From assembly GCA_030445245.1 (NCBI GenBank), contig JAUCSD010000001.1, positions 874,671 through 938,670 of the forward strand: a DNA stretch of 64,000 bases, written 5' to 3'. The translations under genes were made by a program, and so were the position numbers. The notes beneath the pieces were generated by a model. That model searched no databases. It saw nothing but the letters and a program-made list of their open reading frames with translations, and had not been told where the DNA came from. Shown here piece after piece: positions 1 to 64,000 of this stretch (position 1 is its first letter; the number at the start of each line of letters is the position of its first letter). This stretch comes from Candidatus Saccharimonadota bacterium (GTDB lineage: Bacteria; Patescibacteriota; Saccharimonadia; Saccharimonadales; Saccharimonadaceae).

Positions 1-3
1 ACA

Positions 4-1053
4 TCAAGATCGAAAATGCATATGCTTCTTTTTCATATGCAAGATGGATCGAATGAAGGTCCACAAACCAGCACCAACAAGGACCATAACCACTAACAAC
101 CCCAGAAGAAGCTTCCAAGGAATCACCCAAAAGCTGACCTCACCGACAATCGGCACATCACGTTGGCCGTCGTTGTATATTGCAACGACCTTGGCCGTAT
201 AGCGCCCAATGGGAATACGAGACAGGTTGTTCCAGTTCCACGAAAGCTCTTGTTTTGTTGTCCCATCGACAGCCATTACCGTATGCGCCACTTGGAACCC
301 ATCACTCCATTCACTCTTAAGCGTTCGGGTGACGCCAGGCAAGATGTAGCCGTTCGCCTTATTCACGGGCAGGGTGCTTATCGGTGTCGCATCATTCGAG
401 CCGCGTTGTATAAAGACATTACCTGACGGCTGAATGATCGTATTACCTGTATTTTTAAACTTTACATCAAACTTTACCGGCAAATATTCATAAATAGATT
501 GATCGCTGGTGAACTGAGAAAGATCAAGTTTACGTACCGCACCAGGCCTGTCTATGTTAATAAGGGTAAAGAGCGCCACCGAGCCTTTAAGCTGTCTTCC
601 TGAGCCAGTACTAGGAGCATTCTTCTGCCTGTTAATGACAAGAGCGAAAGAATAGCTGAATCCCGCATCTTTAGGTACGGCGAAGGTTACCTTCTCAGTC
701 ATAACCTCGCCAGGAGCCACGGTAAATGTAGGCGATCCAAAAGTAATCCATTTTGCTTCTTCGGGCGTCTGGACGTCATCAAAGACGAGTGACTCTTTGT
801 CGTCAATTTTGAAACTTCGTGGCGACACTTTAAGATCTTCTGTTTGCGAGCCAGTATTTCTAACCTTCAATTCGACACTTGTTGCCTGACCGGGCTTCAA
901 TGTCAGGACAAGGGGGGATGGTGATATCTGTAAAGAAAAATCGCCTGTATTATCAGCCGCGGACACGCTCTTTGATATAGCTATAAGCCCAGCAATACTT
1001 GCCAGGCCTACAGTCGCTATAACAGCGAGAACACGTATTTTTCTGTTTACCAT
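4..1053 (-). CDS. DUF916-like (WxL-interacting type) membrane-anchored surface protein
   Basis: A secreted protein of 349 aa if started at the ATG at 1053. An upstream in-frame start would overlap the gene before it and place 26 odd residues ahead of the signal sequence MVNRKIRVLAVIATVGLA. The mature part begins with a beta-rich domain (FSLQISPSPLVLTLKPGQ, then VELKVRNTGS) that resembles DUF916 domains of WxL-interacting proteins. A second Ig-like domain follows. One C-terminal membrane helix (WVIPWKLLLGLLVVMVLVGAGLW) leads to a basic tail, KKKHMHF. The same architecture, including the WVIP/WVVP motif before the helix, recurs at 53915 and 57254. It lies 10 bp downstream of the WxL-like gene at 1064, probably in one operon. 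Family assignment is by eye; export and anchoring are clear. Confidence 0.7.
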   Translation of the reverse strand: MVNRKIRVLAVIATVGLASIAGLIAISKSVSAADNTGDFSLQISPSPLVLTLKPGQATSVELKVRNTGSQTEDLKVSPRSFKIDDKESLVFDDVQTPEEAKWITFGSPTFTVAPGEVMTEKVTFAVPKDAGFSYSFALVINRQKNAPSTGSGRQLKGSVALFTLINIDRPGAVRKLDLSQFTSDQSIYEYLPVKFDVKFKNTGNTIIQPSGNVFIQRGSNDATPISTLPVNKANGYILPGVTRTLKSEWSDGFQVAHTVMAVDGTTKQELSWNWNNLSRIPIGRYTAKVVAIYNDGQRDVPIVGEVSFWVIPWKLLLGLLVVMVLVGAGLWTFIRSILHMKKKHMHFRS

Positions 1054-1063
1054 GTGTGTCGTC

Positions 1064-2113
1064 TTAGAATAGTCCTGCACCAATGATCGTGAGCGTATCA
1101 GCGTAGTCACTTGCTGCAGCACTCGTGACACTAATTGCCACGTTGTTTTTTATGGTCATAACCGCAGTGTCAGCAGTACCATTTGAACTTGCGAGTGCAC
1201 GGAGTGACGTATCAAGGCCGCCACCTTGGCCAGTTGCCGTACCGACGAATGGCGCTGCAACGGTAATAGAACCTGAACCGCCTGCTTGAGTTGTCGTGAT
1301 ACCAGTGTTGTATCCTACAGTACCCGCGACGAGTGTACTGTTAGTGCCTGGTGTTGTCGAAGCGAGCGTACTCGACGCAGAGGTGGAGTTAAGACCCGTA
1401 TTGGCATCTTTCGCCCATACCATCCAACCGTTCTTAGCATTCGTACTGACCGTTGCCGTACGTGGCGTTGGACTGGTTACAACGCTACCTGTTGCGAGCG
1501 TTCCGAGTGCGTCAGTTGATGCGCTTAATGCAAAGGAGAATGTTGATGGAACTGTAGCAGATACTGCGATTTGATCGCTCGTCACACTTGCCGTACTGTA
1601 TGATGCTGTATCTATGTTTGCTGGTACTGATGTACGAGTAGTAATCGTACCCGTGTTGGAACTGCTTGCAGATGATTTTATTGAGACTGCAGCAGTGTTG
1701 GCCCAGTTGAAACAATACAACGTACCAACAGTAAGATCACCGCTTGGGAATGTTACCGTTTGAGAAGTAACGTTCGTAGCCGTGGCGATGCTCGGCCAGG
1801 CAGTACCTCCCGTAGGCCATGCAAGGTTGGTTGTGTTAACGGTGAAGTTAGCGGCTGTTCCAAGTGTATAACCTGTTGGAAATACTACCTGAACATCTGC
1901 TTCGGTAGCTACCGTCGCTGGTTTAGCACATATCGTACCGGTTGTCGCCGTACTCGTTTGCATCCGATCGAATCGAACAGACGATTGTGTTAAATCGGCG
2001 GCATAGGCTAGAGAGTGAGAAAGAATCGGAAGAACAAGGGAGAAAACTAAAAAAGCGGCAGCTGCTAGGCGTGTGGTTTTTATATTTCTTAGACCTGAAC
2101 GTAAGTGTTGCAT
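1064..2113 (-). CDS. WxL-like secreted surface protein
   Basis: A 349-aa exported protein: an N-terminal signal peptide (hydrophobic AAAAFLVFSLVLPILS, likely cut after SLAYA) and then a Thr/Ser/Ala-rich beta-strand protein with no further membrane helix. It contains ICAKP and LYCFNWAN, so one possible cysteine pair. The tail YADTLTIIGAGLF matches the tails of the proteins at 55043, 58368, 59609 and 61324 (Y, alternating hydrophobics, A-G-aromatic end) and resembles the last strand of WxL domains, although the WxL tripeptide is absent. It precedes a DUF916-like gene, the pairing known from WxL operons in Firmicutes. A GAAAGAAG Shine-Dalgarno lies upstream. Function inferred: surface adhesin or structural component. 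Confidence 0.65.
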   Translation of the reverse strand: MQHLRSGLRNIKTTRLAAAAFLVFSLVLPILSHSLAYAADLTQSSVRFDRMQTSTATTGTICAKPATVATEADVQVVFPTGYTLGTAANFTVNTTNLAWPTGGTAWPSIATATNVTSQTVTFPSGDLTVGTLYCFNWANTAAVSIKSSASSSNTGTITTRTSVPANIDTASYSTASVTSDQIAVSATVPSTFSFALSASTDALGTLATGSVVTSPTPRTATVSTNAKNGWMVWAKDANTGLNSTSASSTLASTTPGTNSTLVAGTVGYNTGITTTQAGGSGSITVAAPFVGTATGQGGGLDTSLRALASSNGTADTAVMTIKNNVAISVTSAAASDYADTLTIIGAGLF

Positions 2114-2285
2114 GTGTACTTCTTTCGTTTGTTTTTCAATTTAATTACTAATTTATAGTGTACTTGGTGTAAGTATAACCACAATGACCAGCATAGGCAA
2201 GATCGATTTTTTAACGCTCAATAAACGAGGATATATATGCAGAAGACAACATAAATGGTATCATACAGCCAACAAGGTATAGGCC

Positions 2286-3557
2286 ATGAAAACAAAAAAC
2301 AATCACAAAAAACTGCTTAGTCCCAAAAATAGTCACTCGAGACAACCGCGTCGGCTTCATAAGAAGCTTCTGCTTCATCCGCTTGCCATATTCCTTATTC
2401 TCTGTGTTGGTGTTCTGCTCGTTAAAGCAACATTCCAGACTCATGCCGATTCCTATGAGGTCACCGCCACTGTTCCTGCACCACTACCCACCAGCCCCGC
2501 TGTCATCACTTCTTATTCCGATCAAGAACATGTGTCCTCATCGCGCGTTACTATCTCCGGAACTTGTCCAGATCAGTCGTATGTCAAACTACACATAAAT
2601 AACGCCTTCAATGGAGTGTCCTTATGTAGTAGCGGTGCATTTACCATACGGACCAGCCTCGTCCCTGGTGCTAACTCATTGCAGGCGAAGGTATACAATA
2701 TTACGGACAACGAAGGACCCGCGTCTTCTGCGACTACAATCTACTATGACGAACTAACGAGTTCAGTAAAAGAACCCACGCAACCTCATCCCGAGACCGT
2801 GATTAACTCACTTGACGGATCACCATACAAAAAAGATGCCATCCAACAAACAAGCAACAGACCGACGGTTACCGGTTTTGCACCCCCTTATTCTCTCGTT
2901 ACGTTAACCTTCCATTCCGATCCCACACAATGTACTACCAGGGCCGATGCCAACGGTTGGTGGACATGCACACTCACTCCGGAACTTGCAGCAGGTGGCC
3001 ACTACGTTGATATAGTGATTACAACTCCTGACGGAAGGACAATTTCATCCCCAAGACTGTACATACTCGTGACAACCTACCTCGACACATTATTAGTACC
3101 GAAGTTGCCTGCATCACAGCTTATCGTCAGCTCAGACTATCGCTACCAAGTACGATACCCGGGAGAACTGTGGAGCTGGAACATGCAGATCACCGGGGGA
3201 ACCCTGCCGTACAGCATCGATATTACCTGGGGAGATGGTAAGACGACACACAAATCCAATGTTCAAGCAGCCTACCAAGCGACACATACCTTTCTTTCTA
3301 GTGGCACCTACCAACCCATCATTCGTGTCACAGATGGCGCTGGTCAGTCAGCAACTATCCAAACGCTGGCGATTTCCAAAACATCCACCGTTGATTTCTC
3401 ACACAATACTTCGTCGAGTGATTTTCAAAGTTACCTGTGGATCATCTGGCCTGCATACATCATTATCCTACTCATGATCGCCAGCTTCTGGCTAGGGGAG
3501 TACGAGATACTATCACGTCGCCGATCTACCCGAAAGCATAAGGCCGTTCATAGATAG
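2286..3557 (+). CDS. Secreted PKD/Ig-fold surface protein with C-terminal anchor
   Basis: A 423-aa protein. After a basic N-terminus come a hydrophobic export segment (residues 33-48), two Ig-like beta domains (about 70-155 and 165-260), a PKD-like domain (about 280-365) with the diagnostic ITWGDGKTTH and HTFLSSGTY...RVTDGAG, a C-terminal membrane helix (YLWIIWPAYIIILLMIASFW) and a basic tail RRRSTRKH. The protein at 56285 has the same first Ig domain (SGTCPDQ here, NGICPND there), the same PKD signature (DWGDG) and the same anchor, so the two are paralogues. It is divergent from the WxL-like gene at 2113. No catalytic motif is visible; a binding or spacer role is likely. Confidence 0.7.
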   Translation: MKTKNNHKKLLSPKNSHSRQPRRLHKKLLLHPLAIFLILCVGVLLVKATFQTHADSYEVTATVPAPLPTSPAVITSYSDQEHVSSSRVTISGTCPDQSYVKLHINNAFNGVSLCSSGAFTIRTSLVPGANSLQAKVYNITDNEGPASSATTIYYDELTSSVKEPTQPHPETVINSLDGSPYKKDAIQQTSNRPTVTGFAPPYSLVTLTFHSDPTQCTTRADANGWWTCTLTPELAAGGHYVDIVITTPDGRTISSPRLYILVTTYLDTLLVPKLPASQLIVSSDYRYQVRYPGELWSWNMQITGGTLPYSIDITWGDGKTTHKSNVQAAYQATHTFLSSGTYQPIIRVTDGAGQSATIQTLAISKTSTVDFSHNTSSSDFQSYLWIIWPAYIIILLMIASFWLGEYEILSRRRSTRKHKAVHR

Positions 3558-3644
3558 ATTGCTACAACAGTTTAATAAGCTGTGTCTGATGTTCTCGAAC
3601 AAAGCGTCGAATAATTTTATACTCATCAACGTCAAAAGTAGCTT

Positions 3645-4925
3645 CTATCGTTTCAAGAGTCTCAATCTCTCCATTCGAATAAACCCCTGCACCATCCAAT
3701 TATGTATAACCACCCCATTGTTCTGTGTATCAAGTGGAATCGCAATCGCCGTTTCATACGGCCAGAGCGCAATGCGATTTTTTTCCATCGCAATTTCAAA
3801 GCGACGATTATATAATTCGGTAGATTCCTCACCGATACAGGCACCCTTGCATCGCCCAAGTGAATAGGAAAAACAGGCGCCAGTTCCCTTTTCTATGCCC
3901 ATGAGTTTCGGACAGAGCATGAAGGTTCGTGTTAGGAGCTCGAGTTGACGCTTAGCTTTGGTGCGTGTCTCGTATAGCCCGTATATCCGTGCAAGGTCGG
4001 TCGTATTATCCACGTTACCTGATTGAATCCGAATCGTATCGTACCCGTCCTGCTCAGCTTTTACATACATTGCATATTGAGAAATCCGACGCAACATTCG
4101 GTTGTAAATAGGTGAGAGTTCTTTGATCATTTTCGATTCGAGAATAAGAGCGGCGAGTTCACTGCCTGTTACGATTGTACGAACATGATGAACAGCCTGA
4201 GCAATCTTAAGCTCCTTGCTCGACTGATCCTGAAAGTGCGACAGAATCCGTTTCTTGAGATTGATACTCTTACCGACGTAGAGTGGCTGATGCACCTCAT
4301 CCTCGAAAACGTAAACACCGGCAACGTTCTCGACCTCGTTTAGTTCTTCAATATTGAGATTTGGCGGAAGATACTGCGTTTTAAGCTGGCGCTGTAGTGC
4401 CTCTTGAAAGACGCTCGGACCATGTTCGTCGTAGGCTAATTGACTAAAGTAGAGAATGGCCCGAGCATCATCAAGTGCTCGGTGGCGAGCAAGCACAGGA
4501 ATATGGTGACGCTCAATGAGTTTTGCAAGACTATGTCCTTTATGCTCCGCATATAGAGCTCGCGAAAGCCGGACGGTGCAAAGCATTTTCGGAGAGAAGG
4601 CAAGTCCAACCAAGGAAAATTCGTTCTTCAAAAATGAGTAATCAAACCGAACATTATGTGCAACGAATACCGCCCCGTCGAGCACCTCAAAAAGCTCATC
4701 GGCTATAGCTTCAAAACGTGGTACGTCGACGACATCACCACTCGTAATGCCGGTGAGCGTTGTGATACTGGCTGGAATATAGGTTTCAGGATTTATAAGT
4801 GTACTAAATTCCCTTACGACTTCACTGTTTTCGTATCGAATCGCGGCAACCTCAAGTACTCGGCTGTTGCGATAACTCCCACCAGTCGTTTCAATATCGA
4901 CGAATACTACTGGATAATCAAACAT
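3645..4925 (-). CDS. DnaQ-type 3'-5' exonuclease fused to UvrC-like GIY-YIG nuclease domain
   Basis: A 426-aa DNA repair-type nuclease. Residues 1-175 form a DEDDh exonuclease: Exo I VDIETTGG, Exo II HNVRFDYSFL and Exo III HRALDDARA, the fold of the DNA polymerase III epsilon subunit. Residues about 200-285 form a GIY-YIG domain (AGVYVFEDE, then PLYVGKSINLKKRILSHF) as in the N-terminus of UvrC and Cho. The Cys-containing stretch CPKLMGIEKG...CFSYSLGRCKGAC matches the UvrC segment after the nuclease. UvrB-binding and C-terminal endonuclease parts are absent. Similar fusions are known in Actinobacteria. It converges on the PKD gene and probably acts on damaged DNA in the cytoplasm. Confidence 0.85.
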   Translation of the reverse strand: MFDYPVVFVDIETTGGSYRNSRVLEVAAIRYENSEVVREFSTLINPETYIPASITTLTGITSGDVVDVPRFEAIADELFEVLDGAVFVAHNVRFDYSFLKNEFSLVGLAFSPKMLCTVRLSRALYAEHKGHSLAKLIERHHIPVLARHRALDDARAILYFSQLAYDEHGPSVFQEALQRQLKTQYLPPNLNIEELNEVENVAGVYVFEDEVHQPLYVGKSINLKKRILSHFQDQSSKELKIAQAVHHVRTIVTGSELAALILESKMIKELSPIYNRMLRRISQYAMYVKAEQDGYDTIRIQSGNVDNTTDLARIYGLYETRTKAKRQLELLTRTFMLCPKLMGIEKGTGACFSYSLGRCKGACIGEESTELYNRRFEIAMEKNRIALWPYETAIAIPLDTQNNGVVIHNWMVQGFIRMERLRLLKR

Positions 4926-5106
4926 CTCTTCTTACTAGTATATAGCCCTGCTCGTTTCTCATAAAGCTCGGCTAGATTTATCGAACGTATACAATTTAGT
5001 GAAAAAGGGGAGGGGAACGCGCTATCCTTCACTATCACCTACCTGAACATTCATCGGACCTGGCGACATAACGGCAGCATAGCGTTTGTCTTGCATGAAC
5101 TTATTA

Positions 5107-5760
5107 CTACCAGGTATATCCCCGCTCAAGCCATGTTTCAAATGCCAGCTGCGATGCTTCGTATTGATTGTACAAAAATGTAGCTACCCCATAGCCTGTC
5201 GCTCGAGCAAATGATTGGAGCGAGTCATCCACAAGTACGACCGTATTAAGAGGTGCACCAGCCTCACCCGCCGCCTTCTGCAAGAGTACCTCGTTCTCTA
5301 GTTTCAATTGACCGTGAAGAGAGGAGGAGTAAATATAATCGAAATGCTCACGGAGCCGATGCTGTCTCACCGATATGACATCGAAGATATCCATGTTATT
5401 CGTAAATAAACTAACGACAACACCCTGTGATCGTAGTGTTGCAACAAACCGGAGCAGGGAAGGGTTGAGCGGCATATGTTCTATGCTCTCTTCGAGTATC
5501 CTATCGAGCAGACGAGCGTCAATTCCCGCTTGCCGCTCGACCTCATCATGAACGTCTCTGAAGTGATACTCACCCCTCATCCAACCATCGACAAGATCTG
5601 TGTTCTCCCTGCTGAAAATAATCTCCGATGCCGCCTTACCTATTTCTTTTCGTGTTTGATCTGGTAGATGATAAAATCGGCCATTGCTGAGAACACCATC
5701 AAAATCCACTAAGAGTAGCTTCAGCTGTTTCTTCGTTTTATCACTTTTGTTACGTTGCAT
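5107..5760 (-). CDS. HAD-superfamily hydrolase
   Basis: A 217-aa haloacid dehalogenase-type phosphatase. Motif I is LLVDFDGVLSN (Asp nucleophile and second Asp), motif II lies in SLFTNN, and motif IV is VLVDDS, with a helical cap in between. The substrate cannot be told from the sequence. A GTG six bases upstream would also open the frame, but the -10 box TATAGT (+ strand 5769-5774) ends 8 nt before the ATG at 5760, so a leaderless start there is likeliest. The gene stands alone. Between it and the nuclease gene (4926-5106) only a 24-codon open frame (5022-5096, minus strand) without a ribosome site is visible. Confidence 0.8.
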   Translation of the reverse strand: MQRNKSDKTKKQLKLLLVDFDGVLSNGRFYHLPDQTRKEIGKAASEIIFSRENTDLVDGWMRGEYHFRDVHDEVERQAGIDARLLDRILEESIEHMPLNPSLLRFVATLRSQGVVVSLFTNNMDIFDVISVRQHRLREHFDYIYSSSLHGQLKLENEVLLQKAAGEAGAPLNTVVLVDDSLQSFARATGYGVATFLYNQYEASQLAFETWLERGYTW

Positions 5761-5768
5761 TGGCACCT

Positions 5769-5774
5769 ACTATA
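5769..5774 (-). promoter_or_regulatory. -10 box of the HAD hydrolase gene
   Basis: TATAGT on the minus strand, 8 nt before the ATG at 5760. This places the transcription start at or next to the start codon. No Shine-Dalgarno fits in the gap. Confidence 0.5.
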
Positions 5775-5805
5775 CTTATTTTTTATCGTCACAAAAGTCA
5801 CAAAT

Positions 5806-5858
5806 CAAAAAGGGCAGGGGAGGTGACTTTTTGTCGCCACCATCCCCTGCCGTTTTTT
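5806..5858. terminator. Bidirectional intrinsic terminator
   Basis: A GC-rich hairpin (GGCAGGGGAGGTGAC paired with GTCGCCACCATCCCCTGCC) flanked by A5 on the left and T6 on the right. It can end transcription of the minus-strand gene at 5881 and work in the other direction. Confidence 0.8.
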
Positions 5859-5880
5859 AAATAAGTACCCTACTTGCCTC

Positions 5881-6282
5881 TTATTCGTCATGACTGCTGG
5901 TAAGCGTCAGGAGTTTAGCAAGCCCTACTGCAACGAGCGCGTACACCAACACGGCTACGACGCTGCTTATCTCAAATATTGATTGGCCGTAAGCTGGCTG
6001 ATAGCTAAAGACGCCATAAAATGGCCAGGCAAAGAAACCACTCACACCGTAGATAAAGTCGACAAATGGCGAACCTTGATTCGCAGCCAGAAGGAGCAAC
6101 ACGATACGAAACACCAGCAACGCAACGATGACACCGGCAACGTAGTAGATAATTCGCTGTAAGATAACACTCGTACTGATCTTCTTGGATGACTCAACCG
6201 TCTGACGACGAATATTCGTATCACCCACTTGCTCATTGGTGTTACGTACTTCAGTCGTTTTCTTTTCTTGATCTCCGTTCAT
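5881..6282 (-). CDS. Small membrane protein, possibly YggT-like
   Basis: A 133-aa protein with a charged 35-residue cytoplasmic N-terminus and two membrane segments: about 42-67 (IIYYVAGVIVALLVFRIVLLLLAA) and about 105-125. Between them the SPFVDFIYGVSGFFAWPF region recalls the loop of YggT-family proteins, which often sit near division genes, but the match is weak. A strong terminator follows directly. Nothing else identifies it. Confidence 0.55.
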   Translation of the reverse strand: MNGDQEKKTTEVRNTNEQVGDTNIRRQTVESSKKISTSVILQRIIYYVAGVIVALLVFRIVLLLLAANQGSPFVDFIYGVSGFFAWPFYGVFSYQPAYGQSIFEISSVVAVLVYALVAVGLAKLLTLTSSHDE

Positions 6283-6364
6283 AACGAATTCCCTCTCACT
6301 TAGTTGTATTTATAGCGTACCATATACCGCTTACGCAATAAAAATAGTGCCCCTCTTTTTGGCG

Positions 6365-6922
6365 TCAAACTCGCTGGCGTAGCATCTCGAAATCGACTGC
6401 CATTTCACCCCGACGAATACGTGAGGAGGCCACATCCGCATGGGCTGTCTCAATCATGCTATACCGGATAGATTTGCCTTGGGTCTGCCCTATTTGCTCG
6501 ACTACGGCTCTAATCTCGCCTACCGCATCGGCCTGTCTCATCCCGATGATCAGTGACATCGTATCGAGTAATCTGTCTAGGCCCTTCCAGCTACCAAGCG
6601 ACGACACGACATCAGACCCGATAAGCAAACTGAGCGTTGCGCCCTTAAACGCTTCGTTCAGCTCGGGCAATGTTTCTTTAACCGTAAACTGATCTGAAGC
6701 GAGACAGGTAGCACGCATGAAAGGGAACGGTACTATCGCTTCGCTCAGTAACACAAGCCGCTCGGAAAGTGAGGTGACATTCGGCTTGCCTCTTGGCATA
6801 CGTTCGGGCAAAAGGATAATTTCGTCCACTTCACCGCGCTCTATCACCTCAAGACAAAATGCAAGATGACCCTGATGGATAGGATCGAATGTACCTGGGT
6901 ATACGCCAACGCGACGGTTCAT
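6365..6922 (-). CDS. nadD: Nicotinate-nucleotide adenylyltransferase-like protein (NadD family)
   Basis: A 185-aa nucleotidyltransferase. GVYPGTFDPIHQGHLAF carries the HxGH nucleotide-binding motif, and the C-terminal VASSRIRRGE is the second signature (SSTxIR in NadD). NadD adenylates nicotinate mononucleotide in NAD synthesis. The middle LIGSDVVSSLGSWK corresponds to the NadD G-x-D-x7-W segment, although Phe is replaced by Val in that stretch. Related nucleotidyltransferases (CoaD) lack this motif, so NadD is preferred, with some doubt about substrate. Confidence 0.75.
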   Translation of the reverse strand: MNRRVGVYPGTFDPIHQGHLAFCLEVIERGEVDEIILLPERMPRGKPNVTSLSERLVLLSEAIVPFPFMRATCLASDQFTVKETLPELNEAFKGATLSLLIGSDVVSSLGSWKGLDRLLDTMSLIIGMRQADAVGEIRAVVEQIGQTQGKSIRYSMIETAHADVASSRIRRGEMAVDFEMLRQRV

Positions 6923-6962
6923 TACCTACTAGTATGGCCTGCTCAGCTTAAATCATCAAATC

Positions 6963-7010
6963 AAAAACGACCCTACTTGCGGGACTTTCCCGACATATCG
7001 GGTGAGGTCG
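6963..7010 (-). terminator. Intrinsic terminator downstream of the interrupted small gene
   Basis: On the minus strand a branched hairpin (outer CGACC/GGTCG, inner CCCGA/TCGGG) is followed by T5. It lies beyond the 3' end of the gene at 7071. A further GC-rich imperfect hairpin covers 7025-7065. Confidence 0.55.
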
Positions 7011-7070
7011 CTCACTTTAGGTCGGTTTTCCGAAGAGGTCACAGAGTGGCGCCTCTCCAGGGGAAGCAAG

Positions 7071-7358
7071 TTACGCGTTGACTAGCTTGTCTGAAACGAT
7101 CGTGTTAGCGCTGATGATGCTCTGAAGGTATCTGACGCCCAGAGCCATAAGTGCCAAACGATCTTGCTTCTTGACGTCAGCCAACACGAGATCGAGTATC
7201 TTTTGGAACTAATCGAGGCTAATGCCATCAGGCAACATGGCGTGGTGAGAATTAACAAAATTTCGTAATTCTTCAGAGGTACGTGGACGGTTCCAGCTAG
7301 CGAGTTCAGCGCTAGGAGCGACCGTATCTGCATCTATGCCGGCAGAGAGTGTGTCCAT
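7071..7358 (-). pseudogene. Small acidic protein gene interrupted by an in-frame TAG
   Basis: An ATG at 7358 behind a good ribosome site (AAGGA, 9 nt) opens a frame of 49 codons, MDTLSAGIDADTVAPSAELA up to HHAMLPDGISLD. It then meets TAG at 7209-7211 and continues in the same frame for 45 codons (FQKILDLVLADVKKQDRLAL... to DKLVNA) before TAA at 7071. Both halves look like one compact helical protein, so a single nonsense change (for example Gln to TAG) is the simplest reading. Readthrough, or restart of a second peptide, cannot be excluded. No family recognised. A terminator-like structure follows the gene. Confidence 0.55.
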
Positions 7359-7489
7359 TTGTTTGCGTCCTTTTTTGTTTTAGTTTCTTATGTACTTATT
7401 TAAGCATAATTGTAATAGAAAAGCAATAGCATTTTAATGCAAAATATGAACACTGATTGATGGTTACTTATGGCAATTTGCATATAACA

Positions 7490-7498
7490 TGTTATAAT
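7490..7498 (+). promoter_or_regulatory. Extended -10 promoter of the GC-rich gene at 7545
   Basis: TGTTATAAT, a full extended -10 box (TGn plus TATAAT), about 40 nt before a clear AGGAGA ribosome site at 7534. This gene therefore has a conventional leader, unlike many neighbours. Confidence 0.6.
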
Positions 7499-7544
7499 AT
7501 AGTAGACTTGTACTACTCGCAAGAACGATTGACAGGAGAAGTCC

Positions 7545-7949
7545 ATGGATGTTAGCTCACCCGTCGACGACCAGCTGGAGATCGACCTACCTGAGGCAAC
7601 GATCACCCTGGTCAATAGCGACACAGAGCTCGTGGTGGTCTCAAGCACCCGCCACGTGCGGATCGCTCAAAAGCTGATCGGACGCGGACGCGTCATTCGA
7701 TGGAGCTCGGGCACCGCTCCTCAAAGCGGAGGCTCCATCAGGATATCCAATACTGGTCCTGCTACCGCTACCGGCGGTGGCATCGCTAACACTGGCTACA
7801 TCGGTGGGCGAGGCGGCCAAACAGCTCCCAGTGACAGCGTAGTAACCATCAAGGTTCCGGCCCGGATCAAACGGGTCACAATTAAGAAGGCTGCGCACTA
7901 CACGATCGACCCCGGTCTCAAGTCATCCGTCAGCGACAATCGTCGCTGA
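7545..7949 (+). CDS. GC-rich orphan protein, beta-rich
   Basis: A 134-aa protein of unknown function. No signal peptide or membrane helix. Residues 1-60 alternate hydrophobic and polar residues (LEIDLPEATITLVNS, TELVVVSSTRHVRIAQKL). A Gly/Thr-rich middle follows (NTGPATATGGGIANTGYIGG), then another beta-like and basic end (VVTIKVPARIKRVTIKKA). The pattern suggests a small beta-sheet fold, loosely like DUF4097-type repeats. Its third codon positions are much richer in G/C than those of neighbouring genes. It has its own promoter, a strong Shine-Dalgarno and its own terminator, so it looks like a self-contained cassette, possibly acquired. Confidence 0.6.
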   Translation: MDVSSPVDDQLEIDLPEATITLVNSDTELVVVSSTRHVRIAQKLIGRGRVIRWSSGTAPQSGGSIRISNTGPATATGGGIANTGYIGGRGGQTAPSDSVVTIKVPARIKRVTIKKAAHYTIDPGLKSSVSDNRR

Positions 7950-7957
7950 CTCCCTTC

Positions 7958-8006
7958 AGCCCCGAGAGGCTAACTCAACGAAGAGCTCCTCTTGGGGCTC
8001 TTCTAT
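7958..8006 (+). terminator. Terminator-like hairpin after the GC-rich gene
   Basis: AGCCCCGAGAGG pairs with CCTCTTGGGGCT, 12 bp with one mismatch, followed by a short CTTCTATTT tract. Confidence 0.6.
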
Positions 8007-8111
8007 TTGGAACATTTTACTACAAACAAGGAGGCGACATGGTGATTTATTTTCGGCATCCATTTCTGGCTATTTTCACGCCATTCATCACCTAAAACGC
8101 TTATCCTTCTA

Positions 8112-8120
8112 TGGTATAAT
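8112..8120 (+). promoter_or_regulatory. Extended -10 box, leaderless start
   Basis: TGGTATAAT ends 6 nt before the ATG at 8127, so the transcript should start at the start codon. No ribosome site is present. Confidence 0.65.
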
Positions 8121-8126
8121 CGTCGC

Positions 8127-9137
8127 ATGGGCATCGACAATCACGCACTCGAAGAGTTTATTAAAACTGACCGCGAAGTATTCCGCGCGCAAGCCACGGA
8201 TGCCTTACGACTCTTCACCCCCGACGACCGTGAACTCGCTGCAAGTCTTCAAACAGAACACACCTCAACTGATGACATTTTACGCGCTTGGGCTGAACAG
8301 ATCGAACCGATCCACCAGGATCTTGAACAAAAACGAAGCGACACCCGCTTTAAAAACTCACTTATCAAAGCACTTGGCTTTGGTGACGGCGATGCCGACC
8401 GCGCACTTGATTATCTTATCGATGAGCGCAAACAATCACTCCTCGATGAGGTTCTTGGCAACCTGTATCCGTCTCATGATGGCGAGGTGCCTTTTCAGCG
8501 CCACAATGCTCAAAATTTATTAGCTGGATCAGATACTGACATTAATGACTTCTTTTCACGCTATATTGACTTCAGTCAAGCCATAGATGCGTCTGAGAAA
8601 CACCACGTCCTTTTATGCGACCCGCACAGCTCGTGGCTTGAGCGCCAACGCACAGCACTCCAGATCAATAAAGAGCGCCAACGCACATCTCAAGACGAAG
8701 ATACGCGCCTTGAAGAAATCGAGCACCAGCTCGAGAAAATCGCGCACGATCCTGAGAGCCTTGTTGGACAAATTGTTGCAAAAGAATGGAATTTTATCAC
8801 TATTCTTGATCTGCGCTCAAAGTACCAGAAACATGTCGATGGCTTATCGAAAGATGACCTGAAAAACCCTAACAAACGTCTTAAGTTATTTGAGCGTGTC
8901 ACCCAAAGTTTTCGTGACCGTGAAGCTGAGAAGCTCACCAAGTCCCACGGTACTCAGAGTCTTAAGGCACTGCGTAAGATCAACGAGGACGTCTACGACT
9001 TGCTGCTTGAGATTTTTGACCTTGATGCGACCAAGCGAAACCGATTGCTCCTCGATATTCAGCGACATACTCGTCTCTCCCAAGAACGTGACCTTATCCT
9101 GCTTATTCAACGCAATCGTGAGCAATTCCTCTCTTAG
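8127..9137 (+). CDS. Uncharacterised helical/coiled-coil protein
   Basis: A 336-aa soluble protein rich in charged residues and predicted to be mostly helical. Residues about 180-220 (QRTALQINKERQRTS, EDTRLEEIEHQLEKIAHD) have coiled-coil character, and the C-terminal third is also strongly helical. No enzyme motif, signal peptide or membrane segment is visible, and no family is recognised. The ATG at 8127 follows directly on an extended -10 box, giving a leaderless mRNA. It lies upstream of the membrane protein at 9211, which has its own TATAAC-like box at about 9173. Confidence 0.75.
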   Translation: MGIDNHALEEFIKTDREVFRAQATDALRLFTPDDRELAASLQTEHTSTDDILRAWAEQIEPIHQDLEQKRSDTRFKNSLIKALGFGDGDADRALDYLIDERKQSLLDEVLGNLYPSHDGEVPFQRHNAQNLLAGSDTDINDFFSRYIDFSQAIDASEKHHVLLCDPHSSWLERQRTALQINKERQRTSQDEDTRLEEIEHQLEKIAHDPESLVGQIVAKEWNFITILDLRSKYQKHVDGLSKDDLKNPNKRLKLFERVTQSFRDREAEKLTKSHGTQSLKALRKINEDVYDLLLEIFDLDATKRNRLLLDIQRHTRLSQERDLILLIQRNREQFLS

Positions 9138-9210
9138 GGGGCGATACCTTTGACCATACTAGACCGCTTATGGTATAACTATTACAGAGGTAGGCAAAAA
9201 TAAACATATA

Positions 9211-9927
9211 ATGATAAGTTCTCTCGCCATTATCGCATTCGCAGCTCTGATTCACACCAGCTTTCAGTTGAGTGTTAGCATGCTGACGCTGCTGAGCGGA
9301 CATGCCATTGGAAGTAAGACAGCCCACACAAAACTGATTCGTTTAACCGGTGGTTTTTCACTTGGTGTTGCGGTCATGACCCTGCTGTTACTCACGTTCA
9401 CCGCCTTCTTGTTGCAGCACAGCTTTGGCAATAATGTCCCGCTAATCGCGTGGGCCGTTTGTTGCGGGCTTCTGTTCGGACTCGGCATCGCTGTCTGGAT
9501 TTTTTACTATCGACGCGAAAAGGGAACGAGCCTGTGGCTTCCCCGCACGATGGCACGCTACTTAAGTGATCGCACCAAGGCCACTAAACAAAGCGCTGAG
9601 GCGTTTGGCCTAGGTCTTACCAGTGTCATCGGTGAGCTGCTTTTCATTTTCGCCCCTATTGTCGTGAGTGCGCTGGTCCTCATTCAGCTTCAACCATTTA
9701 TGCAACTCATTGGAATTGCCCTATACACGGCTATTTCCCTTCTCTCACTGCTTATCGTCGGCGGACTTGTTGGCAGTGGTCACAAGCTGAGTCACATTCA
9801 AAAATGGCGCGAAAACAATAAACGCTTCCTCCAGTTTGCCGCAGGTAGCGGCCTCCTCGTTCTTGGCTTCTACGTCTACGTCGAGCAGGTCATGACCGCC
9901 ACCGCCATGGCACACGGAGGTCTGTAA
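9211..9927 (+). CDS. Polytopic membrane protein of unknown function
   Basis: A 238-aa protein with about six membrane helices (residues 4-28, 45-70, 77-100, 130-155, 160-185, 208-228). A basic loop (YYRREKGTSLWLPRTMARYL) lies between helices 3 and 4. The layout, two sets of three helices, recalls LysE/DsbD-type transporters, but no signature is present. It has no CxxC or conserved Pro-Cys, so thiol transfer is unlikely. Its stop overlaps the ATG of the ATP-cone gene (TAATG), so the two are translated together with the oxidoreductase gene at 10222. Confidence 0.7.
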   Translation: MISSLAIIAFAALIHTSFQLSVSMLTLLSGHAIGSKTAHTKLIRLTGGFSLGVAVMTLLLLTFTAFLLQHSFGNNVPLIAWAVCCGLLFGLGIAVWIFYYRREKGTSLWLPRTMARYLSDRTKATKQSAEAFGLGLTSVIGELLFIFAPIVVSALVLIQLQPFMQLIGIALYTAISLLSLLIVGGLVGSGHKLSHIQKWRENNKRFLQFAAGSGLLVLGFYVYVEQVMTATAMAHGGL

Positions 9928-10211
9928 TGGGTAAGGCAATTGATATCATTAAACGTGACGGTCAGCGACCGACCGAACCCTTCCAGCGCGAAAAATTACA
10001 TGCCAGCATTCGTGCAGCCTGCCTCAGCGTTCGGACCCCCGATGGCGAAGCGGAGACAATTGCTGACACTGTCTGCGATGCCGTGATTGTTTGGCTTGAG
10101 ACGAAACCCGAAGTGACCAGTAGCGACCTGCGCCGCAAAGCCACCGAAACATTACATCAACATCATCCTGACGCAGCATATTTATACAAACATCACCGAT
10201 TGGTTATGTAA
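9927..10211 (+). CDS. Stand-alone ATP-cone domain protein
   Basis: A 94-aa protein consisting only of an ATP-cone: IIKRDGQRPTEPFQREKLHASIRAAC at the start, then a helical core, and a C-terminal LHQHHPDAAYLYKHHRLVM like the ATP-cone end of ribonucleotide reductases and NrdR. ATP-cones bind ATP/dATP and work as allosteric switches. Here the domain has no reductase attached and no NrdR zinc ribbon. It is translationally coupled to the membrane protein before it, with an oxidoreductase 10 bp behind, so it may report the nucleotide state to one of them. That role is inference. Confidence 0.8.
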   Translation: MGKAIDIIKRDGQRPTEPFQREKLHASIRAACLSVRTPDGEAETIADTVCDAVIVWLETKPEVTSSDLRRKATETLHQHHPDAAYLYKHHRLVM

Positions 10212-10221
10212 GGAGACCTTA

Positions 10222-11598
10222 ATGGCAAAAAAACACACATTTGATTATGACCTCATTGTTATCGGCAGCGGTGCCGGTGGTAGCGCCGCAGCTACGATTG
10301 CTGCTCGCGAGGGCAAACGCGTCGCTATTATCGAGGCCGGCGTCTTTGGCGGTGAATCCCCTAACTGGGGAGACGTACCGACAAAAGCCCTGCTTCACGC
10401 CGCACAACTCTACGACGAGGCGAAGCACGGCGCTCGCTTTGGTATTCGCTCTTCAATGATGGGATATAACTACCCTTCCCTTCATGCCTGGAAAGACCTT
10501 ACGATCAAGCGCACCGGTGCTGGCGGCAATCGACAGTACTACGAAAATGAAGGTATTAGCGCCTTTAGCGGCATCGCCCACTTTCTAAGCCCCAATGAGA
10601 TCAGCGTCAGCCGTCGTCACCTGTCCGGAGAAAACTTCCTTATCGCTACTGGTTCACATATTGAAGCACCCGATATTCCAGGTCTAGAAAACGTAAAATA
10701 CCTAACACCACGGACATTACTTGAAGCGACGCGACTCCCAAAAAGTCTGTTTATCATCGGGGGCAGCACGGTTGGCGTCGAGCTTGGGCAACTGATGGCT
10801 ATCTTTGGAACAAAAGTATACATTGCTGAGATCGCCAGTCGGCTGTTGCCACATGAAGACGAGGAAGCGGGCGTCCTCATGGAACGTCTACTTAAAGAGC
10901 AAAAGGGCGTCACATCCCTGACGCAGACCCGTATTCTCTCCGTCGTCAAAGATGGAGTTGGTAAACGTATCACCTTTAACCGTGGTGGCGTTGAAAAATC
11001 ACTTCATGTTGACGAAGTTCTTATCGCCACGGGCCGCGTCCCGACCGTTGATCTTGGCCTGGAAAACGCCAGCGTAAACTACACGCCAAAAGGGGTTGAG
11101 GTCGACGAATACCTTCAAACAAGCGCCAAGCACATCTACGCCGCTGGCGATGTACTCGGTCATGGTAGCCCGACGCACACCGCACTGCTTGAAAGCCGCA
11201 TTACCGCTAATAATATTCTTAACCCGAAATCACGCATCTCACCTGACTATACCGCGACGCCTCGCGTAACATTCTCCTACCCGGGCATCGCCTCAGTGGG
11301 GCTATCCGAAGATGACTGCTTGAAGCGTGACCTACGGATCAATAAAGCCATTGCTCCTCTTAATATCGTCACTCGGAGCAATACTTCCGACTTCCGCGAT
11401 GGATTCGTAAAGATTATTACCGACAAGCATGGCGTTATCCTTGGTGCCACCGTCGTGGCCCCTCACGCAAGTGAGATCATCCACGAACTCGTTCTGGCCG
11501 TAAAACATAAGCTTACCGCGGCTGATGTCGCGAGCACTCCCCACGCCTTCTTAAGCTGGAGTGAAGCGGTACGCGTCGCCGCGGCTAAACTTAGCTAG
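10222..11598 (+). CDS. Pyridine nucleotide-disulfide oxidoreductase family flavoprotein lacking the redox cysteines
   Basis: A 458-aa protein of the dihydrolipoamide dehydrogenase/mercuric reductase family. The FAD-binding GxGxxG is IGSGAGGSAAA (residues 13-23), the NAD-binding motif is IIGGSTVGVELG (about 178-189), the second FAD motif is YAAGDVLG (about 309), and the dimerisation domain follows (residues 335-458, PHAFLSWSEAV). The usual CxxxxC redox pair is missing: the segment reads GGESPNWGDVPTKALL, with Ser and Asp where Cys are expected. It should therefore bind FAD and NAD(P)H but cannot run the classic dithiol cycle. A ribosome site AAGGAG lies upstream. Probable operon with 9211 and 9927. 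Confidence 0.85.
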   Translation: MAKKHTFDYDLIVIGSGAGGSAAATIAAREGKRVAIIEAGVFGGESPNWGDVPTKALLHAAQLYDEAKHGARFGIRSSMMGYNYPSLHAWKDLTIKRTGAGGNRQYYENEGISAFSGIAHFLSPNEISVSRRHLSGENFLIATGSHIEAPDIPGLENVKYLTPRTLLEATRLPKSLFIIGGSTVGVELGQLMAIFGTKVYIAEIASRLLPHEDEEAGVLMERLLKEQKGVTSLTQTRILSVVKDGVGKRITFNRGGVEKSLHVDEVLIATGRVPTVDLGLENASVNYTPKGVEVDEYLQTSAKHIYAAGDVLGHGSPTHTALLESRITANNILNPKSRISPDYTATPRVTFSYPGIASVGLSEDDCLKRDLRINKAIAPLNIVTRSNTSDFRDGFVKIITDKHGVILGATVVAPHASEIIHELVLAVKHKLTAADVASTPHAFLSWSEAVRVAAAKLS

Positions 11599-11633
11599 CT
11601 CCCGCCTTCTCTCTTGTAATCAGTAACCATATC

Positions 11634-11642
11634 TGTTATTAT
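11634..11642 (+). promoter_or_regulatory. Extended -10 box of the initiator tRNA gene
   Basis: TGTTATTAT, of the TGnTATNNT type, ending 11 nt before the mature tRNA 5' end. Confidence 0.45.
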
Positions 11643-11653
11643 TGAGAACGTAT

Positions 11654-11731
11654 CGCGGGGTGGAGCAGTCTGGTCAGCTCGGATGGCTCATAACCATCAG
11701 GTCGTAGGTTCGAATCCTACCCCCGCAACCA
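11654..11731 (+). tRNA. Initiator tRNA-fMet (CAT)
   Basis: A complete cloverleaf of 78 nt with encoded CCA. The acceptor CGCGGGG pairs with CCCCGCA, leaving the C1/A72 mismatch typical of bacterial initiators, and the D arm is the initiator-like GAGCAGTCTGGTCAGCTC. The anticodon arm is GATGG-CTCATAA-CCATC. Positions 30:40 and 31:39 are G:C, but 29:41 is U:A, so only two of the three conserved G:C pairs remain. Confidence 0.95.
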
Positions 11732-11747
11732 AGATTATATAATAGAT

Positions 11748-11779
11748 AGAGACTCGTTTTTATGCGAGTCTCTATTTTG
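11748..11779 (+). terminator. Terminator of the tRNA-fMet gene
   Basis: AGAGACTCG pairs with CGAGTCTCT across an 8-nt loop, followed by ATTTTGTTG. Confidence 0.7.
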
Positions 11780-11864
11780 TTGTTGCCTCAGTTATGTCGA
11801 TTCGAATCCCGCCTGATGTTATTGATTAGTGCACTCTCTCACGCTACTCTCATCTAGGTATCTC

Positions 11865-11870
11865 TAAAAT
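11865..11870 (+). promoter_or_regulatory. -10 box, leaderless start of the DUF347 gene
   Basis: TAAAAT lies 7 nt before the ATG at 11878, with no ribosome site between them. Confidence 0.45.
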
Positions 11871-11877
11871 TGTAGAT

Positions 11878-12681
11878 ATGACCGACGTAAAAAAACTCCT
11901 GAACAAAGTTCCTGAAATCACAATCTATTTCTGGATTATCAAAATCCTCTGTACAACCGTTGGTGAAACAGCCGCCGACTACCTTAATATGGCTCTTGGC
12001 TTTGGGCTGACCAATACAACCTACGTGATGGGCGCGATTTTGATAGCCTTTTTGGTAGCACAGTTCCGAATGAAAAAATATAACCCATCGAACTACTGGA
12101 TGGTCGTGGTCTTATTGAGCGTAGTTGGGACACTTATCACCGATAATCTTTCAGATAATCTAGGAGTCCCATTGATAACGAGCACCATCGGCTTCTCGAT
12201 TGCACTCGCAATAACATTTTTCATCTGGTATAAGTCAGAGAAGACACTATCCATCCATAGCATTAGAACGTCGAGGCGAGAGTCGTTCTACTGGCTGGCA
12301 ATTCTATTCACCTTTGCACTTGGAACTGCTGGTGGTGATCTTGTTGCAGAAAAATTCGCCATTGGTTACTTCCCGTCGGCGCTTATCTTTGCAGGGATTA
12401 TTGCCGCAATTACATTTGCACACTACAAACTCAAGCTTAATGCTGTACTTGCGTTCTGGCTGGCATATATTTTGACACGACCACTGGGTGCATCTATTGG
12501 CGACTTTATGTCCCAGGCAACAAGTGATGGGGGTTTGAATCTGGGAACTATCGGGACTAGCGTAATATTCCTGACAGCAATTGCCTGTTTAGTGATTTAT
12601 ATCTCGTTCAGTAGAGTTGATTCACCAGGACCGTTGAAGCCTGAGATGGTTGCTGTGGATGAAGAAGATGACATGGTTTAG
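11878..12681 (+). CDS. DUF347/COG4705-type membrane protein (first paralogue)
   Basis: A 267-aa integral membrane protein with about eight helices arranged as an internal duplication. The family signature is FWIIKILCTTVGETAADYL near the N-terminus, with a second copy TFALGTAGGDLVAEKF around residues 140-160. TRPLGASIGDFMSQ lies near the end. The function of the family is not established; a transport role has been proposed for such repeats. The protein at 15198 is a clear paralogue with the same landmarks. The two bracket the response regulator/kinase pair, suggesting common control. The gene after it starts inside its last codons. Confidence 0.75.
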   Translation: MTDVKKLLNKVPEITIYFWIIKILCTTVGETAADYLNMALGFGLTNTTYVMGAILIAFLVAQFRMKKYNPSNYWMVVVLLSVVGTLITDNLSDNLGVPLITSTIGFSIALAITFFIWYKSEKTLSIHSIRTSRRESFYWLAILFTFALGTAGGDLVAEKFAIGYFPSALIFAGIIAAITFAHYKLKLNAVLAFWLAYILTRPLGASIGDFMSQATSDGGLNLGTIGTSVIFLTAIACLVIYISFSRVDSPGPLKPEMVAVDEEDDMV

Positions 12682-13171
12682 ACCACACTCGCTACTCGAT
12701 ACGTTTTTCGAGGGCGGGCTTATTATCAAGGGTCTGACTGGTATTGTGGAATTCATTAGTGCGATTATTCTCATTGCCGTTCCAGAAAGCCTGGCAAACT
12801 CCATCGCGACTAGCGCTGTAAGCATCTTGCCCAATGGATTTATCACTACTACGATCCTCAATTCTGAACATTCTTTGTGGACGGGTCAGCATACGTTTGC
12901 CATTGCATTTCTCCTTGTCCATGCTGGCGTGAAATTCGTGATTGTCATTGGGCTGCTCAGAAACCATCGTTGGGCCTACCCATTTTCTATTGTCACGTTA
13001 GCTGCCATGATCGCCTATCAGACTTACGATATTGCGCACAAATTTAGCATCCTGATGGTCATTATCACAATATTCGATGTGTTTATTATTTGGCTTGTCT
13101 ATCGTGAATACAAAAAGCTTCCGTCGGGATCAACGGAAGCTTTAGTGGTTGATGAGGCTACAACAACCTAG
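12668..13171 (+). CDS. DUF2127-like membrane protein
   Basis: A 167-aa protein with four membrane helices. LLDTFFEGGLIIKGLTGIVEF near the N-terminus fits the DUF2127 pattern (D-x-x-F-E...KG), a family of small membrane proteins of unknown function. The ATG at 12668 follows a purine stretch GAAGAAG; an ATG at 12659 is an alternative. It overlaps the 3' end of the DUF347 gene by 14 bp, so it is co-translated. It converges on the small exported protein at 13168, their stop codons overlapping. Confidence 0.65.
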   Translation: MTWFRPHSLLDTFFEGGLIIKGLTGIVEFISAIILIAVPESLANSIATSAVSILPNGFITTTILNSEHSLWTGQHTFAIAFLLVHAGVKFVIVIGLLRNHRWAYPFSIVTLAAMIAYQTYDIAHKFSILMVIITIFDVFIIWLVYREYKKLPSGSTEALVVDEATTT

Positions 13172-13401
13172 TTAGCGCTAGGTGATTTTGTTGGCGTACC
13201 GTCATCATTTGTTTCACCATCTTGATGATTGTCGGTAGCCTTTGTTGCATCGTCGGGTGTCTCCTTGTCGGTATCCTTTTGGCTTTGGGATACGGATGGA
13301 GCACTCTGGGCATTTGCAAACATTGCAAACCCGACAGTACCAACACCGATAGCGAGAGCGGCCGACAGGAACGTGGCCTTCATATTTTGTAATACTTTCA
13401 T
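13168..13401 (-). CDS. Small exported acidic protein
   Basis: A 77-aa protein: signal peptide (FLSAALAIGVGTVGFAMFANA, cut after ANA) and then a 47-residue Asp/Thr/Lys-rich, probably disordered tail (KDTDKETPDDATKA). There is no lipobox cysteine and no fold signature. A strong AAAGGAG site precedes the ATG. It is divergent from the response regulator gene, so it may belong to the envelope-stress regulon suggested by the neighbours. Confidence 0.65.
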   Translation of the reverse strand: MKVLQNMKATFLSAALAIGVGTVGFAMFANAQSAPSVSQSQKDTDKETPDDATKATDNHQDGETNDDGTPTKSPSAN

Positions 13402-13508
13402 AACAATTCTCCTTTCATGTTGTTATAGGTCAATCATAGCGACATGCGAGTGGGATAGACGTGAGTGGATACTACTCTATTCTCATGTTCGTATCACGAA
13501 GAAACCCC

Positions 13509-13514
13509 TATACT
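13509..13514 (+). promoter_or_regulatory. -10 box of the two-component operon
   Basis: TATACT ends 6 nt before the ATG at 13521, indicating a leaderless mRNA and fixing the start. The frame extends 20 codons upstream, but those codons would cover the promoter. Confidence 0.55.
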
Positions 13515-13520
13515 AGAATC

Positions 13521-14204
13521 ATGCAGATACTCCTTGCTGAAGATAATCAAAAACTTGCACGACTAACGAAACAATCACTAGTTGAAGATGGTTTTGTTGT
13601 TGATATTGCTAGGGATGGCGATGAAGCTGTTGATAAGTTCGATATAAACGAATATGATCTCGTCATTCTCGATGTCCTGATGCCACAGCAAAGTGGTTTT
13701 GACGTAGCAAAACAGATTCGTGAAACCGATACGACGATTCCGATACTAATGCTTACAGCACTGGGTGAGATTGATGATAAGGTAAAAGGCTTCCATTCAG
13801 GAGCCGACGATTATTTAGTAAAACCATTTTCTTTCGAAGAGTTAACACTTCGCGTAAAATCACTTATTCGGCGGGGTAAACGTGCAGATCCAGTGGTTTT
13901 GCACGCAGGAAAGTTATCATTCGATACAAATAAACAACTTGGCGTATACGATGGTAAGCAATTGGTTCTTACAGCAAAGGAAGTTGGCTTACTTCACTAC
14001 CTCCTCGTCAACAAAGGGAGGGTTGTACCAAAGACAGAATTAATTGAACATGTATGGGATATGAACTATGACGGAATGTCGAACGTCGTTGAGACCTACG
14101 TGCGATACCTTCGCAAGAAGCTACGTGAATGTGGGGCTTCTGACGATTTCATAAAAACTATCCGCAATCTTGGCTATGTGATCGAGGAGCAAAATGTATC
14201 GTAA
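13521..14204 (+). CDS. OmpR/PhoB-family response regulator
   Basis: A 227-aa DNA-binding regulator. The receiver domain (residues 1-115) has the acidic pair in LLAEDNQKL, the phospho-acceptor Asp in VILDVLMP, the conserved Thr/Ser in MLTALG and the Lys in VKPFSFEEL. The winged-helix effector domain (about 130-225) has the OmpR-type LTAKEVGLLHYLL, NVVETYVRYLRKKL and IRNLGYVI. It is controlled by phosphorylation from the kinase at 14194, whose start lies 11 bp inside this gene. Targets are unknown; the flanking DUF347 genes are candidates. Confidence 0.93.
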   Translation: MQILLAEDNQKLARLTKQSLVEDGFVVDIARDGDEAVDKFDINEYDLVILDVLMPQQSGFDVAKQIRETDTTIPILMLTALGEIDDKVKGFHSGADDYLVKPFSFEELTLRVKSLIRRGKRADPVVLHAGKLSFDTNKQLGVYDGKQLVLTAKEVGLLHYLLVNKGRVVPKTELIEHVWDMNYDGMSNVVETYVRYLRKKLRECGASDDFIKTIRNLGYVIEEQNVS

Positions 14205-15192
14205 AACAGTTACTCGCTTAGCGTTACAGTACTCGCTGCTGATTCTGGCAGTTCTGGCGTTATTTAGTGTGGGACTCTATTGGTGGGTTGATAATATGTT
14301 TGACACACAATACATCCAAGAAGTTCAAAACCGTCTCGGAAGTAACGATGATCTTGCCGTGACCGCACAGCAACAACGAACCGTCACAGCAGCAGCAGAA
14401 GTGGCGGTAGAACAATTCCGTACCGTATTACTTGTAGCTGACGTTGTATTTATGATTGTCGTACCATTTGCGTCTTATACGATTGCGAGACGGTCGCTGA
14501 GGCCGCTTGTTGCTGCGAACGAGGCACAGAAGCGGTTTATATCAAACGCATCACACGAACTACGCACGCCACTCGCAGTCATGAGCGGTGAATTCGAACT
14601 TGCGCTAAAAAGTGAACGCGACAACGATTACTACAGAAAAACTATCGTTTCGACAAAAGAAGAGTTAGAAAGACTGAATCACATGACAAATCAGCTCCTG
14701 GAACTTCAGAGAATCGAAAACAACATGTCGAAGACATCTCTGAACACGAAAGCTATCCTCGTTAACGAACTGTTGAGTGAAAGTATTTCTCGTAATACAA
14801 AGGTAGCAAAAGACGCTGGCCATACACTTGCATTCCGATCTGATATCACTAACGGCCATATAGTTGTGAATGCTGGTCTTATTCTTACTGCTCTGGACAA
14901 TCTTATATCAAACGCCCTAAAGTACTCGAAATCTAAATCTGTTGTGATCATCGGTGTTGAAGTGAAAAACAAAACCATTGTTGTTTTTGTGGAGAATCAA
15001 CCAAAAGTGGAAATGAGTGAGTTGGAAGAAAAACACGTCTTTGAACGATTCTTCCAGCCAAAAGAAGAGCAAGGAAAGAACGGTTTTGGACTCGGTCTGG
15101 CAATAGTAAAAGCAATAATGGATGCACACAGAGGGACGGTGAATGTTACGACCAGTACTGACAAAATACGCTTCTCTCTTGATTTCAAATAA
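14194..15192 (+). CDS. Membrane sensor histidine kinase
   Basis: A 332-aa kinase. Two membrane helices (about 10-32 and 85-110) enclose a short extracellular loop of roughly 50 residues. The H-box is FISNASHELRTPLAVMSGE, the N-box LDNLISNALKYS, and the G-boxes are FGLGLAIVKAIMDAH; the expected D-x-G box is replaced by FVENQPKV. This last point means the first ATP-lid motif is atypical. No complete HAMP domain is seen between the second helix and the H-box. Works with the regulator before it. Confidence 0.9.
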   Translation: MYRKTVTRLALQYSLLILAVLALFSVGLYWWVDNMFDTQYIQEVQNRLGSNDDLAVTAQQQRTVTAAAEVAVEQFRTVLLVADVVFMIVVPFASYTIARRSLRPLVAANEAQKRFISNASHELRTPLAVMSGEFELALKSERDNDYYRKTIVSTKEELERLNHMTNQLLELQRIENNMSKTSLNTKAILVNELLSESISRNTKVAKDAGHTLAFRSDITNGHIVVNAGLILTALDNLISNALKYSKSKSVVIIGVEVKNKTIVVFVENQPKVEMSELEEKHVFERFFQPKEEQGKNGFGLGLAIVKAIMDAHRGTVNVTTSTDKIRFSLDFK

Positions 15193-15197
15193 GGATC

Positions 15198-15956
15198 ATG
15201 ATGACAGAAACGAATAACCGCACGGCGTGGCAAATACTAACGAAAGTACCGAAGTTAACGGTTTATTTTTGGATCATAAAAATAATCACTACCGCACTGG
15301 GCGAGTCAACATCAGATTTCCTCGTGAACACCATCAGCCCTTACATTGCGGTAGTCATTGGTTTTGTTATTCTATGCGTGACCCTCGCATGGCAGTTCAA
15401 GACTAGACGTTATGAACCAGCGGCCTATTGGCTGGCGGCATTGGGAGTAAGCGTGGCGGGAACAATGGGGGCAGATGTTGTTCACGTAGGTTTTGGCGTA
15501 CCATACGCGTTATCAGCATCATTCTATGCCATTGCTTTGGCATTAGTATTTGTACTTTGGCATAGATCAGAAGGAACACTGAGCATACATAGTGTCTACA
15601 CGCGTAAAAGAGAAGTTTTTTACTGGGCTGCAGTACTACTCACCTTTGCCCTTGGTACTGCTACTGGTGATCTGACAGCCTTTACGCTCCATCTAGGATT
15701 CTTTGATTCGGCCATCATCTTTATTCTTCTGTTTTGCATCCCATGCTTCATGTACTGGGGACTGAAGGTGAATGGAATATTGACGTTTTGGTTTGCCTAT
15801 ATACTCACACGACCTATCGGAGCATCTTTCGCAGATTGGTTCGGTAAATCTACGGCAGCGGGAGGACTAGGTTTCGGTAATCTCATAGTTTCATTTATTC
15901 TTGGGCTACTACTGATTTTCTTTGTGACGTTATTATATAAAAAAACGAGCATCTGA
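15198..15956 (+). CDS. DUF347/COG4705-type membrane protein (second paralogue)
   Basis: A 252-aa multi-helix membrane protein paralogous to 11878: VYFWIIKIITTALGESTSDF at the start, FALGTATGDLTAF in the second half, and TRPIGASFADWFG near the end. It follows the kinase gene by 5 bp behind AAGGA and so belongs to the two-component operon, unlike the first paralogue, which lies upstream with its own promoter. The family function is unknown. A kinase-coupled transporter or sensor partner is a reasonable inference. Confidence 0.75.
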   Translation: MMTETNNRTAWQILTKVPKLTVYFWIIKIITTALGESTSDFLVNTISPYIAVVIGFVILCVTLAWQFKTRRYEPAAYWLAALGVSVAGTMGADVVHVGFGVPYALSASFYAIALALVFVLWHRSEGTLSIHSVYTRKREVFYWAAVLLTFALGTATGDLTAFTLHLGFFDSAIIFILLFCIPCFMYWGLKVNGILTFWFAYILTRPIGASFADWFGKSTAAGGLGFGNLIVSFILGLLLIFFVTLLYKKTSI

Positions 15957-15972
15957 CTCGTTCTTTTTTGTT
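15944..15972. terminator. Bidirectional terminator overlapping the DUF347 stop
   Basis: AACGAG pairs with CTCGTT, with T6 to the right and A-rich sequence to the left. It serves this operon and the convergent gene at 15982. Confidence 0.7.
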
Positions 15973-15981
15973 ACGAAGAGG

Positions 15982-16419
15982 TTACCCTCTCCGATTGCCG
16001 CCAAACAGGAAGTTCATCCATTGCTGGAAGTTGTCTGTCGGTTGAGTCGTTTGTACGGTACGGTTTGTCAGAAGCGTATCAGCCTTCTTTGCTGTTTCAC
16101 TATTAGGTGGTAGGATAATTGCCTTCTCACCCGGCTTAGCAAGCCCTAGACGGGCCCGAATGGCCAGCTCTTGATATTCAGCGCTTTTATAATATCGTTG
16201 CTCATAGGCGAGGTTCTGTGTCTGCAGATCGACGAGCTGAAGCTGGCGTGATTTATCATCAACACCCTTTTGGAGATCGAAGTTACGCTGCATCATTTCA
16301 ACCGAGCCCCAAGCCCAGCCACCACCAATCATCAAAGCAATAGCAATCACGACATTATTCATCGTGAGGTAGCGATACCGAATATGGTAGTAGATTTTGC
16401 GGATGTTTGTTTTTTTCAT
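15982..16419 (-). CDS. FtsB/DivIC-like septum formation protein
   Basis: A 145-aa single-pass protein: cytoplasmic basic start, one membrane helix (residues 21-38), a coiled coil (FDLQKGVDDKSRQLQLVDLQ, about 45-75) and then the FtsB/DivIC signature YYKSAEYQELAIRARLGLA followed by PGEKAIILPP. Such proteins connect division-site synthases in the septal membrane. A Gln/Thr-rich tail ends in FLFGGNRRG. It is convergent with the DUF347 gene and adjacent to a tRNA gene. Confidence 0.8.
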   Translation of the reverse strand: MKKTNIRKIYYHIRYRYLTMNNVVIAIALMIGGGWAWGSVEMMQRNFDLQKGVDDKSRQLQLVDLQTQNLAYEQRYYKSAEYQELAIRARLGLAKPGEKAIILPPNSETAKKADTLLTNRTVQTTQPTDNFQQWMNFLFGGNRRG

Positions 16420-16459
16420 GGTGTTCTTTTTTATTATAGCCCAACGGATAAGAATACGC

Positions 16460-16465
16460 TATAAT
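16460..16465 (+). promoter_or_regulatory. -10 box of the CAU tRNA gene
   Basis: TATAAT, 13 nt before the tRNA. Confidence 0.5.
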
Positions 16466-16478
16466 GTGCGAGGAGCAT

Positions 16479-16554
16479 GGGGGTGTAGCTCATCGGTTAG
16501 AGCAGGCGGCTCATAACCACTTGGTAGGTGGTTCGATTCCACCCACCCCCACCA
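16479..16554 (+). tRNA. tRNA with CAT anticodon, probably tRNA-Ile2 (lysidine type)
   Basis: A 76-nt cloverleaf with encoded CCA: acceptor GGGGGTG/CACCCCC, T arm GGTGG-TTCGATT-CCACC. The anticodon region GAGCAGGCGGCTCATAACC and the following CTTGGT closely follow E. coli tRNA-Ile2 rather than elongator tRNA-Met, so C34 is probably modified to lysidine and read as AUA. In the anticodon stem (GGCGG/CCACT) position 29:41 is a C/A mismatch. Elongator Met remains possible. Confidence 0.85.
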
Positions 16555-16559
16555 GAAAT

Positions 16560-16785
16560 GATTTTTTCGCTATCAATGAACCCTGCCCAGGGTTCATTTA
16601 GTTTATAGGTGATCTCGTACCTCTGTTGAACGTCCTTTCCTAAGTCTTTGATAGTGAAGTTCGAAAGGTAATTCCTCACTCTTTATCGTAGGTTTCCATA
16701 GCATTCGTCAACCTAAGACGAAACTCAATACCCGTTATAAACCGCTACGCTTCATCCACTGGCATACCTTCAGCTTTCTTCACTA
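16560..16785 (-). pseudogene. Decayed coding remnant beside the tRNA
   Basis: Minus-strand fragments in different frames read like one protein: GMPVDEA-stop-RFITGIEFRLRLTNAMETYDKE-stop, then after a frame change NYLSNFTIKDLGKDV and RYEITYKLNEPWAGFID. The last frame runs on into the tRNA, which it cannot encode. No family recognised. It may be the remains of a gene inserted next to the tRNA. A hairpin AATGAACCCTG/CAGGGTTCATT lies at 16575-16598 and could serve as a terminator. Confidence 0.3.
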
Positions 16786-16826
16786 TTAGAAATAAAATAG
16801 CTACCAAAGATTTGCTTAGAACAAAT

Positions 16827-17150
16827 CTAGTCGATCTGTTGCATGTAGTCTACAACTATAGCGATAATGGCTTGAACTGGCTCAGAACATTCTTTAAAGA
16901 AAAGTGATTCGAGAACAACGCTACCATGATCTCTAATAACCTGACTAATCATAGAGTGAATAAATGATTGTGTAGCACCATCAATACCAGCGAAATCAAG
17001 AATCACTTTTTTATCTTTCGCTAGATTGGACTCAATTTTCTTGACTCTTATGTCTCTACCTAGATCTTTATTCTCTGCAAATGGACCAACAATCTCCAAT
17101 AAGGAAATTGTTATTGAGTTGTCAGTGTTGAGGTCATTTACATCTATCAT
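16827..17150 (-). CDS. STAS-like DUF4325 protein
   Basis: A 107-aa protein. KKVILDFAGIDGATQSFIHSM matches the DUF4325 signature (hydrophobic-DF-x-G-hydrophobic, then S-F at the helix start), and LESLFFKECSEPVQAIIAIV is the usual C-terminal part. DUF4325 proteins occur next to HATPase genes and resemble anti-sigma-factor antagonists, so a partner-switch role is inferred. It starts 4 bp inside the ATPase gene at 17147, so the pair is co-translated. Confidence 0.6.
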   Translation of the reverse strand: MIDVNDLNTDNSITISLLEIVGPFAENKDLGRDIRVKKIESNLAKDKKVILDFAGIDGATQSFIHSMISQVIRDHGSVVLESLFFKECSEPVQAIIAIVVDYMQQID

Positions 17151-17695
17151 ATAAACCTGGCCTTTCTATACCTTTCTTTACGTCGCTCTTTTACCGCTTG
17201 AGAATATGTACTTTGGATTAATGTCAGGAGATTAGTGAACGCCTCAGTAGAGTTGAGGTTGATATCAATCCCGACGACCGTACCCTGCCAGTAAGGTAAA
17301 TTATCTTTCTCCGAGTGCTTGTCCCTTTCTGGGTCGGCACGTAGCCTCTTCTTGGGGTTCTTCAGCAGTTTGTACATAGACGAGCCGCTGTATACCAAGA
17401 ATAGGTCTTCGTTAATCGAGGCAATCGACTTAATGAAGAAGAGACCGGCACCGGCGTTATAATCCGTACCACCTTCCCTTGTAGTGGTACCAGTTATACC
17501 TGGCACGAGAGCATATTTAATAGCCTGAAGGTCGTCTTTTGGATGATACGTGTCCACCATACTCGCCGCTATACCAATACCTGAATCGACAATACCTATA
17601 CGAATAGTATTGGTTTTCTTGTAGTACTGAACCGCCACAATAGCACCGGCGTCCGGGAATGAGTTCATTTGCCTTTCAGCCGGGATTCCCGGCAC
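17147..17695 (-). CDS. GHKL-type ATPase domain protein, probably 5'-truncated
   Basis: A 182-aa ATP-binding domain: IGIVDSGIGIAASM is the G1 box, AGLFFIKSIAS the G2 box, and GTVVGIDINL a closing strand. The N-box region is short and odd (ERQMNSFPDAG, where E-x-x-x-N-S-x-x-H-A would be expected). Upstream on the same strand a 46-codon open stretch (LEQSLIELFKLLVAY...) ends at a stop, so the N-terminal half of the gene appears lost. The only start is a GTG at 17695. It is paired with the STAS-like gene at 16827. May be a decaying kinase of a partner-switch pair. Confidence 0.5.
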   Translation of the reverse strand: MPGIPAERQMNSFPDAGAIVAVQYYKKTNTIRIGIVDSGIGIAASMVDTYHPKDDLQAIKYALVPGITGTTTREGGTDYNAGAGLFFIKSIASINEDLFLVYSGSSMYKLLKNPKKRLRADPERDKHSEKDNLPYWQGTVVGIDINLNSTEAFTNLLTLIQSTYSQAVKERRKERYRKARFI

Positions 17696-17942
17696 ATTTT
17701 ACACCCGTCAAGTCAAACATAAGTGGTATAAAACACATGGTTAGACTTGCAAATGAGCGAAAAGATCCTAATAAATGATCACGTGCTCATGCTTCGTCGG
17801 AATAGATGATGAAACGTCATTCTCAATCATATTTATATCCATAGAGTATGCAACAAGCAGCTTAAATAGTTCGATTAAGCTCTGTTCCAGCCCCACTATA
17901 CATACATGCTATAAGAAAGTCTCACAGATAGGGGCTTTTTTG

Positions 17943-18503
17943 TTATTTCTTAGATAAAGACTTAAACAATGTTGCGTTATTCAGATCATCCTGAATGGCA
18001 CGGCACAGTATCACCAACCCGTGAATGTCCGCAGCCCTCTCGCTACCGACGGCCACGAGAGAAGAATCGGATTGTTGTTTTACCAAAGCAACGGCGGCCG
18101 ATGTGTCGTGATAGTTTTCTAATTCCACGTCGGCGAATCGTTTCGCAAGATACTCACTGCACTGCGACAAGGCAACGGGATGTGAGATGATTTTCCTCAC
18201 CTTGCTCAGATCAGTAAGAGGAAGACCTATGATATGTTGTTCGATAGGAAGAAGATACTCACCCTCCGTGGTTAAATCGTTATTATCCAGAAGCATCTTC
18301 ACTTCATGAATCTCACCATGGTTACTATTGCTCACTGCAACAAATATTTTATCTACTTCACCGCTTGCTAGCTTAGAAAAAGTTTCTTCAAAAGATTGGC
18401 AATAGACAAGCGTCACTGGTTGTTTGTAGTAGCGCATCGCCGCGATCTCGTGAAACGAGGCTCTGTCGCCCTGAATGGCGACTGTGATGGTATTGTTTTG
18501 CAT
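17943..18503 (-). CDS. Prephenate dehydratase-like domain protein, no ACT domain
   Basis: A 186-aa protein matching the catalytic part of prephenate dehydratase (prephenate to phenylpyruvate, phenylalanine synthesis): IQGDRASFHEIAAMRY, YCQSFEETF, a changed ENS segment (VSNSNHGEI), HIIGLPLTDL, SHPVALSQC, YHDTSAAVALV, and the end IQDDLNNATLF. The catalytic TRF motif reads TLF, and the protein stops nine residues after its Thr, without the regulatory ACT domain. No other aromatic-pathway gene is in the window. An AGGAGA site precedes the ATG, and a Phe-rich leader ORF lies 64 bp upstream. Either a reduced enzyme or a prephenate/Phe-binding derivative. Confidence 0.75.
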   Translation of the reverse strand: MQNNTITVAIQGDRASFHEIAAMRYYKQPVTLVYCQSFEETFSKLASGEVDKIFVAVSNSNHGEIHEVKMLLDNNDLTTEGEYLLPIEQHIIGLPLTDLSKVRKIISHPVALSQCSEYLAKRFADVELENYHDTSAAVALVKQQSDSSLVAVGSERAADIHGLVILCRAIQDDLNNATLFKSLSKK

Positions 18504-18561
18504 TAAATAGTTCTCCTGAAATTAGGTGGTTGGCTGAATAGAAATAGTGAAGATTAAATAA

Positions 18562-18630
18562 TGCTGCTTAGGCAGCAAAAAACGAAAAGTAAAAAGAGTT
18601 TGAAGAAGTTAAACTTGTCTTTGAACTCTT
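18562..18630 (-). promoter_or_regulatory. Putative Phe attenuator RNA structures
   Basis: Two hairpins in the leader of the prephenate dehydratase-like gene. The upstream one (18594-18630) is followed by a 19-nt tract with fifteen T. The downstream one (18562-18577) has 6 bp and a 4-nt loop followed by ATTATTT. Either could be the terminator; ribosome position on the Phe codons would decide which forms. Confidence 0.4.
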
Positions 18631-18636
18631 AATCAT
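18568..18636 (-). CDS. Candidate Phe-rich leader peptide (attenuator)
   Basis: A 22-codon ORF from ATG at 18636 to TAA at 18568, starting MIKSSKTSLTSS and containing NSFYFSFFAA: four Phe (all TTT) and one Tyr within seven codons, as in pheA leader peptides. The Phe codons lie in the T-rich tract of an imperfect hairpin formed by AAGAGTT (18630-18624) and AACTCTT (18600-18594). A second hairpin, TGCTGC/GCAGCA (18577-18562), overlaps the stop. It lies just upstream of the prephenate dehydratase-like gene. No clear Shine-Dalgarno. Strong by context, unproven. Confidence 0.55.
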   Translation of the reverse strand: MIKSSKTSLTSSNSFYFSFFAA

Positions 18637-18824
18637 TACATTAATGATAACACACTGATTATTGTGGTTTTGACTTCAATCACAACACCCTACTAAAAAA
18701 TAATCTACAGAATCCTTATGTTCTATCTGACAAACTATTGATTTTATTCTTAAATTGTATAGTATGAATAAGTTGTTCCCCCCCTTGAGGGAGGTTGAGC
18801 ATGTTCTTTGATTGATAGGTCCAT

Positions 18825-18871
18825 GGGATGAGAAGCTTGCACACATTTCTTGCGTGTATCCTTCTCATCCC
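18825..18871 (+). repeat. Perfect 11-bp inverted repeat in the leader of the GC-rich gene
   Basis: GGGATGAGAAG at 18825 and CTTCTCATCCC at 18861, with a second stem inside (GCACAC/GTGT-type). It is 50 bp before the start codon and is not followed by a T-run, so it looks like a leader hairpin or cassette end rather than a terminator. Confidence 0.7.
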
Positions 18872-18920
18872 GCGTCACTAGCGGCGCGATCAAGGATGAT
18901 GAACCCCGGAAGGGATAGGC

Positions 18921-19532
18921 ATGGCTGCAAAACTGGGCACACTGCTCTTCGAAAGGGCGGGGGTCGGTTTCCTGATCAAGGCAGGCACACCGGAAACCCT
19001 CACTATCGCCCCCTACCTCGAAGAGGCGGTGCTGTGGGCAAAAACGACGGGACTCTTTATTCCTCTCCGGCTGCCGCTCATGACCGACATGGTCGTCGAG
19101 TCGTCTTCCGACCAGGAGCGGCTCGCCAGAGGCTGGCAGGATCGCGTCGCAGGCGAGCACCAGCCGTACCTCGGACCCAAGCTCTCCACCTCGCTTCACA
19201 GCAACGTACGCACTCGCGCGCAACTGCTGCGCACGACTCCATCCATGACCGTCAATGATGGGAATGGATGGTTCAATCTCAAGAAGCGGGCTCGCCGCCA
19301 GGAAAAGACCTACGTGGATCTGGCCGAGCGATGGGCCCGCTTCATGGAGAAGGAGATGGGACCAGGACAAAGGAGGAAGGAACGTGGCATCGTCTACACG
19401 TCCCTCTTCCTCGCTGACGGCGATGGCGTGTTCGGCCCCAAGAACCGGGTCGCCGCACTCGCGCCGCTCCGTGACTTCTGGGTCTACTACGACAGCATGA
19501 TCGTTCCGTTCCTGGACGACTTCCGCTCCTGA
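18921..19532 (+). CDS. GC-rich orphan protein
   Basis: A 203-aa soluble protein of unknown function. Strong ribosome site (GGAAGGGAT). Notable parts: hydrophobic start LGTLLFERAGVGFLIKAG, a basic stretch (LKKRARRQEKTYVDLAERWA, about 120-140), and an end rich in aromatic and acidic residues (FWVYYDSMIVPFLDDF). No signal peptide or membrane helix. Its G/C at third positions far exceeds that of the genes around it. Large inverted repeats lie on both sides (18825-18871, 19548-19584, 19611-19654). Together with 7545 it seems to be a self-contained acquired cassette. The 295-aa frame on the other strand is taken as a shadow. Confidence 0.65.
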   Translation: MAAKLGTLLFERAGVGFLIKAGTPETLTIAPYLEEAVLWAKTTGLFIPLRLPLMTDMVVESSSDQERLARGWQDRVAGEHQPYLGPKLSTSLHSNVRTRAQLLRTTPSMTVNDGNGWFNLKKRARRQEKTYVDLAERWARFMEKEMGPGQRRKERGIVYTSLFLADGDGVFGPKNRVAALAPLRDFWVYYDSMIVPFLDDFRS

Positions 19533-19547
19533 CCCCAAGAGTGGTAC

Positions 19548-19584
19548 GTGGCCGGCATGGACGATATAACCCCATGTCGGCCAC
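19548..19584 (+). repeat. Inverted repeat downstream of the GC-rich gene
   Basis: GTGGCCGGCATGG pairs with CCATGTCGGCCAC; possible terminator stem without a T-tract. Confidence 0.55.
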
Positions 19585-19610
19585 CGGTGATCTATCATCA
19601 AAAAAGACGT

Positions 19611-19654
19611 GAGCCCTGGATGTGAGTGGATGAACATCCTCTTATCCTGGGCTC
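19611..19654. repeat. Second inverted repeat downstream of the GC-rich gene
   Basis: GAGCCCTGGAT pairs with ATCCTGGGCTC, one mismatch. On the left an A6 stretch lies at 19599-19604. Confidence 0.5.
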
Positions 19655-19697
19655 TATCAGATTGATCTCATTTCATTCCCCGTACTTATTCATGAAT

Positions 19698-19742
19698 ATC
19701 AAAAAAGCCCCTCAGGATGATTTGCGCATCCTTGTGGGGCTA
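19698..19742 (-). terminator. Terminator of the small conserved gene at 19800
   Basis: On the minus strand AGCCCCACAAGGATG pairs with CATCCTGAGGGGCT, followed by T6. Confidence 0.8.
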
Positions 19743-19799
19743 ATTTGGCACCTGTTTGTTTGATACTACTGTACCATTAAACGTGCTAATGTTTCAAGA

Positions 19800-20006
19800 T
19801 TATTTTTTCTTGCTGATTGTAAGGAAACCGTTACGTGGGTTCTCTTTTACTTCACGATCTTCTGGAAGATCGGTAGGTTCACCCTTTGCGTTCTTTTCTA
19901 CCTTAGCAAAAAAGTAGATAGTTTGTGGTTTACCACCACGCAGTGTGACTTCAGTCTTGTGCAAGTAGTAAGTGATACCCTTCGAGTTTGTGTGCTTGTA
20001 AGCCAT
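19800..20006 (-). CDS. Small conserved protein, Saccharibacteria type
   Basis: A 68-aa basic protein starting MAYKHTNSKGITYYLHKTEV and continuing with LRGGKPQTIYFFAK, a short beta-rich module, then KENPRNGFLTISKKK. I remember closely similar small proteins in Saccharibacteria, without a known function. A perfect AGGAGG site and a strong terminator point to high expression as a single gene. Size and charge would fit a nucleic-acid or ribosome-associated protein, but nothing proves this. Confidence 0.75.
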   Translation of the reverse strand: MAYKHTNSKGITYYLHKTEVTLRGGKPQTIYFFAKVEKNAKGEPTDLPEDREVKENPRNGFLTISKKK

Positions 20007-20073
20007 ATGGTCTTATACCTCCTGTTAGCTGTTACTTTGCTAGAGTACCGCCTCTGACGACCGGTGTCAACAT

Positions 20074-20718
20074 TTAAATACCCCTGTAATGCTGTTTTAA
20101 GAGTAAACGCAAGACGCCGAGACTGATCAAACGAGTAATAATCATGAGCACAATCACCAAGGCTACTGCCACTGACCAGCCAGCAAAATCGGGTGACCAG
20201 AGGGGGTCAGAGAAGTCATGACGGTACAAACTGGTGCTTGGAAGGGTTACGTTCTGCGCGGGGTCGGGAGAGGGCGGATATTTGGCCAGCTCATCTGTAA
20301 AACACTGAACGTAAGCCGGTGACCATACTTTATATTGTGGTTTACAAACGGCTTCGGCTTTGACATTAATGTTCCCATTTGGGTTGTTATCATTTGTCGC
20401 CGCGTCAACAATATCTTGTGCGTCTCGGCGGTACTGCCCTTCAAGATAAAAACCACCCGTCCCGCTGTTCATATGATCAGCTACGTAACGTTGTAAATCA
20501 TACAATCTAGCTTCGGTAGCACTTGCGTCGCCCTCTTTATCAGCCGTAAGGACGGCATCGCGTCGCTCAACCATGCCAATGTTATTTAGTCGTAAAAAGG
20601 TAGCTGCGACAAAGCTGACGAGCAAGAGTAATACAAGTAGCTGCCACGTCTTTATACGCTGCAACTGTCGGATACTCCTTTTGACTTGCCTTTTATCTGT
20701 CACTGAAAAACGTCCCAC
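20074..20718 (-). CDS. Two-helix membrane protein with extracellular domain
   Basis: A 214-aa protein: basic cytoplasmic start, helix about 26-42 (LLVLLLLVSFVAATFL), an extracellular region of about 125 residues with two cysteines (EAVCKPQYKVW, YVQCFTDEL), and a second helix about 180-203 (VAVALVIVLMIITRLI). The two Cys could form a disulfide outside the cell. No family recognised. It is divergent from the MurC-type gene at 20812, so a cell-envelope role is plausible but not shown. Confidence 0.7.
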   Translation of the reverse strand: MGRFSVTDKRQVKRSIRQLQRIKTWQLLVLLLLVSFVAATFLRLNNIGMVERRDAVLTADKEGDASATEARLYDLQRYVADHMNSGTGGFYLEGQYRRDAQDIVDAATNDNNPNGNINVKAEAVCKPQYKVWSPAYVQCFTDELAKYPPSPDPAQNVTLPSTSLYRHDFSDPLWSPDFAGWSVAVALVIVLMIITRLISLGVLRLLLKQHYRGI

Positions 20719-20795
20719 CTCGTGATACTTCTATTATTGTAGCATGAGCGCTATGGCTTGAAGAGATGAATCTTCCTGATATCGCTTGCGGTAAA

Positions 20796-20804
20796 TGATA
20801 TAGT
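20796..20804 (+). promoter_or_regulatory. Extended -10 box, leaderless start of murC
   Basis: TGATATAGT ends 7 nt before the ATG at 20812. The upstream ATG at 20806 would lie before the expected transcription start. Confidence 0.6.
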
Positions 20805-20811
20805 AATGAGT

Positions 20812-22065
20812 ATGAATATTTATTTTTCAGGAGTAGGTGGCGTTGGGATTGGACCTCTTGTCCATATCGCGCTCGATGCCGGATATACCGTACAAGGATC
20901 AGATGCAAACGAGAGCCCACTCACCCGCGAACTACGTAGCCGAGGAGTGAGTGTATCAATCGGCCAAGATGGCACCTTTTTAAAAGCGTGTCACGCCCAA
21001 CAGCCAATAGACTGGTATGTATACACCGCCGCCCTGCCTGCTGACCACCCAGAGCTTTTACTCGCACACGAACTCGGGATCAAGACTGCCAAACGCGACG
21101 AGCTACTAGCCCGCATCATAAAGGAGAAGAACTTAAAGCTGATTGCGGTAGCAGGTAGCCATGGCAAGACAACGACCACTGGCATGCTCGTATGGGCGTT
21201 TAAACAGCTGGGTGTCCCCATTAGCTACTCGATAGGTACAACACTTAGTTTTGGGCCAAGCGGCAAGTTTGATCCTAACAGCGAGTATTTCGTATACGAG
21301 TGTGATGAATTCGATCGCAACTTCCTTCATTTCTCTCCTCACGTCGCGCTAATTACTTCAGTCGATTACGATCATCCCGATACCTATTCAACTGAGGCAG
21401 ACTACCTCGATGCTTTCCGACAATTTGCATCCCAATGTCAGAAAGTTATTCTCTGGCAGAAGGATAACCGTGGACTCGATGTAACTGCTGATTCCGGCTG
21501 GGTACTTGATGAGAACGAAGTGCTCGACATCGCCTTGCCCGGCATTCACAACCGACGTAACGCAACCCTGGCCGTGAAGGCGTTTGAGTATCTCAAACTA
21601 GCATCAAACGAGCAGATCATTAGCATCCTTGCTCAGTTCCCTGGAACAAACCGTCGCTTTGAACAGCTGGGGAATAATCTGTATAGCGACTATGGTCACC
21701 ACCCGGTAGAAATCGCTGCGACGCTTCAGCATGCACGCGAAATATCCGATCATGTCGTACTTGTCTATCAACCTCATCAGAATGTTCGTCAACATGAAGT
21801 ACGAGAGCAGTATACTGACAGCTTCACGCTTGCCGAGAGGGTCTATTGGCTCCCAACTTATCTATCCCGAGAAGATCCTCATCTTTCAATTCTTTCTCCG
21901 GAAGAACTGACAAAAGACATCACAAATAAAGACGCCGTTCATATCGCTGAGCTAAACGACAAACTATGGAGCAATATTCAAGAAGCTCGGAATGAAGGTA
22001 AGCTTGTTCTTTGCATGGGTGCTGGAACGATCGATAAATGGGTCCGAGACCAACTTACGGCTTAG
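20812..22065 (+). CDS. murC: UDP-N-acetylmuramate--alanine ligase-type Mur ligase
   Basis: A 417-aa Mur ligase. N-terminal UDP-binding motif FSGVGGVGIGPL, ATP-binding loop AGSHGKTTTTGML (about 112-124), the ligase Glu/Asp segment VYECDEFDRNF, SVDYDHPDTY, and the C-terminal DYGHHPVEIAATL typical of MurC. MurC adds L-alanine to UDP-MurNAc in the cytoplasm. The protein is slightly shorter than the usual 450-480 aa, and Mpl (murein peptide ligase) is the alternative. Convergent with the Nudix-like gene, ends overlapping by 4 bp. Confidence 0.85.
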   Translation: MNIYFSGVGGVGIGPLVHIALDAGYTVQGSDANESPLTRELRSRGVSVSIGQDGTFLKACHAQQPIDWYVYTAALPADHPELLLAHELGIKTAKRDELLARIIKEKNLKLIAVAGSHGKTTTTGMLVWAFKQLGVPISYSIGTTLSFGPSGKFDPNSEYFVYECDEFDRNFLHFSPHVALITSVDYDHPDTYSTEADYLDAFRQFASQCQKVILWQKDNRGLDVTADSGWVLDENEVLDIALPGIHNRRNATLAVKAFEYLKLASNEQIISILAQFPGTNRRFEQLGNNLYSDYGHHPVEIAATLQHAREISDHVVLVYQPHQNVRQHEVREQYTDSFTLAERVYWLPTYLSREDPHLSILSPEELTKDITNKDAVHIAELNDKLWSNIQEARNEGKLVLCMGAGTIDKWVRDQLTA

Positions 22066-22739
22066 TTAGTCGGCCATTCGTGCTCGAACTCAGCAAAAAA
22101 ATACTCGTCTCCGAAGAAACTTCGGGCAATGACCTGTTCGACAGCCGGCGCCAAATCATACCTGCCCAGTTTTATTGGATCAACCCAGGCAATTGAGTCG
22201 TCTGAAAATGTCTTGTCTATCTCATAGCGAAATACATGGACGAAGGTTGTCGTAAGAGAAGTAGTGCCAGTTGATACGCGAATATAACAATCCCCTACGT
22301 GACGGACCTCGGGTTCCTGCAGACCAAGCTTTTGTGATGCGATGCGACGAGCAGCGACGTCGATTAATCCGTCTTCGACAAGCATGCTTCCATATGGCAC
22401 CGTCCAGGTATTCATGTATGGCTGTTTTTTGCGTTTTTGTAGCAACACTTGACCATCGCTATTTTGAATAATGAGCATCGCAATGACACTCGGTCGGTAC
22501 GGCGCCGACGCGCTCTTGCCTATCTGATCGACATATATAAGGCCGTTACGACCAAGAGCGTAGTACTTATCCAGTTTACGAATAAATCCAGCGTGGATGA
22601 GCAGCTTCAAATGATAACTAAAGAGGTTCGTATCAACCCGTGGTGGGCGAAGTTCACTAAAGCGAGCCGTTTGTTGGTGCGACAAAACGGTGAGAATATG
22701 TTTTTGCACCGGATGTTTTGGAATTATATTCTCATTCAT
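22062..22739 (-). CDS. Winged-helix protein with degenerate Nudix domain
   Basis: A 225-aa protein. Residues 8-75 look like a winged helix (VQKHILTVLSHQQTARFSEL, YHLKLLIHAGFIRKL). Residues 82-205 are a Nudix fold (VIAMLIIQNSDGQVLLQKRK). The Nudix box GSMLVEDGLIDVAARRIASQ lacks the catalytic Glu residues (R-R and S-Q where R-E and E-E are expected), so hydrolysis is unlikely. Such a combination resembles NrtR-type repressors, which sense a nucleotide metabolite through an inactive Nudix domain, but here the HTH is N-terminal. Upstream, 22740-22948 is very AT-rich and could hold an operator. Confidence 0.7.
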   Translation of the reverse strand: MNENIIPKHPVQKHILTVLSHQQTARFSELRPPRVDTNLFSYHLKLLIHAGFIRKLDKYYALGRNGLIYVDQIGKSASAPYRPSVIAMLIIQNSDGQVLLQKRKKQPYMNTWTVPYGSMLVEDGLIDVAARRIASQKLGLQEPEVRHVGDCYIRVSTGTTSLTTTFVHVFRYEIDKTFSDDSIAWVDPIKLGRYDLAPAVEQVIARSFFGDEYFFAEFEHEWPTN

Positions 22740-22932
22740 ATTTGACTCAAGTTATATGTTATATTAATTATTATCATACCATTATTACATTATTTTATAT
22801 CTGTTAAATTAATATCTAAGAAATATAGATATGATCAATGATATGAGACATATATTATTTATTTGACTAATCATTTATAAAACACATCGAAACATCATTC
22901 TGCCAGTTGGCTATCGATGCTCATGTTTAACA

Positions 22933-22941
22933 TGCTATACT
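22933..22941 (+). promoter_or_regulatory. Extended -10 box, leaderless start of the mscS-like gene
   Basis: TGCTATACT ends 7 nt before the ATG at 22949; no ribosome site. Confidence 0.6.
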
Positions 22942-22948
22942 AACAGAT

Positions 22949-23794
22949 ATGAATGAAGTGTTTCATTGGTTCACCACATACGGTAATAGTATCGTCGTTA
23001 TTGTCATCATCAGTGCTGGATTCTACTATGTGGGTTCGATGTTTATGGAGCGCATTATTATGCGGGCACTGCACACGACCAAACACAACTGGTCGGAAAA
23101 AGATATTCAAAAACGCCAACGGACGCTGTCTGCACTGTTTAAGAACATCTGGCGAGCTCTAGTTCTTGCCATTGGAACGTTTGCCTTATTCCACTTATTT
23201 TTTAAAGATGTTAGCCTCGCGCCTCTGTTTGCCAGTGCGGGTATCATCGGCGTGGCGTTCGGCTTTGGCGCCCAGTCACTCGTTCAGGATTTTCTCTCGG
23301 GACTCTTTATCATCTCCGAGAACCAGTACCGTGTTGGCGACATTATCGATATAGAAGGTGCAAGTGGTACCGTCGAACGAATCGGCGCGCGCTCGACCGT
23401 TATTCGTGACGCTGATGGCAATGTGCACTATTTCCCTAATGGCATGATTAAGCACGTCGTTAACAAAACGATGGACTATAGCATGGCGCGCTTTTCAATT
23501 AATGTTCATCCTTCAAGCGATCTTGATGATGTTATTACCATCATTAACGATACCGGCAAGAAATTGGCAGATGAAGCTAAGTGGAAGTCGAAAATCATCG
23601 AAGCTCCTTCTTTCGTATCCATTGGTGAGTTTACAGCCAACAGTGTAAGCATGCTCATCTCTGCTAAAACCCAACCGTCTGATCAATGGGGTGTAACGGC
23701 CGAAATGCGCCGACGCCTTCTTTCTGAACTCGAAAAGAATAAAATCCAACTCAGCAGTATGCTTCCTATTGCTCAACAACCAGCGAAGAAATAG
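22949..23794 (+). CDS. mscS: Small-conductance mechanosensitive channel (MscS family)
   Basis: A 281-aa channel that opens on membrane tension and releases osmolytes. Three membrane helices: residues 12-33, 69-90 and the pore helix about 98-125. The pore region and beta domain carry the family signature VAFGFGAQSLVQDFLSGLFI, then YRVGDIIDIEG, GTVERIGARST and HYFPNGMI. The C-terminal alpha/beta domain is complete. Stands alone. Confidence 0.92.
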   Translation: MNEVFHWFTTYGNSIVVIVIISAGFYYVGSMFMERIIMRALHTTKHNWSEKDIQKRQRTLSALFKNIWRALVLAIGTFALFHLFFKDVSLAPLFASAGIIGVAFGFGAQSLVQDFLSGLFIISENQYRVGDIIDIEGASGTVERIGARSTVIRDADGNVHYFPNGMIKHVVNKTMDYSMARFSINVHPSSDLDDVITIINDTGKKLADEAKWKSKIIEAPSFVSIGEFTANSVSMLISAKTQPSDQWGVTAEMRRRLLSELEKNKIQLSSMLPIAQQPAKK

Positions 23795-23797
23795 GAA

Positions 23798-24172
23798 CTA
23801 ATTTTCAGACGGAGCGTCAATCGACAGGGTTTGCTCGTCCATAGCATTACCCGCAAAGCTATCGACATTCGTCGCCTTTTCCGCTTGTGTATCGTAAAGT
23901 GTACGGAACTGATCGGTCGTCTCTTTATTAAGCGGACCGTTAGCTGCAAAGCCGTCGAAAGAAGTTGAGTGTCCTGCCTGCTCACGAACCGATTGATAGC
24001 CCGGGCGAGTAAGATCGAGTTGAGCTGCCCCACTGCTGTTATACAAGGCGAGTGCAACGCTCACGAGGAATAGTGCGACAAAAATAGTGAGGCCGACCAG
24101 TCCCATGAACCGGTGACGAGACCAACGATCAGGAAGATGATCAACAGTAGCTACAGTTTCTTCTTCGCTCAC
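23798..24172 (-). CDS. Single-pass membrane protein of unknown function
   Basis: A 124-aa protein: basic cytoplasmic start (LPDRWSRHRFMGLVG), one helix (residues 24-45) and an extracellular, probably disordered acidic tail. The GTG start at 24172 overlaps the stop of the upstream gene (GTGA) behind GGAGG, so the two are translationally coupled. No family recognised. Confidence 0.6.
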   Translation of the reverse strand: MSEEETVATVDHLPDRWSRHRFMGLVGLTIFVALFLVSVALALYNSSGAAQLDLTRPGYQSVREQAGHSTSFDGFAANGPLNKETTDQFRTLYDTQAEKATNVDSFAGNAMDEQTLSIDAPSEN

Positions 24173-24705
24173 TGTGATCCTCCATCGAATTGCTTGGCAA
24201 ACGCCTCAAACTCGTCTTTATAATTACGAATTGTATCATGAAGCGCAACAGTACTCTCATGCACCTTCTTGCGTTTTGCCCGCGTGTCGGTGACGCTATC
24301 ATAAAATGCTACGGGCTGATTCGTACAATTGATCTTGAGCGTGTCAGACATAGCCTCTTCATACTGCTGATAACTCTGCCTAAAATAGGTTAATTGGCCT
24401 TCATAGGTTGCCGCTATCGCCACGAGGCTGACCCCGTCGAGACGATTGAGACTGATACGACTATTCAAAGGAGCCATGAGCTTCGTTGAAATCGATTCGT
24501 ATAATTGACCTCGGTTAACGCGAAGCAAGGCATCACTTGCGTGAAGCTGACTCAACGTTGATTGAGCATCGACACAGTTAGCTCTGATACGAGCAATATG
24601 CGCCTCGGTCATAGGCGCATTGTCAGCCTTAACTGAACCTTGCCAGATAATACCGGCGACCATAGCCGTAGCTACAATAGAGATAAAGATGATAACGCGC
24701 TTCAT
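24169..24705 (-). CDS. Secreted helical protein of unknown function
   Basis: A 178-aa protein with an N-terminal signal/anchor helix (VIIFISIVATAMVAGIIW, cut likely after VKA) and a helical extracellular domain with two cysteines (RANCVDA, LKINCTNQ). First gene of a two-gene operon with 23798; AGGAGA ribosome site. The helix-rich, Cys-linked domain recalls small periplasmic-type helical bundles, but no name can be given. Confidence 0.65.
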   Translation of the reverse strand: MKRVIIFISIVATAMVAGIIWQGSVKADNAPMTEAHIARIRANCVDAQSTLSQLHASDALLRVNRGQLYESISTKLMAPLNSRISLNRLDGVSLVAIAATYEGQLTYFRQSYQQYEEAMSDTLKINCTNQPVAFYDSVTDTRAKRKKVHESTVALHDTIRNYKDEFEAFAKQFDGGSQ

Positions 24706-24731
24706 GTTCTCCTATTATCTAACGGGAGACC

Positions 24732-25532
24732 CTATTTGGTCAAATGGAATACGTCGTCAGTTTGATCAATCAGGCCATCGCGTATCAATCCATCAAGCGC
24801 TGGTACAAAACGCTCGTCCTGAATGATCTTACTTTGAAGCTCATCGCGGGTCTTATCACCGGTTGTCAGCAAGCGAATAATCTGACCACGTACCTCTCGT
24901 AGACTGCCCTTGAGCGCCGTCTGCTTTGCGTAATGCTTACTTTGGGTTATTCGACCGGCACCACTGCGTTTTAACCATGTGCCATAGTCCATGAGTGCCC
25001 AATAGAATTCTCGTGGATGTTCCCTGTCGACCGTATCTTTAATAAGCGGAAGGAGTTGGGCATCGCTCACCTTCTCACCGGTTTCAAAGAAATGATGAAA
25101 ATAGACCGTCCGAACATTTGTTTCAATGAAGGCTACCGGTTGATTGAAGGCGTACGTGACAATTGCCCCTGCCGTACCCGGGCCCACACCTGGCAAACAC
25201 ACAAGGCCTTCGATCGTATCGGGGAAGATACCAACATATTCATCGACTATTTTTCTCGCGGCTTCGTGCAAGAATTTAGCCCGACGATTATATCCTAGCC
25301 CGCTCCATACCTTGAGGACATCGCCTAGTGACGCGCTCGCTAGACTCCTCTCATCTGGAAACTGTTGAATAAACGCTTCAAACTTCGGTATAACCCGATC
25401 AACCTGGGTTTGCTGCAGCATAAGCTCACTGACAAGGATGTAGTACGGACGTGTGTCTTCGCGCCATGGCATATCGCGATGGAGTTCATTGGCCTTTTGC
25501 CAAATAAGTGCTTGGAATGATTGTGTATCCAC
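24732..25532 (-). CDS. MutY-like HhH-GPD DNA glycosylase without FeS cluster
   Basis: A 266-aa glycosylase for base excision repair. The MutY catalytic Glu lies in SELMLQQTQVDRV (about residue 35), the helix-hairpin-helix in CLPGVGPGTAGAIV, and the second catalytic position is Glu instead of Asp (FIETNVRTV). The four cysteines of the MutY/EndoIII iron-sulfur loop are absent. The C-terminal Nudix-like 8-oxoG recognition domain is replaced by about 50 residues resembling a winged helix (VRGQIIRLLTTGDKTRDELQ). It removes a mispaired base, probably adenine, but specificity is uncertain. Divergent from msrA. Confidence 0.8.
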   Translation of the reverse strand: MDTQSFQALIWQKANELHRDMPWREDTRPYYILVSELMLQQTQVDRVIPKFEAFIQQFPDERSLASASLGDVLKVWSGLGYNRRAKFLHEAARKIVDEYVGIFPDTIEGLVCLPGVGPGTAGAIVTYAFNQPVAFIETNVRTVYFHHFFETGEKVSDAQLLPLIKDTVDREHPREFYWALMDYGTWLKRSGAGRITQSKHYAKQTALKGSLREVRGQIIRLLTTGDKTRDELQSKIIQDERFVPALDGLIRDGLIDQTDDVFHLTK

Positions 25533-25549
25533 CGCTTTATTATAAGGCG

Positions 25550-25555
25550 TATACT
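25550..25555 (+). promoter_or_regulatory. -10 box, leaderless start of msrA
   Basis: TATACT ends 6 nt before the ATG at 25562. Confidence 0.55.
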
Positions 25556-25561
25556 AATGAT

Positions 25562-26089
25562 ATGACTAGTTACGTTTTAGGAGGTGGATGCTTTTGGTGC
25601 CTTGATGCGATTTATCGCATGATTCGAGGGGTCGCAAAAGTTGAAAGTGGCTACGCCGGTGGTGACGACCCGACGCCAAATTATTATCGTGTTGCGTCGG
25701 GAAAGACCGGGCACGCTGAAGTAGTTCGCGTTACATTCGATGAAACGATTATTCCTTCTGATGTTATTCTTGATATATTCTTTCTCATGCACGACCCCAC
25801 CACGCTTAATCGCCAAGGTGCAGATGTCGGGACCCAGTACCGATCGATCATGTTCTACAGCGACGAAGCCCAGAAGCAAGCCTTTGAAGCGGCGAGAACT
25901 CGCGCCAGCAAGCTCTGGGAGAACCCGATCGTCACCGAAATTGCATCACTCAAGCAATTCTTTATTGCCGAAGATGAGCATCAGGACTTTTTCAATAAAA
26001 ATCCAGAAGCCGGCTACTGCTCAATTGTTATCGTACCAAAAGTAATAAAAGCCAGGGCCGCGTATAAACAATGGTTTAAGGAGGACTAA
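25562..26089 (+). CDS. msrA: Peptide methionine sulfoxide reductase A
   Basis: A 175-aa enzyme reducing methionine-S-sulfoxide in oxidised proteins. The active-site GGGCFWCLDA is at residues 7-16, followed by SGYAGG, GHAEVVRVTF, DPTTLNRQGADVGTQYRS and AEDEHQDFF, all MsrA landmarks. A last Cys lies in EAGYCSIVI, possibly for recycling. The frame extends 18 codons upstream, but the -10 box fixes the start here. MBL hydrolase and AlkA-like genes follow within 2-3 bp, so the three form an operon. Confidence 0.95.
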   Translation: MTSYVLGGGCFWCLDAIYRMIRGVAKVESGYAGGDDPTPNYYRVASGKTGHAEVVRVTFDETIIPSDVILDIFFLMHDPTTLNRQGADVGTQYRSIMFYSDEAQKQAFEAARTRASKLWENPIVTEIASLKQFFIAEDEHQDFFNKNPEAGYCSIVIVPKVIKARAAYKQWFKED

Positions 26090-26091
26090 CT

Positions 26092-26721
26092 ATGCAACTT
26101 ACCAAATATGAACACGCCTGTTTCACAGTCGAAAAAGATGAACAGATACTCGTGGTTGATCCGGGCGAATTTTCGTCCGACTTTCTTGCCCCAGAAAATG
26201 TGAAGGGCATCGTTATCACCCATGCTCACCCTGATCATCTCGATCGTGAAAAACTGACCGCGATTATCGATAAAAATCCCGAAGCAATCATTATTGGTCC
26301 TGAGGAGATCGTTTCACACATAGAAGTCTTCGAGACCAAGGCCGTTGCAGCCGGCGACTTGATCGAGATCGGACCGTTCCGCCTTGAGTTCTTTGGCGGC
26401 GAACATGCGATCATTCACCCGTCTCTTCCCGCTATTGCGAACCTCGGCGTACTCATAAACGATCTGCTCTATTATCCTGGCGACTCCTTTACTGTGCCGA
26501 ATAAATCCGTTGACACCGTAGCCCTTCCCATAGCGGCGCCATGGTTAAAAATAAGTGAGGTAATGGATTTTCTCACTACCATACACCCTCGTCTTGCTTT
26601 TCCAACCCATGACGCAATCCTTTCCGATGTCGGAAAAGAGATTATCGATGGTCGCCTTCAAGACACCGCGAGCAAAGCAGACATCCTTTACCAACGCATT
26701 AGTAGTCCGATCAATATATAA
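26092..26721 (+). CDS. Metallo-beta-lactamase-fold hydrolase
   Basis: A 209-aa hydrolase of the UlaG-like MBL group. Metal-binding motif THAHPDHLD (about residues 43-51), then GGEHAIIHPS, YPGDSFT and FPTHDAI with the remaining His/Asp ligands. Enzymes of this type cleave phosphodiesters or lactones; the substrate is unknown. AAGGAGG ribosome site, 2 bp after msrA. Confidence 0.85.
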   Translation: MQLTKYEHACFTVEKDEQILVVDPGEFSSDFLAPENVKGIVITHAHPDHLDREKLTAIIDKNPEAIIIGPEEIVSHIEVFETKAVAAGDLIEIGPFRLEFFGGEHAIIHPSLPAIANLGVLINDLLYYPGDSFTVPNKSVDTVALPIAAPWLKISEVMDFLTTIHPRLAFPTHDAILSDVGKEIIDGRLQDTASKADILYQRISSPINI

Positions 26722-26723
26722 GT

Positions 26724-27347
26724 ATGTCATCTCTCCAAGCAGCGGCCGATTATATTGCTAGAACAGACCCCGTCCTCTCACCCGTTGTCGTGTCGTCCGG
26801 GCTTCCTGAACTCGTGGCACACACGAACTATTATCAGGAATTGGTCGAGAGCATTATCGGCCAGCAACTGAGCGTCAAGGCGGCTCGTACCATTCGGACA
26901 CGGTTCGTCAATTTATTTGACCAGTTCCCCTCGCCCGAGCAAATACTCACTCGGGACAGCGAAGAGCTTCGAAGCGCCGGTTTGTCTCGTCCGAAGGTCA
27001 GCTATATTCAAGATCTTGCGAAGCATGTTATTGATGGCACATTACGGCTCGACCAGCTAGACGCACTGTCAAATGACGAGATCGTTACGACGCTGACTGC
27101 TGTAAAAGGTATCGGCGAATGGACAGTCCATATGTTCTTGATGTTTTGTATGGGACGGCTCGACATCCTGCCTATTGGCGATCTTGGTATCCGTAGCGGG
27201 GTGCAAAAGTTATACCAGCTCGACCATCTACCAATCCCGGCGGAAGTAACGGATATTGCTCTAAAAAATAACTGGCACCCGTACGAATCGGTTGCCAGTT
27301 GGTATATTTGGAAGGCCCTTGATAATAAGCCGGCCATTCTCGAATAA
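26724..27347 (+). CDS. DNA-3-methyladenine glycosylase II-like (AlkA family)
   Basis: A 207-aa base-excision glycosylase: YYQELVESIIGQQLSVKAA at the N-terminus, helix-hairpin-helix LTAVKGIGEWTVHMFL, and the catalytic Asp in LPIGDLGIRSG. No AlkA N-terminal beta domain is present, so this is the short, Mag1-like form. Third gene in the msrA operon, which thus joins oxidative and alkylation damage repair. The MutY-like gene lies just across the divergent promoter. Confidence 0.88.
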   Translation: MSSLQAAADYIARTDPVLSPVVVSSGLPELVAHTNYYQELVESIIGQQLSVKAARTIRTRFVNLFDQFPSPEQILTRDSEELRSAGLSRPKVSYIQDLAKHVIDGTLRLDQLDALSNDEIVTTLTAVKGIGEWTVHMFLMFCMGRLDILPIGDLGIRSGVQKLYQLDHLPIPAEVTDIALKNNWHPYESVASWYIWKALDNKPAILE

Positions 27348-27384
27348 AAAACAAGCCGTCTCGTAGAGCGGCTCGTTTTTTATG
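27345..27384. terminator. Bidirectional terminator
   Basis: AGCCG pairs with CGGCT, with A6 to the left and T6 to the right, between convergent genes. Confidence 0.75.
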
Positions 27385-27396
27385 AGTGTGAAACGT

Positions 27397-27774
27397 TTAT
27401 TTAACGTGACGTTCTGCATCCTTTTGGACACGGCGTGCGGTCTGTTTTGCATCTTCTGCAACACGAGCACCACGAACTTTAGCTTCTTCGCTTAGTTTCG
27501 TCGCTTCGCTACCAACGCGTTCTGCCGAGCTTCGGACACTTTGTGCCATACCATCAGCTTCTTCGCCGATAGTTGCGGCGCCTTTCTTGATAGTGTTGCC
27601 CGCTTCGCGGGCTACTTCTTTTGCTTCGCGAGCTTTTACGCCTGCATATTTCTTTGCTTCAAGTGATTTGTTCTTGATATCTTTGCGAGTCTCTTCACCA
27701 CTCTTTGGTGCAAGCAATACTCCGGCTACGAATCCTACTGCGGCTGCAGCGACAATCTTAACTGCTTTATTCAT
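27397..27774 (-). CDS. YtxH-like coiled-coil protein
   Basis: A 125-aa protein. The start VKIVAAAAVGFVAGVLLAPKSGEETRKDI is the YtxH signature: a short Gly/Ala membrane helix and then APKSGEETR. The remainder is a long Ala/Lys/Glu helix with heptad pattern. YtxH proteins are general-stress or envelope proteins of unknown mechanism. Follows 27797 in one operon with a good ribosome site. Confidence 0.75.
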   Translation of the reverse strand: MNKAVKIVAAAAVGFVAGVLLAPKSGEETRKDIKNKSLEAKKYAGVKAREAKEVAREAGNTIKKGAATIGEEADGMAQSVRSSAERVGSEATKLSEEAKVRGARVAEDAKQTARRVQKDAERHVK

Positions 27775-27796
27775 TTCTTTTTCTCCTTGTTATTAA

Positions 27797-28012
27797 TTAC
27801 TTACGGAACAATTTAGCAACTTGGTTAAGTACTTTTACAGGTGACAACCAGTCTGTGGCTGATGCGAGGTTTCGGGTTACGATATCGATATTATTCACAA
27901 CCTGGCGCACTTTTATGAGTACAACCGTTACGACAACCAGTAGCGCAATAATCACAACTGACAGTAGAATAACTGCAATCGTTAATAGCGTTACTAGGAT
28001 ATTTACATCCAT
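27797..28012 (-). CDS. Small membrane protein, DUF948-like
   Basis: A 71-aa protein: one long N-terminal membrane helix (residues 4-33) and an amphipathic cytoplasmic helix (VRQVVNNIDIVTRNLASATD). DUF948/YtxG proteins look like this and commonly precede YtxH, as here. Upstream, 28013-28195 contains only promoter-like AT-rich DNA. Confidence 0.6.
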   Translation of the reverse strand: MDVNILVTLLTIAVILLSVVIIALLVVVTVVLIKVRQVVNNIDIVTRNLASATDWLSPVKVLNQVAKLFRK

Positions 28013-28195
28013 GAACTTCTCCTTTCGCTTGCGTTACTTGTATACAAGCTTATTATAGCTTTTTTACAATGTTGATGCAGTAAGTTTTTCTTACGTGAAT
28101 CTTTTTTAAATTGATGTTTGTGTTGATGTATAACAACTTTTATACTTTAGCATTAAATTGACATTTAAGCAATAGCTTTATGAAGATATAGTGTC

Positions 28196-29695
28196 TTAAT
28201 ATCCTGAAAAATAATCTTTTACGATATGATTTCGTTTGATTCCACTCTTTATAAGTTGAGCTCGCAGCCCATCAACCATAAGACTTGGGCCTGATATATA
28301 GATCCTCCTAAGAGCACTATCAGGAACGAGGCGTGTAATAGTGTCGACGGTGATAATGCCGGCTTCGCCACCCCAAGATGGAGTCGCCTCTGAAATAACC
28401 GGTATACAGACAAGCTTGAGTGTTTTCTTGGCAGATTCGATCAGTTCGGAATAGACGAGACCCTCTTCGCTGCGGGCACCATATACAAGGACGATGTCCC
28501 GGGCTTCTTTGCGTCGAACAAGGTCATCGAGCATTGATCGAAACGGTGTCATACCAATGCCTCCAGCAATCAGAAGCAGCGGAACGTCGGTATTTGTTGG
28601 TAAGATAAAATCACCCCCTACCCGGGTTGTTCGTACAATGGCACCTTTGTTTAGATTAAGCAGTGCTCGCTTAAAGCTACTCCCGGGGTCGGATACCGTA
28701 AGGCCAAAACGAACATATTCATCCTCGGGGCCTGAAGCAATCGAGAAAGTACGGCGCATACCTCGAGCATCCGTATCTGTATGCGGAAGTGAAAGTTCAA
28801 GATATTGGCCCGGAGTAAACGTAAATCGACGAACTGGCTTCATTACCACTTCAACGGTTCGTGGAGCAATTGGCTTTACTCCTACGAATTCGAGCACAAC
28901 CGCGCCCTTTTGGCCAACAATAAATACCAAAGCGTTGCCTATAACAATAGCGAGTTCGGGTGTTAAGAACGAAGCCAGTTGGCAGGTCATCAAGAATCCA
29001 ACAACCGCCGCGTATATCAGCTGCCACTTTCGAGTGGGAGGCGTCGTGAAAGGTTCGGTTAGCATAATTGTTGCAGCAAATATAATCGGGCTCGATAAGA
29101 AGAGGAATGACATTTCTTCAGCCAGTGGATAGTGGTTAATAAGAGCCACAACAAGTGCGGTCAGTACCGCCATGCCGATCCCCATGGTTACCATAGTGAA
29201 ATGACGAATCTTCCATACGATCAGAAGACCAACGATAAGCACGACGGGTAGTAGATACGGCGTAGCAACCCACCAGCCGGGATGCGCTAATCCTATCAGT
29301 CCACTAATAGTCACGGCAACTGCAGCCGGATTAAAGAGATGGCGCTGACGGAACGTGAGGAGATATTTCGACGCCACGGCGATAACCGCCACAAGCGCGG
29401 TAGCCAGAAGATCCCTGCCATTCCTGGCAGGTAGAAGCAGGAAGAAAAGAATAAGTGCGGTTATCGCCCACGACTCTCGGTTGTGTTTCGTTGAGAATAT
29501 CCAGGCAAATAACCTACTTGCTCCGTAGGATACGGCAATGAGCACAGTAAGTGAGGTAGCCATGGCTACAAATGAGATGTTCAAAACACCGCCAGCACTT
29601 AGCACTAAGGCGACTGTAGCTATAAGTATCAAGCCATAAACGACGAGCCAATACATCGTTATCTTATTGATATATGATTCAACCAGTTGCTTCAT
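28196..29695 (-). CDS. NqrB/RnfD-like membrane domain fused to ferredoxin-NADP reductase domain
   Basis: A 499-aa redox protein. Residues 1-270 hold nine to ten membrane helices with NqrB/RnfD features (FNPAAVAVTISGL, then SSPIIFAATIMLTEPFTTPP, where the Thr before TEP recalls a flavin-attachment environment). Residues 280-499 are a flavin reductase: RTFSIAS (FAD), VSDPGSSFKRALL, and the NAD-binding IAGGIGMTPFRSML and GPSLMVDGL. The fusion would pass electrons from NAD(P)H across the membrane to extracytosolic flavoproteins. Downstream of apbE and the FMN-binding gene in the same operon. Confidence 0.85.
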   Translation of the reverse strand: MKQLVESYINKITMYWLVVYGLILIATVALVLSAGGVLNISFVAMATSLTVLIAVSYGASRLFAWIFSTKHNRESWAITALILFFLLLPARNGRDLLATALVAVIAVASKYLLTFRQRHLFNPAAVAVTISGLIGLAHPGWWVATPYLLPVVLIVGLLIVWKIRHFTMVTMGIGMAVLTALVVALINHYPLAEEMSFLFLSSPIIFAATIMLTEPFTTPPTRKWQLIYAAVVGFLMTCQLASFLTPELAIVIGNALVFIVGQKGAVVLEFVGVKPIAPRTVEVVMKPVRRFTFTPGQYLELSLPHTDTDARGMRRTFSIASGPEDEYVRFGLTVSDPGSSFKRALLNLNKGAIVRTTRVGGDFILPTNTDVPLLLIAGGIGMTPFRSMLDDLVRRKEARDIVLVYGARSEEGLVYSELIESAKKTLKLVCIPVISEATPSWGGEAGIITVDTITRLVPDSALRRIYISGPSLMVDGLRAQLIKSGIKRNHIVKDYFSGY

Positions 29696-29711
29696 CCGTT
29701 TGTCCTATTCG

Positions 29712-30584
29712 TTATGTAAATAATCGTATATCTTGAGTGTTAGTATGATACACTTTGCCGTTCTCGTACATAATAACGTAGGCAAAATCACCAAGCTGCG
29801 TTAGTTGCTCGGGCGGTACAAAAAAGAGTGCCGAGGCGATGCCATCCGCATGCATAGCCGTATCGGCCACCGCCCATGTCGCAATGACATTCTCTACCGG
29901 ACGCGACGTTCGAGGATTGATAATGTGGTGCCAATCACCCCATTGGCGACGGTTTCCCGCTGAGCCACAAATACTTTTATCTTTTATCGTAATAGTACCA
30001 ATAAGTTCACCCCTATGCAGCGGATGCTCCAGGCCAATGGTTTGCGGCGTCCCCTTGATACGTATGTCACCACCAGCATCAATCGTGTACGACTGAGTCT
30101 TGAAAAGATCGGCAATTGCATCGATAGCAAACCCCTTACCCGCCGCGCCGACATCAATTATCCCCGGTTGCGTGATCGTAATGCCCGTCGCCGTTAACTT
30201 GATGACTTCATCCCAGGAAGGCGTGGTGGCAATGGTCGTTTTTGGCGCAAGACGATACGAGGCATCATACCCCGCATCAGCCAGCGTTTGTCCGACGAGC
30301 GGGTTTATATACCCCTCAGTTGCCTTATATAGTAGGTGATACCACTGCATGAGCCCTCTGTCTGTGACGGAGAGAGGATACTCACCAACGCGCCTGGACA
30401 TGGTTGCAACTAATGAGTCGTCACGGAAACGTGACCAGGTACGATCAATTATACCGAGTGTCGTATGAATTAGCCGTTCCTGTCTTGGTGTGATTCCCGA
30501 TTCGGCCTCAATAAACCAATGGGTTCCGAGGGCTTCGAACTCGATGCTAGGCTTGAGCGTCGGACTTAATGATTTCGAGGGCAT
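29712..30584 (-). CDS. apbE: FAD:protein FMN transferase
   Basis: A 290-aa ApbE-family enzyme that attaches FMN to Thr/Ser of extracytosolic proteins. Family landmarks: FEALGTHWFIEA at the start, DRTWSRFRDDS, IDVGAAGKGFAIDAIAD, YTIDAGGDIRIKG and HHIINPRTSRPV, followed by ATWAVADTAMHADGIASALF. No signal peptide is obvious, so it may act before or at export. Its ATG overlaps the end of the FMN-binding gene by 38 bp, matching its probable substrate. Confidence 0.92.
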   Translation of the reverse strand: MPSKSLSPTLKPSIEFEALGTHWFIEAESGITPRQERLIHTTLGIIDRTWSRFRDDSLVATMSRRVGEYPLSVTDRGLMQWYHLLYKATEGYINPLVGQTLADAGYDASYRLAPKTTIATTPSWDEVIKLTATGITITQPGIIDVGAAGKGFAIDAIADLFKTQSYTIDAGGDIRIKGTPQTIGLEHPLHRGELIGTITIKDKSICGSAGNRRQWGDWHHIINPRTSRPVENVIATWAVADTAMHADGIASALFFVPPEQLTQLGDFAYVIMYENGKVYHTNTQDIRLFT

Positions 30585-31047
30585 TATTAAATCCTGTCGA
30601 TGTCAGTGACGAACCTGAAACACGTGACACGGAAACGTCATTTACTTTTTTGCCCACAACGACCGCACTAATACCGTCTTTAAACTGAGCTTGATATTCC
30701 TCAGCATCACTACCGCTACCATAGGTTTTAATTGATACGTCACTAATAGTACCGCTTGCAATAGTAAGGGTAACACCGATCTTTTCATTTCCACCCGGTG
30801 AACGATAGGTACCATCGGCACTATACGTGCCGTCTTTGTACGTAGCAGTTGAGGGAACTGGAGTCGATGAGGGGGCGGTGGTCGGAGAAGATTGTGTTAA
30901 TGCCGATGTGTCAGTTGGTGTATTACCTGACGACGCGTTGCTCGAGGCGTCGTTTCGATTCATCCAAATGACGGTTCCCGTTCCAGCTGCTACAAGAAGA
31001 GCAACAACGACAAGCCCAATCAATTTCGGTTGGTTTTGTAGTGGCAT
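30547..31047 (-). CDS. Secreted FMN-binding domain protein (ApbE substrate)
   Basis: A 166-aa protein: N-terminal membrane anchor (LIGLVVVALLVAAGTGTVIW), a Ser/Thr/Pro-rich linker (about 30-68), and an FMN-binding domain (YKDGTYSADGTYRSPGGNEK, IASGTISDVSI). The flavinylation motif is SGSSLTSTGF, matching SGAT-x-T-S with Ser for Ala/Thr; the fourth or sixth residue should carry FMN. First gene of the electron-transfer operon; leader has the ribosome site AAAGGGAG. Confidence 0.88.
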   Translation of the reverse strand: MPLQNQPKLIGLVVVALLVAAGTGTVIWMNRNDASSNASSGNTPTDTSALTQSSPTTAPSSTPVPSTATYKDGTYSADGTYRSPGGNEKIGVTLTIASGTISDVSIKTYGSGSDAEEYQAQFKDGISAVVVGKKVNDVSVSRVSGSSLTSTGFNNALEIIKSDAQA

Positions 31048-31112
31048 GTTGTTATCTCCCTTTTAACATTAGATATGGTATTCATTGTATAGCATTAATA
31101 CTAAGAAACAGC

Positions 31113-32879
31113 TTAAACCGCGATATCCGAGGTGATGGAAAGTTCTTTGAGCTGAGCCTCATCGATAGGACTCGGAGAGTTCATCATCGTGTCCATTCCC
31201 GAGCCGTTTTTAGGGAACGCAACGATTTCACGAATATTGTCTTCGTCGACAAGTACCATGAACATTCGGTCGATACCAAAAGCACAACCGGCATGAGGAG
31301 GTGCACCAAACTTAAAGGCGTTGATCATGGCACCGAATTTGGCGTTTACGTAGTCAGTGTCATATCCTAGAATTCCGAATGCTTCATACATAACTTCCGG
31401 GTTATGGTTTCGTACGGCGCCCGAACATACTTCATAGCCGTTCATCACCATGTCATACTGATCGGCGACAATACTGAGCTTGTCTTCGACCTGAAGCGCC
31501 TCGACACCACCTTTTGGCATAGAAAATGGGTTGTGGCCGAAATCAATCTTCTTAGCTCGTTCATCCCATTCATAAAATGGAAAATCAACAACCCAGGCAA
31601 GGGCGACCTTGTTTGGATCTTTTAGTTCGAAATGCGTGGCAAAATCAGAGCGCAGACGACCAAGTACTTTGTTGACGATTAAACGCGTATCGGCACCGAA
31701 GAAGACAGCATCACCATCTTTCGCTTGCATACGTTCTTTAATCGCTGCGAGTTCTTCAGAAGAAAGGAATTTAGCAATTGGTGATTTCACTTCACCGTTG
31801 TCATACGTAAGGTAGGCTAAGCCGCCAGCGCCTTCACTTTTAGCAGTGAGGGCAAACTGATCAATTTGTGAACGACTGAGACTGGCACCACCTTCGACGC
31901 GGATTGCTTTGACGACACCACCACTTTTAATGGTGTTTGCGAATACACCAAAACCAGTATTAGCAAGCACATCAGACAGGTCGGTAAGCTCCATGCCAAA
32001 ACGTAGGTCAGGCTTATCAGAACCAAAGCGGTCCATGGCTTCACTGTATGGGATACGTGGGACGTCTTCACTTACGAGCGTTTTACCGGCAAATTCTGTT
32101 ACTAGTTTCTTAATGAGTGGCTCCATAGTTGAGCGGACGACTTCCCCGTCTTCAACGAATGACATTTCCATGTCGAGTTGATAGAACTCACCATACAAAC
32201 GGTCAGCTCGTGGGTCCTCGTCACGGAAACACGTTGCCAGTTGGTAGTAACGGGCGATACCGCCGACCATAAGTAACTGTTTGAACTGCTGAGGTGCCTG
32301 AGGCAATGCGTAGAATTTTCCAGGATGAATACGAGACGGAATTAAGAAGTCACGGGCACCCTCTGGGCTTGAGTTAGCCAGAATTGGCGTTGCTACCTCC
32401 GTAAACTCACGCTCATACATGTAGTCACGCAGGACTTTGTTATATTCAGAACGACGCTTTAGCGTCTCTTGCATCTTTGCGCGACGTAGGTCAAGATAAC
32501 GATACTTCAGACGGTGCTCTTCACTCGCTCGTGGAGCATCGTCATGAACTGGAATCGGCAATGCCTCAGAGCGGTTGAGCAACTTGATTGTCTCAACGAC
32601 AATTTCGATAGTACCAGTTGGAATGTTTGGATTTTTGAGACCCTCGTCACGCTCTTTGAGTAGCCCAGTAGCGGAGAGGACAAATTCATCACGGGCCTGT
32701 TCAGCGATAGTAAAAGCCTCAGCGTTCTCCGGTTGCATGACTAGCTGCACGATGCCTGTATGGTCGCGCAGATCGATAAAGATGAGTCCACCATGGTCAC
32801 GACGAGTATGAACCCAGCCGCTAACAGTTACTGCTTCACCAAGCTTGCTGTTGAGATCTCGTATTAATGTTCGTGTCAT
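31113..32879 (-). CDS. aspS: Aspartyl-tRNA synthetase
   Basis: A complete 588-aa bacterial class II enzyme charging tRNA-Asp (possibly also tRNA-Asn). OB-fold anticodon domain at the start (VTVSGWVHTRRDHGGLIFID), class II motif 2 in YQLATCFRDEDPRADR, a GAD insertion domain (about 290-410), and the motif 3 region CAFGIDRMFMVLVDEDNIRE. The 193-bp leader carries a TGGTATAAT promoter and a hairpin; no T-box motif was found. Confidence 0.97.
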   Translation of the reverse strand: MTRTLIRDLNSKLGEAVTVSGWVHTRRDHGGLIFIDLRDHTGIVQLVMQPENAEAFTIAEQARDEFVLSATGLLKERDEGLKNPNIPTGTIEIVVETIKLLNRSEALPIPVHDDAPRASEEHRLKYRYLDLRRAKMQETLKRRSEYNKVLRDYMYEREFTEVATPILANSSPEGARDFLIPSRIHPGKFYALPQAPQQFKQLLMVGGIARYYQLATCFRDEDPRADRLYGEFYQLDMEMSFVEDGEVVRSTMEPLIKKLVTEFAGKTLVSEDVPRIPYSEAMDRFGSDKPDLRFGMELTDLSDVLANTGFGVFANTIKSGGVVKAIRVEGGASLSRSQIDQFALTAKSEGAGGLAYLTYDNGEVKSPIAKFLSSEELAAIKERMQAKDGDAVFFGADTRLIVNKVLGRLRSDFATHFELKDPNKVALAWVVDFPFYEWDERAKKIDFGHNPFSMPKGGVEALQVEDKLSIVADQYDMVMNGYEVCSGAVRNHNPEVMYEAFGILGYDTDYVNAKFGAMINAFKFGAPPHAGCAFGIDRMFMVLVDEDNIREIVAFPKNGSGMDTMMNSPSPIDEAQLKELSITSDIAV

Positions 32880-33010
32880 AAGATTTCCTTGTTAATTACG
32901 TTGGTTGAAAGAGCTGAGATGGGTCGATAGCACAAAAAAGCACGCCGGGCTAATTGCCGACCCGTTGATTGCTGTCATTATCACGCGTGATATACACCAT
33001 AATTACCGTT

Positions 33011-33019
33011 ATTATACCA
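33011..33019 (-). promoter_or_regulatory. Extended -10 promoter of aspS
   Basis: TGGTATAAT on the minus strand, about 130 nt before the ATG at 32879. In the leader a CGGG/CCCG hairpin (about 32942-32965) is followed by T6 at 32935-32940, which could attenuate transcription. Confidence 0.5.
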
Positions 33020-33072
33020 GATAATCTATTCTCATACTACAGAGGTGGAAATCTTGATCTATAATTGTGCGA

Positions 33073-34089
33073 CTAGACGTCCTCACGTTTTTCAGGATGA
33101 TTGTTATCACGCGGATTGCGCATAGCAACCTGTCTTAGATCGTCATGCGTGTCAAACTCATCAACAATCTTACGGCCAAGCAACGCTTCGGTTACATCCT
33201 CAAGACTGACGATACCGACCGTTTCGCGGTATTCATTGACCACGATAAACAGGTGGTGATGCGTACGAATAAATGCAGCCAGTGCGTGCTGCAACGACTG
33301 ATCCTCTCGAATGTAAAATACCCGTGCTTCCATGGCCTTTTCAGCCGTGGTTGAGCGCTTCGTATCAAGCGTGAAAAGATCATGAATGTGTAACATCCCA
33401 ACAACGTGATCGATATCACCGTCAATGACAGGAAATCGACTGTGCCCCGTTTTATGCAGGTCATCAAGCACGAGCGGGCCAAGCAGCTCTTTCTTGCTGA
33501 TGCTGTCGATCATGCCTTTAGGTGTCATAACCTCGCTAACCATCTTCTGCTCAAACTGCAGACCATGCTGAATGAGTTTTTTCTCATCACCCGATAATAA
33601 ATTACCTGACTGCATAACGAGATGCTGCAGTTCCTCACGTGAATCAAGCTGCGCACGGAGTGGCGGAATCGGAGTGATACTACGCATAAATCTAAATATG
33701 CCGCTATACTTTTTTACGAATTGCAGCAATGTATGTTCATGTTGCTCATACAGAGACCGTGCTCGACGTTGCCAAAAAGACATACGAGCAATGGCACCCG
33801 CCTCTAGGGCAACACCAACCGCAAACACTATACCGAGTAGCCAGCCAAACGCCGCAACGCTTAGAGCCACGAAGAGTACCAGTAGCAGCGCCGATAGGAC
33901 GCGTTGCAGTGATAATATATCAATCAGCAATTCTTCACGTTTAACAGCGGCGATGGCAGCCTTATCGCCCATATTACTCCGACGTTCGAGTTCAAAACGG
34001 CTCATCGTATTACGCTTCGGATTAACACCTTCGACCAATAACAAAGCCAGCAGAACCACGACGCACAGAATAACCATAAATACCATCAT
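33073..34089 (-). CDS. CNNM/CorC-type membrane protein with CBS pair
   Basis: A 338-aa protein related to HlyC/CorC cation-efflux-associated proteins. N-terminal helices (3-19, 61-105) replace the usual four-helix DUF21 domain. The linker LLSGDEKKLIQHGLQF and VSEVMTPKGMI is the hallmark that leads into a CBS pair (about 185-305, HVVGMLHIHDLF and VGIVSLEDVTEALLG). CBS pairs bind adenine nucleotides. The reduced membrane part and the missing C-terminal CorC_HlyC domain are notable. Divergent from the DsbA-like gene. Confidence 0.8.
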   Translation of the reverse strand: MMVFMVILCVVVLLALLLVEGVNPKRNTMSRFELERRSNMGDKAAIAAVKREELLIDILSLQRVLSALLLVLFVALSVAAFGWLLGIVFAVGVALEAGAIARMSFWQRRARSLYEQHEHTLLQFVKKYSGIFRFMRSITPIPPLRAQLDSREELQHLVMQSGNLLSGDEKKLIQHGLQFEQKMVSEVMTPKGMIDSISKKELLGPLVLDDLHKTGHSRFPVIDGDIDHVVGMLHIHDLFTLDTKRSTTAEKAMEARVFYIREDQSLQHALAAFIRTHHHLFIVVNEYRETVGIVSLEDVTEALLGRKIVDEFDTHDDLRQVAMRNPRDNNHPEKREDV

Positions 34090-34173
34090 ATGACTTTATT
34101 GTACCCTATAACTGCTTGCCGACGCATCTGTTTTCCACTACACTTGGTACAGTAATCATAAGGAGTTCTACGC

Positions 34174-34872
34174 GTGAGTAAAAAAGCATGGATTATCTTT
34201 GCCGCCATTTGTATTGTTTTGCTGGGTGGCTTGGTATATGTATCGAGTAAAGATAAGGTTGACGTTAGTTCAGCTGATATTAATAAAATTCAATCAGCCT
34301 CAGAGCAATCGGGCAATATAGCTGACCATGTGTTCGGCAAAGCCGACAGTAAGGTCATGCTCGTTGAGTATGGTGACTTCCAATGTCCTGGTTGTGGAAA
34401 CGCATATCCAAACATTAAAGCGGTTACCGACAAATACAAGGACCAGATGTCCTTTATCTTCCGTAACTTCCCATTGTCCTCTCTTCACCCGAACGCACGA
34501 GCAGCGGCAGCTGCTGCGGAAGCTGCGGGCCTCCAGGGTAAATACTGGGAGATGCACAACATACTCTATGAGAACCAATCACAATGGGGAACGCTTAGTA
34601 GCGATCAACGCGGTCAATCCTTTGCAAATTATGCAAAGAGCGTCGGGGTAAATGTAGATACCTACAATAAAGACTTTGCGAGTAGCAAGGTAAACCAGAA
34701 GATCAATTACGACATCGCTCTTGGTAAAAAAGCTAAGGTTAATGCCACGCCAACGATCTATATGAACGGCAAGGCGGTCTCACAAGATGACTGGAGCAAT
34801 CAAAAGAATCTTGATACGTTAGTTGCTAACACATTGAAAGAGAACGGTATCGCATTGCCTGCAGCGCAGTAG
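34174..34872 (+). CDS. DsbA-like thiol-disulfide oxidoreductase (membrane-anchored)
   Basis: A 232-aa extracytosolic thioredoxin-fold protein. N-terminal anchor (residues 5-24, WIIFAAICIVLLGGLVYV), active site EYGDFQCPGCGNAYP, a helical insertion, and the cis-Pro segment VNATPTIYMNG. It should oxidise cysteine pairs of exported proteins, for which the Cys-containing surface proteins in this window are candidates. GTG start behind AAGGAG. No DsbB or VKOR partner is in the window. Confidence 0.9.
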   Translation: MSKKAWIIFAAICIVLLGGLVYVSSKDKVDVSSADINKIQSASEQSGNIADHVFGKADSKVMLVEYGDFQCPGCGNAYPNIKAVTDKYKDQMSFIFRNFPLSSLHPNARAAAAAAEAAGLQGKYWEMHNILYENQSQWGTLSSDQRGQSFANYAKSVGVNVDTYNKDFASSKVNQKINYDIALGKKAKVNATPTIYMNGKAVSQDDWSNQKNLDTLVANTLKENGIALPAAQ

Positions 34873-34889
34873 CTATATAATTCCTACTA

Positions 34890-34926
34890 AAAAACACCCC
34901 GGTGCCTTGGGGTGTTTTTCTTTTTT
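34890..34926 (+). terminator. Terminator of the dsbA-like gene
   Basis: ACACCCC pairs with GGGGTGT, followed by TTTTCTTTTTT. Confidence 0.85.
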
Positions 34927-34950
34927 GAGGTGAACTCTCGGAGGTATAAC

Positions 34951-35184
34951 TCACGTACAGAGTTCGGGGTTGAACACATGTTCTAATGTGCGATATACAG
35001 TTGCCATTCGGCAGGCACCACATCCACTGCAATCTTTTTGCGTCGTGAAGACACAAATTCGACGGCTATTGGCATGTGACTTGGGTACTCCTTGTACTAC
35101 GTACAGTCCCGGCGTACTTCGACCTTTAAAATGAAATTTTACTTGTTTTGACGCGGGACGCATCAAGAATAGTAACAAACGCAT
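34951..35184 (-). CDS. Possible small Cys-rich protein
   Basis: A 77-aa frame from ATG at 35184. The C-terminal half contains KDCSGCGACRMATVYRT and a further CVF and ELCT, five Cys in total, a spacing that could bind a metal. The N-terminus is basic and slightly hydrophobic. No ribosome site is clear and no family recognised. The remainder of 34927-35292 shows nothing else. Could be a chance frame. Confidence 0.3.
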   Translation of the reverse strand: MRLLLFLMRPASKQVKFHFKGRSTPGLYVVQGVPKSHANSRRICVFTTQKDCSGCGACRMATVYRTLEHVFNPELCT

Positions 35185-35292
35185 ATACACACGTCAAGCG
35201 CATTACACCTATTAAGGTGCTTATGTTCTTACTATAAGAGATTAGCCCTTTAGTTACAAGTATATTATCGTAGCTAAAATAACGACAGCTAC

Positions 35293-38200
35293 TTACTTGT
35301 GATGTCGTCGCCAGGCGAATAGGAGTCCACCGATGAGCACAATCAGCGCCGTTATTCCAGCTATCCACCAAGACCACCCCGAAGCGGTCTTTTGCGGCGT
35401 ATCCGCTGTCTTATTATCGGTCGAGCCGCCAGGGATCCTCTGTCCATTCGATCCTGCAGATGTATCATCTTCCCGTGTCGGTGAGGCCGTTTGAGCATCC
35501 ACTTCGTCTTGAGCGTTGGTCGAGGTCTTGCTATTCGTGCCGCTTTTACTTGATGACTGCGTAGTTCCACTACCCCCTCCGGTACTGTCAGTAGGTGTCA
35601 CCGGTGGATTAGGGTCATAATCACTATACATAACGGTATATTCGCCAGGTGCTGCATCAAATACTGCGTAGTCGACCCCTTTTATCGTCTTTGTATCGTA
35701 GGTAACCGAACTTGATCCAGACGTAATATCAATAAGCGCACCTGTTCCGTCACTCACCGGCATCATCGCCCGTAGCCCGCTTGCGCCCTGACCTGGCTTT
35801 AGTGTAAAGGTCGTCTTTCCTTTACTTGCCGTCTGCAAGTTGGTAAATTCAGAACTGCCGCGTCCGTCAAGCCAGTCAAGAGCCTGATGAGAACTAATGA
35901 GTGGGATATTGTGAGCCTTAGCTGCAGCAAACAATGTCTGATCATAGGAATCACTCATATCATAGTGTGATCCAAATACACCGTAGTAGCCAGTACTTCC
36001 TGTAACATTATCGAATAATGCGTTGATTGAGGTAACATTTGCGGCCGTATTATCAAAGTTAGTAACACCTTGATATGTATCGAGCATGCCACCGCTAGCA
36101 TCGGTCAGGCGCATATTCATGCCCGAGCCGGTTACGAGCGGGCTTTTACCGTTTATCCATGCGGGTGGATAGGCAACGTAATCAAGGGTGTAACGGATAC
36201 CATTAGCCCTGGATACCTTCGCCATTGTGTCCCAATCGCTCCAGATATAGCAGTGGAAACGGTCAGTCGTTTGATTCGGTAGGCCTGGGAATGTCGAACG
36301 GAACAACCCGAGGCTAGTGGTATATATAGTCGTAAGATCAGCGGATGACGTAAACCGAGTACAACCGCCGCCATTCGATGGGTGGTCACCAACCTCAAAA
36401 CCTAACTGGCTATACTCAACCGCCCGCGCGTTACTAATTGGCGAGTTGTAATATATATAATGGCTCGCCCGCACACACTCCCAATCTATAACCGAACAAT
36501 TTGTTGTGCTCTCATTGAGCCAATTGTTTAAACGTATTGCCGTACCGACAGCCACACCTACATTGTGGTCGTCTCCAGCAAGCACAAGCGCCGCCTTATC
36601 ATCATGGGGTAAATACCAAAACCGTGGCATGGGTTGGTTATTTTTACTTGCCTCACTCAGCATATTTACCAGGAGGCGCTGCTGTTCGTCCGCTTGAGGA
36701 ATCTGCATCTTAGTGGGATCAACCCAATCTGGCTGGACGTCACCCGTCATATTACCGTAAAAGAGATCGTTTGCGCGTATAGTCAAATCACCGTCTCGAT
36801 CTTGCCCTGCCCATGATTGGTTACCTTGGTGAAGCATAATGACTGATTTTGCGAGGTCATAGATGAACGCCATGGCACTGCCACCTTTGCTACCCACTGC
36901 ACGGGTTGTCACCGCGGGGTTAAATGTAGAAGTGGTCGCGTCGCTATAGAGCGTCGCGACGACACGAGCCGTATTTGCGGTATAATTATCCGCCTGACCC
37001 TTAAACTGAATACTGCCACTCACAATACCCTTGCCTGGCGCCGTGCTGGTGTCGACGGCCATATACTGATTCGTGCGCGATGAGCTTGCATCCTGAAGTC
37101 CCAGTAGTCCTGCTAGTTTTTTATCCGGGCGCATTGCCACCAGATCACCACCTTCACTCACCCAACTACTCAGGAGATCGACTTGCGGCTGCGTGAGCGG
37201 CATCTCACCGAGTATCGTTGATGTATAATTTGCAAGAACCGAGGCATTAATAGCACCTATATCTTTGACGTCAAAGTAGGTAATACCTTCAGCTCGCAAG
37301 ATTTCAGCATAATACGAATCGGATGTATTTGAACTGGATGTTATAACGAGAACTGGTCCCCCTCGTCCATTATTAATGTCGGTCGTTGGCGTGCCTCCAA
37401 CGCTGAAGTTCATGGCGTATTCACTTCCAAGTGTTGTCCCATCGAGCGCCGCTACAGCAGTGCTCAGATGAACTGTATAGGTTTCGTTAACCGCCCACGA
37501 ACCAGCCGTAGGTAAAAAGGTAACTTGGTGAAGATCGCTATTATATCCAGGCGTGCCGGATACCTGCGTGCCCGCTTTATTAAATACCTTTATATTCGTA
37601 GCATTAATGGAGGCTGAATTAAGTGCTTTATTGAATATCGCTTCAAACTGTTGACTGGCCTTGATACCATACCCATTGGATTTCGGCTGAGTACTCGTCA
37701 CGCTTAAGGGGTCTGCTGCTACGGTACTCGTAGAGAAAACGGCGTCGATCCAATAATAGTTACCAGCCGTAGCACCCGAATTCGGATATAGCCCTACCGA
37801 TCCCGTCTTAAAGCTACCATTATTATTGCCACTTCCTAGTGCTGCATTCAGCGGATTGTTGTTAGCGTAGGCGATAAGTGCGGTACTCGATATATCGCTA
37901 CTTAATCCACCGGTGGTGGACTGGTAGTAGCCAGAGGGCGTACCATACGATATAACATACGGCTGCCCTTGATTGACATGAAGCGGGCTACTCAGCGTGG
38001 CTTCCTGCCAGCCATACTCAGTCTCATTCGTAAAGTCGACAGTCGCGAGCTTATTACCTTGATTATCCCAAATATTACCCGTATTTGTCGTGTCCGGGCT
38101 TAAGATTGGTTTATAAAAACGAATCTTAGATATATATCCGTTGGATTTTGGAACTATCTTCGTAGCAAGCTCGAGTGGCACTCCCTCGTTGAACGTGGCT

Positions 38201-39243
38201 GATCCCTGTGGAGCGACATTATTTTTAAGGCTACAAGGACAAGGGTCGTGAGCAGTCGTCGTAAAGGACCACACATAATCACTCGCAAGCGCAATCCCAT
38301 CAAGGCTCTTAATAGCCGTACCCGAACCGCCTTTAAGCGTTGCTGTGTAGGTCGCTCCCAAGTTCAGGGCCGCGGTACTCACGAATGTCGCCTGTTTGGA
38401 TGTACTGCTATAGCTAAGTGTGCCTGGTACCGTCACACCATTACTATCTTTTACAAAAAAAGTAGCTGGCGTTACCGTCGATGGATCCAAGATGAGATCA
38501 AATGTCGCCGCCACGGAGGTCCCTGGGAATACCGTACTCTCATTTGAAGCTGGACTCGTATTCGTCACGACAGGCGGGTCGTTACTTAGCGCGCCAATAT
38601 AGGTGACGTCAACCCAGTAGTTACCCGCGTTAAACGAATTCGTTGGATACGCACTCGAAGTCCATACATTGTACACTCCATTTTTCAGGTTACCAAAACC
38701 ATCTGCTGCAGTTCCGTCTTTAGGAATAGTAAGTGGAGTGTTTACAATATCACTCGTAAAGTAATTGGACGTTGCCGCATAGTTTCCATCTGCCATATAC
38801 ACTGACGCCGTGTAGATCGTATTAGTGGTGACCGCAACCGGACTAAAATTAACCTCCTGCCACCCGGTTGGTGTTTCTGAGGTGAAGGCAGCCTGAGCAA
38901 TACGCTGTCCCATATTGTCCCACAAGGAGGCAGTGTGCGTTCCCGTCATGGCGATGTTTTTATAAAATCGGACGCCAGATATATACCCTGCCGTATCCGT
39001 CTTGAACTTAACGCCAACTTCAATGCCGCCTGAATCATTAAATGAACCGGGCGTTGGATCAGTCGTGAATACATGGCACGGACATGCCGTCGCCGTTGCC
39101 GTATGAATCTTGACGATGCCGACAGAAAGAGCGATCGCCGCAAGTAGTACCAAAAAAATAGCACCTTTAGTACGTCTAGAGCTATCGCGAGCCGTTCTCC
39201 AGTTAAATATCCCTAAGAAACTCTGCCGTATTCTTAAAACCAC
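35293..39243 (-). CDS. Giant anchored surface protein: DUF4082, Ig-like, amidotransferase-like and deacetylase-like domains
   Basis: A 1316-aa protein. N-terminal export helix (about 28-48). DUF4082 domain 1 (about 58-215: VGVKFKTDTAGYISGVRFYK, GWQEVNFSPV), Ig-like Big_5-type domain (about 222-330), DUF4082 domain 2 (about 335-510), second Big_5-type domain (about 515-625). Then a class I amidotransferase-like fold (about 635-760: VLVITSSSN, LLSSWVSEGGDLVAMRP). A large region (about 865-1160) has a deacetylase-like start ALVLAGDDHNVG and FEVGDHPSNGGGC. A Ser/Thr-rich stalk and a C-terminal helix end in AWRRHHK. GTG start. Possibly a polysaccharide-modifying or binding protein on the cell surface. 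Confidence 0.75.
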   Translation of the reverse strand: MVLRIRQSFLGIFNWRTARDSSRRTKGAIFLVLLAAIALSVGIVKIHTATATACPCHVFTTDPTPGSFNDSGGIEVGVKFKTDTAGYISGVRFYKNIAMTGTHTASLWDNMGQRIAQAAFTSETPTGWQEVNFSPVAVTTNTIYTASVYMADGNYAATSNYFTSDIVNTPLTIPKDGTAADGFGNLKNGVYNVWTSSAYPTNSFNAGNYWVDVTYIGALSNDPPVVTNTSPASNESTVFPGTSVAATFDLILDPSTVTPATFFVKDSNGVTVPGTLSYSSTSKQATFVSTAALNLGATYTATLKGGSGTAIKSLDGIALASDYVWSFTTTAHDPCPCSLKNNVAPQGSATFNEGVPLELATKIVPKSNGYISKIRFYKPILSPDTTNTGNIWDNQGNKLATVDFTNETEYGWQEATLSSPLHVNQGQPYVISYGTPSGYYQSTTGGLSSDISSTALIAYANNNPLNAALGSGNNNGSFKTGSVGLYPNSGATAGNYYWIDAVFSTSTVAADPLSVTSTQPKSNGYGIKASQQFEAIFNKALNSASINATNIKVFNKAGTQVSGTPGYNSDLHQVTFLPTAGSWAVNETYTVHLSTAVAALDGTTLGSEYAMNFSVGGTPTTDINNGRGGPVLVITSSSNTSDSYYAEILRAEGITYFDVKDIGAINASVLANYTSTILGEMPLTQPQVDLLSSWVSEGGDLVAMRPDKKLAGLLGLQDASSSRTNQYMAVDTSTAPGKGIVSGSIQFKGQADNYTANTARVVATLYSDATTSTFNPAVTTRAVGSKGGSAMAFIYDLAKSVIMLHQGNQSWAGQDRDGDLTIRANDLFYGNMTGDVQPDWVDPTKMQIPQADEQQRLLVNMLSEASKNNQPMPRFWYLPHDDKAALVLAGDDHNVGVAVGTAIRLNNWLNESTTNCSVIDWECVRASHYIYYNSPISNARAVEYSQLGFEVGDHPSNGGGCTRFTSSADLTTIYTTSLGLFRSTFPGLPNQTTDRFHCYIWSDWDTMAKVSRANGIRYTLDYVAYPPAWINGKSPLVTGSGMNMRLTDASGGMLDTYQGVTNFDNTAANVTSINALFDNVTGSTGYYGVFGSHYDMSDSYDQTLFAAAKAHNIPLISSHQALDWLDGRGSSEFTNLQTASKGKTTFTLKPGQGASGLRAMMPVSDGTGALIDITSGSSSVTYDTKTIKGVDYAVFDAAPGEYTVMYSDYDPNPPVTPTDSTGGGSGTTQSSSKSGTNSKTSTNAQDEVDAQTASPTREDDTSAGSNGQRIPGGSTDNKTADTPQKTASGWSWWIAGITALIVLIGGLLFAWRRHHK

Positions 39244-39304
39244 GATACCTTAAGCTTATCTAAAAACAACCATTAACGCAATGTGCGCCACCCCAGTACC
39301 AAGT

Positions 39305-40225
39305 CTAAAAAATGCCTTTTTTTCGTGCAATCACAAACACCAAACCAGCTACAACGATCGTAAACGCCATCATAGCTCCGTATGCCCATGGCTCGCCCTG
39401 AAATGGCAGCGGCACGTTCATGCCGTACATGCCATAAAAGATGTTCGGTAACGTAATGAGAAGCGTCAGTGCGGTGAGCGTTTTCATGCGTTGGTTTAGA
39501 ACATTATTAGCGATCGTTCCATACGCATTGCGGATACTCGTGATACTTTGGTTGTGACTTTGAATCGAAACGACGAGTTGGCGGATGTAGAGCAAAATAT
39601 CTTCAATTGCCTCGGCGTCGTTGCTGTCACGAAGAATTTCCCGCAAACGTTCCGCAACCACCATCATACTGTTAAGATTCATAAGATACTCATTGAGGTT
39701 ATCTTCAATCGTGACGAATTTAATAAAGTCGTCGTTGGTTACTTCATGAGAACGAAGGCGCTGGCCGGTATCATGAACGTAGCGAGCCGTACGTTGCATT
39801 AGTGCTTCGTATTCATTAACGACTGCAGCGAAGGTGCCGAGAAGCAAGCTGATCGTATCTTTTGATTGTGGAACCATTCCAGGCTTAACCAGCCTTGGAT
39901 CAGTCGCAAGCGCCGTAGAGACATTTGCAAAGACATTATCCTTAACGACCATCAGAAGCGGCGTCGTCACGATCTTACCGTGCTTGCCGCGCTGGACAAT
40001 GCGTACAAAGACATACAAGCCATTTGGATGTTGTTCAACGCGTGGCAACTCGTCATGGTCAAGAACGTCGCGCAGGACGTTTATATCCATACCGTACATG
40101 TGCGATAAGGAATGCAGATCATCATAAGTAATGGCTTCACCATGAATCCACACATTATTCTCTGGCGGCGTGGTAACTGGTTGGTATTCTTCCCCACTGC
40201 TGCGCCTCACATAGTACTTGAGCAT
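39305..40225 (-). CDS. corA: CorA-type magnesium/divalent cation channel
   Basis: A 306-aa CorA-family protein. Cytoplasmic domain with long helices (residues 1-245), then two C-terminal helices with the pore signature YGMYGMNVPLPF, and the last helix ending in ARKKGIF. Starts further upstream (for example 40255) would overlap the MFS terminator. The -10 box TATACT ends 8 nt before the ATG at 40225, so this leaderless start is chosen. Confidence 0.93.
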   Translation of the reverse strand: MLKYYVRRSSGEEYQPVTTPPENNVWIHGEAITYDDLHSLSHMYGMDINVLRDVLDHDELPRVEQHPNGLYVFVRIVQRGKHGKIVTTPLLMVVKDNVFANVSTALATDPRLVKPGMVPQSKDTISLLLGTFAAVVNEYEALMQRTARYVHDTGQRLRSHEVTNDDFIKFVTIEDNLNEYLMNLNSMMVVAERLREILRDSNDAEAIEDILLYIRQLVVSIQSHNQSITSIRNAYGTIANNVLNQRMKTLTALTLLITLPNIFYGMYGMNVPLPFQGEPWAYGAMMAFTIVVAGLVFVIARKKGIF

Positions 40226-40233
40226 ACATAAGC

Positions 40234-40239
40234 AGTATA
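40234..40239 (-). promoter_or_regulatory. -10 box of corA
   Basis: TATACT on the minus strand, 8 nt before the ATG at 40225. Confidence 0.5.
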
Positions 40240-40255
40240 AGCCATTGGCTACCAT

Positions 40256-40288
40256 AAAACCACCTCTTTCCGTATGGGAAGAGGTGGT
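40256..40288 (-). terminator. Terminator of the MFS gene
   Basis: ACCACCTCTT pairs with AAGAGGTGGT (10 bp perfect), followed by a short TTT on the minus strand. Confidence 0.65.
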
Positions 40289-40313
40289 AATAAGAGAGGC
40301 TGTTTCCCCTGTG

Positions 40314-42011
40314 CTACTCGCCTGGTGTCTCTTCAGGCTTAGCTGAACGAAGTGGTCGTTCAATGATAGCGATACTGAGCAGTAACGCGACGAGCATGAC
40401 TGATCCAGCAACAATAAAGATGTGGTGAATACTTGTTGAGAAAGCATCGACTACCTTTGTTGCGTACCCATCTTGCTTAGCGGTAAAGTCTTTCTTCAAT
40501 ACGTCCTTTACGGCAATTGGCGCTTTAACATTCGTGAGGCTCTTTGTGAAACCTTCGTTGATCTTATCTTTAGTTGAAGGCATGTTAAGCGTCAGTAATG
40601 TGTTGGCGTCATTCACGTCACCGGCGAGTACCTGACTTGAGGCAGGAGATTGCTTCAATGTTTGAATGTAGCTGTCGTTATTCATATTACCAAGTGAGCT
40701 GGTAATACCCATCGTTAGCATGCTTCCGAAGATAGCAACGCCAATTGTTGAGCCCAGGCCTCGGAATAACTGGTTGGAACTCGTTGCCATACCGAGGTCT
40801 TTTTGTTCGAACTCATTCTGTACGGCTACGTTCATGAGCGGCATACCGGCACCGATACCCATACCGACAAATACCATGATGATCGCTTCCTGCAGGAATG
40901 GACTTGTTGGCGACAGTGTCACGAGCGAGAACATAGCAACAGATGCAAGGGCAAAACCGGTAATCATAAATCGTTTGTATTTACCAAATTTAGACACGAG
41001 TTGGCCAGACCCAATACTTGCTACCATGAGTCCACCGATCATTGGGAGGAGCATGAGGCCGGATTCAGTTGGGCTCGCACCAAACACCTGTTGGTTAAAC
41101 TGGGTCAGATACAAGATCGATCCGAGCATACCAGCACCAACAAACATGGCGATTGCTGATAGGATTAAGTAGTTACGGTTCTTAAAGAACTCAAGTCGCA
41201 GAATTGGCTCTTCAACTCGGTGTTCAACATAGATGAATGCACCGGTGGCAACCACAACAATTGCTGCCATGATCATACGGAGAACCGCAAGGCTCATGCC
41301 GGTACTTGTCAGAAGATCGGCAAAAATCTTATCAGTGTTATCAACGGCGAGTACTAATGTAGCGAGTCCGACAGCAAGCAGACTTGCTCCGACGTAGTCG
41401 ATACGAGGTTTCTTCGCGTGTTTAAGCGGCGGACAGAAGATTGCGATAACCGCAAATGCAGCAATACCAATAGGCACGTTGATAAAGAATGTCCAGCGCC
41501 AGTCAGTCGTCAGACCAAAGAAGCTGTGTGCTTCTGTCAGGAAACCTCCAAGCAGTGGACCAATGACTGATGCGATACCAAATACTGCGCCAATTAGTCC
41601 CTGCCATTTACCACGTTCACGAGCGGCAAATAGGTCACCGATGATCGTAAAGGCGTTGGCGGTAATAATACCACCACCGATACCCTGAAGGGCACGGAAT
41701 ATAATGAGCTGGTCAATATTACCGCTCATACCGCTGAGAAGCGAGCCGATACTAAAGATGGCTACACCGATCATAAGAATGAGACGTCGGCCAAATAGGT
41801 CGGAAAACTTACCAGCAATTGGTGTCGTAATCGTTGTTGTAATGAGGTAGGCGGTTACGACCCAAGTGAGTGAGGTGTACGCGTTGAATTCTTCAACGAT
41901 CCTACCGAGTGCGGTTGAAATAATGGTTTGGTCAAGCGCCACTAAAAAGAGGCTAGCCATGACTGAAACCATGATGATTAACTTGCTTCGCAAGCTTAAA
42001 TGGTGATGCAT
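40314..42011 (-). CDS. DHA2-family MFS drug efflux transporter
   Basis: A 565-aa transporter with 14 helices. Motif C-like [17 protein letters not shown] at helix 1, motif [15 protein letters not shown] between helices 2 and 3, and the DHA2 periplasmic segment near the end (about 440-520). Exports drugs or lipids using the proton gradient. The AbrB-type gene lies 6 bp upstream in one operon and is the likely regulator. Ribosome site AAGGAA. Confidence 0.92.
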
Positions 42012-42017
42012 GAATTG

Positions 42018-42278
42018 TTATTCCTTATCTTTATCTTGCTTTAGTACACGGAAACTTTCGATCTGCTCTGTGAGATGCTGCATGATAGAATCGAGTGATT
42101 CTTCTTTAAGCAACCCTAAGAACCCACCTTCAGGAGAACCAATAACATAGAGACGATCCCCGCTGGCGATACCCATTTCTGCGCGTGCTTCAGCTGGAAT
42201 GACTACTTGACCCTTGGTGCCGACTGTTGCCGTACCATAGAGTTTCTTGTTGTGTAGTTGTGATTGCGATTGTGACAT
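42018..42278 (-). CDS. AbrB/SpoVT-type DNA-binding regulator
   Basis: An 86-aa protein with a swapped-hairpin AbrB domain: GTATVGTKGQVVIPAEARAE and DRLYVIGSPEGG, then a helical tail for dimerisation (LDSIMQHLTEQIE). The ATG at 42278 is chosen because of the GGAG site upstream; the frame runs 17 codons further. It probably regulates the MFS gene that follows. Confidence 0.85.
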   Translation of the reverse strand: MSQSQSQLHNKKLYGTATVGTKGQVVIPAEARAEMGIASGDRLYVIGSPEGGFLGLLKEESLDSIMQHLTEQIESFRVLKQDKDKE

Positions 42279-42343
42279 ACTCTCGTACTCCTTTATGCTA
42301 AGAATACGCCTGTATGAAATGTATGTCAAGTATGTCGCTTGAT

Positions 42344-43183
42344 TTAATTTATCGGAAGGACTGATGCACCGATAGTAAGACCGAGTTCTGTTGCTGCGCG
42401 TCCGCGGTGTCCGATGACTATTTCGAGGAAGCGGTGATCACCGTAGCCAGAGCTACCGATCGTCAATGCGGTTACCCCTTGAGGTACGTCGGTGAGTCGC
42501 GTATAGCATGTTGCAGCGATGCCGCCGTCAAGGGTGACTTGCTTACCATCAGCAAAATCGATATCTTCAGGAAGCATTGTTGTCTTAACGTTATCAAAGT
42601 TATCGATAAACCACGCCTTGCCTTTTGCACTTGGTAGTTCCTCAAGAGACTGAGCCGTTGATGGAACTGGCTTCCCCTGCCAAATCCAATAAGCAACGAG
42701 TGGCATAAATTCAAGACTGCGGAACTGTGTATGATTGATACGTTCAGCTTCTTCGGGAGTTAATTCACCCCATTCTACAGCTGCAGCAGTAACGGTAGGA
42801 ATATCAAATAGTTCAACCGTACTGACAATACCGAAGTCACGAGCGAGAGCCAAGCTCTGGCCTTCATACGTACTAACAACTAATGTTTGTCCGAACTTAA
42901 AGTAACAAAATGGCGTTCCGTTATCCCATTTTTTCTGTACGTCTTCACCACGAGGAGCCACGTTCACAAGTACAACATTTTGTCGAGACTTATCGCTAAC
43001 TGGAAAGTTCGTCAACACATCGAGCTGCTCAATAAGGTTGCCGGCAGCTTCAAATGGAGAATACGACCCTACTCCGAGGAAGCTTGGCTTAACGCCAAAC
43101 AGGCTGTCGAATCGTAGTTCTTGGCGAGCACGAGCATTCGCATCAGCGCAATCGGTAATAATAGTCCCTATAATATTTGACAT
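42344..43183 (-). CDS. SAM hydroxide adenosyltransferase-like protein
   Basis: A 279-aa protein of the DUF62 family, which hydrolyses S-adenosylmethionine to adenosine and methionine. N-terminal IIGTIITDCADANARA with the metal/nucleoside Asp pair, VLVNVAPRG, then the C-terminal beta domain (VTLDGGIAATCYTRL, LTIGSSGYGDHRFLEIVIG). Start at 43183 behind AAAGGA. The usual D-F-G after T-D is changed to C-A-D, so activity needs proof. Alone between the AbrB operon and the glycan locus. Confidence 0.75.
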   Translation of the reverse strand: MSNIIGTIITDCADANARARQELRFDSLFGVKPSFLGVGSYSPFEAAGNLIEQLDVLTNFPVSDKSRQNVVLVNVAPRGEDVQKKWDNGTPFCYFKFGQTLVVSTYEGQSLALARDFGIVSTVELFDIPTVTAAAVEWGELTPEEAERINHTQFRSLEFMPLVAYWIWQGKPVPSTAQSLEELPSAKGKAWFIDNFDNVKTTMLPEDIDFADGKQVTLDGGIAATCYTRLTDVPQGVTALTIGSSGYGDHRFLEIVIGHRGRAATELGLTIGASVLPIN

Positions 43184-43404
43184 GTAAATCCTTTGGTCTT
43201 TATGACCCTGTATATTTATTGATAGATTGAGCATCAGTTAAGACCCCTTCTCCAGAGATGGAGACGCCGAACTAAACAGAGTGTTAATTCATGGCAGTAG
43301 GTATAAGTATACGACTAGTGGATAATAATCACAATAAAATAAAGGACTGGTGTAGTCACGCAATCCTTTGGTGTTATATAGTTGGTGGATAATTGACTTC
43401 TTCT

Positions 43405-43439
43405 GCAAATGAGATAGTACCCTACCGTCATCTCATTTG
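43405..43439. repeat. Inverted repeat in the leader region of the glycan locus
   Basis: CAAATGAGAT pairs perfectly with ATCTCATTTG. It lies about 90 bp before the promoter and could be an operator or a terminator-like stem. The rest of 43184-43530 shows only a weaker stem (AAAGGA/TCCTTT, 43341-43370). Confidence 0.5.
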
Positions 43440-43530
43440 ATTTATATCTCACACTATACGGCTACGTACTACGAATAGCGATGTATACACAGCTTCTATA
43501 TACACTATTATTTTACATACATATAACATA

Positions 43531-43539
43531 TGTTATAAT
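43531..43539 (+). promoter_or_regulatory. Extended -10 promoter of the glycan locus
   Basis: TGTTATAAT, 7 nt before the ATG of the 19-codon micro-ORF. Confidence 0.65.
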
Positions 43540-43546
43540 ACTTAAG

Positions 43547-43606
43547 ATGTTTTATGGTTTCTTATTCAGTAGGTTCTATACTCCGTCCAAGAAACAATCT
43601 TTATGA
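43547..43606 (+). CDS. Leaderless aromatic micro-ORF coupled to the glycan synthase
   Basis: A 19-codon ORF, MFYGFLFSRFYTPSKKQSL, with six Phe/Tyr among its first eleven residues. It begins 7 nt after an extended -10 box, so it is likely translated from a leaderless mRNA. Its TGA overlaps the ATG of the synthase (ATGA), which itself has no ribosome site. Translational coupling and regulation by aromatic amino acid supply are inferred. Confidence 0.5.
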   Translation: MFYGFLFSRFYTPSKKQSL

Positions 43607-45279
43607 AAAAATCAGCAACTACAAATCTCGAACAGCGCGCCCTAGCGCTCGAAAAACACTTGACCTCACCAAGTGTGACGTTTATCTTGGCGTCAGCAAC
43701 GATTGGTGCAGTCGTATACATGGTATTTTTGCTACAACCAGCCTATCGTGGCGATCTTCTCCCCTACCTTATGGTTATTATGGCCGAGCTTTTCCTTATA
43801 CTCCATGGCATTCTGTCATTCTGGACCATTCTCAGTGGCCGTATCAATCCTCGTAACTTCGATTATCATCACGCTCAAGACCGTCTGTTTGGCCCAAGTA
43901 GTAAAGTAATCACGAAGTTACTCAGCACCGTTTCCGTCGAACTATCTCGTAGTAAACAAATGTATATTAACGAAAAGATGGTGTCGGTCGATGTATTCAT
44001 TCCGGTATACGGCGAAGCAGTGAGCGAAGTTCGCGAGACTGCTATCGCGGCTCGTGATATATATGGCAAACATGAAACCTATATTCTTGATGACGGTAAG
44101 TCTGACGAACTTAAACTAATGGCTAAATCAATTGGTGTCCGGTATATTCGCCGTCCGAAAAATGACTACGCTAAAGCGGGTAACATTAACTACGCCTTGT
44201 CACATACGTCTGGAAAGTATTTTGCCATCTTCGATGCCGACTTTGTTGCCAGTAAGCATTTCCTCTATGAAACATTGCCATTCTTCGAGGACGACCACAT
44301 GGCGTTTGTGCAAACACCACAGTATTATCGTAATCAGACTAACTTCGTATCGACCGCAGCGAGCTTTATGCAACATGTCTTCTACTCACTCGTTCAGGTG
44401 GGGAAGAACCGTTTTAATGCAGCATTCTGCGTTGGCACAAATGTCATCTTCCGTCGCTCAGCAATTGAGCACATCGGTGGTATTCATTTTCAGTCAAAAT
44501 CCGAAGATATCTGGACTTCAATGATTTTGCATGAAAATGGTTTTAAATCAATCTACATTAATAAAGTGCTGGCCATCGGCAAGACCCCTGAAACAATCAA
44601 GGCCTACTCGAAACAGCAACTCCGCTGGGCAACGGGTAGCTTTGAAATATTTCTCCGCCGCAATCCACTATTCAACAAAAAATTAACCTTTGATCAGCGC
44701 ATTCAGTATCTTGGTACGACAATATTCTACTTTAATGGTTTTGCCGTCGCTACCCTATTATTACTTCCTGCACTCCAAATATTCTTTAACATAACACCAA
44801 TCGCACTTGATATTCCGTTATGGCAATGGGCACTGCTTTATTCTGGATTCTACGTTACGCAAATTATTCTTTCGATGTATACAATGGGTGGCTTCAAAAT
44901 TGAGACACTTATTCTTTCAGCCGCTTCATTCCCCATTTACATCAAGGCATTTTTCAATGCACTTCGAAACCGTGATGAGAGCTGGCAGGCAACCAATAGT
45001 GTCGGTCAATACGATTCACCGTTTAACTATATCCGCATGCAAGTCTATATTTTTATCTTCCTTTTCCTCACAACTGTTGTTGGTATATGGAAAAGCTTCT
45101 ACACGAATGAGTTTTCCGTCTCGATTGCCTGGTGTATCCTGAACACATATGTGTTTGGCTATTTCCTCTTTGTCGCCCTCCGCGAATCATCCCGTATGCG
45201 TCGTCGCACAACTAAAGTAAGTAAACAACGTAAATTACCCGCTAACGCCATTAAGACATGGGGGAAGAAATTAGTATGA
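43603..45279 (+). CDS. Processive GT2 polysaccharide synthase (cellulose/curdlan synthase-like)
   Basis: A 558-aa membrane glycosyltransferase. Helices near residues 26-48 and 55-78 precede the cytosolic GT2 domain, with VYGEAVSEVR, LDDGKSDEL (first Asp), IFDADFVASKH (DxD), KSEDIWTSM (catalytic Asp) and QQLRWATGSFEI (Q/RxxRW); five to six C-terminal helices form the channel. No PilZ domain is attached. BcsA and the curdlan synthase CrdS share this plan. Downstream GH81 glucanase makes beta-1,3-glucan the best guess for the product. Confidence 0.88.
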   Translation: MKKSATTNLEQRALALEKHLTSPSVTFILASATIGAVVYMVFLLQPAYRGDLLPYLMVIMAELFLILHGILSFWTILSGRINPRNFDYHHAQDRLFGPSSKVITKLLSTVSVELSRSKQMYINEKMVSVDVFIPVYGEAVSEVRETAIAARDIYGKHETYILDDGKSDELKLMAKSIGVRYIRRPKNDYAKAGNINYALSHTSGKYFAIFDADFVASKHFLYETLPFFEDDHMAFVQTPQYYRNQTNFVSTAASFMQHVFYSLVQVGKNRFNAAFCVGTNVIFRRSAIEHIGGIHFQSKSEDIWTSMILHENGFKSIYINKVLAIGKTPETIKAYSKQQLRWATGSFEIFLRRNPLFNKKLTFDQRIQYLGTTIFYFNGFAVATLLLLPALQIFFNITPIALDIPLWQWALLYSGFYVTQIILSMYTMGGFKIETLILSAASFPIYIKAFFNALRNRDESWQATNSVGQYDSPFNYIRMQVYIFIFLFLTTVVGIWKSFYTNEFSVSIAWCILNTYVFGYFLFVALRESSRMRRRTTKVSKQRKLPANAIKTWGKKLV

Positions 45280-46001
45280 AAGCCACAAATCGTCTCAAAT
45301 TTTTTATCGGAATCGTAACAGTCATCGCTCTATGCGCCGCGCTCTTTGTCTATCTCGATTACTCAATGTCACGCGTTAATTCGGTGGATGCTCAACTTAG
45401 TTCCGACACGTATACGGTTGGCATCGACTATTCTGGTATCGTTGAGAAACAGTATGTCGATGAGGGTGCATATATTAAAACAGGTGACCCCTTGTTTGAA
45501 GTTCGCAGTTCAACGCTCGCCGATGCAATTCGTAATAATGAAGTAGCTAAATCATCATTACTCTATACGGTAACCGACGATGGCACCGTGCTCATCGCGG
45601 CAGCTGCCAACGGCCAAATCCAATCAATTAAATATCGTGCCGGTGCATTCGTACCCGCCAACAGTGAAATTGCGATTGTAAATGTTGAGAATGGTCTGTA
45701 CATAGATGCCTCATACAAGCTATCTTCACCCGACTATGCTCGGCTCAGTAATAAAAGCAAAATCACTGCAACTCTTCCTGACAATAAAACAGTCGAAGGT
45801 ACCGTTTATGACATTTCTCTTGAAACAATCAACAAAGAGGTAGTAACGACTGTTCATGCCCGCATACCTCAAGAAAACATCAATCGTGTCGCCTTTTCAG
45901 TAGGTACACCCGTGAAGACCACGCTCTTTCTCGATACTAAGACGTGGTATAGTCAGATTGTAAATGCCATTCAATCCCTTCTCCACCCTGCTTCAAAATA
46001 A
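45276..46001 (+). CDS. HlyD-like membrane fusion/adaptor protein
   Basis: A 241-aa protein: one membrane helix (residues 9-28), a lipoyl-type domain (YSGIVEKQYVDEGAYIKTGD, PLFEVRSS), no long coiled-coil hairpin, and the second barrel half (GQIQSIKYRAGAFVPANSE). HlyD/Alg44-like adaptors accompany exporters and synthases; here it would help the GT2 protein extrude the glycan. Start ATG overlaps the synthase stop (ATGA). Confidence 0.75.
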   Translation: MKATNRLKFFIGIVTVIALCAALFVYLDYSMSRVNSVDAQLSSDTYTVGIDYSGIVEKQYVDEGAYIKTGDPLFEVRSSTLADAIRNNEVAKSSLLYTVTDDGTVLIAAAANGQIQSIKYRAGAFVPANSEIAIVNVENGLYIDASYKLSSPDYARLSNKSKITATLPDNKTVEGTVYDISLETINKEVVTTVHARIPQENINRVAFSVGTPVKTTLFLDTKTWYSQIVNAIQSLLHPASK

Positions 46002-48006
46002 CCGATCCAAGAGACGCCGTGTTCTTTTCGGATGTATTCTTGCTGCCAGTGTTCTTTTAGTGGTTTGTCTTATATGGCTGAAAGTCCGACCAGATACGAC
46101 GCCTGTGCCGTTTATCGATGAGAATTTACTAAGCAGCCTACCGAGCAAAGATGCCAGTAACATCGATATGTCACACCTTGCACCTGGCGTTACACCTCCG
46201 ACTAATAAATGGTTCAGTGGCCTGGCTCTACAAAAGGTACCAAAAACCGTCTTTCCGACGCCACTCGCGCTCACGCCAAGTGAATCGTCCTTTTCGTTTA
46301 GTCTTCCGGTTGTAAAGACGACTGCAAACACGTTATTCAATACACAACCACAACCTGTAACTGTCATGATAAAAAGTGCAACCAGGTACCGAATAACCCG
46401 CTACGATGAACTGAGTGTAGATCTTAGTTATAGCAACGGCGACAAACCACTCGGCGTGCTCACGATTACTGCAGGTTCGCCGTACATCTATTTTCATGCA
46501 CTGCAAAGCACTCAGTTAACAGCAACTGGAGCAGGTGGTACCGTAACTACCTCAGAGACAACCGGATCAATCGTAGGAAATCAAGGCAAGACAAAGGTAG
46601 CAGGATTTAATGGAGTATCGATTACTCACGATACAACAAGTCTTACTGCGACACTTCCAGGCGATGGACTCGTCTCACTATATGCCCTTCCCGCTTCAAT
46701 GACGTCTGACCCACTGCTTACAAGCGCTGGTAACCGCATCACTGAAACAAGTGTCAGCTATAAAAAAGAGACGAGTGACTACCGGACATCAATTCATCTT
46801 GTCACAGCAAACGGACAACCGAGTTATCTCGGCTTACTGCCCCACCAAACTAATCCCGTCCATGAGAGTTTTAGTTACGATACGCTATATGGCAAACAAA
46901 GACAGGTCAAAGGCTCGGATATCACCTTCACGACACCATCGATACCAGTAAGTGATTCGCTCAAACTGACTAACTTGAACGAAGCAGATAAAGCATTACT
47001 CGCTACGACACTTCGACGCGATATCAACGCCACCACTTTTGTTGCTGAGGATACATATTTTGGTGGCAAAGAACTCTATCGCAGCGCACAACTACTCACT
47101 CTTGCAAAACAACTAGGCGAAGATACGATTGCTGATACAATCCAGCAAAAATTACGTCATGAACTCAATACCTGGTTCATGAGCACCGATAACCGTACTA
47201 AGAAAGACTTCTATTACGATACCAAAATACAGGGTCTCGTCGGTGAAACGGTCGCATTTGGTTCGGAAGAATTCAACGATCACCACTTCCACTATGGCTA
47301 TATTATTTATGCTGCGAGCATTCTCGCCAAATATGATACTGATTTCCTCACCCAGTACAAACCCATGGTCGACCTGCTGGTTGCCGATATTGCAAACTAC
47401 CGTGATGATGAAAAGTTGCCTTTGCGTCGTAACTTTGACCCGTATTTCGGGCACTCATGGGCTTCAGGTAGCGCACCATTTAACGATGGGAACAACCAAG
47501 AATCCTCATCCGAAGCTATTAATGCGTGGGTAGCTACAAGTCTCTGGGCCCAGCAAACGGGAAATAGCGAGCTGCTCACCGAATCAGGCTGGATGCTTAG
47601 TAACGAAGTTGAGGCGACGAATGCATATTGGTTGAATTTCGATCCAAATACAGCGCCCTACAAAGACGGCTATACCCATTCTCTCGTATCACTTAATTGG
47701 GGTGGCAAGCGTGACTACACCACCTTCTTTAGCGCTGAGCCAAGTGCAATGCTTGGCATCCTCCTCATTCCCATGAATCCGACTGCAGTGTATCAGACGT
47801 CTCTAGGTGATCGCATCTCTCAGCAAGTCGACGAGGCAATTACTGGAAGCAATTACGATGTACAGTTTGGCGACTTCATTCTTATGTACAAAGCACTTCA
47901 CAACAAAGCGGATACCCTAGACAAGGCAAAGGTGTTTCCTGATACATTGATTGATGGCGCAAACTCCCGGAGTTATATGTATGCCTGGATTATGAGCCAA
48001 AAATAA
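45964..48006 (+). CDS. GH81 endo-beta-1,3-glucanase
   Basis: A 680-aa protein with an N-terminal export helix (about 20-37) and a full GH81 fold: N-terminal beta-sandwich (about 70-330) and (alpha/alpha)6 catalytic part (about 340-680). Signatures are EFNDHHFHYGYIIYAASILA (about 434-453, with the proposed acid Asp), FGHSWASG and NQESSSEAINAW (about 510, Glu pair). GH81 cleaves beta-1,3-glucans. It overlaps the adaptor gene by 38 bp, so the three genes are co-expressed, much as cellulase BcsZ accompanies BcsA. Confidence 0.9.
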   Translation: MPFNPFSTLLQNNRSKRRRVLFGCILAASVLLVVCLIWLKVRPDTTPVPFIDENLLSSLPSKDASNIDMSHLAPGVTPPTNKWFSGLALQKVPKTVFPTPLALTPSESSFSFSLPVVKTTANTLFNTQPQPVTVMIKSATRYRITRYDELSVDLSYSNGDKPLGVLTITAGSPYIYFHALQSTQLTATGAGGTVTTSETTGSIVGNQGKTKVAGFNGVSITHDTTSLTATLPGDGLVSLYALPASMTSDPLLTSAGNRITETSVSYKKETSDYRTSIHLVTANGQPSYLGLLPHQTNPVHESFSYDTLYGKQRQVKGSDITFTTPSIPVSDSLKLTNLNEADKALLATTLRRDINATTFVAEDTYFGGKELYRSAQLLTLAKQLGEDTIADTIQQKLRHELNTWFMSTDNRTKKDFYYDTKIQGLVGETVAFGSEEFNDHHFHYGYIIYAASILAKYDTDFLTQYKPMVDLLVADIANYRDDEKLPLRRNFDPYFGHSWASGSAPFNDGNNQESSSEAINAWVATSLWAQQTGNSELLTESGWMLSNEVEATNAYWLNFDPNTAPYKDGYTHSLVSLNWGGKRDYTTFFSAEPSAMLGILLIPMNPTAVYQTSLGDRISQQVDEAITGSNYDVQFGDFILMYKALHNKADTLDKAKVFPDTLIDGANSRSYMYAWIMSQK

Positions 48007-48037
48007 AAGACTGGTGTGCTCACACCAGTCTTTTATT
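48004..48037. terminator. Bidirectional terminator at the end of the glycan locus
   Basis: AAAAGACTGGTGTG pairs perfectly with CACACCAGTCTTTT, between convergent genes. Confidence 0.85.
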
Positions 48038-48053
48038 GTATCTCTTTACTGCC

Positions 48054-50369
48054 CTAGTGTTTTGGGCGAGGCTCTGGCTCTTCGCCCTCAATTGCTACGT
48101 GAGGAATAATGCGATCAAGCCAACGAGGTAACCACCAAGCGCTTTTACCAAGGAGCGTCATGAGAGCAGGTACGATCGTCATGCGAACGATAAAGGCGTC
48201 GATAAATATACCGAAGGCTAGTCCGAAACCGATCGCCTGGATTGTTACATCGTGGTTAGATATGAAACCAGCAAACACCGAGACCATGATAATGCCAGCA
48301 GCCGTAACAACCTTTGAGCCCATACCAAACCCTTCAAGTACTGCACGGCGAGCATCTTTCGTGTGACTGTATGACTCGTGCATACTCGATACCAGGAAGA
48401 ACTCATAGTCCATAGCAAGGCCAAACAGCACACCGATAGCGATGATTGGAATGAAGCTCACAATAGGACCCGGCGCTGCGGCTACGCCGAACCATCCCCA
48501 CTGGAAGACTGCGACAAGGACACCAAACATGGCTAGGACCGACAGTAAGAAGCCAAGCGTGGCTTTAATAGGGATCAGGATTGACCTAAAGGCAATGATC
48601 AGCAGAATGAACGATAGTCCAATAACCGTTCCTAGATAAAGTGGCAAAGCGTTTGTCAGTTTCTGATTGATGTCACCTTGAAGTGCGGTCGATCCGGTTA
48701 CGCCCACCTTGATCAATGCATTGCCGGTGAGCTGTTTTTGCTTCGAAGGGTCACGCAGGGTCTTTATGAGATCAAGTGTTGGCTGATCAGCTGGAGCTGA
48801 GTCTGCCGTTACCTGAATGATCCCGCTCGTTCCGTCACTGGTTGCCAGTCCTGGAGTCGCATTGGCTACATCGTCCAGTTTTCCAATCCGCTCGGCAATG
48901 ATACCGAGTTGATGCAGGCGTGCATACTGTTCAACCTGAGCCTCGAGTTGGACCTGCGCAGCTTGAAGCATTTGCGGTGTCATAGCAATCTTTGGTGTTT
49001 GCGCTGCGTACTGAGCAAGGATCATGCTGCGAACCACTTGCTTATCTTCATCGGTCACTTTCGGAAGTCCTTCGATCACGAGAAGCAATGGACCATTAAA
49101 GCCAGGGCCAAAGCCCTCTTTCAAAAGATCGTACGCTTTACGTTCGGTTGTATTCTTTGCGGCGTACTCGTCCGTTGGCAAACCAAGCTTTAGATCACGT
49201 ACTGGTAAGGCAATCACGCCAACCGCGATAACAGCAAGTATCAGAACTGGGATTGAGTACTTCGTAATAAACTCACCCCATTTATACCAAGCTGTCTTAT
49301 GGCTGATATGGTCTGCGGATTGAGGACCCTCTGCTTGCGCCTTGACGATTCGTGCGCGAACTCGGCGGCTAAAGACTCGTGGACCCGTAACACCGAGCAT
49401 AGCTGGAATAAGCGTCACTGCCACAAAAGCTGCAAAAGCGACCGTGCCCGCACCAGCCAGTCCCATGGTCGACATGAATGGAATACGAACGATCGTCAGC
49501 GCAGACAGAGCAATAACCACCGTTGCAGCGGCAAAGAGGACGGCGTTGCCGGCCGTACCGATTGAACGTGCGACAGCTGCCTTGTAATCAAATCCTTGAA
49601 GCAGATAGCTTCTGTATTTACTCACAATAAAGAGCGAATAGTCGATCCCAACCGCAAGCCCAAGCATCACGGCAAGCACCGGCGTCGTCGCACCGATTTG
49701 AACGACTTGGCTGAGTGCGAACAGACCACTAATGCTCGCACCAACTGCAACGAGAGCAGTAATGATTGGCATGCCAGCAGCAGTCAGTGAACCGAGCGTC
49801 ATAACAAGTACCACAAGGGCTAAGACAACTCCCGCGACCTCACCGATACCGAGAATCTCACCAGGCGTCTTACTGATAACATCTCCGCCCATCTCAACTT
49901 GCAACCCATCTTTACGGGCATCATTGACACGATCGGCCACTGCGGTCGTGACATCTTTTGATAGAGATCCGGCGCCATTCTCGAGTTGCAATTGAATATA
50001 GGCAATTGTTTCATCTCTGGAAACAGCTGCGGGATTTAAGAACGGACTAATCGCTCCATTAATACCTTTGACACTTGTCACCTGGGTGATGAGTTGATTA
50101 ACCGATGATTGATAGTCGGCAATAGTCTTACCCTCGGGCGCCTTCAGAACAATGCGAGCGCTGCCCTTACCGGTACTCGGAAATAATTCAGCAAAACGAT
50201 CGAGGGTTTTCTGAGCTTCAGTACCCGGTATACTAATGGCGCTACTTGGCGCCTCGAAGAACTTAGCGGCGAGCAACCCTAAAATAAGGACAATGATGAT
50301 CCAGCCACTGATGACCCACCATTTTTTTTCAAAACAAAACCTACCTAATTTATGTAAAAAATGTCCCAT
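48054..50369 (-). CDS. MMPL-family transporter (RND superfamily)
   Basis: A 771-aa transporter with twelve helices in two sets of six, each after a large extracellular loop. GLAVGIDYSLFIVSKYR (helix 4) and LFGLAMDYEFFLVSSM (helix 10) carry the Asp-Tyr pairs of proton coupling in MMPL proteins. MmpL-type pumps export lipids or glycolipids. Start at 50369 (MGHFLHKLGRF), as upstream codons precede the ribosome-like GGGGG. Confidence 0.9.
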   Translation of the reverse strand: MGHFLHKLGRFCFEKKWWVISGWIIIVLILGLLAAKFFEAPSSAISIPGTEAQKTLDRFAELFPSTGKGSARIVLKAPEGKTIADYQSSVNQLITQVTSVKGINGAISPFLNPAAVSRDETIAYIQLQLENGAGSLSKDVTTAVADRVNDARKDGLQVEMGGDVISKTPGEILGIGEVAGVVLALVVLVMTLGSLTAAGMPIITALVAVGASISGLFALSQVVQIGATTPVLAVMLGLAVGIDYSLFIVSKYRSYLLQGFDYKAAVARSIGTAGNAVLFAAATVVIALSALTIVRIPFMSTMGLAGAGTVAFAAFVAVTLIPAMLGVTGPRVFSRRVRARIVKAQAEGPQSADHISHKTAWYKWGEFITKYSIPVLILAVIAVGVIALPVRDLKLGLPTDEYAAKNTTERKAYDLLKEGFGPGFNGPLLLVIEGLPKVTDEDKQVVRSMILAQYAAQTPKIAMTPQMLQAAQVQLEAQVEQYARLHQLGIIAERIGKLDDVANATPGLATSDGTSGIIQVTADSAPADQPTLDLIKTLRDPSKQKQLTGNALIKVGVTGSTALQGDINQKLTNALPLYLGTVIGLSFILLIIAFRSILIPIKATLGFLLSVLAMFGVLVAVFQWGWFGVAAAPGPIVSFIPIIAIGVLFGLAMDYEFFLVSSMHESYSHTKDARRAVLEGFGMGSKVVTAAGIIMVSVFAGFISNHDVTIQAIGFGLAFGIFIDAFIVRMTIVPALMTLLGKSAWWLPRWLDRIIPHVAIEGEEPEPRPKH

Positions 50370-50426
50370 ATACCCCCAAGGCTCGCTACTAATCAAACTT
50401 TCGCTTAACTATAAGTATAGCGCAGA

Positions 50427-51233
50427 TTACGTAAGAAGAATCGGGTCGATCGTCGTAAAGGTCTCCCTGAGAAGTGAGACCATAGCCGAATTGCCAATAA
50501 TAACCGCGTTGTCTATGAAACGAGCAGGAGATCCATCGAGTGTGCACACTTCACCGCCCGCTTCACTAACAAGCAAAAAAGCAGCAGCGTTGTCCCAAGG
50601 TTTTAAACCATTGTGGTGATAGACATCAAACCGCCCACAGGCAATATTCGCCATAATAAGCACGCCGCTCCCGGGACAATTAGTCCATGGCATGTGGCCA
50701 GTCTTTTCGTAAATGGAGAGATGTCGTCTCAAGTTACGCGCCATGGCCTCGTCGTCATAGCTGTTACTCGTCGCAACACTCGCGCCAACAATATCATTCT
50801 GCGAACTGACGTGTATCGCGTTACCATTTCGAAAAGCACCCATACCCTTTTCGACCGTATACATCTCATCTTTGTATGGATCGTAAATAACCCCTCGGAC
50901 TGGCGTACCGTCTTCAATGAAGCCGATTGAAATAGACGACTCTTTCATGTCACGCTTAAAGTTATAGGTTCCGTCAATTGGATCGAGCACATATCCTGTA
51001 AAGTCAGGTTCATACATGGCCGCGCGCATCTCTTCGGAATCCTCTTCGGATAGAACGACGGCCTCGGGTTCGTTCTCCAGCAACCTATCTCGAAGAATCG
51101 CCTGGGACTTAATATCGGCTACGGTTACGAAGTCTTTCGTGTTTGTCTTATCAGTACTATCCGTCTCTGATGAGCCGCGCATATATTGTCCAGCTTCGCG
51201 GGCGATAGCCGTCATACTAGTGAGTGTATTCAT
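50427..51233 (-). CDS. Inositol monophosphatase-family phosphatase
   Basis: A 268-aa metal-dependent phosphatase: VTVADIKSQ, VVLSEED (metal Glu), VLDPIDGTYNF (metal Asp pair) and GLKPWDNAAAFLLVSEAGGEV. It may act on inositol phosphate, fructose-1,6-bisphosphate, PAP or another sugar phosphate. Next to the MMPL gene with 57 bp between. Confidence 0.9.
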   Translation of the reverse strand: MNTLTSMTAIAREAGQYMRGSSETDSTDKTNTKDFVTVADIKSQAILRDRLLENEPEAVVLSEEDSEEMRAAMYEPDFTGYVLDPIDGTYNFKRDMKESSISIGFIEDGTPVRGVIYDPYKDEMYTVEKGMGAFRNGNAIHVSSQNDIVGASVATSNSYDDEAMARNLRRHLSIYEKTGHMPWTNCPGSGVLIMANIACGRFDVYHHNGLKPWDNAAAFLLVSEAGGEVCTLDGSPARFIDNAVIIGNSAMVSLLRETFTTIDPILLT

Positions 51234-51297
51234 ATGTTAAGCATACCAAATAATGCGTTGCTTTTTGGCTTGTTGTTTTAACAATAGAAAATAATTG

Positions 51298-51501
51298 CTA
51301 GGCCAATGGATCAAAAGAATATTTGATAGTAGAAAGTCTCGACTTCAAGGCTGCTACTTCAGCTCTAACGTCCTTACCGTCTAGACAATCTCGTAAGATA
51401 CCGGCAAGATACGGCATATCTTTTGGAGTCGCACCGAGTCGAGTAATTTCCTGTACACCAATTCGTATAAACGTCCCTTGCTCAAACATCTCGTCGAGAC
51501 T
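51298..51501 (-). pseudogene. glyA: C-terminal remnant of serine hydroxymethyltransferase
   Basis: About 66 codons whose FIRIGVQEITRLGATPKDM and the following LAGILRDCLDGKDV and IKYSFD match the extreme C-terminus of SHMT (G-x-R-I-G, T-R-G-like). The PLP Lys region and everything else upstream is missing: reading back, a TAA occurs at 51502. The 5' end is lost exactly where the SDR remnant on the other strand begins. Confidence 0.6.
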
Positions 51502-51510
51502 TTATGTAAA

Positions 51511-52152
51511 AATAAAAAGCAGGTCATTGCCTATGCGAGAAATCCCGAAGAATTACATGATCTAGCACAGCTTACCCGACCTTAGTAGTACGGAAATTCG
51601 AGATCAATGAGCAATTCTATCGCAAAGAAGTAGCTAACACTTAAGAAAGAAGACTACAGAGTAGTTGGCATGGTTGACTGTGTCGGCTCAATAACAACTC
51701 GAGATGAAGCAAGCTTGAGTGATAGATTTAACGATATCATAACTCCTAATCTATACCACCAATACCTGAGTACGTACCTATTCGCCGACCTATTTGCCAA
51801 CAATGCTAGTGTTGTCTATACGAGTTCAATTCGAGCAGTAACCGGTACAGATAATATGAACATCGAATATGCCTTTGCAAAGGCAGGTTTGGAGAACCTT
51901 GCTAAATCATTTACTCATATGTTTAAAACGAGGCGCGTACGCGTAAACGTCGTCCGACCGACACCTATTCTTGGTACCAAACTTAGCGCTGGCTGGTCCC
52001 AGGAATTCGTTGAAAACCTTACGAAGCAGTCTATCTATAAGGAGCTCTTGACCCCATCGAATGTTGTCGCTGTCATCCTTTTCTTATTGTCCGATAACTC
52101 CCGTAGCGTTACGGGTAGCGCTATTGATGTTACCAATGGTTTTGGCATCTAA
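51511..52152 (+). pseudogene. Decayed short-chain dehydrogenase/reductase
   Basis: One frame reads KKQVIAYARNPEELHDLAQL, then three in-frame stops between 51580 and 51640, then 161 codons from 51670 (YRVVGMVDCVGSI, SVVYTSSIRAVTG, NIEYAFAKAGLENLAKSF, VRVNVVRPTPI). The Ser, Tyr and Lys of the SDR triad survive (S-S-I, Y-A-F-A-K). The N-terminal NAD-binding TGxxxGxG is absent. A product from the ATG at 51670 would lack the cofactor site. Confidence 0.7.
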
Positions 52153-52274
52153 GTAGATACGTCACGTAATAAAAAATAACCTCAGTTTAATATAGCTTAA
52201 TTTGCTATATATTATATAGTGCTCTATGATGAAACTACTAGCACAGATATAAATGGTAGATGAGGGTAAATGAA

Positions 52275-53210
52275 ATGAAAGCAGCACAAATAAACGAATA
52301 CGGCGACGCATCGGTCATTCAGATTAACGAAGTAAGCGAGCCTACTATTAGCGAAGGGCACGTGCTTGTTGCGGTTCATGCGGCAAGCCTCAATCCTTTC
52401 GACAGTACGGTTCGAAGTGGCTATATGAAAGAAATGGTGCCGCTTCAGCTTCCTGTAACCATCGGTGGCGACATTGCCGGAATAGTTACAGCAATCGGTA
52501 ATGACATTACTCACGTAGCCGTCGGTGATAAGGTGTATGGCCAAGCAAACGTCGTTGCCGGTGACAGTGGAGCTTTTGCCGAGTTCGCGGCAACTGCCAG
52601 CGCTCACGTCGCAAAGATGCCAGCCTCACTTGACTTCAACCAGGCAGCTTCTCTGCCGCTTATCGGCGTCAGCGCATTGCAGGCACTAACCCAGCACATT
52701 ACGCTTCAAGCCGGTCAAAAGATCTTTATTCATGGCGGCGCCGGTAACATTGGCATGATTGCCATTCAAGTTGCAAAATACATCGGTGCCTACATCGCTA
52801 CAACGGCGACAGGCGATGACATTGAAGCAGCTACCAGTCTCGGTGCTGACGAAGTTATTGATTATAAAACTCAAGACTTTGCGAAAATTCTTGAGAAGTA
52901 CGATGCGGTTTTCGATACAGTCGGTGGCGATGATTTTACCAGATCACTTAATATACTAAAACCAGAAGGTATTGCTGTTTCTATGGCGGGTCGAGCTGAT
53001 GAAACGATCGCCAAGGGACTCAACGTACAAGCAATCAGCCAGATGACCCAGATCACAACCGAGATGCTTACTGAGCTGAGCAGACTCGTCGAGGCCGGTG
53101 TTATTACTCCTCAAATCGGTAAGGTACTTCCTTTTTCGCAAATCAAAGAAGCATTCGAAGCACGTGAAAGCGGAACGATCCACGGTAAGGTCGTCGTGGA
53201 AGTTAGCTAA
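52275..53210 (+). CDS. NADPH:quinone reductase-like MDR oxidoreductase
   Basis: A 311-aa zinc-free medium-chain reductase: MKAAQINEYGDASVIQINEV at the start, TIGGDIAGIV, then the NADPH-binding IHGGAGNIGMIAIQVAKYIG (about 154-173), and the QOR-type end ITPQIGKVLPFSQIKEAFE. It reduces quinones or enones in the cytoplasm. Start at 52275 after GAGGG; the frame begins 15 bp earlier. Confidence 0.9.
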   Translation: MKAAQINEYGDASVIQINEVSEPTISEGHVLVAVHAASLNPFDSTVRSGYMKEMVPLQLPVTIGGDIAGIVTAIGNDITHVAVGDKVYGQANVVAGDSGAFAEFAATASAHVAKMPASLDFNQAASLPLIGVSALQALTQHITLQAGQKIFIHGGAGNIGMIAIQVAKYIGAYIATTATGDDIEAATSLGADEVIDYKTQDFAKILEKYDAVFDTVGGDDFTRSLNILKPEGIAVSMAGRADETIAKGLNVQAISQMTQITTEMLTELSRLVEAGVITPQIGKVLPFSQIKEAFEARESGTIHGKVVVEVS

Positions 53211-53227
53211 CGAGCAACTGTTCCTCT

Positions 53228-53812
53228 TTAAAGAAGACTCTTTGGTAACTTGGCGACGTAGAGCGCGCTTAGAAAAGCGAGCGCGGCCATGAAAATAAAT
53301 AAGGTAGTAAAGCTAAAGTATGCGACAAGCGCGCTGCCGAGAAGTGCACCGATAGCAGCTGCAAAGTAGGAGATGCCTTCCCAGGCGCCCCATTCTTGTG
53401 CCTCTCGCTTTTTATCTAGATGTATAGAATAGAGCGCATCAAATGCTGTTTCATAGACAGGTCTGGCAAGACCCATGACAAGTTGCACGCAGGCAAGACC
53501 AACAACGTCGTGCACTAATGTGAGCGACAGAAAACCCACACCGATGATTAGATAGCCCATAGCAACCAGCTTCTTCTTGTTTTTAATTGAATCCGAAAAC
53601 CTGCCTCCTAGCATAGCTGCTATACCTGCGCCGATAGCAAGTGCGGCAGCGGTTATACCGACATCAAATATGTCTCCACCTATTTTGTTAACATAGAGTG
53701 CATATATAGGCGTCAGCATGGCAGTGGCCGTTAGAACTATCCCGTCGCCGATAAGCAGAGCTCGAAGTGCTGGATTCTTTAGGTACACGATGGAGGCATA
53801 GCGCTTGTTCAT
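53228..53812 (-). CDS. Half-size MFS transporter
   Basis: A 194-aa protein with six helices, equal to the first half of an MFS carrier. Motif A-like GGRFSDSIKNKKKLV follows helix 2, and MGLARPVYETAFDALYSI lies in helix 4-5. Clean start behind an extended -10 box and clean stop, so not obviously truncated by a mutation here. It would have to form a dimer to work. Confidence 0.7.
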   Translation of the reverse strand: MNKRYASIVYLKNPALRALLIGDGIVLTATAMLTPIYALYVNKIGGDIFDVGITAAALAIGAGIAAMLGGRFSDSIKNKKKLVAMGYLIIGVGFLSLTLVHDVVGLACVQLVMGLARPVYETAFDALYSIHLDKKREAQEWGAWEGISYFAAAIGALLGSALVAYFSFTTLFIFMAALAFLSALYVAKLPKSLL

Positions 53813-53820
53813 TGCGTTAA

Positions 53821-53829
53821 ATTATATCA
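53821..53829 (-). promoter_or_regulatory. Extended -10 box, leaderless start of the half-MFS gene
   Basis: TGATATAAT on the minus strand ends 8 nt before the ATG at 53812. Confidence 0.6.
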
Positions 53830-53860
53830 GGTGTGGCGAGTAAAAGCTTTAGAGCTAACA

Positions 53861-53892
53861 AAAAAAGAACCTCTCTCGAAGTTCTTTTTTGT
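53861..53892. terminator. Terminator after the surface module
   Basis: AAAAAAGAAC pairs with GTTCTTTTTT; ends the minus-strand DUF916-like gene. Confidence 0.7.
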
Positions 53893-53914
53893 ATTGGGAG
53901 CTAATACACCACTA

Positions 53915-54907
53915 TTAGTGGCGGAAACCACGATGCTTAAGGCCATGACGCTTGTTGTTTCGAACGAGTAGAACGATAGCGATAACAAATAAGACAAGTA
54001 CGAGAACGCCAACAATTGTCGCAATAATGACAATCTGTGGAACAACCCAGAATGACTTAGTGACTTCGATGGTTTGGTTCTTTTTACCGTAGCTAAACGT
54101 TGCCGTTACCGTATAGTTACCAAAGCTACCAATTTTCTTTAGAGGAATATCCCATGCACGTGCGCTATCTGGTAAGATAACTTGGCGTGGCGTATCGTTG
54201 TTGAAATCTGCTTCGTACACGACGGAGCCGTTTTGCGTAACAGTAACTTTACCAAATGGACCCTCTTGAGCACCACCTTTATTCTCGAAACGTACTGCAG
54301 CTTGCAGGTCGTTTGAGCTTTGGAAGAATGAACCAGCTTTACCATCCTGTTGAATTTCGAATTTAGTCATATCAAGTTTTTCAACAACATTCCCAGGAAC
54401 ACTTAGAAGAATCAGAGAAGCGGCACTTGCGTTTAGATTAACTTGAGCATCTCCGTTCGCTGTAACAGGTACGAATCGAACAGCTCCAAAGTAGCCACCC
54501 GCCTGTGCCTGTAGTGGCGGAGTTATAGTTACCATAATGTCTTTTGACCCCTTGGCAGGAATCGTCACATCACCAATTGGCTTCATAAAACGCTTAAGAC
54601 TGTGAGTAGGTGCAAATTTATTTTCATCGAGGATTAATGCTGGACTACCATCTTCTTTATTACTTGCGATGAAGTCATTTTCAACTGACCGCACGGTAAT
54701 CGGACTATTCGTCAGGTTTGTAACAGTCGTTCTAACATCTTTGCTTTCGCCAGGCTTGACTTCTACGTCACTGCGAACAGGTGAAACCTTGAGTACATTT
54801 GCGTTTGTGTTTGCAGCTTGTGCGTAAGTATGTGATCCAACTAGTGCACTAAATGCTACGGCTGCTACTAACACGGCAGTAATATTCATTCGAATATGTT
54901 TTTTCAT
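53915..54907 (-). CDS. DUF916-like surface protein
   Basis: A 330-aa protein built like 4-1053: signal peptide (ITAVLVAAVAFSALVGS), DUF916-like domain (LKVSPVRSDVEVKPGESKDV, VTNLTNSPITVRS), second beta domain (about 150-280), the helix entry SFWVVPQIV, a helix (about 290-312) and basic tail RNNKRHGLKHRGF. Last gene of the right-hand surface module. Partner of the WxL-like protein at 55043. Confidence 0.7.
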   Translation of the reverse strand: MKKHIRMNITAVLVAAVAFSALVGSHTYAQAANTNANVLKVSPVRSDVEVKPGESKDVRTTVTNLTNSPITVRSVENDFIASNKEDGSPALILDENKFAPTHSLKRFMKPIGDVTIPAKGSKDIMVTITPPLQAQAGGYFGAVRFVPVTANGDAQVNLNASAASLILLSVPGNVVEKLDMTKFEIQQDGKAGSFFQSSNDLQAAVRFENKGGAQEGPFGKVTVTQNGSVVYEADFNNDTPRQVILPDSARAWDIPLKKIGSFGNYTVTATFSYGKKNQTIEVTKSFWVVPQIVIIATIVGVLVLVLFVIAIVLLVRNNKRHGLKHRGFRH

Positions 54908-54994
54908 CACCTATTTTTCCCCTTTACGTAATTACTTTCCATCATACCATATATGCTTATTTTTTAAAGACCTGAAACGTAACACTGCCTAAAA

Positions 54995-55028
54995 TTTAAA
55001 ACAGCCCTTGTACAAGGGCTGTTTTAAA
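54995..55028. terminator. Terminator after the WxL-like gene at 55043
   Basis: AAAACAGCCCTTG pairs perfectly with CAAGGGCTGTTTT. Confidence 0.85.
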
Positions 55029-55042
55029 TATAGCTATCGCTT

Positions 55043-56167
55043 CTAGAATTTACCTGTTGCGATAAGGCTAAGATTGGCTGAGTACGCACCAGCTGGCGTA
55101 TCATTACCGATATTTGCTCCAAACACGAGGTCTACACCACCGTTGCTGATTGGTGCACTAGCAGTGTTATATATTGGATCACCATAGGTACTTGTGACTC
55201 CAGTTGCTTCTGTAGTACCGTCATAATTCATGAGGAAGTTTGTACCATCATAGTTGCCTGAGCGAGCAACTGTACCAGTCCCATTTGCTAAACCTGTAAG
55301 TCTTACCCCAAACAGCGAAGCTCCGTCAGTCAGAGGACCGGCAGTAAGTATAGGTTTAATCCCACACCTTGCTGCTGCAGTTCCCGTACCAGCACGAAGT
55401 AATCCACCACATCCAGCAGCGCTGCTCTTAAGATTAACTATCGCACCCGAAACCGCATTGGTAGAAATTTGTGAATGTATCGTACCTTCGCTAGCTACGT
55501 TGCCCAAGATCCCGTTAGTTCCAAGAACTACATTTGGAGCATCAGCGCCTCCACAGTTACTTGTTAAAACGTGATTTGAAGCACAGAATATAAGTGTTTC
55601 AAGTACAGCACCCGATACACCAATCGTAGGTGTAATTGACATGGCAACGCCGCCATTATCAATATGAGGACCAACAACATCTGGGTTAACCGAGGTATAC
55701 CCGTTGGCGTCAGTGGCATTAGTATAAGTAACGATGCGTGCGTATAATGGCCCTGCTGTTGAAGGGTTCGTGATATGCGCAACATCAACTGAGATAGCGG
55801 TTGCGGCGGCGATCGTGCCAGTAACACGAAGTGTATTACTTGTTAATGCAGCTACAGTTGTAAAACCTGAAGTTGCAGAAGTTGGCGTCGTTAGATCAAA
55901 GCCAGTCGGTGGTGTACACGCCGTACTAATCGCTGGACTATTGCTACAGAAATCAACAACAAATGCGCCTGCTGCCGCAACTGACTTAAAGTTAACCGTA
56001 TAGGTCGTATCTGTTGCCGAAACAGATGAATTACTGAGTGCAATTGAACGATCAGTTGCTTGGTCTGCGAACGCCAATGATGGCAAAGCGGTAGCAAGTA
56101 GCATTGCAAATACAGATGCAATGTAGCCCGCTCTCTTAAAATCGAAGAACTTATTAATAGATTTCAT
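55043..56167 (-). CDS. WxL-like secreted surface protein
   Basis: A 374-aa secreted beta-rich protein: signal peptide cut after SLAFA, the family N-terminal motif RSIALSNSSVSA, a cysteine pair in VVDFCSNSPAISTACTPPTG followed by FDL, a second pair in LIFCASNHVLTSNCGG, and the tail AGAYSANLSLIATGKF. The first half aligns with the proteins at 58368 and 59609. No anchor, so it probably binds to the wall or to the DUF916-like partners. Confidence 0.65.
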   Translation of the reverse strand: MKSINKFFDFKRAGYIASVFAMLLATALPSLAFADQATDRSIALSNSSVSATDTTYTVNFKSVAAAGAFVVDFCSNSPAISTACTPPTGFDLTTPTSATSGFTTVAALTSNTLRVTGTIAAATAISVDVAHITNPSTAGPLYARIVTYTNATDANGYTSVNPDVVGPHIDNGGVAMSITPTIGVSGAVLETLIFCASNHVLTSNCGGADAPNVVLGTNGILGNVASEGTIHSQISTNAVSGAIVNLKSSAAGCGGLLRAGTGTAAARCGIKPILTAGPLTDGASLFGVRLTGLANGTGTVARSGNYDGTNFLMNYDGTTEATGVTSTYGDPIYNTASAPISNGGVDLVFGANIGNDTPAGAYSANLSLIATGKF

Positions 56168-56284
56168 TTCTCTTCCCTATACCCCTCACCTGGTTATTTG
56201 TTTTTCCTCTTAACGAGTTAATTTTACCACAATACTACTCATGCTTGTCAATGAGAATATACGTAAGTTTTCCACAATTGTGAA

Positions 56285-57205
56285 CTATTTCTCTTTGTAT
56301 TTATCGCGCTCTTTAAGCATCTTGTTACGGAGCGTGGTAATCTGACTGAGTCGTCCGAGCCAAAAGGATGGTAAGAGTAATATCAAGGATGCTGCAGTTG
56401 GTAACCAGAGTATCTGCGGCTTTGCTGTCGTTGCAGTTGTCTTGTCGGTTGTCGATGTAGTATCCACCTTACCGTTTGCGAGTGCGATGACTTGCAAGAA
56501 GGCACTCACGCCGTTCGTGTCAGTCACCTTTATGTTCGTCTGATAGATACCAGCCTTTTTATAGATGTGCGCAATGGTAAGAAGCCCAGCGAGTGACTGG
56601 CTCTTCAGTTCAGTGGAGCCACCGTCTCCCCAGTCAAGACTGAAGGCGTAAGGACCAGCGCCACCAGATAATTGCAGTGGCCAATCCAATTGGCTACCAG
56701 CCGCGGATGATCGACGGCCATAAGAACTGGTGAGCGTAATGAGTGCACCAAACGCGCTGAAGTGGGTGTCAGTATAACTAACAGTAACGACGTTGGAGGG
56801 TGGTCCCGCCTGATCGAGTACGTCATAGACAATAGCGGTCAGTTCATTAGTGCCCGCGAATAGACTAACCTGCAGACTAAAACTACCCCCCGCACACATA
56901 ACCGAACCAACCATCACCCCATTGTCATATATCTGCACCAGTAGGTCATTTGGACATATGCCATTTACGGTTATCGGTGACGTCGAGAAAGAGGCCCCAT
57001 TGCCTGGCGTTGTTATCGTTGCACCTTGTGTTGGCGGCGGCTGTGTTTTAGTTGCTTCCAACCCAAAAGAGCCTGGCTTTGGATTAGGCGTAGGAAGTTG
57101 TGTGATTGCTGATGCCGGATGGACATACGCAACAACCGACAGCAAGCACACACCGATCATAATCGGCAGTGCCCACTGTGCGCTAAAATGAATCTTATGT
57201 ACCAT
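56285..57205 (-). CDS. Secreted PKD/Ig-fold surface protein with C-terminal anchor
   Basis: A 306-aa paralogue of 2286: export helix (about 12-30), Ig-like domain (ITTPGNGASFSTSPITVNGI, CPNDLLVQIY), PKD-like domain (FSLDWGDGGSTEL, HIYKKAGIYQTNIKVTD), C-terminal helix ILWLPTAASLILLLPSFWLG and a basic tail. One of the two Ig domains of 2286 is missing. Lies between WxL-like and DUF916-like genes. Confidence 0.7.
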   Translation of the reverse strand: MVHKIHFSAQWALPIMIGVCLLSVVAYVHPASAITQLPTPNPKPGSFGLEATKTQPPPTQGATITTPGNGASFSTSPITVNGICPNDLLVQIYDNGVMVGSVMCAGGSFSLQVSLFAGTNELTAIVYDVLDQAGPPSNVVTVSYTDTHFSAFGALITLTSSYGRRSSAAGSQLDWPLQLSGGAGPYAFSLDWGDGGSTELKSQSLAGLLTIAHIYKKAGIYQTNIKVTDTNGVSAFLQVIALANGKVDTTSTTDKTTATTAKPQILWLPTAASLILLLPSFWLGRLSQITTLRNKMLKERDKYKEK

Positions 57206-57253
57206 GCTTGTGCTTATTGTAGCGTGACTATGTCACATATAAAAGGGTCGGTG

Positions 57254-58315
57254 TTATTTTCGAATGCGAGATGGCTTTTTAACCTGAGGACCGTATAGTC
57301 GAGCGCGGATATTGATGACTAGCTTTCGTATGTAGAATGCAGCCACGAGAACAACAAGAACGAAGACAATGATGAACCATAGTGGCAAGTACCAGAATGA
57401 ACTCTTGCTGACGATTTCTTGTGTATTATTACCGTTCTGTCCATAAAATAGATCGGCCGATACACTATAATATCCCGGCCATAGGCCTGGTGAGTCACAT
57501 GTTTTCGCTTGGCTTTTTGTTCCATCGAGCTCAATAGATTGAGTTGCAAGCTTAATACAAGCAGTGTACGTGCGGGTTTGACCAATCAAAGCGAGTGAAG
57601 CGTTAGGATTGACGTCACTAATAACTCGCTCCTTGCCAAACATGTCTTTAAGCGTAATACTGCCGACTGGAGCTTCAGTTACATTACCGTTATTCTTAAG
57701 CGTGTAGGCGACATTCTGAGGTTCTTCAGTAGTCGTAAACACATAATCTGCCTTATCAGCACCCTTAGCTAGCTTATAAGCACCGAGCTTATCAAGCTTT
57801 AGGTCTTCATTAACCTTACCTGGGATCGAAGCAAATACGAGCGTTACACCTGATGCACTTAATCCAACATTACCGCCTTCAGAAGAACCTGCTGAATAGA
57901 CGATAGCACTGTAATAGCTACCAGCTCCGCCCTTCGAGGGAATTGATACACTCATATCAAGTGTTTTGCTCGACTTTGCAGGAATCGTAACACTTTTGGG
58001 AACTGTTAGAAACGGCTTAAGCGACCAAGTTGTCAGCGGAGCATCTTCAGCAAGCATCAATTTCGGCGTACCACCATCATCGGTATACGTAAAGTCAACG
58101 ACTCGAAGATTTAATATAAGAGGGCTCTCACTATCAAGATTACGGATGGTCAGCTTATCTTTAACAGACTTACCTGGCTCAATAGTATAGTTCTTTTTTG
58201 GTACAATACTCAGCGCTGCCGAAGATTGAGCTGAGACTGGATGTGTCGGCATAATACATGCGACAGCAGCCAAAACCGCAAATGCGGCCATAAAAATGCT
58301 TTTAGAGCGCTTCAT
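57254..58315 (-). CDS. DUF916-like surface protein
   Basis: A 353-aa protein with the same plan as 53915: signal peptide (cut after PVSA), IVPKKNYTIEPGKSVKDKLT, LTIRNLDSESPL, second beta domain, SSFWYLPLWFIIVFVLVVLV anchor and a basic tail RLYGPQVKKPSRIRK. Two Cys (YTACIKL, AKTCDSPG) are specific to this copy. Start at 58315 behind AGGGAAGA. Confidence 0.7.
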   Translation of the reverse strand: MKRSKSIFMAAFAVLAAVACIMPTHPVSAQSSAALSIVPKKNYTIEPGKSVKDKLTIRNLDSESPLILNLRVVDFTYTDDGGTPKLMLAEDAPLTTWSLKPFLTVPKSVTIPAKSSKTLDMSVSIPSKGGAGSYYSAIVYSAGSSEGGNVGLSASGVTLVFASIPGKVNEDLKLDKLGAYKLAKGADKADYVFTTTEEPQNVAYTLKNNGNVTEAPVGSITLKDMFGKERVISDVNPNASLALIGQTRTYTACIKLATQSIELDGTKSQAKTCDSPGLWPGYYSVSADLFYGQNGNNTQEIVSKSSFWYLPLWFIIVFVLVVLVAAFYIRKLVINIRARLYGPQVKKPSRIRK

Positions 58316-58367
58316 TATTTTATCTTCCCTCATATTTTACTCTTTAAGTATAAGCTGTATTGTACCA

Positions 58368-59447
58368 TTAAAACCGTCCGCTTGCTATGTACGTAATCGT
58401 TGTACTATATACACCAGCTCGCAAATCTTTACTAGAGTTAACAATATAACTGACGGTGAATTTTTTCATTAAACTCACATTCGGTGAGTACGCAACCGTA
58501 TCTCCTGATACGTACTTATACCGGTTTGGCACGCTATAGTCAGATGATGGAATAGCGTTAGCCCATGTACCTTCTGGGTCGTCGCCTACCGCTGGATCAC
58601 TGTTAGCTACAAGATTAAGCCCAAACTGATTACTACCCTGAATGCTTTGAGTCGGTGTTAAGGGAGAATCAATGGTGTTCGTACCGGCAGCCATCGGGTT
58701 GCCATTAGCCGTAATGGCAAACCCACCAGTTGCGTTAGTACCAACAGCCATTTGCGACTGAGCAAGTAGCGTAGATTGTGCGTCTAACTGACCCATGTCA
58801 CTATAGTTAGTTTGGTTGGTGTCCGCGCAATCGTCTTGCACTTCCCCTGCAACACAGAATATAAGCATTGGCGGTACCTGAGTTTCGATTATTACTCCGT
58901 CCGTTACCTCACCTTTTACAGAACCAAAGTCGATTTGTGGACCGGTAGCGTCAGCTGTCGAGAAGCTTTGTAAACGAATTGAGAATGACTGGCTCGTGTC
59001 AGTTGGGTTTACTATCCCGTCGAGTGTGTACGAGGATCCACCAGTTGTAATTAAACTCGGCGAACGCGTCAATATAACATGATCGGTATTTTTAGATAAA
59101 ATTGAATACCCTGTCTCACCCGACTGGCTACTAAGTACTGCATTCGAGGTGTCGAGACCTGGCGGTGTTACACAGGGATGATACGGTATTGGATCAACAC
59201 AAAATAACATATCAACCGAACCAACTGTCTGTAGGCTCATATAGCGAAATGAGACTTTATAGGAAGTCGTAGCGCCCGGGACGCTGCTATTCATATAGAG
59301 GCTACGTTCCTGAAAACGCATAGCAGCCGATGCAGGAACTATAAATATAAACACCGCTAAGAATAGCGACATAAAAGCCTCAGACCCCAAGTGATGCCAT
59401 GCGTGAGTGTACGCGTGGAACCTAATTACCAACCTACTATGGTGCAT
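58368..59447 (-). CDS. WxL-like secreted surface protein
   Basis: A 359-aa protein: hydrophobic export segment about 26-41, ERSLYMNSSVPGA, cysteine pair in MLFCVDPIPYHPCVTPPG, second pair in LIFCVAGEVQDDCAD, and tail AGVYSTTITYIASGRF. Start may be the internal Met at residue 26, giving a shorter signal peptide. Downstream partner gene 57254 lies 52 bp away. Confidence 0.65.
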   Translation of the reverse strand: MHHSRLVIRFHAYTHAWHHLGSEAFMSLFLAVFIFIVPASAAMRFQERSLYMNSSVPGATTSYKVSFRYMSLQTVGSVDMLFCVDPIPYHPCVTPPGLDTSNAVLSSQSGETGYSILSKNTDHVILTRSPSLITTGGSSYTLDGIVNPTDTSQSFSIRLQSFSTADATGPQIDFGSVKGEVTDGVIIETQVPPMLIFCVAGEVQDDCADTNQTNYSDMGQLDAQSTLLAQSQMAVGTNATGGFAITANGNPMAAGTNTIDSPLTPTQSIQGSNQFGLNLVANSDPAVGDDPEGTWANAIPSSDYSVPNRYKYVSGDTVAYSPNVSLMKKFTVSYIVNSSKDLRAGVYSTTITYIASGRF

Positions 59448-59553
59448 AGTTACATTGTACTAAACAATGAGCATTATGCGTAGTGGAACTGGTGTCAAAG
59501 AGCTGGTCTCGTTATGTAAGATCGATTGGTCCTTGCTATTCGGTATAACAAAT

Positions 59554-59586
59554 AAAAACCGACCCTTTGCAGGGTCGGTTTTGTTG
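59554..59586 (-). terminator. Terminator after the WxL-like gene at 59609
   Basis: AAAACCGACCCT pairs with AGGGTCGGTTTT; minus-strand direction ends in a T-run. Confidence 0.85.
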
Positions 59587-59608
59587 TTTCTACTATTTTG
59601 AGTTCAGC

Positions 59609-61135
59609 CTAGTACTGAGGAGCTGCAAGATAGTTAATCTTAGTTGTGTATACACCGGCTGGTGTGTCTGCTGCGATGTTAGCAACATAACGTACCTTTG
59701 AGGTTGCACAACTAATAACTGTACTGGTTTCCTGTGCGATTGGAACAGGAGTCGTTAGACTTGACTTCTGGAATGCGAATCGAGCATTCTGTGTAATATC
59801 TGCTGTATTACTGATTGAGGTTAGATCACCGTGAGAGTAGTTACCTACAATATTAAGTGGAGAAATACTTAGGGCAAGGTGGTTCGATGGGAATGTTCCT
59901 GTACCAAGTGTCTCAACAGGACTTACGAGCGCTAGTCCGAATTGCTCTGTACCTGGGTGGCTATAATCCATTGCGCCATCGTTAGGAATTGTGTTACCTG
60001 GATCTGCACCGATTGGAGCGATGAAGTCACCAACGGTGTTCTGGAGTGTGTTACCTGAGTAATACACTGTTGCACCACCGGATGAGTTAGATGATAGACG
60101 CCAGTATGAATTAGTATCGTATGCACGAGTAGTCTCTAGAGAGTTCTCAGCATCTGTATTACCAAGATTCAAGCGGTTGCTATTAATTTTTTCTATTGCG
60201 TCACATGAACCGTGTGAAGATACGTTTTGCGTATCTGGGTTTCGAGTACCAACTGAGAATGCCATCGTTTCCAGTACCTTGGTGGTAATGTGAATCGAGT
60301 CAGTCATCACGTTTGCAACCGTTACACCACCATCCATGAGGTGCGCGTTAGTTGCAGCTGGTACTGTTGGGATCAATTGTGCGTTTGTTGCAGTATCGTA
60401 CGTGTTAATCTTTACGAAGAACGAGCCGATACCAGGGTTAGTAATAAACGTAGATTCTGATGGATTGAACTTAAGTACAACAGGGTGACCGATTGCAGGA
60501 ACGGCACCAGCACCGGTAGCTGTTAGTTGGATTAAGTTTTTCTTACCAGTCAAGTTACCTGAGTGAGCATCATCTTCAGCGTTTACAGATGTCATTGCCC
60601 AGCCACTTACAGGGCTACCGTCAACGAGTACCTGGAACTGACCTGCTCCAGAACCTTCCGTCCAGCTTCCAACAACATCGAGGTCGCTTCGGCCAAGTGG
60701 GTGAGCTGTAGCATTGGTTTCACGGTTTGCTGTTGCAACACGTGCGTCACCAGTGTTATCACCAGGTCCCTGGCACAAGCCCGCTGCTTCAGTACAATAC
60801 TGAAGAGTGAAGGCTTTAATAGCTCTACCAGTAAGGCTGTTGTCGCTACTTACCTTGAAACTAAAGGTCTCACCAGTTCTACGACCATTTGGACCAGAAC
60901 CTGCTGGTGCATAGTTCTCACCGACGGCGTTAGGCGCGTCTACTGAGTTTCCCGAACCGTCTGTGTTCGCGAAACCAGGAGCTGAGCTTGATAGCATCAG
61001 CGATCGCTCAGTTAGTGGATTCAGCGAATCCGCAAATGCGCTCGCTGCCGGGAAGATTGTTGCTACCACGACGGCAAGAACAGCACCTAGCATCGAGCCG
61101 CGTTGAGCGACTGATTTGAGTGTATATGTACTCAT
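59609..61135 (-). CDS. WxL-like secreted surface protein, largest copy
   Basis: A 508-aa protein: signal peptide cut after SAFA, TERSLMLSSSAPGF, cysteine pair LQYCTEAAGLCQGPGD, further Cys in HGSCDA and VISCATSKV, and tail AGVYTTKINYLAAPQY. It contains an insertion of about 130 residues relative to 55043. Strong terminator and strong initiation region suggest high expression. Confidence 0.65.
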   Translation of the reverse strand: MSTYTLKSVAQRGSMLGAVLAVVVATIFPAASAFADSLNPLTERSLMLSSSAPGFANTDGSGNSVDAPNAVGENYAPAGSGPNGRRTGETFSFKVSSDNSLTGRAIKAFTLQYCTEAAGLCQGPGDNTGDARVATANRETNATAHPLGRSDLDVVGSWTEGSGAGQFQVLVDGSPVSGWAMTSVNAEDDAHSGNLTGKKNLIQLTATGAGAVPAIGHPVVLKFNPSESTFITNPGIGSFFVKINTYDTATNAQLIPTVPAATNAHLMDGGVTVANVMTDSIHITTKVLETMAFSVGTRNPDTQNVSSHGSCDAIEKINSNRLNLGNTDAENSLETTRAYDTNSYWRLSSNSSGGATVYYSGNTLQNTVGDFIAPIGADPGNTIPNDGAMDYSHPGTEQFGLALVSPVETLGTGTFPSNHLALSISPLNIVGNYSHGDLTSISNTADITQNARFAFQKSSLTTPVPIAQETSTVISCATSKVRYVANIAADTPAGVYTTKINYLAAPQY

Positions 61136-61323
61136 GTATTTCCTTTTATTTTAAGTTGGTTTATATTTTTGATCCCTATTATCGGGAGGGTACGTCGTCA
61201 TTTTAGCATTAGCGACATAACGAGTGCAAGTGAATTTTTTCGCATCTCTTTAATAAGCTACCTTATCCACAGTTTTATCCACAGTTTCCTTAGATAAACC
61301 TGATTTCGTCTATGCGAGTTGGG

Positions 61324-62070
61324 CTAGAAGACTGGTATAACAACCGCCGAGAAGTCACCCGAGAAGTGTCCGGCGGGTGTTTTGTTAGACACGTTCACAA
61401 TCATACTAATAGTATATTGGCTCTCGCCAGACTCGGTGACACTGCTCCCAACCACGTCACCACTATGGTACATAAACATATTTGCGGTCGCATAATTGTC
61501 CTCAACTTTGCCAAAGCTCGTCAGGTTATCGGGAACCTGAATCACACCGGCTCCAACATGTGGTGTCGTATTGGCGGCCGCATTGATTGCAAACTGCTCC
61601 GTTCCTGGTGTTGATACGGTTGGTGTACTCGGCGTACTTAAGGTGTGATCCTTATATTTAGGTGGTGTTCCGACAATTTGGATCATATAGCCGCTACTTA
61701 GGTAGTTACGGACACGGACAGTTGTCGTCTTCGTCGATGTGCTATCGGCACTTAAAACACCGAGATTTGATACACCTGGATCAACAATGACCTCAAGCAG
61801 CGGATCGCTACCAGTTATGGGGCCGAACGTTGCTTTGGTGGCATAGCTCTTACTCGTCGCGCTTGATGTCATGTCGCCGATTGATGCTTTGGCACAATAG
61901 CTAGCGGAACAGTTTTGTGATGAAGTACTACCTCCAAGTTCGGTTTCGGTCACCTGGTAATTGTTAGAGCTTGAAGTGACGGCAAATACTGAATTTGTAT
62001 CACCACTAACAATCAAAACTGCAAGTAACAGCATGAGTTTTACGTATCGCCACAATCCCCGTTTTCCCAT
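61324..62070 (-). CDS. WxL-like secreted surface protein, short copy
   Basis: A 248-aa protein from ATG 62070 (18 extra codons are possible upstream): signal peptide LMLLLAVLIVSGDTNSVFA, a short Cys pair in NCSASYCAKASIGDM, and tail AGHFSGDFSAVVIPVF. The middle SNLGVLSADSTSTKTTTVRV resembles the WxL beta core. Divergent from the fibre-like gene at 62191. Confidence 0.6.
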   Translation of the reverse strand: MGKRGLWRYVKLMLLLAVLIVSGDTNSVFAVTSSSNNYQVTETELGGSTSSQNCSASYCAKASIGDMTSSATSKSYATKATFGPITGSDPLLEVIVDPGVSNLGVLSADSTSTKTTTVRVRNYLSSGYMIQIVGTPPKYKDHTLSTPSTPTVSTPGTEQFAINAAANTTPHVGAGVIQVPDNLTSFGKVEDNYATANMFMYHSGDVVGSSVTESGESQYTISMIVNVSNKTPAGHFSGDFSAVVIPVF

Positions 62071-62190
62071 AAGCTTTATGCTTGTATTATCACCGATAGC
62101 TAGTGAAAATACAACTAGCGTCACACCGACAAGTATAGTAATCTATAGGTAAGCATAAACGTAACTATATACGCATAAAAATACACGACC

Positions 62191-63213
62191 ATGGAACCTG
62201 ATAAAAACACATCTACGGATCCCGAAAGTAAGCCATCAGTAGAAGAGCCGAAAGCTCCAGCTGATGCACTCAGTCGTACGCCAGATGATCTTGAAAAAGA
62301 ACAGGCTGAGCAGAAGGCTTCAAATGCCGATCCAAATGCCTCTGCTGACCCCACCGAAAAGAAGCTCTCGCCTATCAAGCGTTTCTTCCGCAAGGTCAAC
62401 GTTTACCTTTTGATTTTCGTGTTACTGGTCGTTGTTGCCGGCGTCTTTACGATCGTCAATTACTTAAACAGCCAGAAAACTCCGACTGAGGCAGGCATTG
62501 CGAACCAAGGGCTCACAGCCGACGCCCTTAAACAGCTTGCGAATACCGATGCGACCGTTGGTGGCACGTCACAGACACTTACCATCCAAGGTAATGCCGT
62601 CATTGCCGGACAAACGCTCCTGCGCGGCAATTTAAATGTTGCTGGTAATATTCAAACCGGAGGCAGTGTCCAGACTCCAAACCTAACCGTTTCTGGTACG
62701 TCAAATCTTGGTACCGCTCAAATTAATAGCTTGCAGGTTGCCACCAATACTGCTGTGCAAGGTAGCACGACACTACACGATCTGAATGTTTCAGGTACAT
62801 CGTCGTTCGGCGGTGCTATGACCGCTTCACAAATTACCGTCACGAGACTTATCCTGAGCGGCAATGCTGTCTTGCAGGTTCCAAATCACATATCCTTTAC
62901 TGGCCCTGCACCGACCCGCAGTATTAATAACGGTGTGCTCGGCAATGGTGGCTCGGCATCAATCAATGGATCAGACACGGCAGGAACTATAAACGTCAAC
63001 ACAGGCAACAATCCAACCGCTGGCTGTTTCACGCATATTACGTTCCAGCAAGTGTATACTAATCAGCCGCACGTAATCGTAAGTCCTATTGGTAGCGCAG
63101 CTGGGCAAACACAATACTACGTTGAACGTGACAAAGACGGATTTAGTCTTTGCGCTAGTAGTCCTGCTCCCGCCAACCAAGTATTCGCGTACGACTACTT
63201 CGTCACTAATTAG
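62191..63213 (+). CDS. Membrane-anchored fibre-like surface protein
   Basis: A 340-aa protein in type II orientation: cytoplasmic acidic disordered tail (1-60), helix (about 73-94, VYLLIFVLLVVVAGVFTIV), then a low-complexity beta repeat (about 125-235: LTIQGNAVIAGQTLLRGNLN, VSGTSNLGTAQINSL) like phage tail-fibre or bactofilin coils, and a globular end with two cysteines (AGCFTHITFQQVYTNQPHVI, FSLCASSPA). Likely a surface stalk with a binding head. TATA-like box upstream, no clear ribosome site. Confidence 0.7.
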   Translation: MEPDKNTSTDPESKPSVEEPKAPADALSRTPDDLEKEQAEQKASNADPNASADPTEKKLSPIKRFFRKVNVYLLIFVLLVVVAGVFTIVNYLNSQKTPTEAGIANQGLTADALKQLANTDATVGGTSQTLTIQGNAVIAGQTLLRGNLNVAGNIQTGGSVQTPNLTVSGTSNLGTAQINSLQVATNTAVQGSTTLHDLNVSGTSSFGGAMTASQITVTRLILSGNAVLQVPNHISFTGPAPTRSINNGVLGNGGSASINGSDTAGTINVNTGNNPTAGCFTHITFQQVYTNQPHVIVSPIGSAAGQTQYYVERDKDGFSLCASSPAPANQVFAYDYFVTN

Positions 63214-63450
63214 ACCTACCCTGATATAAATTACAGAAAGACTGCTGCTTACTGAGAAAACAGGTATCACCTTTCTGAAGCATATTCGTTTCACCATCGA
63301 TAGTTAGCTCAAGCTCGCCTTCAAGTACATAGTGAATACGGCCTTGAATTTGCGCTCAGGATGATCGTGACCATATCAATCCTGTTTGATGAGTTCCTGT
63401 GGAGTTAGCTTGGTATATGTGCCGTGTATATCCCCATCCCAATAACTAAA
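63209..63450 (-). pseudogene. Broken cupin-domain gene
   Basis: Minus-strand frames give EFSYWDGDIHGTYTKLTPQE, a TGA, YGHDHPERKFK, a frameshift, then GRIHYVLEGELELTIDGETN and LQKGDTCFLSKQQSF with a stop at 63209. Together they form a cupin core (H-x-H, E-G-E-L, G-D). Two lesions mean it is not functional. Upstream frames to about 63670 contain a hydrophobic segment that may or may not belong. Confidence 0.5.
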
Positions 63451-63670
63451 TTCCTCCCTCTCTCGCATCCACCCGAGCGGGAGCAGCGCCCCATTGCTCA
63501 GCAACGACAGCATCGGTAAGTGCTTGTCGGACTTTTTGTATCGGATCTTTTGATCTGAACCGCCCAATCTTTGTATCACTATAAAACACAACCGATAGTA
63601 GCCAAGCAAGATGCATACATATAAACGATAATTGAAGTGGGTACACAAGGCGCTTCGGCTGCAATCGCAT

Positions 63671-64000
63671 TATGCCAGATTAGGAAGCAACGGAACTTGA
63701 TTCACCGTCACTCCGAGGCTCTTCTCTACGCTTCTCACCTTCACCACGACTCACGACCGTAGTCCTAAATCCTGGTAAAGCAGATGACTGTGCGTCTACA
63801 CGTCCTGCGGAGGTCGCTCATATGCGACCTACCTACGCTGGGTTGTATACGCTGTCATCTGACCAGAGAAGTATGGAGTTTCTGGATTTTGCCTGGAATT
63901 CATATTCGCTCCAGGCTGCGAGCGAGAAGGACGCTGTACCTTGTGATGGGCGTTTCTCTTAAAGAGGGACTACTAACCTCTAAAGGCTAGCGGGCGCCGC
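63671..64000. other. No recognisable gene
   Basis: Only short frames. A hairpin AGGTCGC/GCGACCT lies at 63811-63830. On the minus strand a 45-codon open stretch ending at about 63679 (SRGEGEKRREEPRSDG) could be the end of a decayed gene. No tRNA or known RNA motif was seen. Confidence 0.4.

Follow-up and report, generated by a model that had tools for sequence, protein, structure and literature searches.

The stretch of DNA analysed here, 64,000 nucleotides of a Candidatus Saccharimonadota genome (contig JAUCSD010000001.1, positions 874,671 to 938,670 of the forward strand) and hereafter called the window, carries a short Phe-rich open reading frame in front of a gene for a prephenate dehydratase (PDT). 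This arrangement raises the question of whether translation of the short frame regulates the gene behind it, and if so, at which step.

The PDT gene (17943-18503, minus strand), the presumed target of control, encodes a protein of 186 aa that matches PF00800 (PDT; Pfam) with 162 bits over residues 8-186 of 186, and a search of the whole genome (1.16 Mb, one contig) returned this single PDT match. The protein terminates directly after TLF, found in place of TRF, such that it has no ACT domain; a first-pass annotation of the window had described a prephenate dehydratase-like gene with both of these features, and this description was correct. The closest solved structure is that of a prephenate dehydratase (2qmx), and alignment to solved relatives showed agreement at the Ser and Gln of SHPVALSQC, at the Thr of TLF and also at the Asn of SNS. 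Searches for chorismate synthase were negative for the window genome and for 17 of 18 relatives, and CM_2 chorismate mutase was not found in the window genome. If these enzymes are indeed absent, prephenate or a precursor of it would need to be supplied from outside, or the PDT may act on something else.

Other genes lie on both sides of PDT. Downstream of it, a gene for a DUF4325 (STAS-like) protein (16827-17150, minus strand) overlaps a gene at 17147-17695 (minus strand), in whose product an ATPase-like motif was seen by eye and for which no Pfam match was obtained; the pair looks like a small two-gene unit. On the plus strand, a 203-aa ORF (18921-19532) is found inside a GC-rich island (about 0.62, compared with about 0.45 in the surroundings), a composition that suggests a recent arrival. 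Its product has a weak, below-cut-off similarity to Pfam Tad4 (Thoeris inhibitor; E = 0.008).

The leader ORF, MIKSSKTSLTSSNSFYFSFFAA followed by a stop codon, was found at 18568-18636 on the minus strand and comprises 22 codons, as previously annotated, with F-Y-F-S-F-F near the stop (C-terminus SFYFSFFAA). Phe is encoded by codons 15, 17, 19 and 20, within a block at 18577-18594 (minus strand). A putative extended -10 element, TGTTATCAT (18644-18652, minus strand), ends 7 nt before the leader ATG and is followed on the minus strand by the leader ORF, a hairpin here called hairpin 2, an AT-rich tail, a G-poor stretch, the sequence GGAGAA (18511-18516, minus strand), which is the Shine-Dalgarno sequence of PDT, and PDT itself. 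Clustered Phe codons in a short ORF upstream of a Phe-pathway gene, one of the marks of a pheA-type attenuator, are therefore found at this locus. When the 297-nt region upstream of PDT was subjected to dinucleotide shuffling, an ATG ORF containing four or more Phe within 8 codons arose in 66 of 2000 shuffles (3.3%), and the fold of the window leader is unremarkable (z = -1.42), so that the window sequence taken alone is weak evidence.

Conservation was assessed by searching the window protein against 394 genomes of the family. One clear ortholog was found, in a genome of a different genus (G152), which is 68% identical and likewise carries TLF, while the remaining family matches were 42% identical or less. 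A DivIC-like neighbour downstream of PDT (15982-16419 in the window) is common to both genomes with 53% identity, and the two leaders are thus likely to represent the same locus by descent. The G152 leader, MIKSSNTALISSHSFAFAFFAA and a stop codon, also has 22 codons, and 16 of its 22 residues are identical to those of the window leader, so that the leader ORF proved to be conserved. Ten codons differ between the two, six of them altering the residue; all four Phe codons are unchanged, although the interspersed residues at positions 16 (Y/A) and 18 (S/A) have changed. The comparison of Phe and Tyr codons proposed in the first-pass annotation thus gave four of four Phe codons kept, and the Tyr codon at position 16 not kept. 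A TGnTATnnT element ends 7 nt before the ATG in both sequences (TGCTATTGT in G152), and GGAGAA is identical. G152 therefore keeps the leader length, the Phe codons, the stop-codon hairpin and the spacing from the -10 element to the ATG. Searches of 394 genomes of the family and 393 of the order yielded these two sequences as the only ones of this leader type. No further ortholog was found when the family was re-sampled around G152, and no same-genus genomes were among those sampled. A covariance model of the leader, run on the family sample, retrieved the two known members and weak further matches no commoner than chance.

The best conserved block of the region is hairpin 2 (TGCTGC-CTAA-GCAGCA, 18562-18577, minus strand), whose 5' arm begins within the final Phe codon and whose loop contains TAA, the stop codon of the leader. 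Of its bases, 14 of 15 (nt 61-75) are identical in G152, the non-coding 3' arm included, and the folding energy is -8.0 kcal/mol in both sequences. The AT-rich tail after it, TTATTTAAT (18553-18561, minus strand), is conserved except for a one-base indel and makes a weak terminator tail, scoring 3.13 in the window and 2.52 in G152 versus 4.4-5.1 in seven relatives; a score of 3.5 or above is reached by most of the clear gene-end terminators in these genomes. Between leader and PDT, no strong intrinsic terminator was detected in the window or in G152, only the weak-tailed hairpin 2. The pheA-type layout proposed at first thus stands as regards the Phe leader before PDT, but not as regards a strong terminator in front of the gene.

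A fuller arrangement was found elsewhere in the phylum. From the family, order and phylum samples, 133 distinct PDT loci were taken and their upstream regions scanned with a fixed detector, which required an ATG leader having three or more Phe within 8 codons and, after it, a hairpin with a T-tail. Such a combination was detected at 10 of the 133 loci versus 1 of 1290 shuffles (p about 4e-10). Eight loci that escaped the detector because of the start chosen or because their parts were weaker (L030, L039, L041, L102, L108, L111, L135 and L161) were added by eye, giving a partly hand-picked set of 18 relatives, in all of which PDT is preceded by a Phe-rich leader and then an intrinsic terminator. 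A ribosome of assumed footprint size was modelled in two positions, midway along the Phe run and at the stop codon of the leader; the mean terminator probability over the 18 relatives was 0.34 in the first case and 0.86 in the second. When the spacer of each relative was shuffled 60 times, at most 2% of the shuffles reached so low a stalled value in 17 of the 18. By this model, the leaders of the relatives behave as expected of a Phe attenuator. Conservation in G152, together with leaders and terminators before the PDT genes of relatives, places the observation above chance.

Some individual loci were also recorded. Very Phe-rich leaders precede PDT at L146 (for example MKNYLNKWFFFFYFFRRPEPVQVFHFVY), L161 and L165, which belong to other families of the phylum, and at L161 and L165 the PDT lies behind another fused domain. 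Two ACT-less stand-alone PDTs of the same family as the window, L037 (the second copy in G028) and L038 (G036), have no Phe leader, and a chorismate mutase-PDT fusion in G028 (L039) does have a Phe leader and terminator. UGA recoding was considered as an indicator of the phylum and discarded, the two TGA codons in G870 being the natural protein end.

The first-pass annotation had further suggested that leader sensing replaced the lost allosteric control by ACT. No such association emerged: of 94 PDTs with a C-terminal extension, 12 have a leader, and of 19 PDTs lacking the extension, 5 do (Fisher p = 0.16).

The beginning of the leader message was inspected in 20 leaders, namely those of the 18 relatives, the window and G152. 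No Shine-Dalgarno-like sequence precedes the leader ATG in any of the 20, and a -10-like hexamer (at least 4 of 6 positions) ends 3-10 nt before the ATG in 17 of them, with a background of 17%. Under a stricter definition (at least 5 of 6, 4-9 nt before the ATG), 11 of the 20 leaders have the hexamer versus 3.65% of other ATGs. Since Shine-Dalgarno sequences are absent and -10-like hexamers stand close to the ATG, the Phe leaders are probably read from leaderless messages, and for the window a leaderless transcript is predicted on the same sequence features.

With the leader kept in G152, the -10-like element near its ATG and the fuller attenuators of the relatives, it is likely that PDT in the window is under the control of a Phe-codon regulator, as first proposed, and the window leader is probably a real variant of the known kind of Phe-codon leader regulator. 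The fuller reading, in which a ribosome-mediated Phe-codon leader regulates a stand-alone PDT and hairpin 2 serves as a weak terminator or pause, is the one we favour with moderate confidence. Transcription would begin at or adjoining the leader ATG, and a ribosome would load on the leaderless message. When charged Phe-tRNA is scarce, it would pause at the Phe codons; from codon 17, 19 or 20 it would cover part of the 5' arm of hairpin 2, the hairpin would be blocked, and RNA polymerase would continue such that PDT is produced. With ample Phe, the ribosome would depart and hairpin 2 would act as a weak terminator or pause. By analogy with the relatives we infer that shortage of Phe turns the gene on, and we infer also that the step lies at hairpin 2, an assignment that is tentative and may well prove wrong. 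In the occlusion model, a ribosome at the first Phe codon (15) leaves hairpin 2 free and a ribosome at the stop codon blocks it, so that a simple occlusion logic is not clean; modelling of the window found no pair of terminator and alternative structure with the expected direction of stalling.

Control might instead be exerted on translation. The segment at 18549-18564 (minus strand) is predicted to base-pair with the translation start region of PDT (Shine-Dalgarno sequence and start codon) as an alternative to hairpin 2, and the position of the leader ribosome would then decide between the two. This alternative stem is predicted in both the window and G152, but in a different pairing register. 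Identity over nt 76-95 is 80% (16/20) versus 43% (10/23) in the linker before the ribosome-binding site (p = 0.03), and this better conservation fits either output step, termination or masking of the ribosome-binding site. Masking was not significant against shuffles (0.127 in the window, 0.27 in G152), and 2 of 18 and 4 of 18 ordinary genes, respectively, are equally or more closed. In addition, the model has a ribosome stalled at codons 17-20 closing the site and a ribosome at the stop codon opening it, which is opposite to what a biosynthetic gene would need, and a switch of this type is rather unlikely.

The leader could also be the remnant of a full Phe attenuator that has lost its terminator, leaving the gene constitutive or weakly modulated. 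The terminator is present in the relatives and absent from the window and G152, as such decay predicts, but the Phe codons, hairpin 2 and the leader length have been kept while the linker has fallen to 43% identity, and we regard decay as unlikely. Two hairpins and T-rich tracts are present in the leader, as first annotated, and the other hairpin (hairpin 1, AAGAGTT...AACTCTT, 18594-18630, minus strand) had been read as a terminator whose T-tract consists of Phe codons. Its energy of -8.2 kcal/mol and T-rich tail in the window would allow this, but the energy falls to -2.2 kcal/mol in G152, and a hairpin inside the translated region would be disturbed by moving and stalled ribosomes alike; hairpin 1 is not conserved and probably not functional, and this role for it is very unlikely. 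That the leader is an untranslated ORF arisen by chance in T-rich upstream DNA, which the frequency of equally Phe-rich ORFs in shuffles and the lack of a Shine-Dalgarno sequence before it would permit, is highly improbable given the conservation of leader, stop codon, hairpin and promoter spacing in G152. Rho-dependent control of the tnaC type, suggested by the G-poor stretch that follows the leader in both the window and G152, was rejected, as no Rho_RNA_bind match was obtained in any of 19 genomes (window and 18 relatives) with a search that detected the domain in 9 of 14 known genomes. Ribosomal protein L30, whose absence we take to be a mark of Patescibacteria, was likewise missing in 12 of 12 genomes, the same search being positive in 13 of 14 controls, and the two absences, together with genomes of around 1 Mb, fit with Patescibacteria.

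Among known systems, the favoured Phe-codon leader regulator is most readily set beside pheL-pheA of Proteobacteria (Phe_leader, RF01859), in which a short ORF with a run of Phe codons also precedes the prephenate dehydratase gene. The relatives further resemble it in having the terminator and, under stalling, a competing structure, whereas the window has no strong terminator just before the gene and its leader has no Shine-Dalgarno sequence. The Rfam covariance model for RF01859 gave no match in 18450-18760 at E-values up to 5, and L165 scored 44 bits (E = 0.00036), under the gathering score of 55. The pyrBI attenuator of E. coli responds to UTP by way of polymerase pausing; there too, a leader ribosome would be a physical obstacle to a terminator hairpin, one that overlaps the 3' end of its ORF, but the conserved signal in the window is Phe codons. 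Actinobacterial cys genes have leader peptides with codon runs and lack obvious terminators (PMC1262725), and in mycobacteria Cys-rich upstream ORFs are found and leaderless transcripts are common (PMC4633059). These mycobacterial leaders differ in that Cys replaces Phe and the genes are unrelated (PMC1262725, PMC4633059), and mycobacteria possess Rho, whereas its domain was not found in the genomes studied here. In the LEU element of Actinobacteria (PMC1262725) too, a regulatory codon run lies in a region that can base-pair with the Shine-Dalgarno sequence, but the corresponding segment of the window is found at and after the leader stop, outside the codon run, and its pairing is not significant against shuffles.

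In a 2010 survey, leader-peptide attenuators were known only from Proteobacteria and Actinobacteria, to which the survey added Firmicutes (PMC2965389). Our literature search, confined largely to papers outside subscription journals, found no leader-peptide attenuation for Saccharibacteria, Patescibacteria or the candidate phyla radiation. It is conceivable, as a more speculative proposal, that amino-acid-sensing attenuators on leaderless transcripts are an old and widespread form of PDT control in Patescibacteria and that the lineage of the window has evolved a one-hairpin version, switched by the hairpin at the stop codon alone. Should the proposed regulation be real, the leaderless layout would offer a simple signature by which further switches of the kind may be found. 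If the proposed regulation is true, bacteria with tiny genomes that depend on a partner would still sense the charging of their own Phe-tRNA, this sensing would govern the single remaining step of Phe synthesis, and their dependence on the partner for amino acids would become testable.
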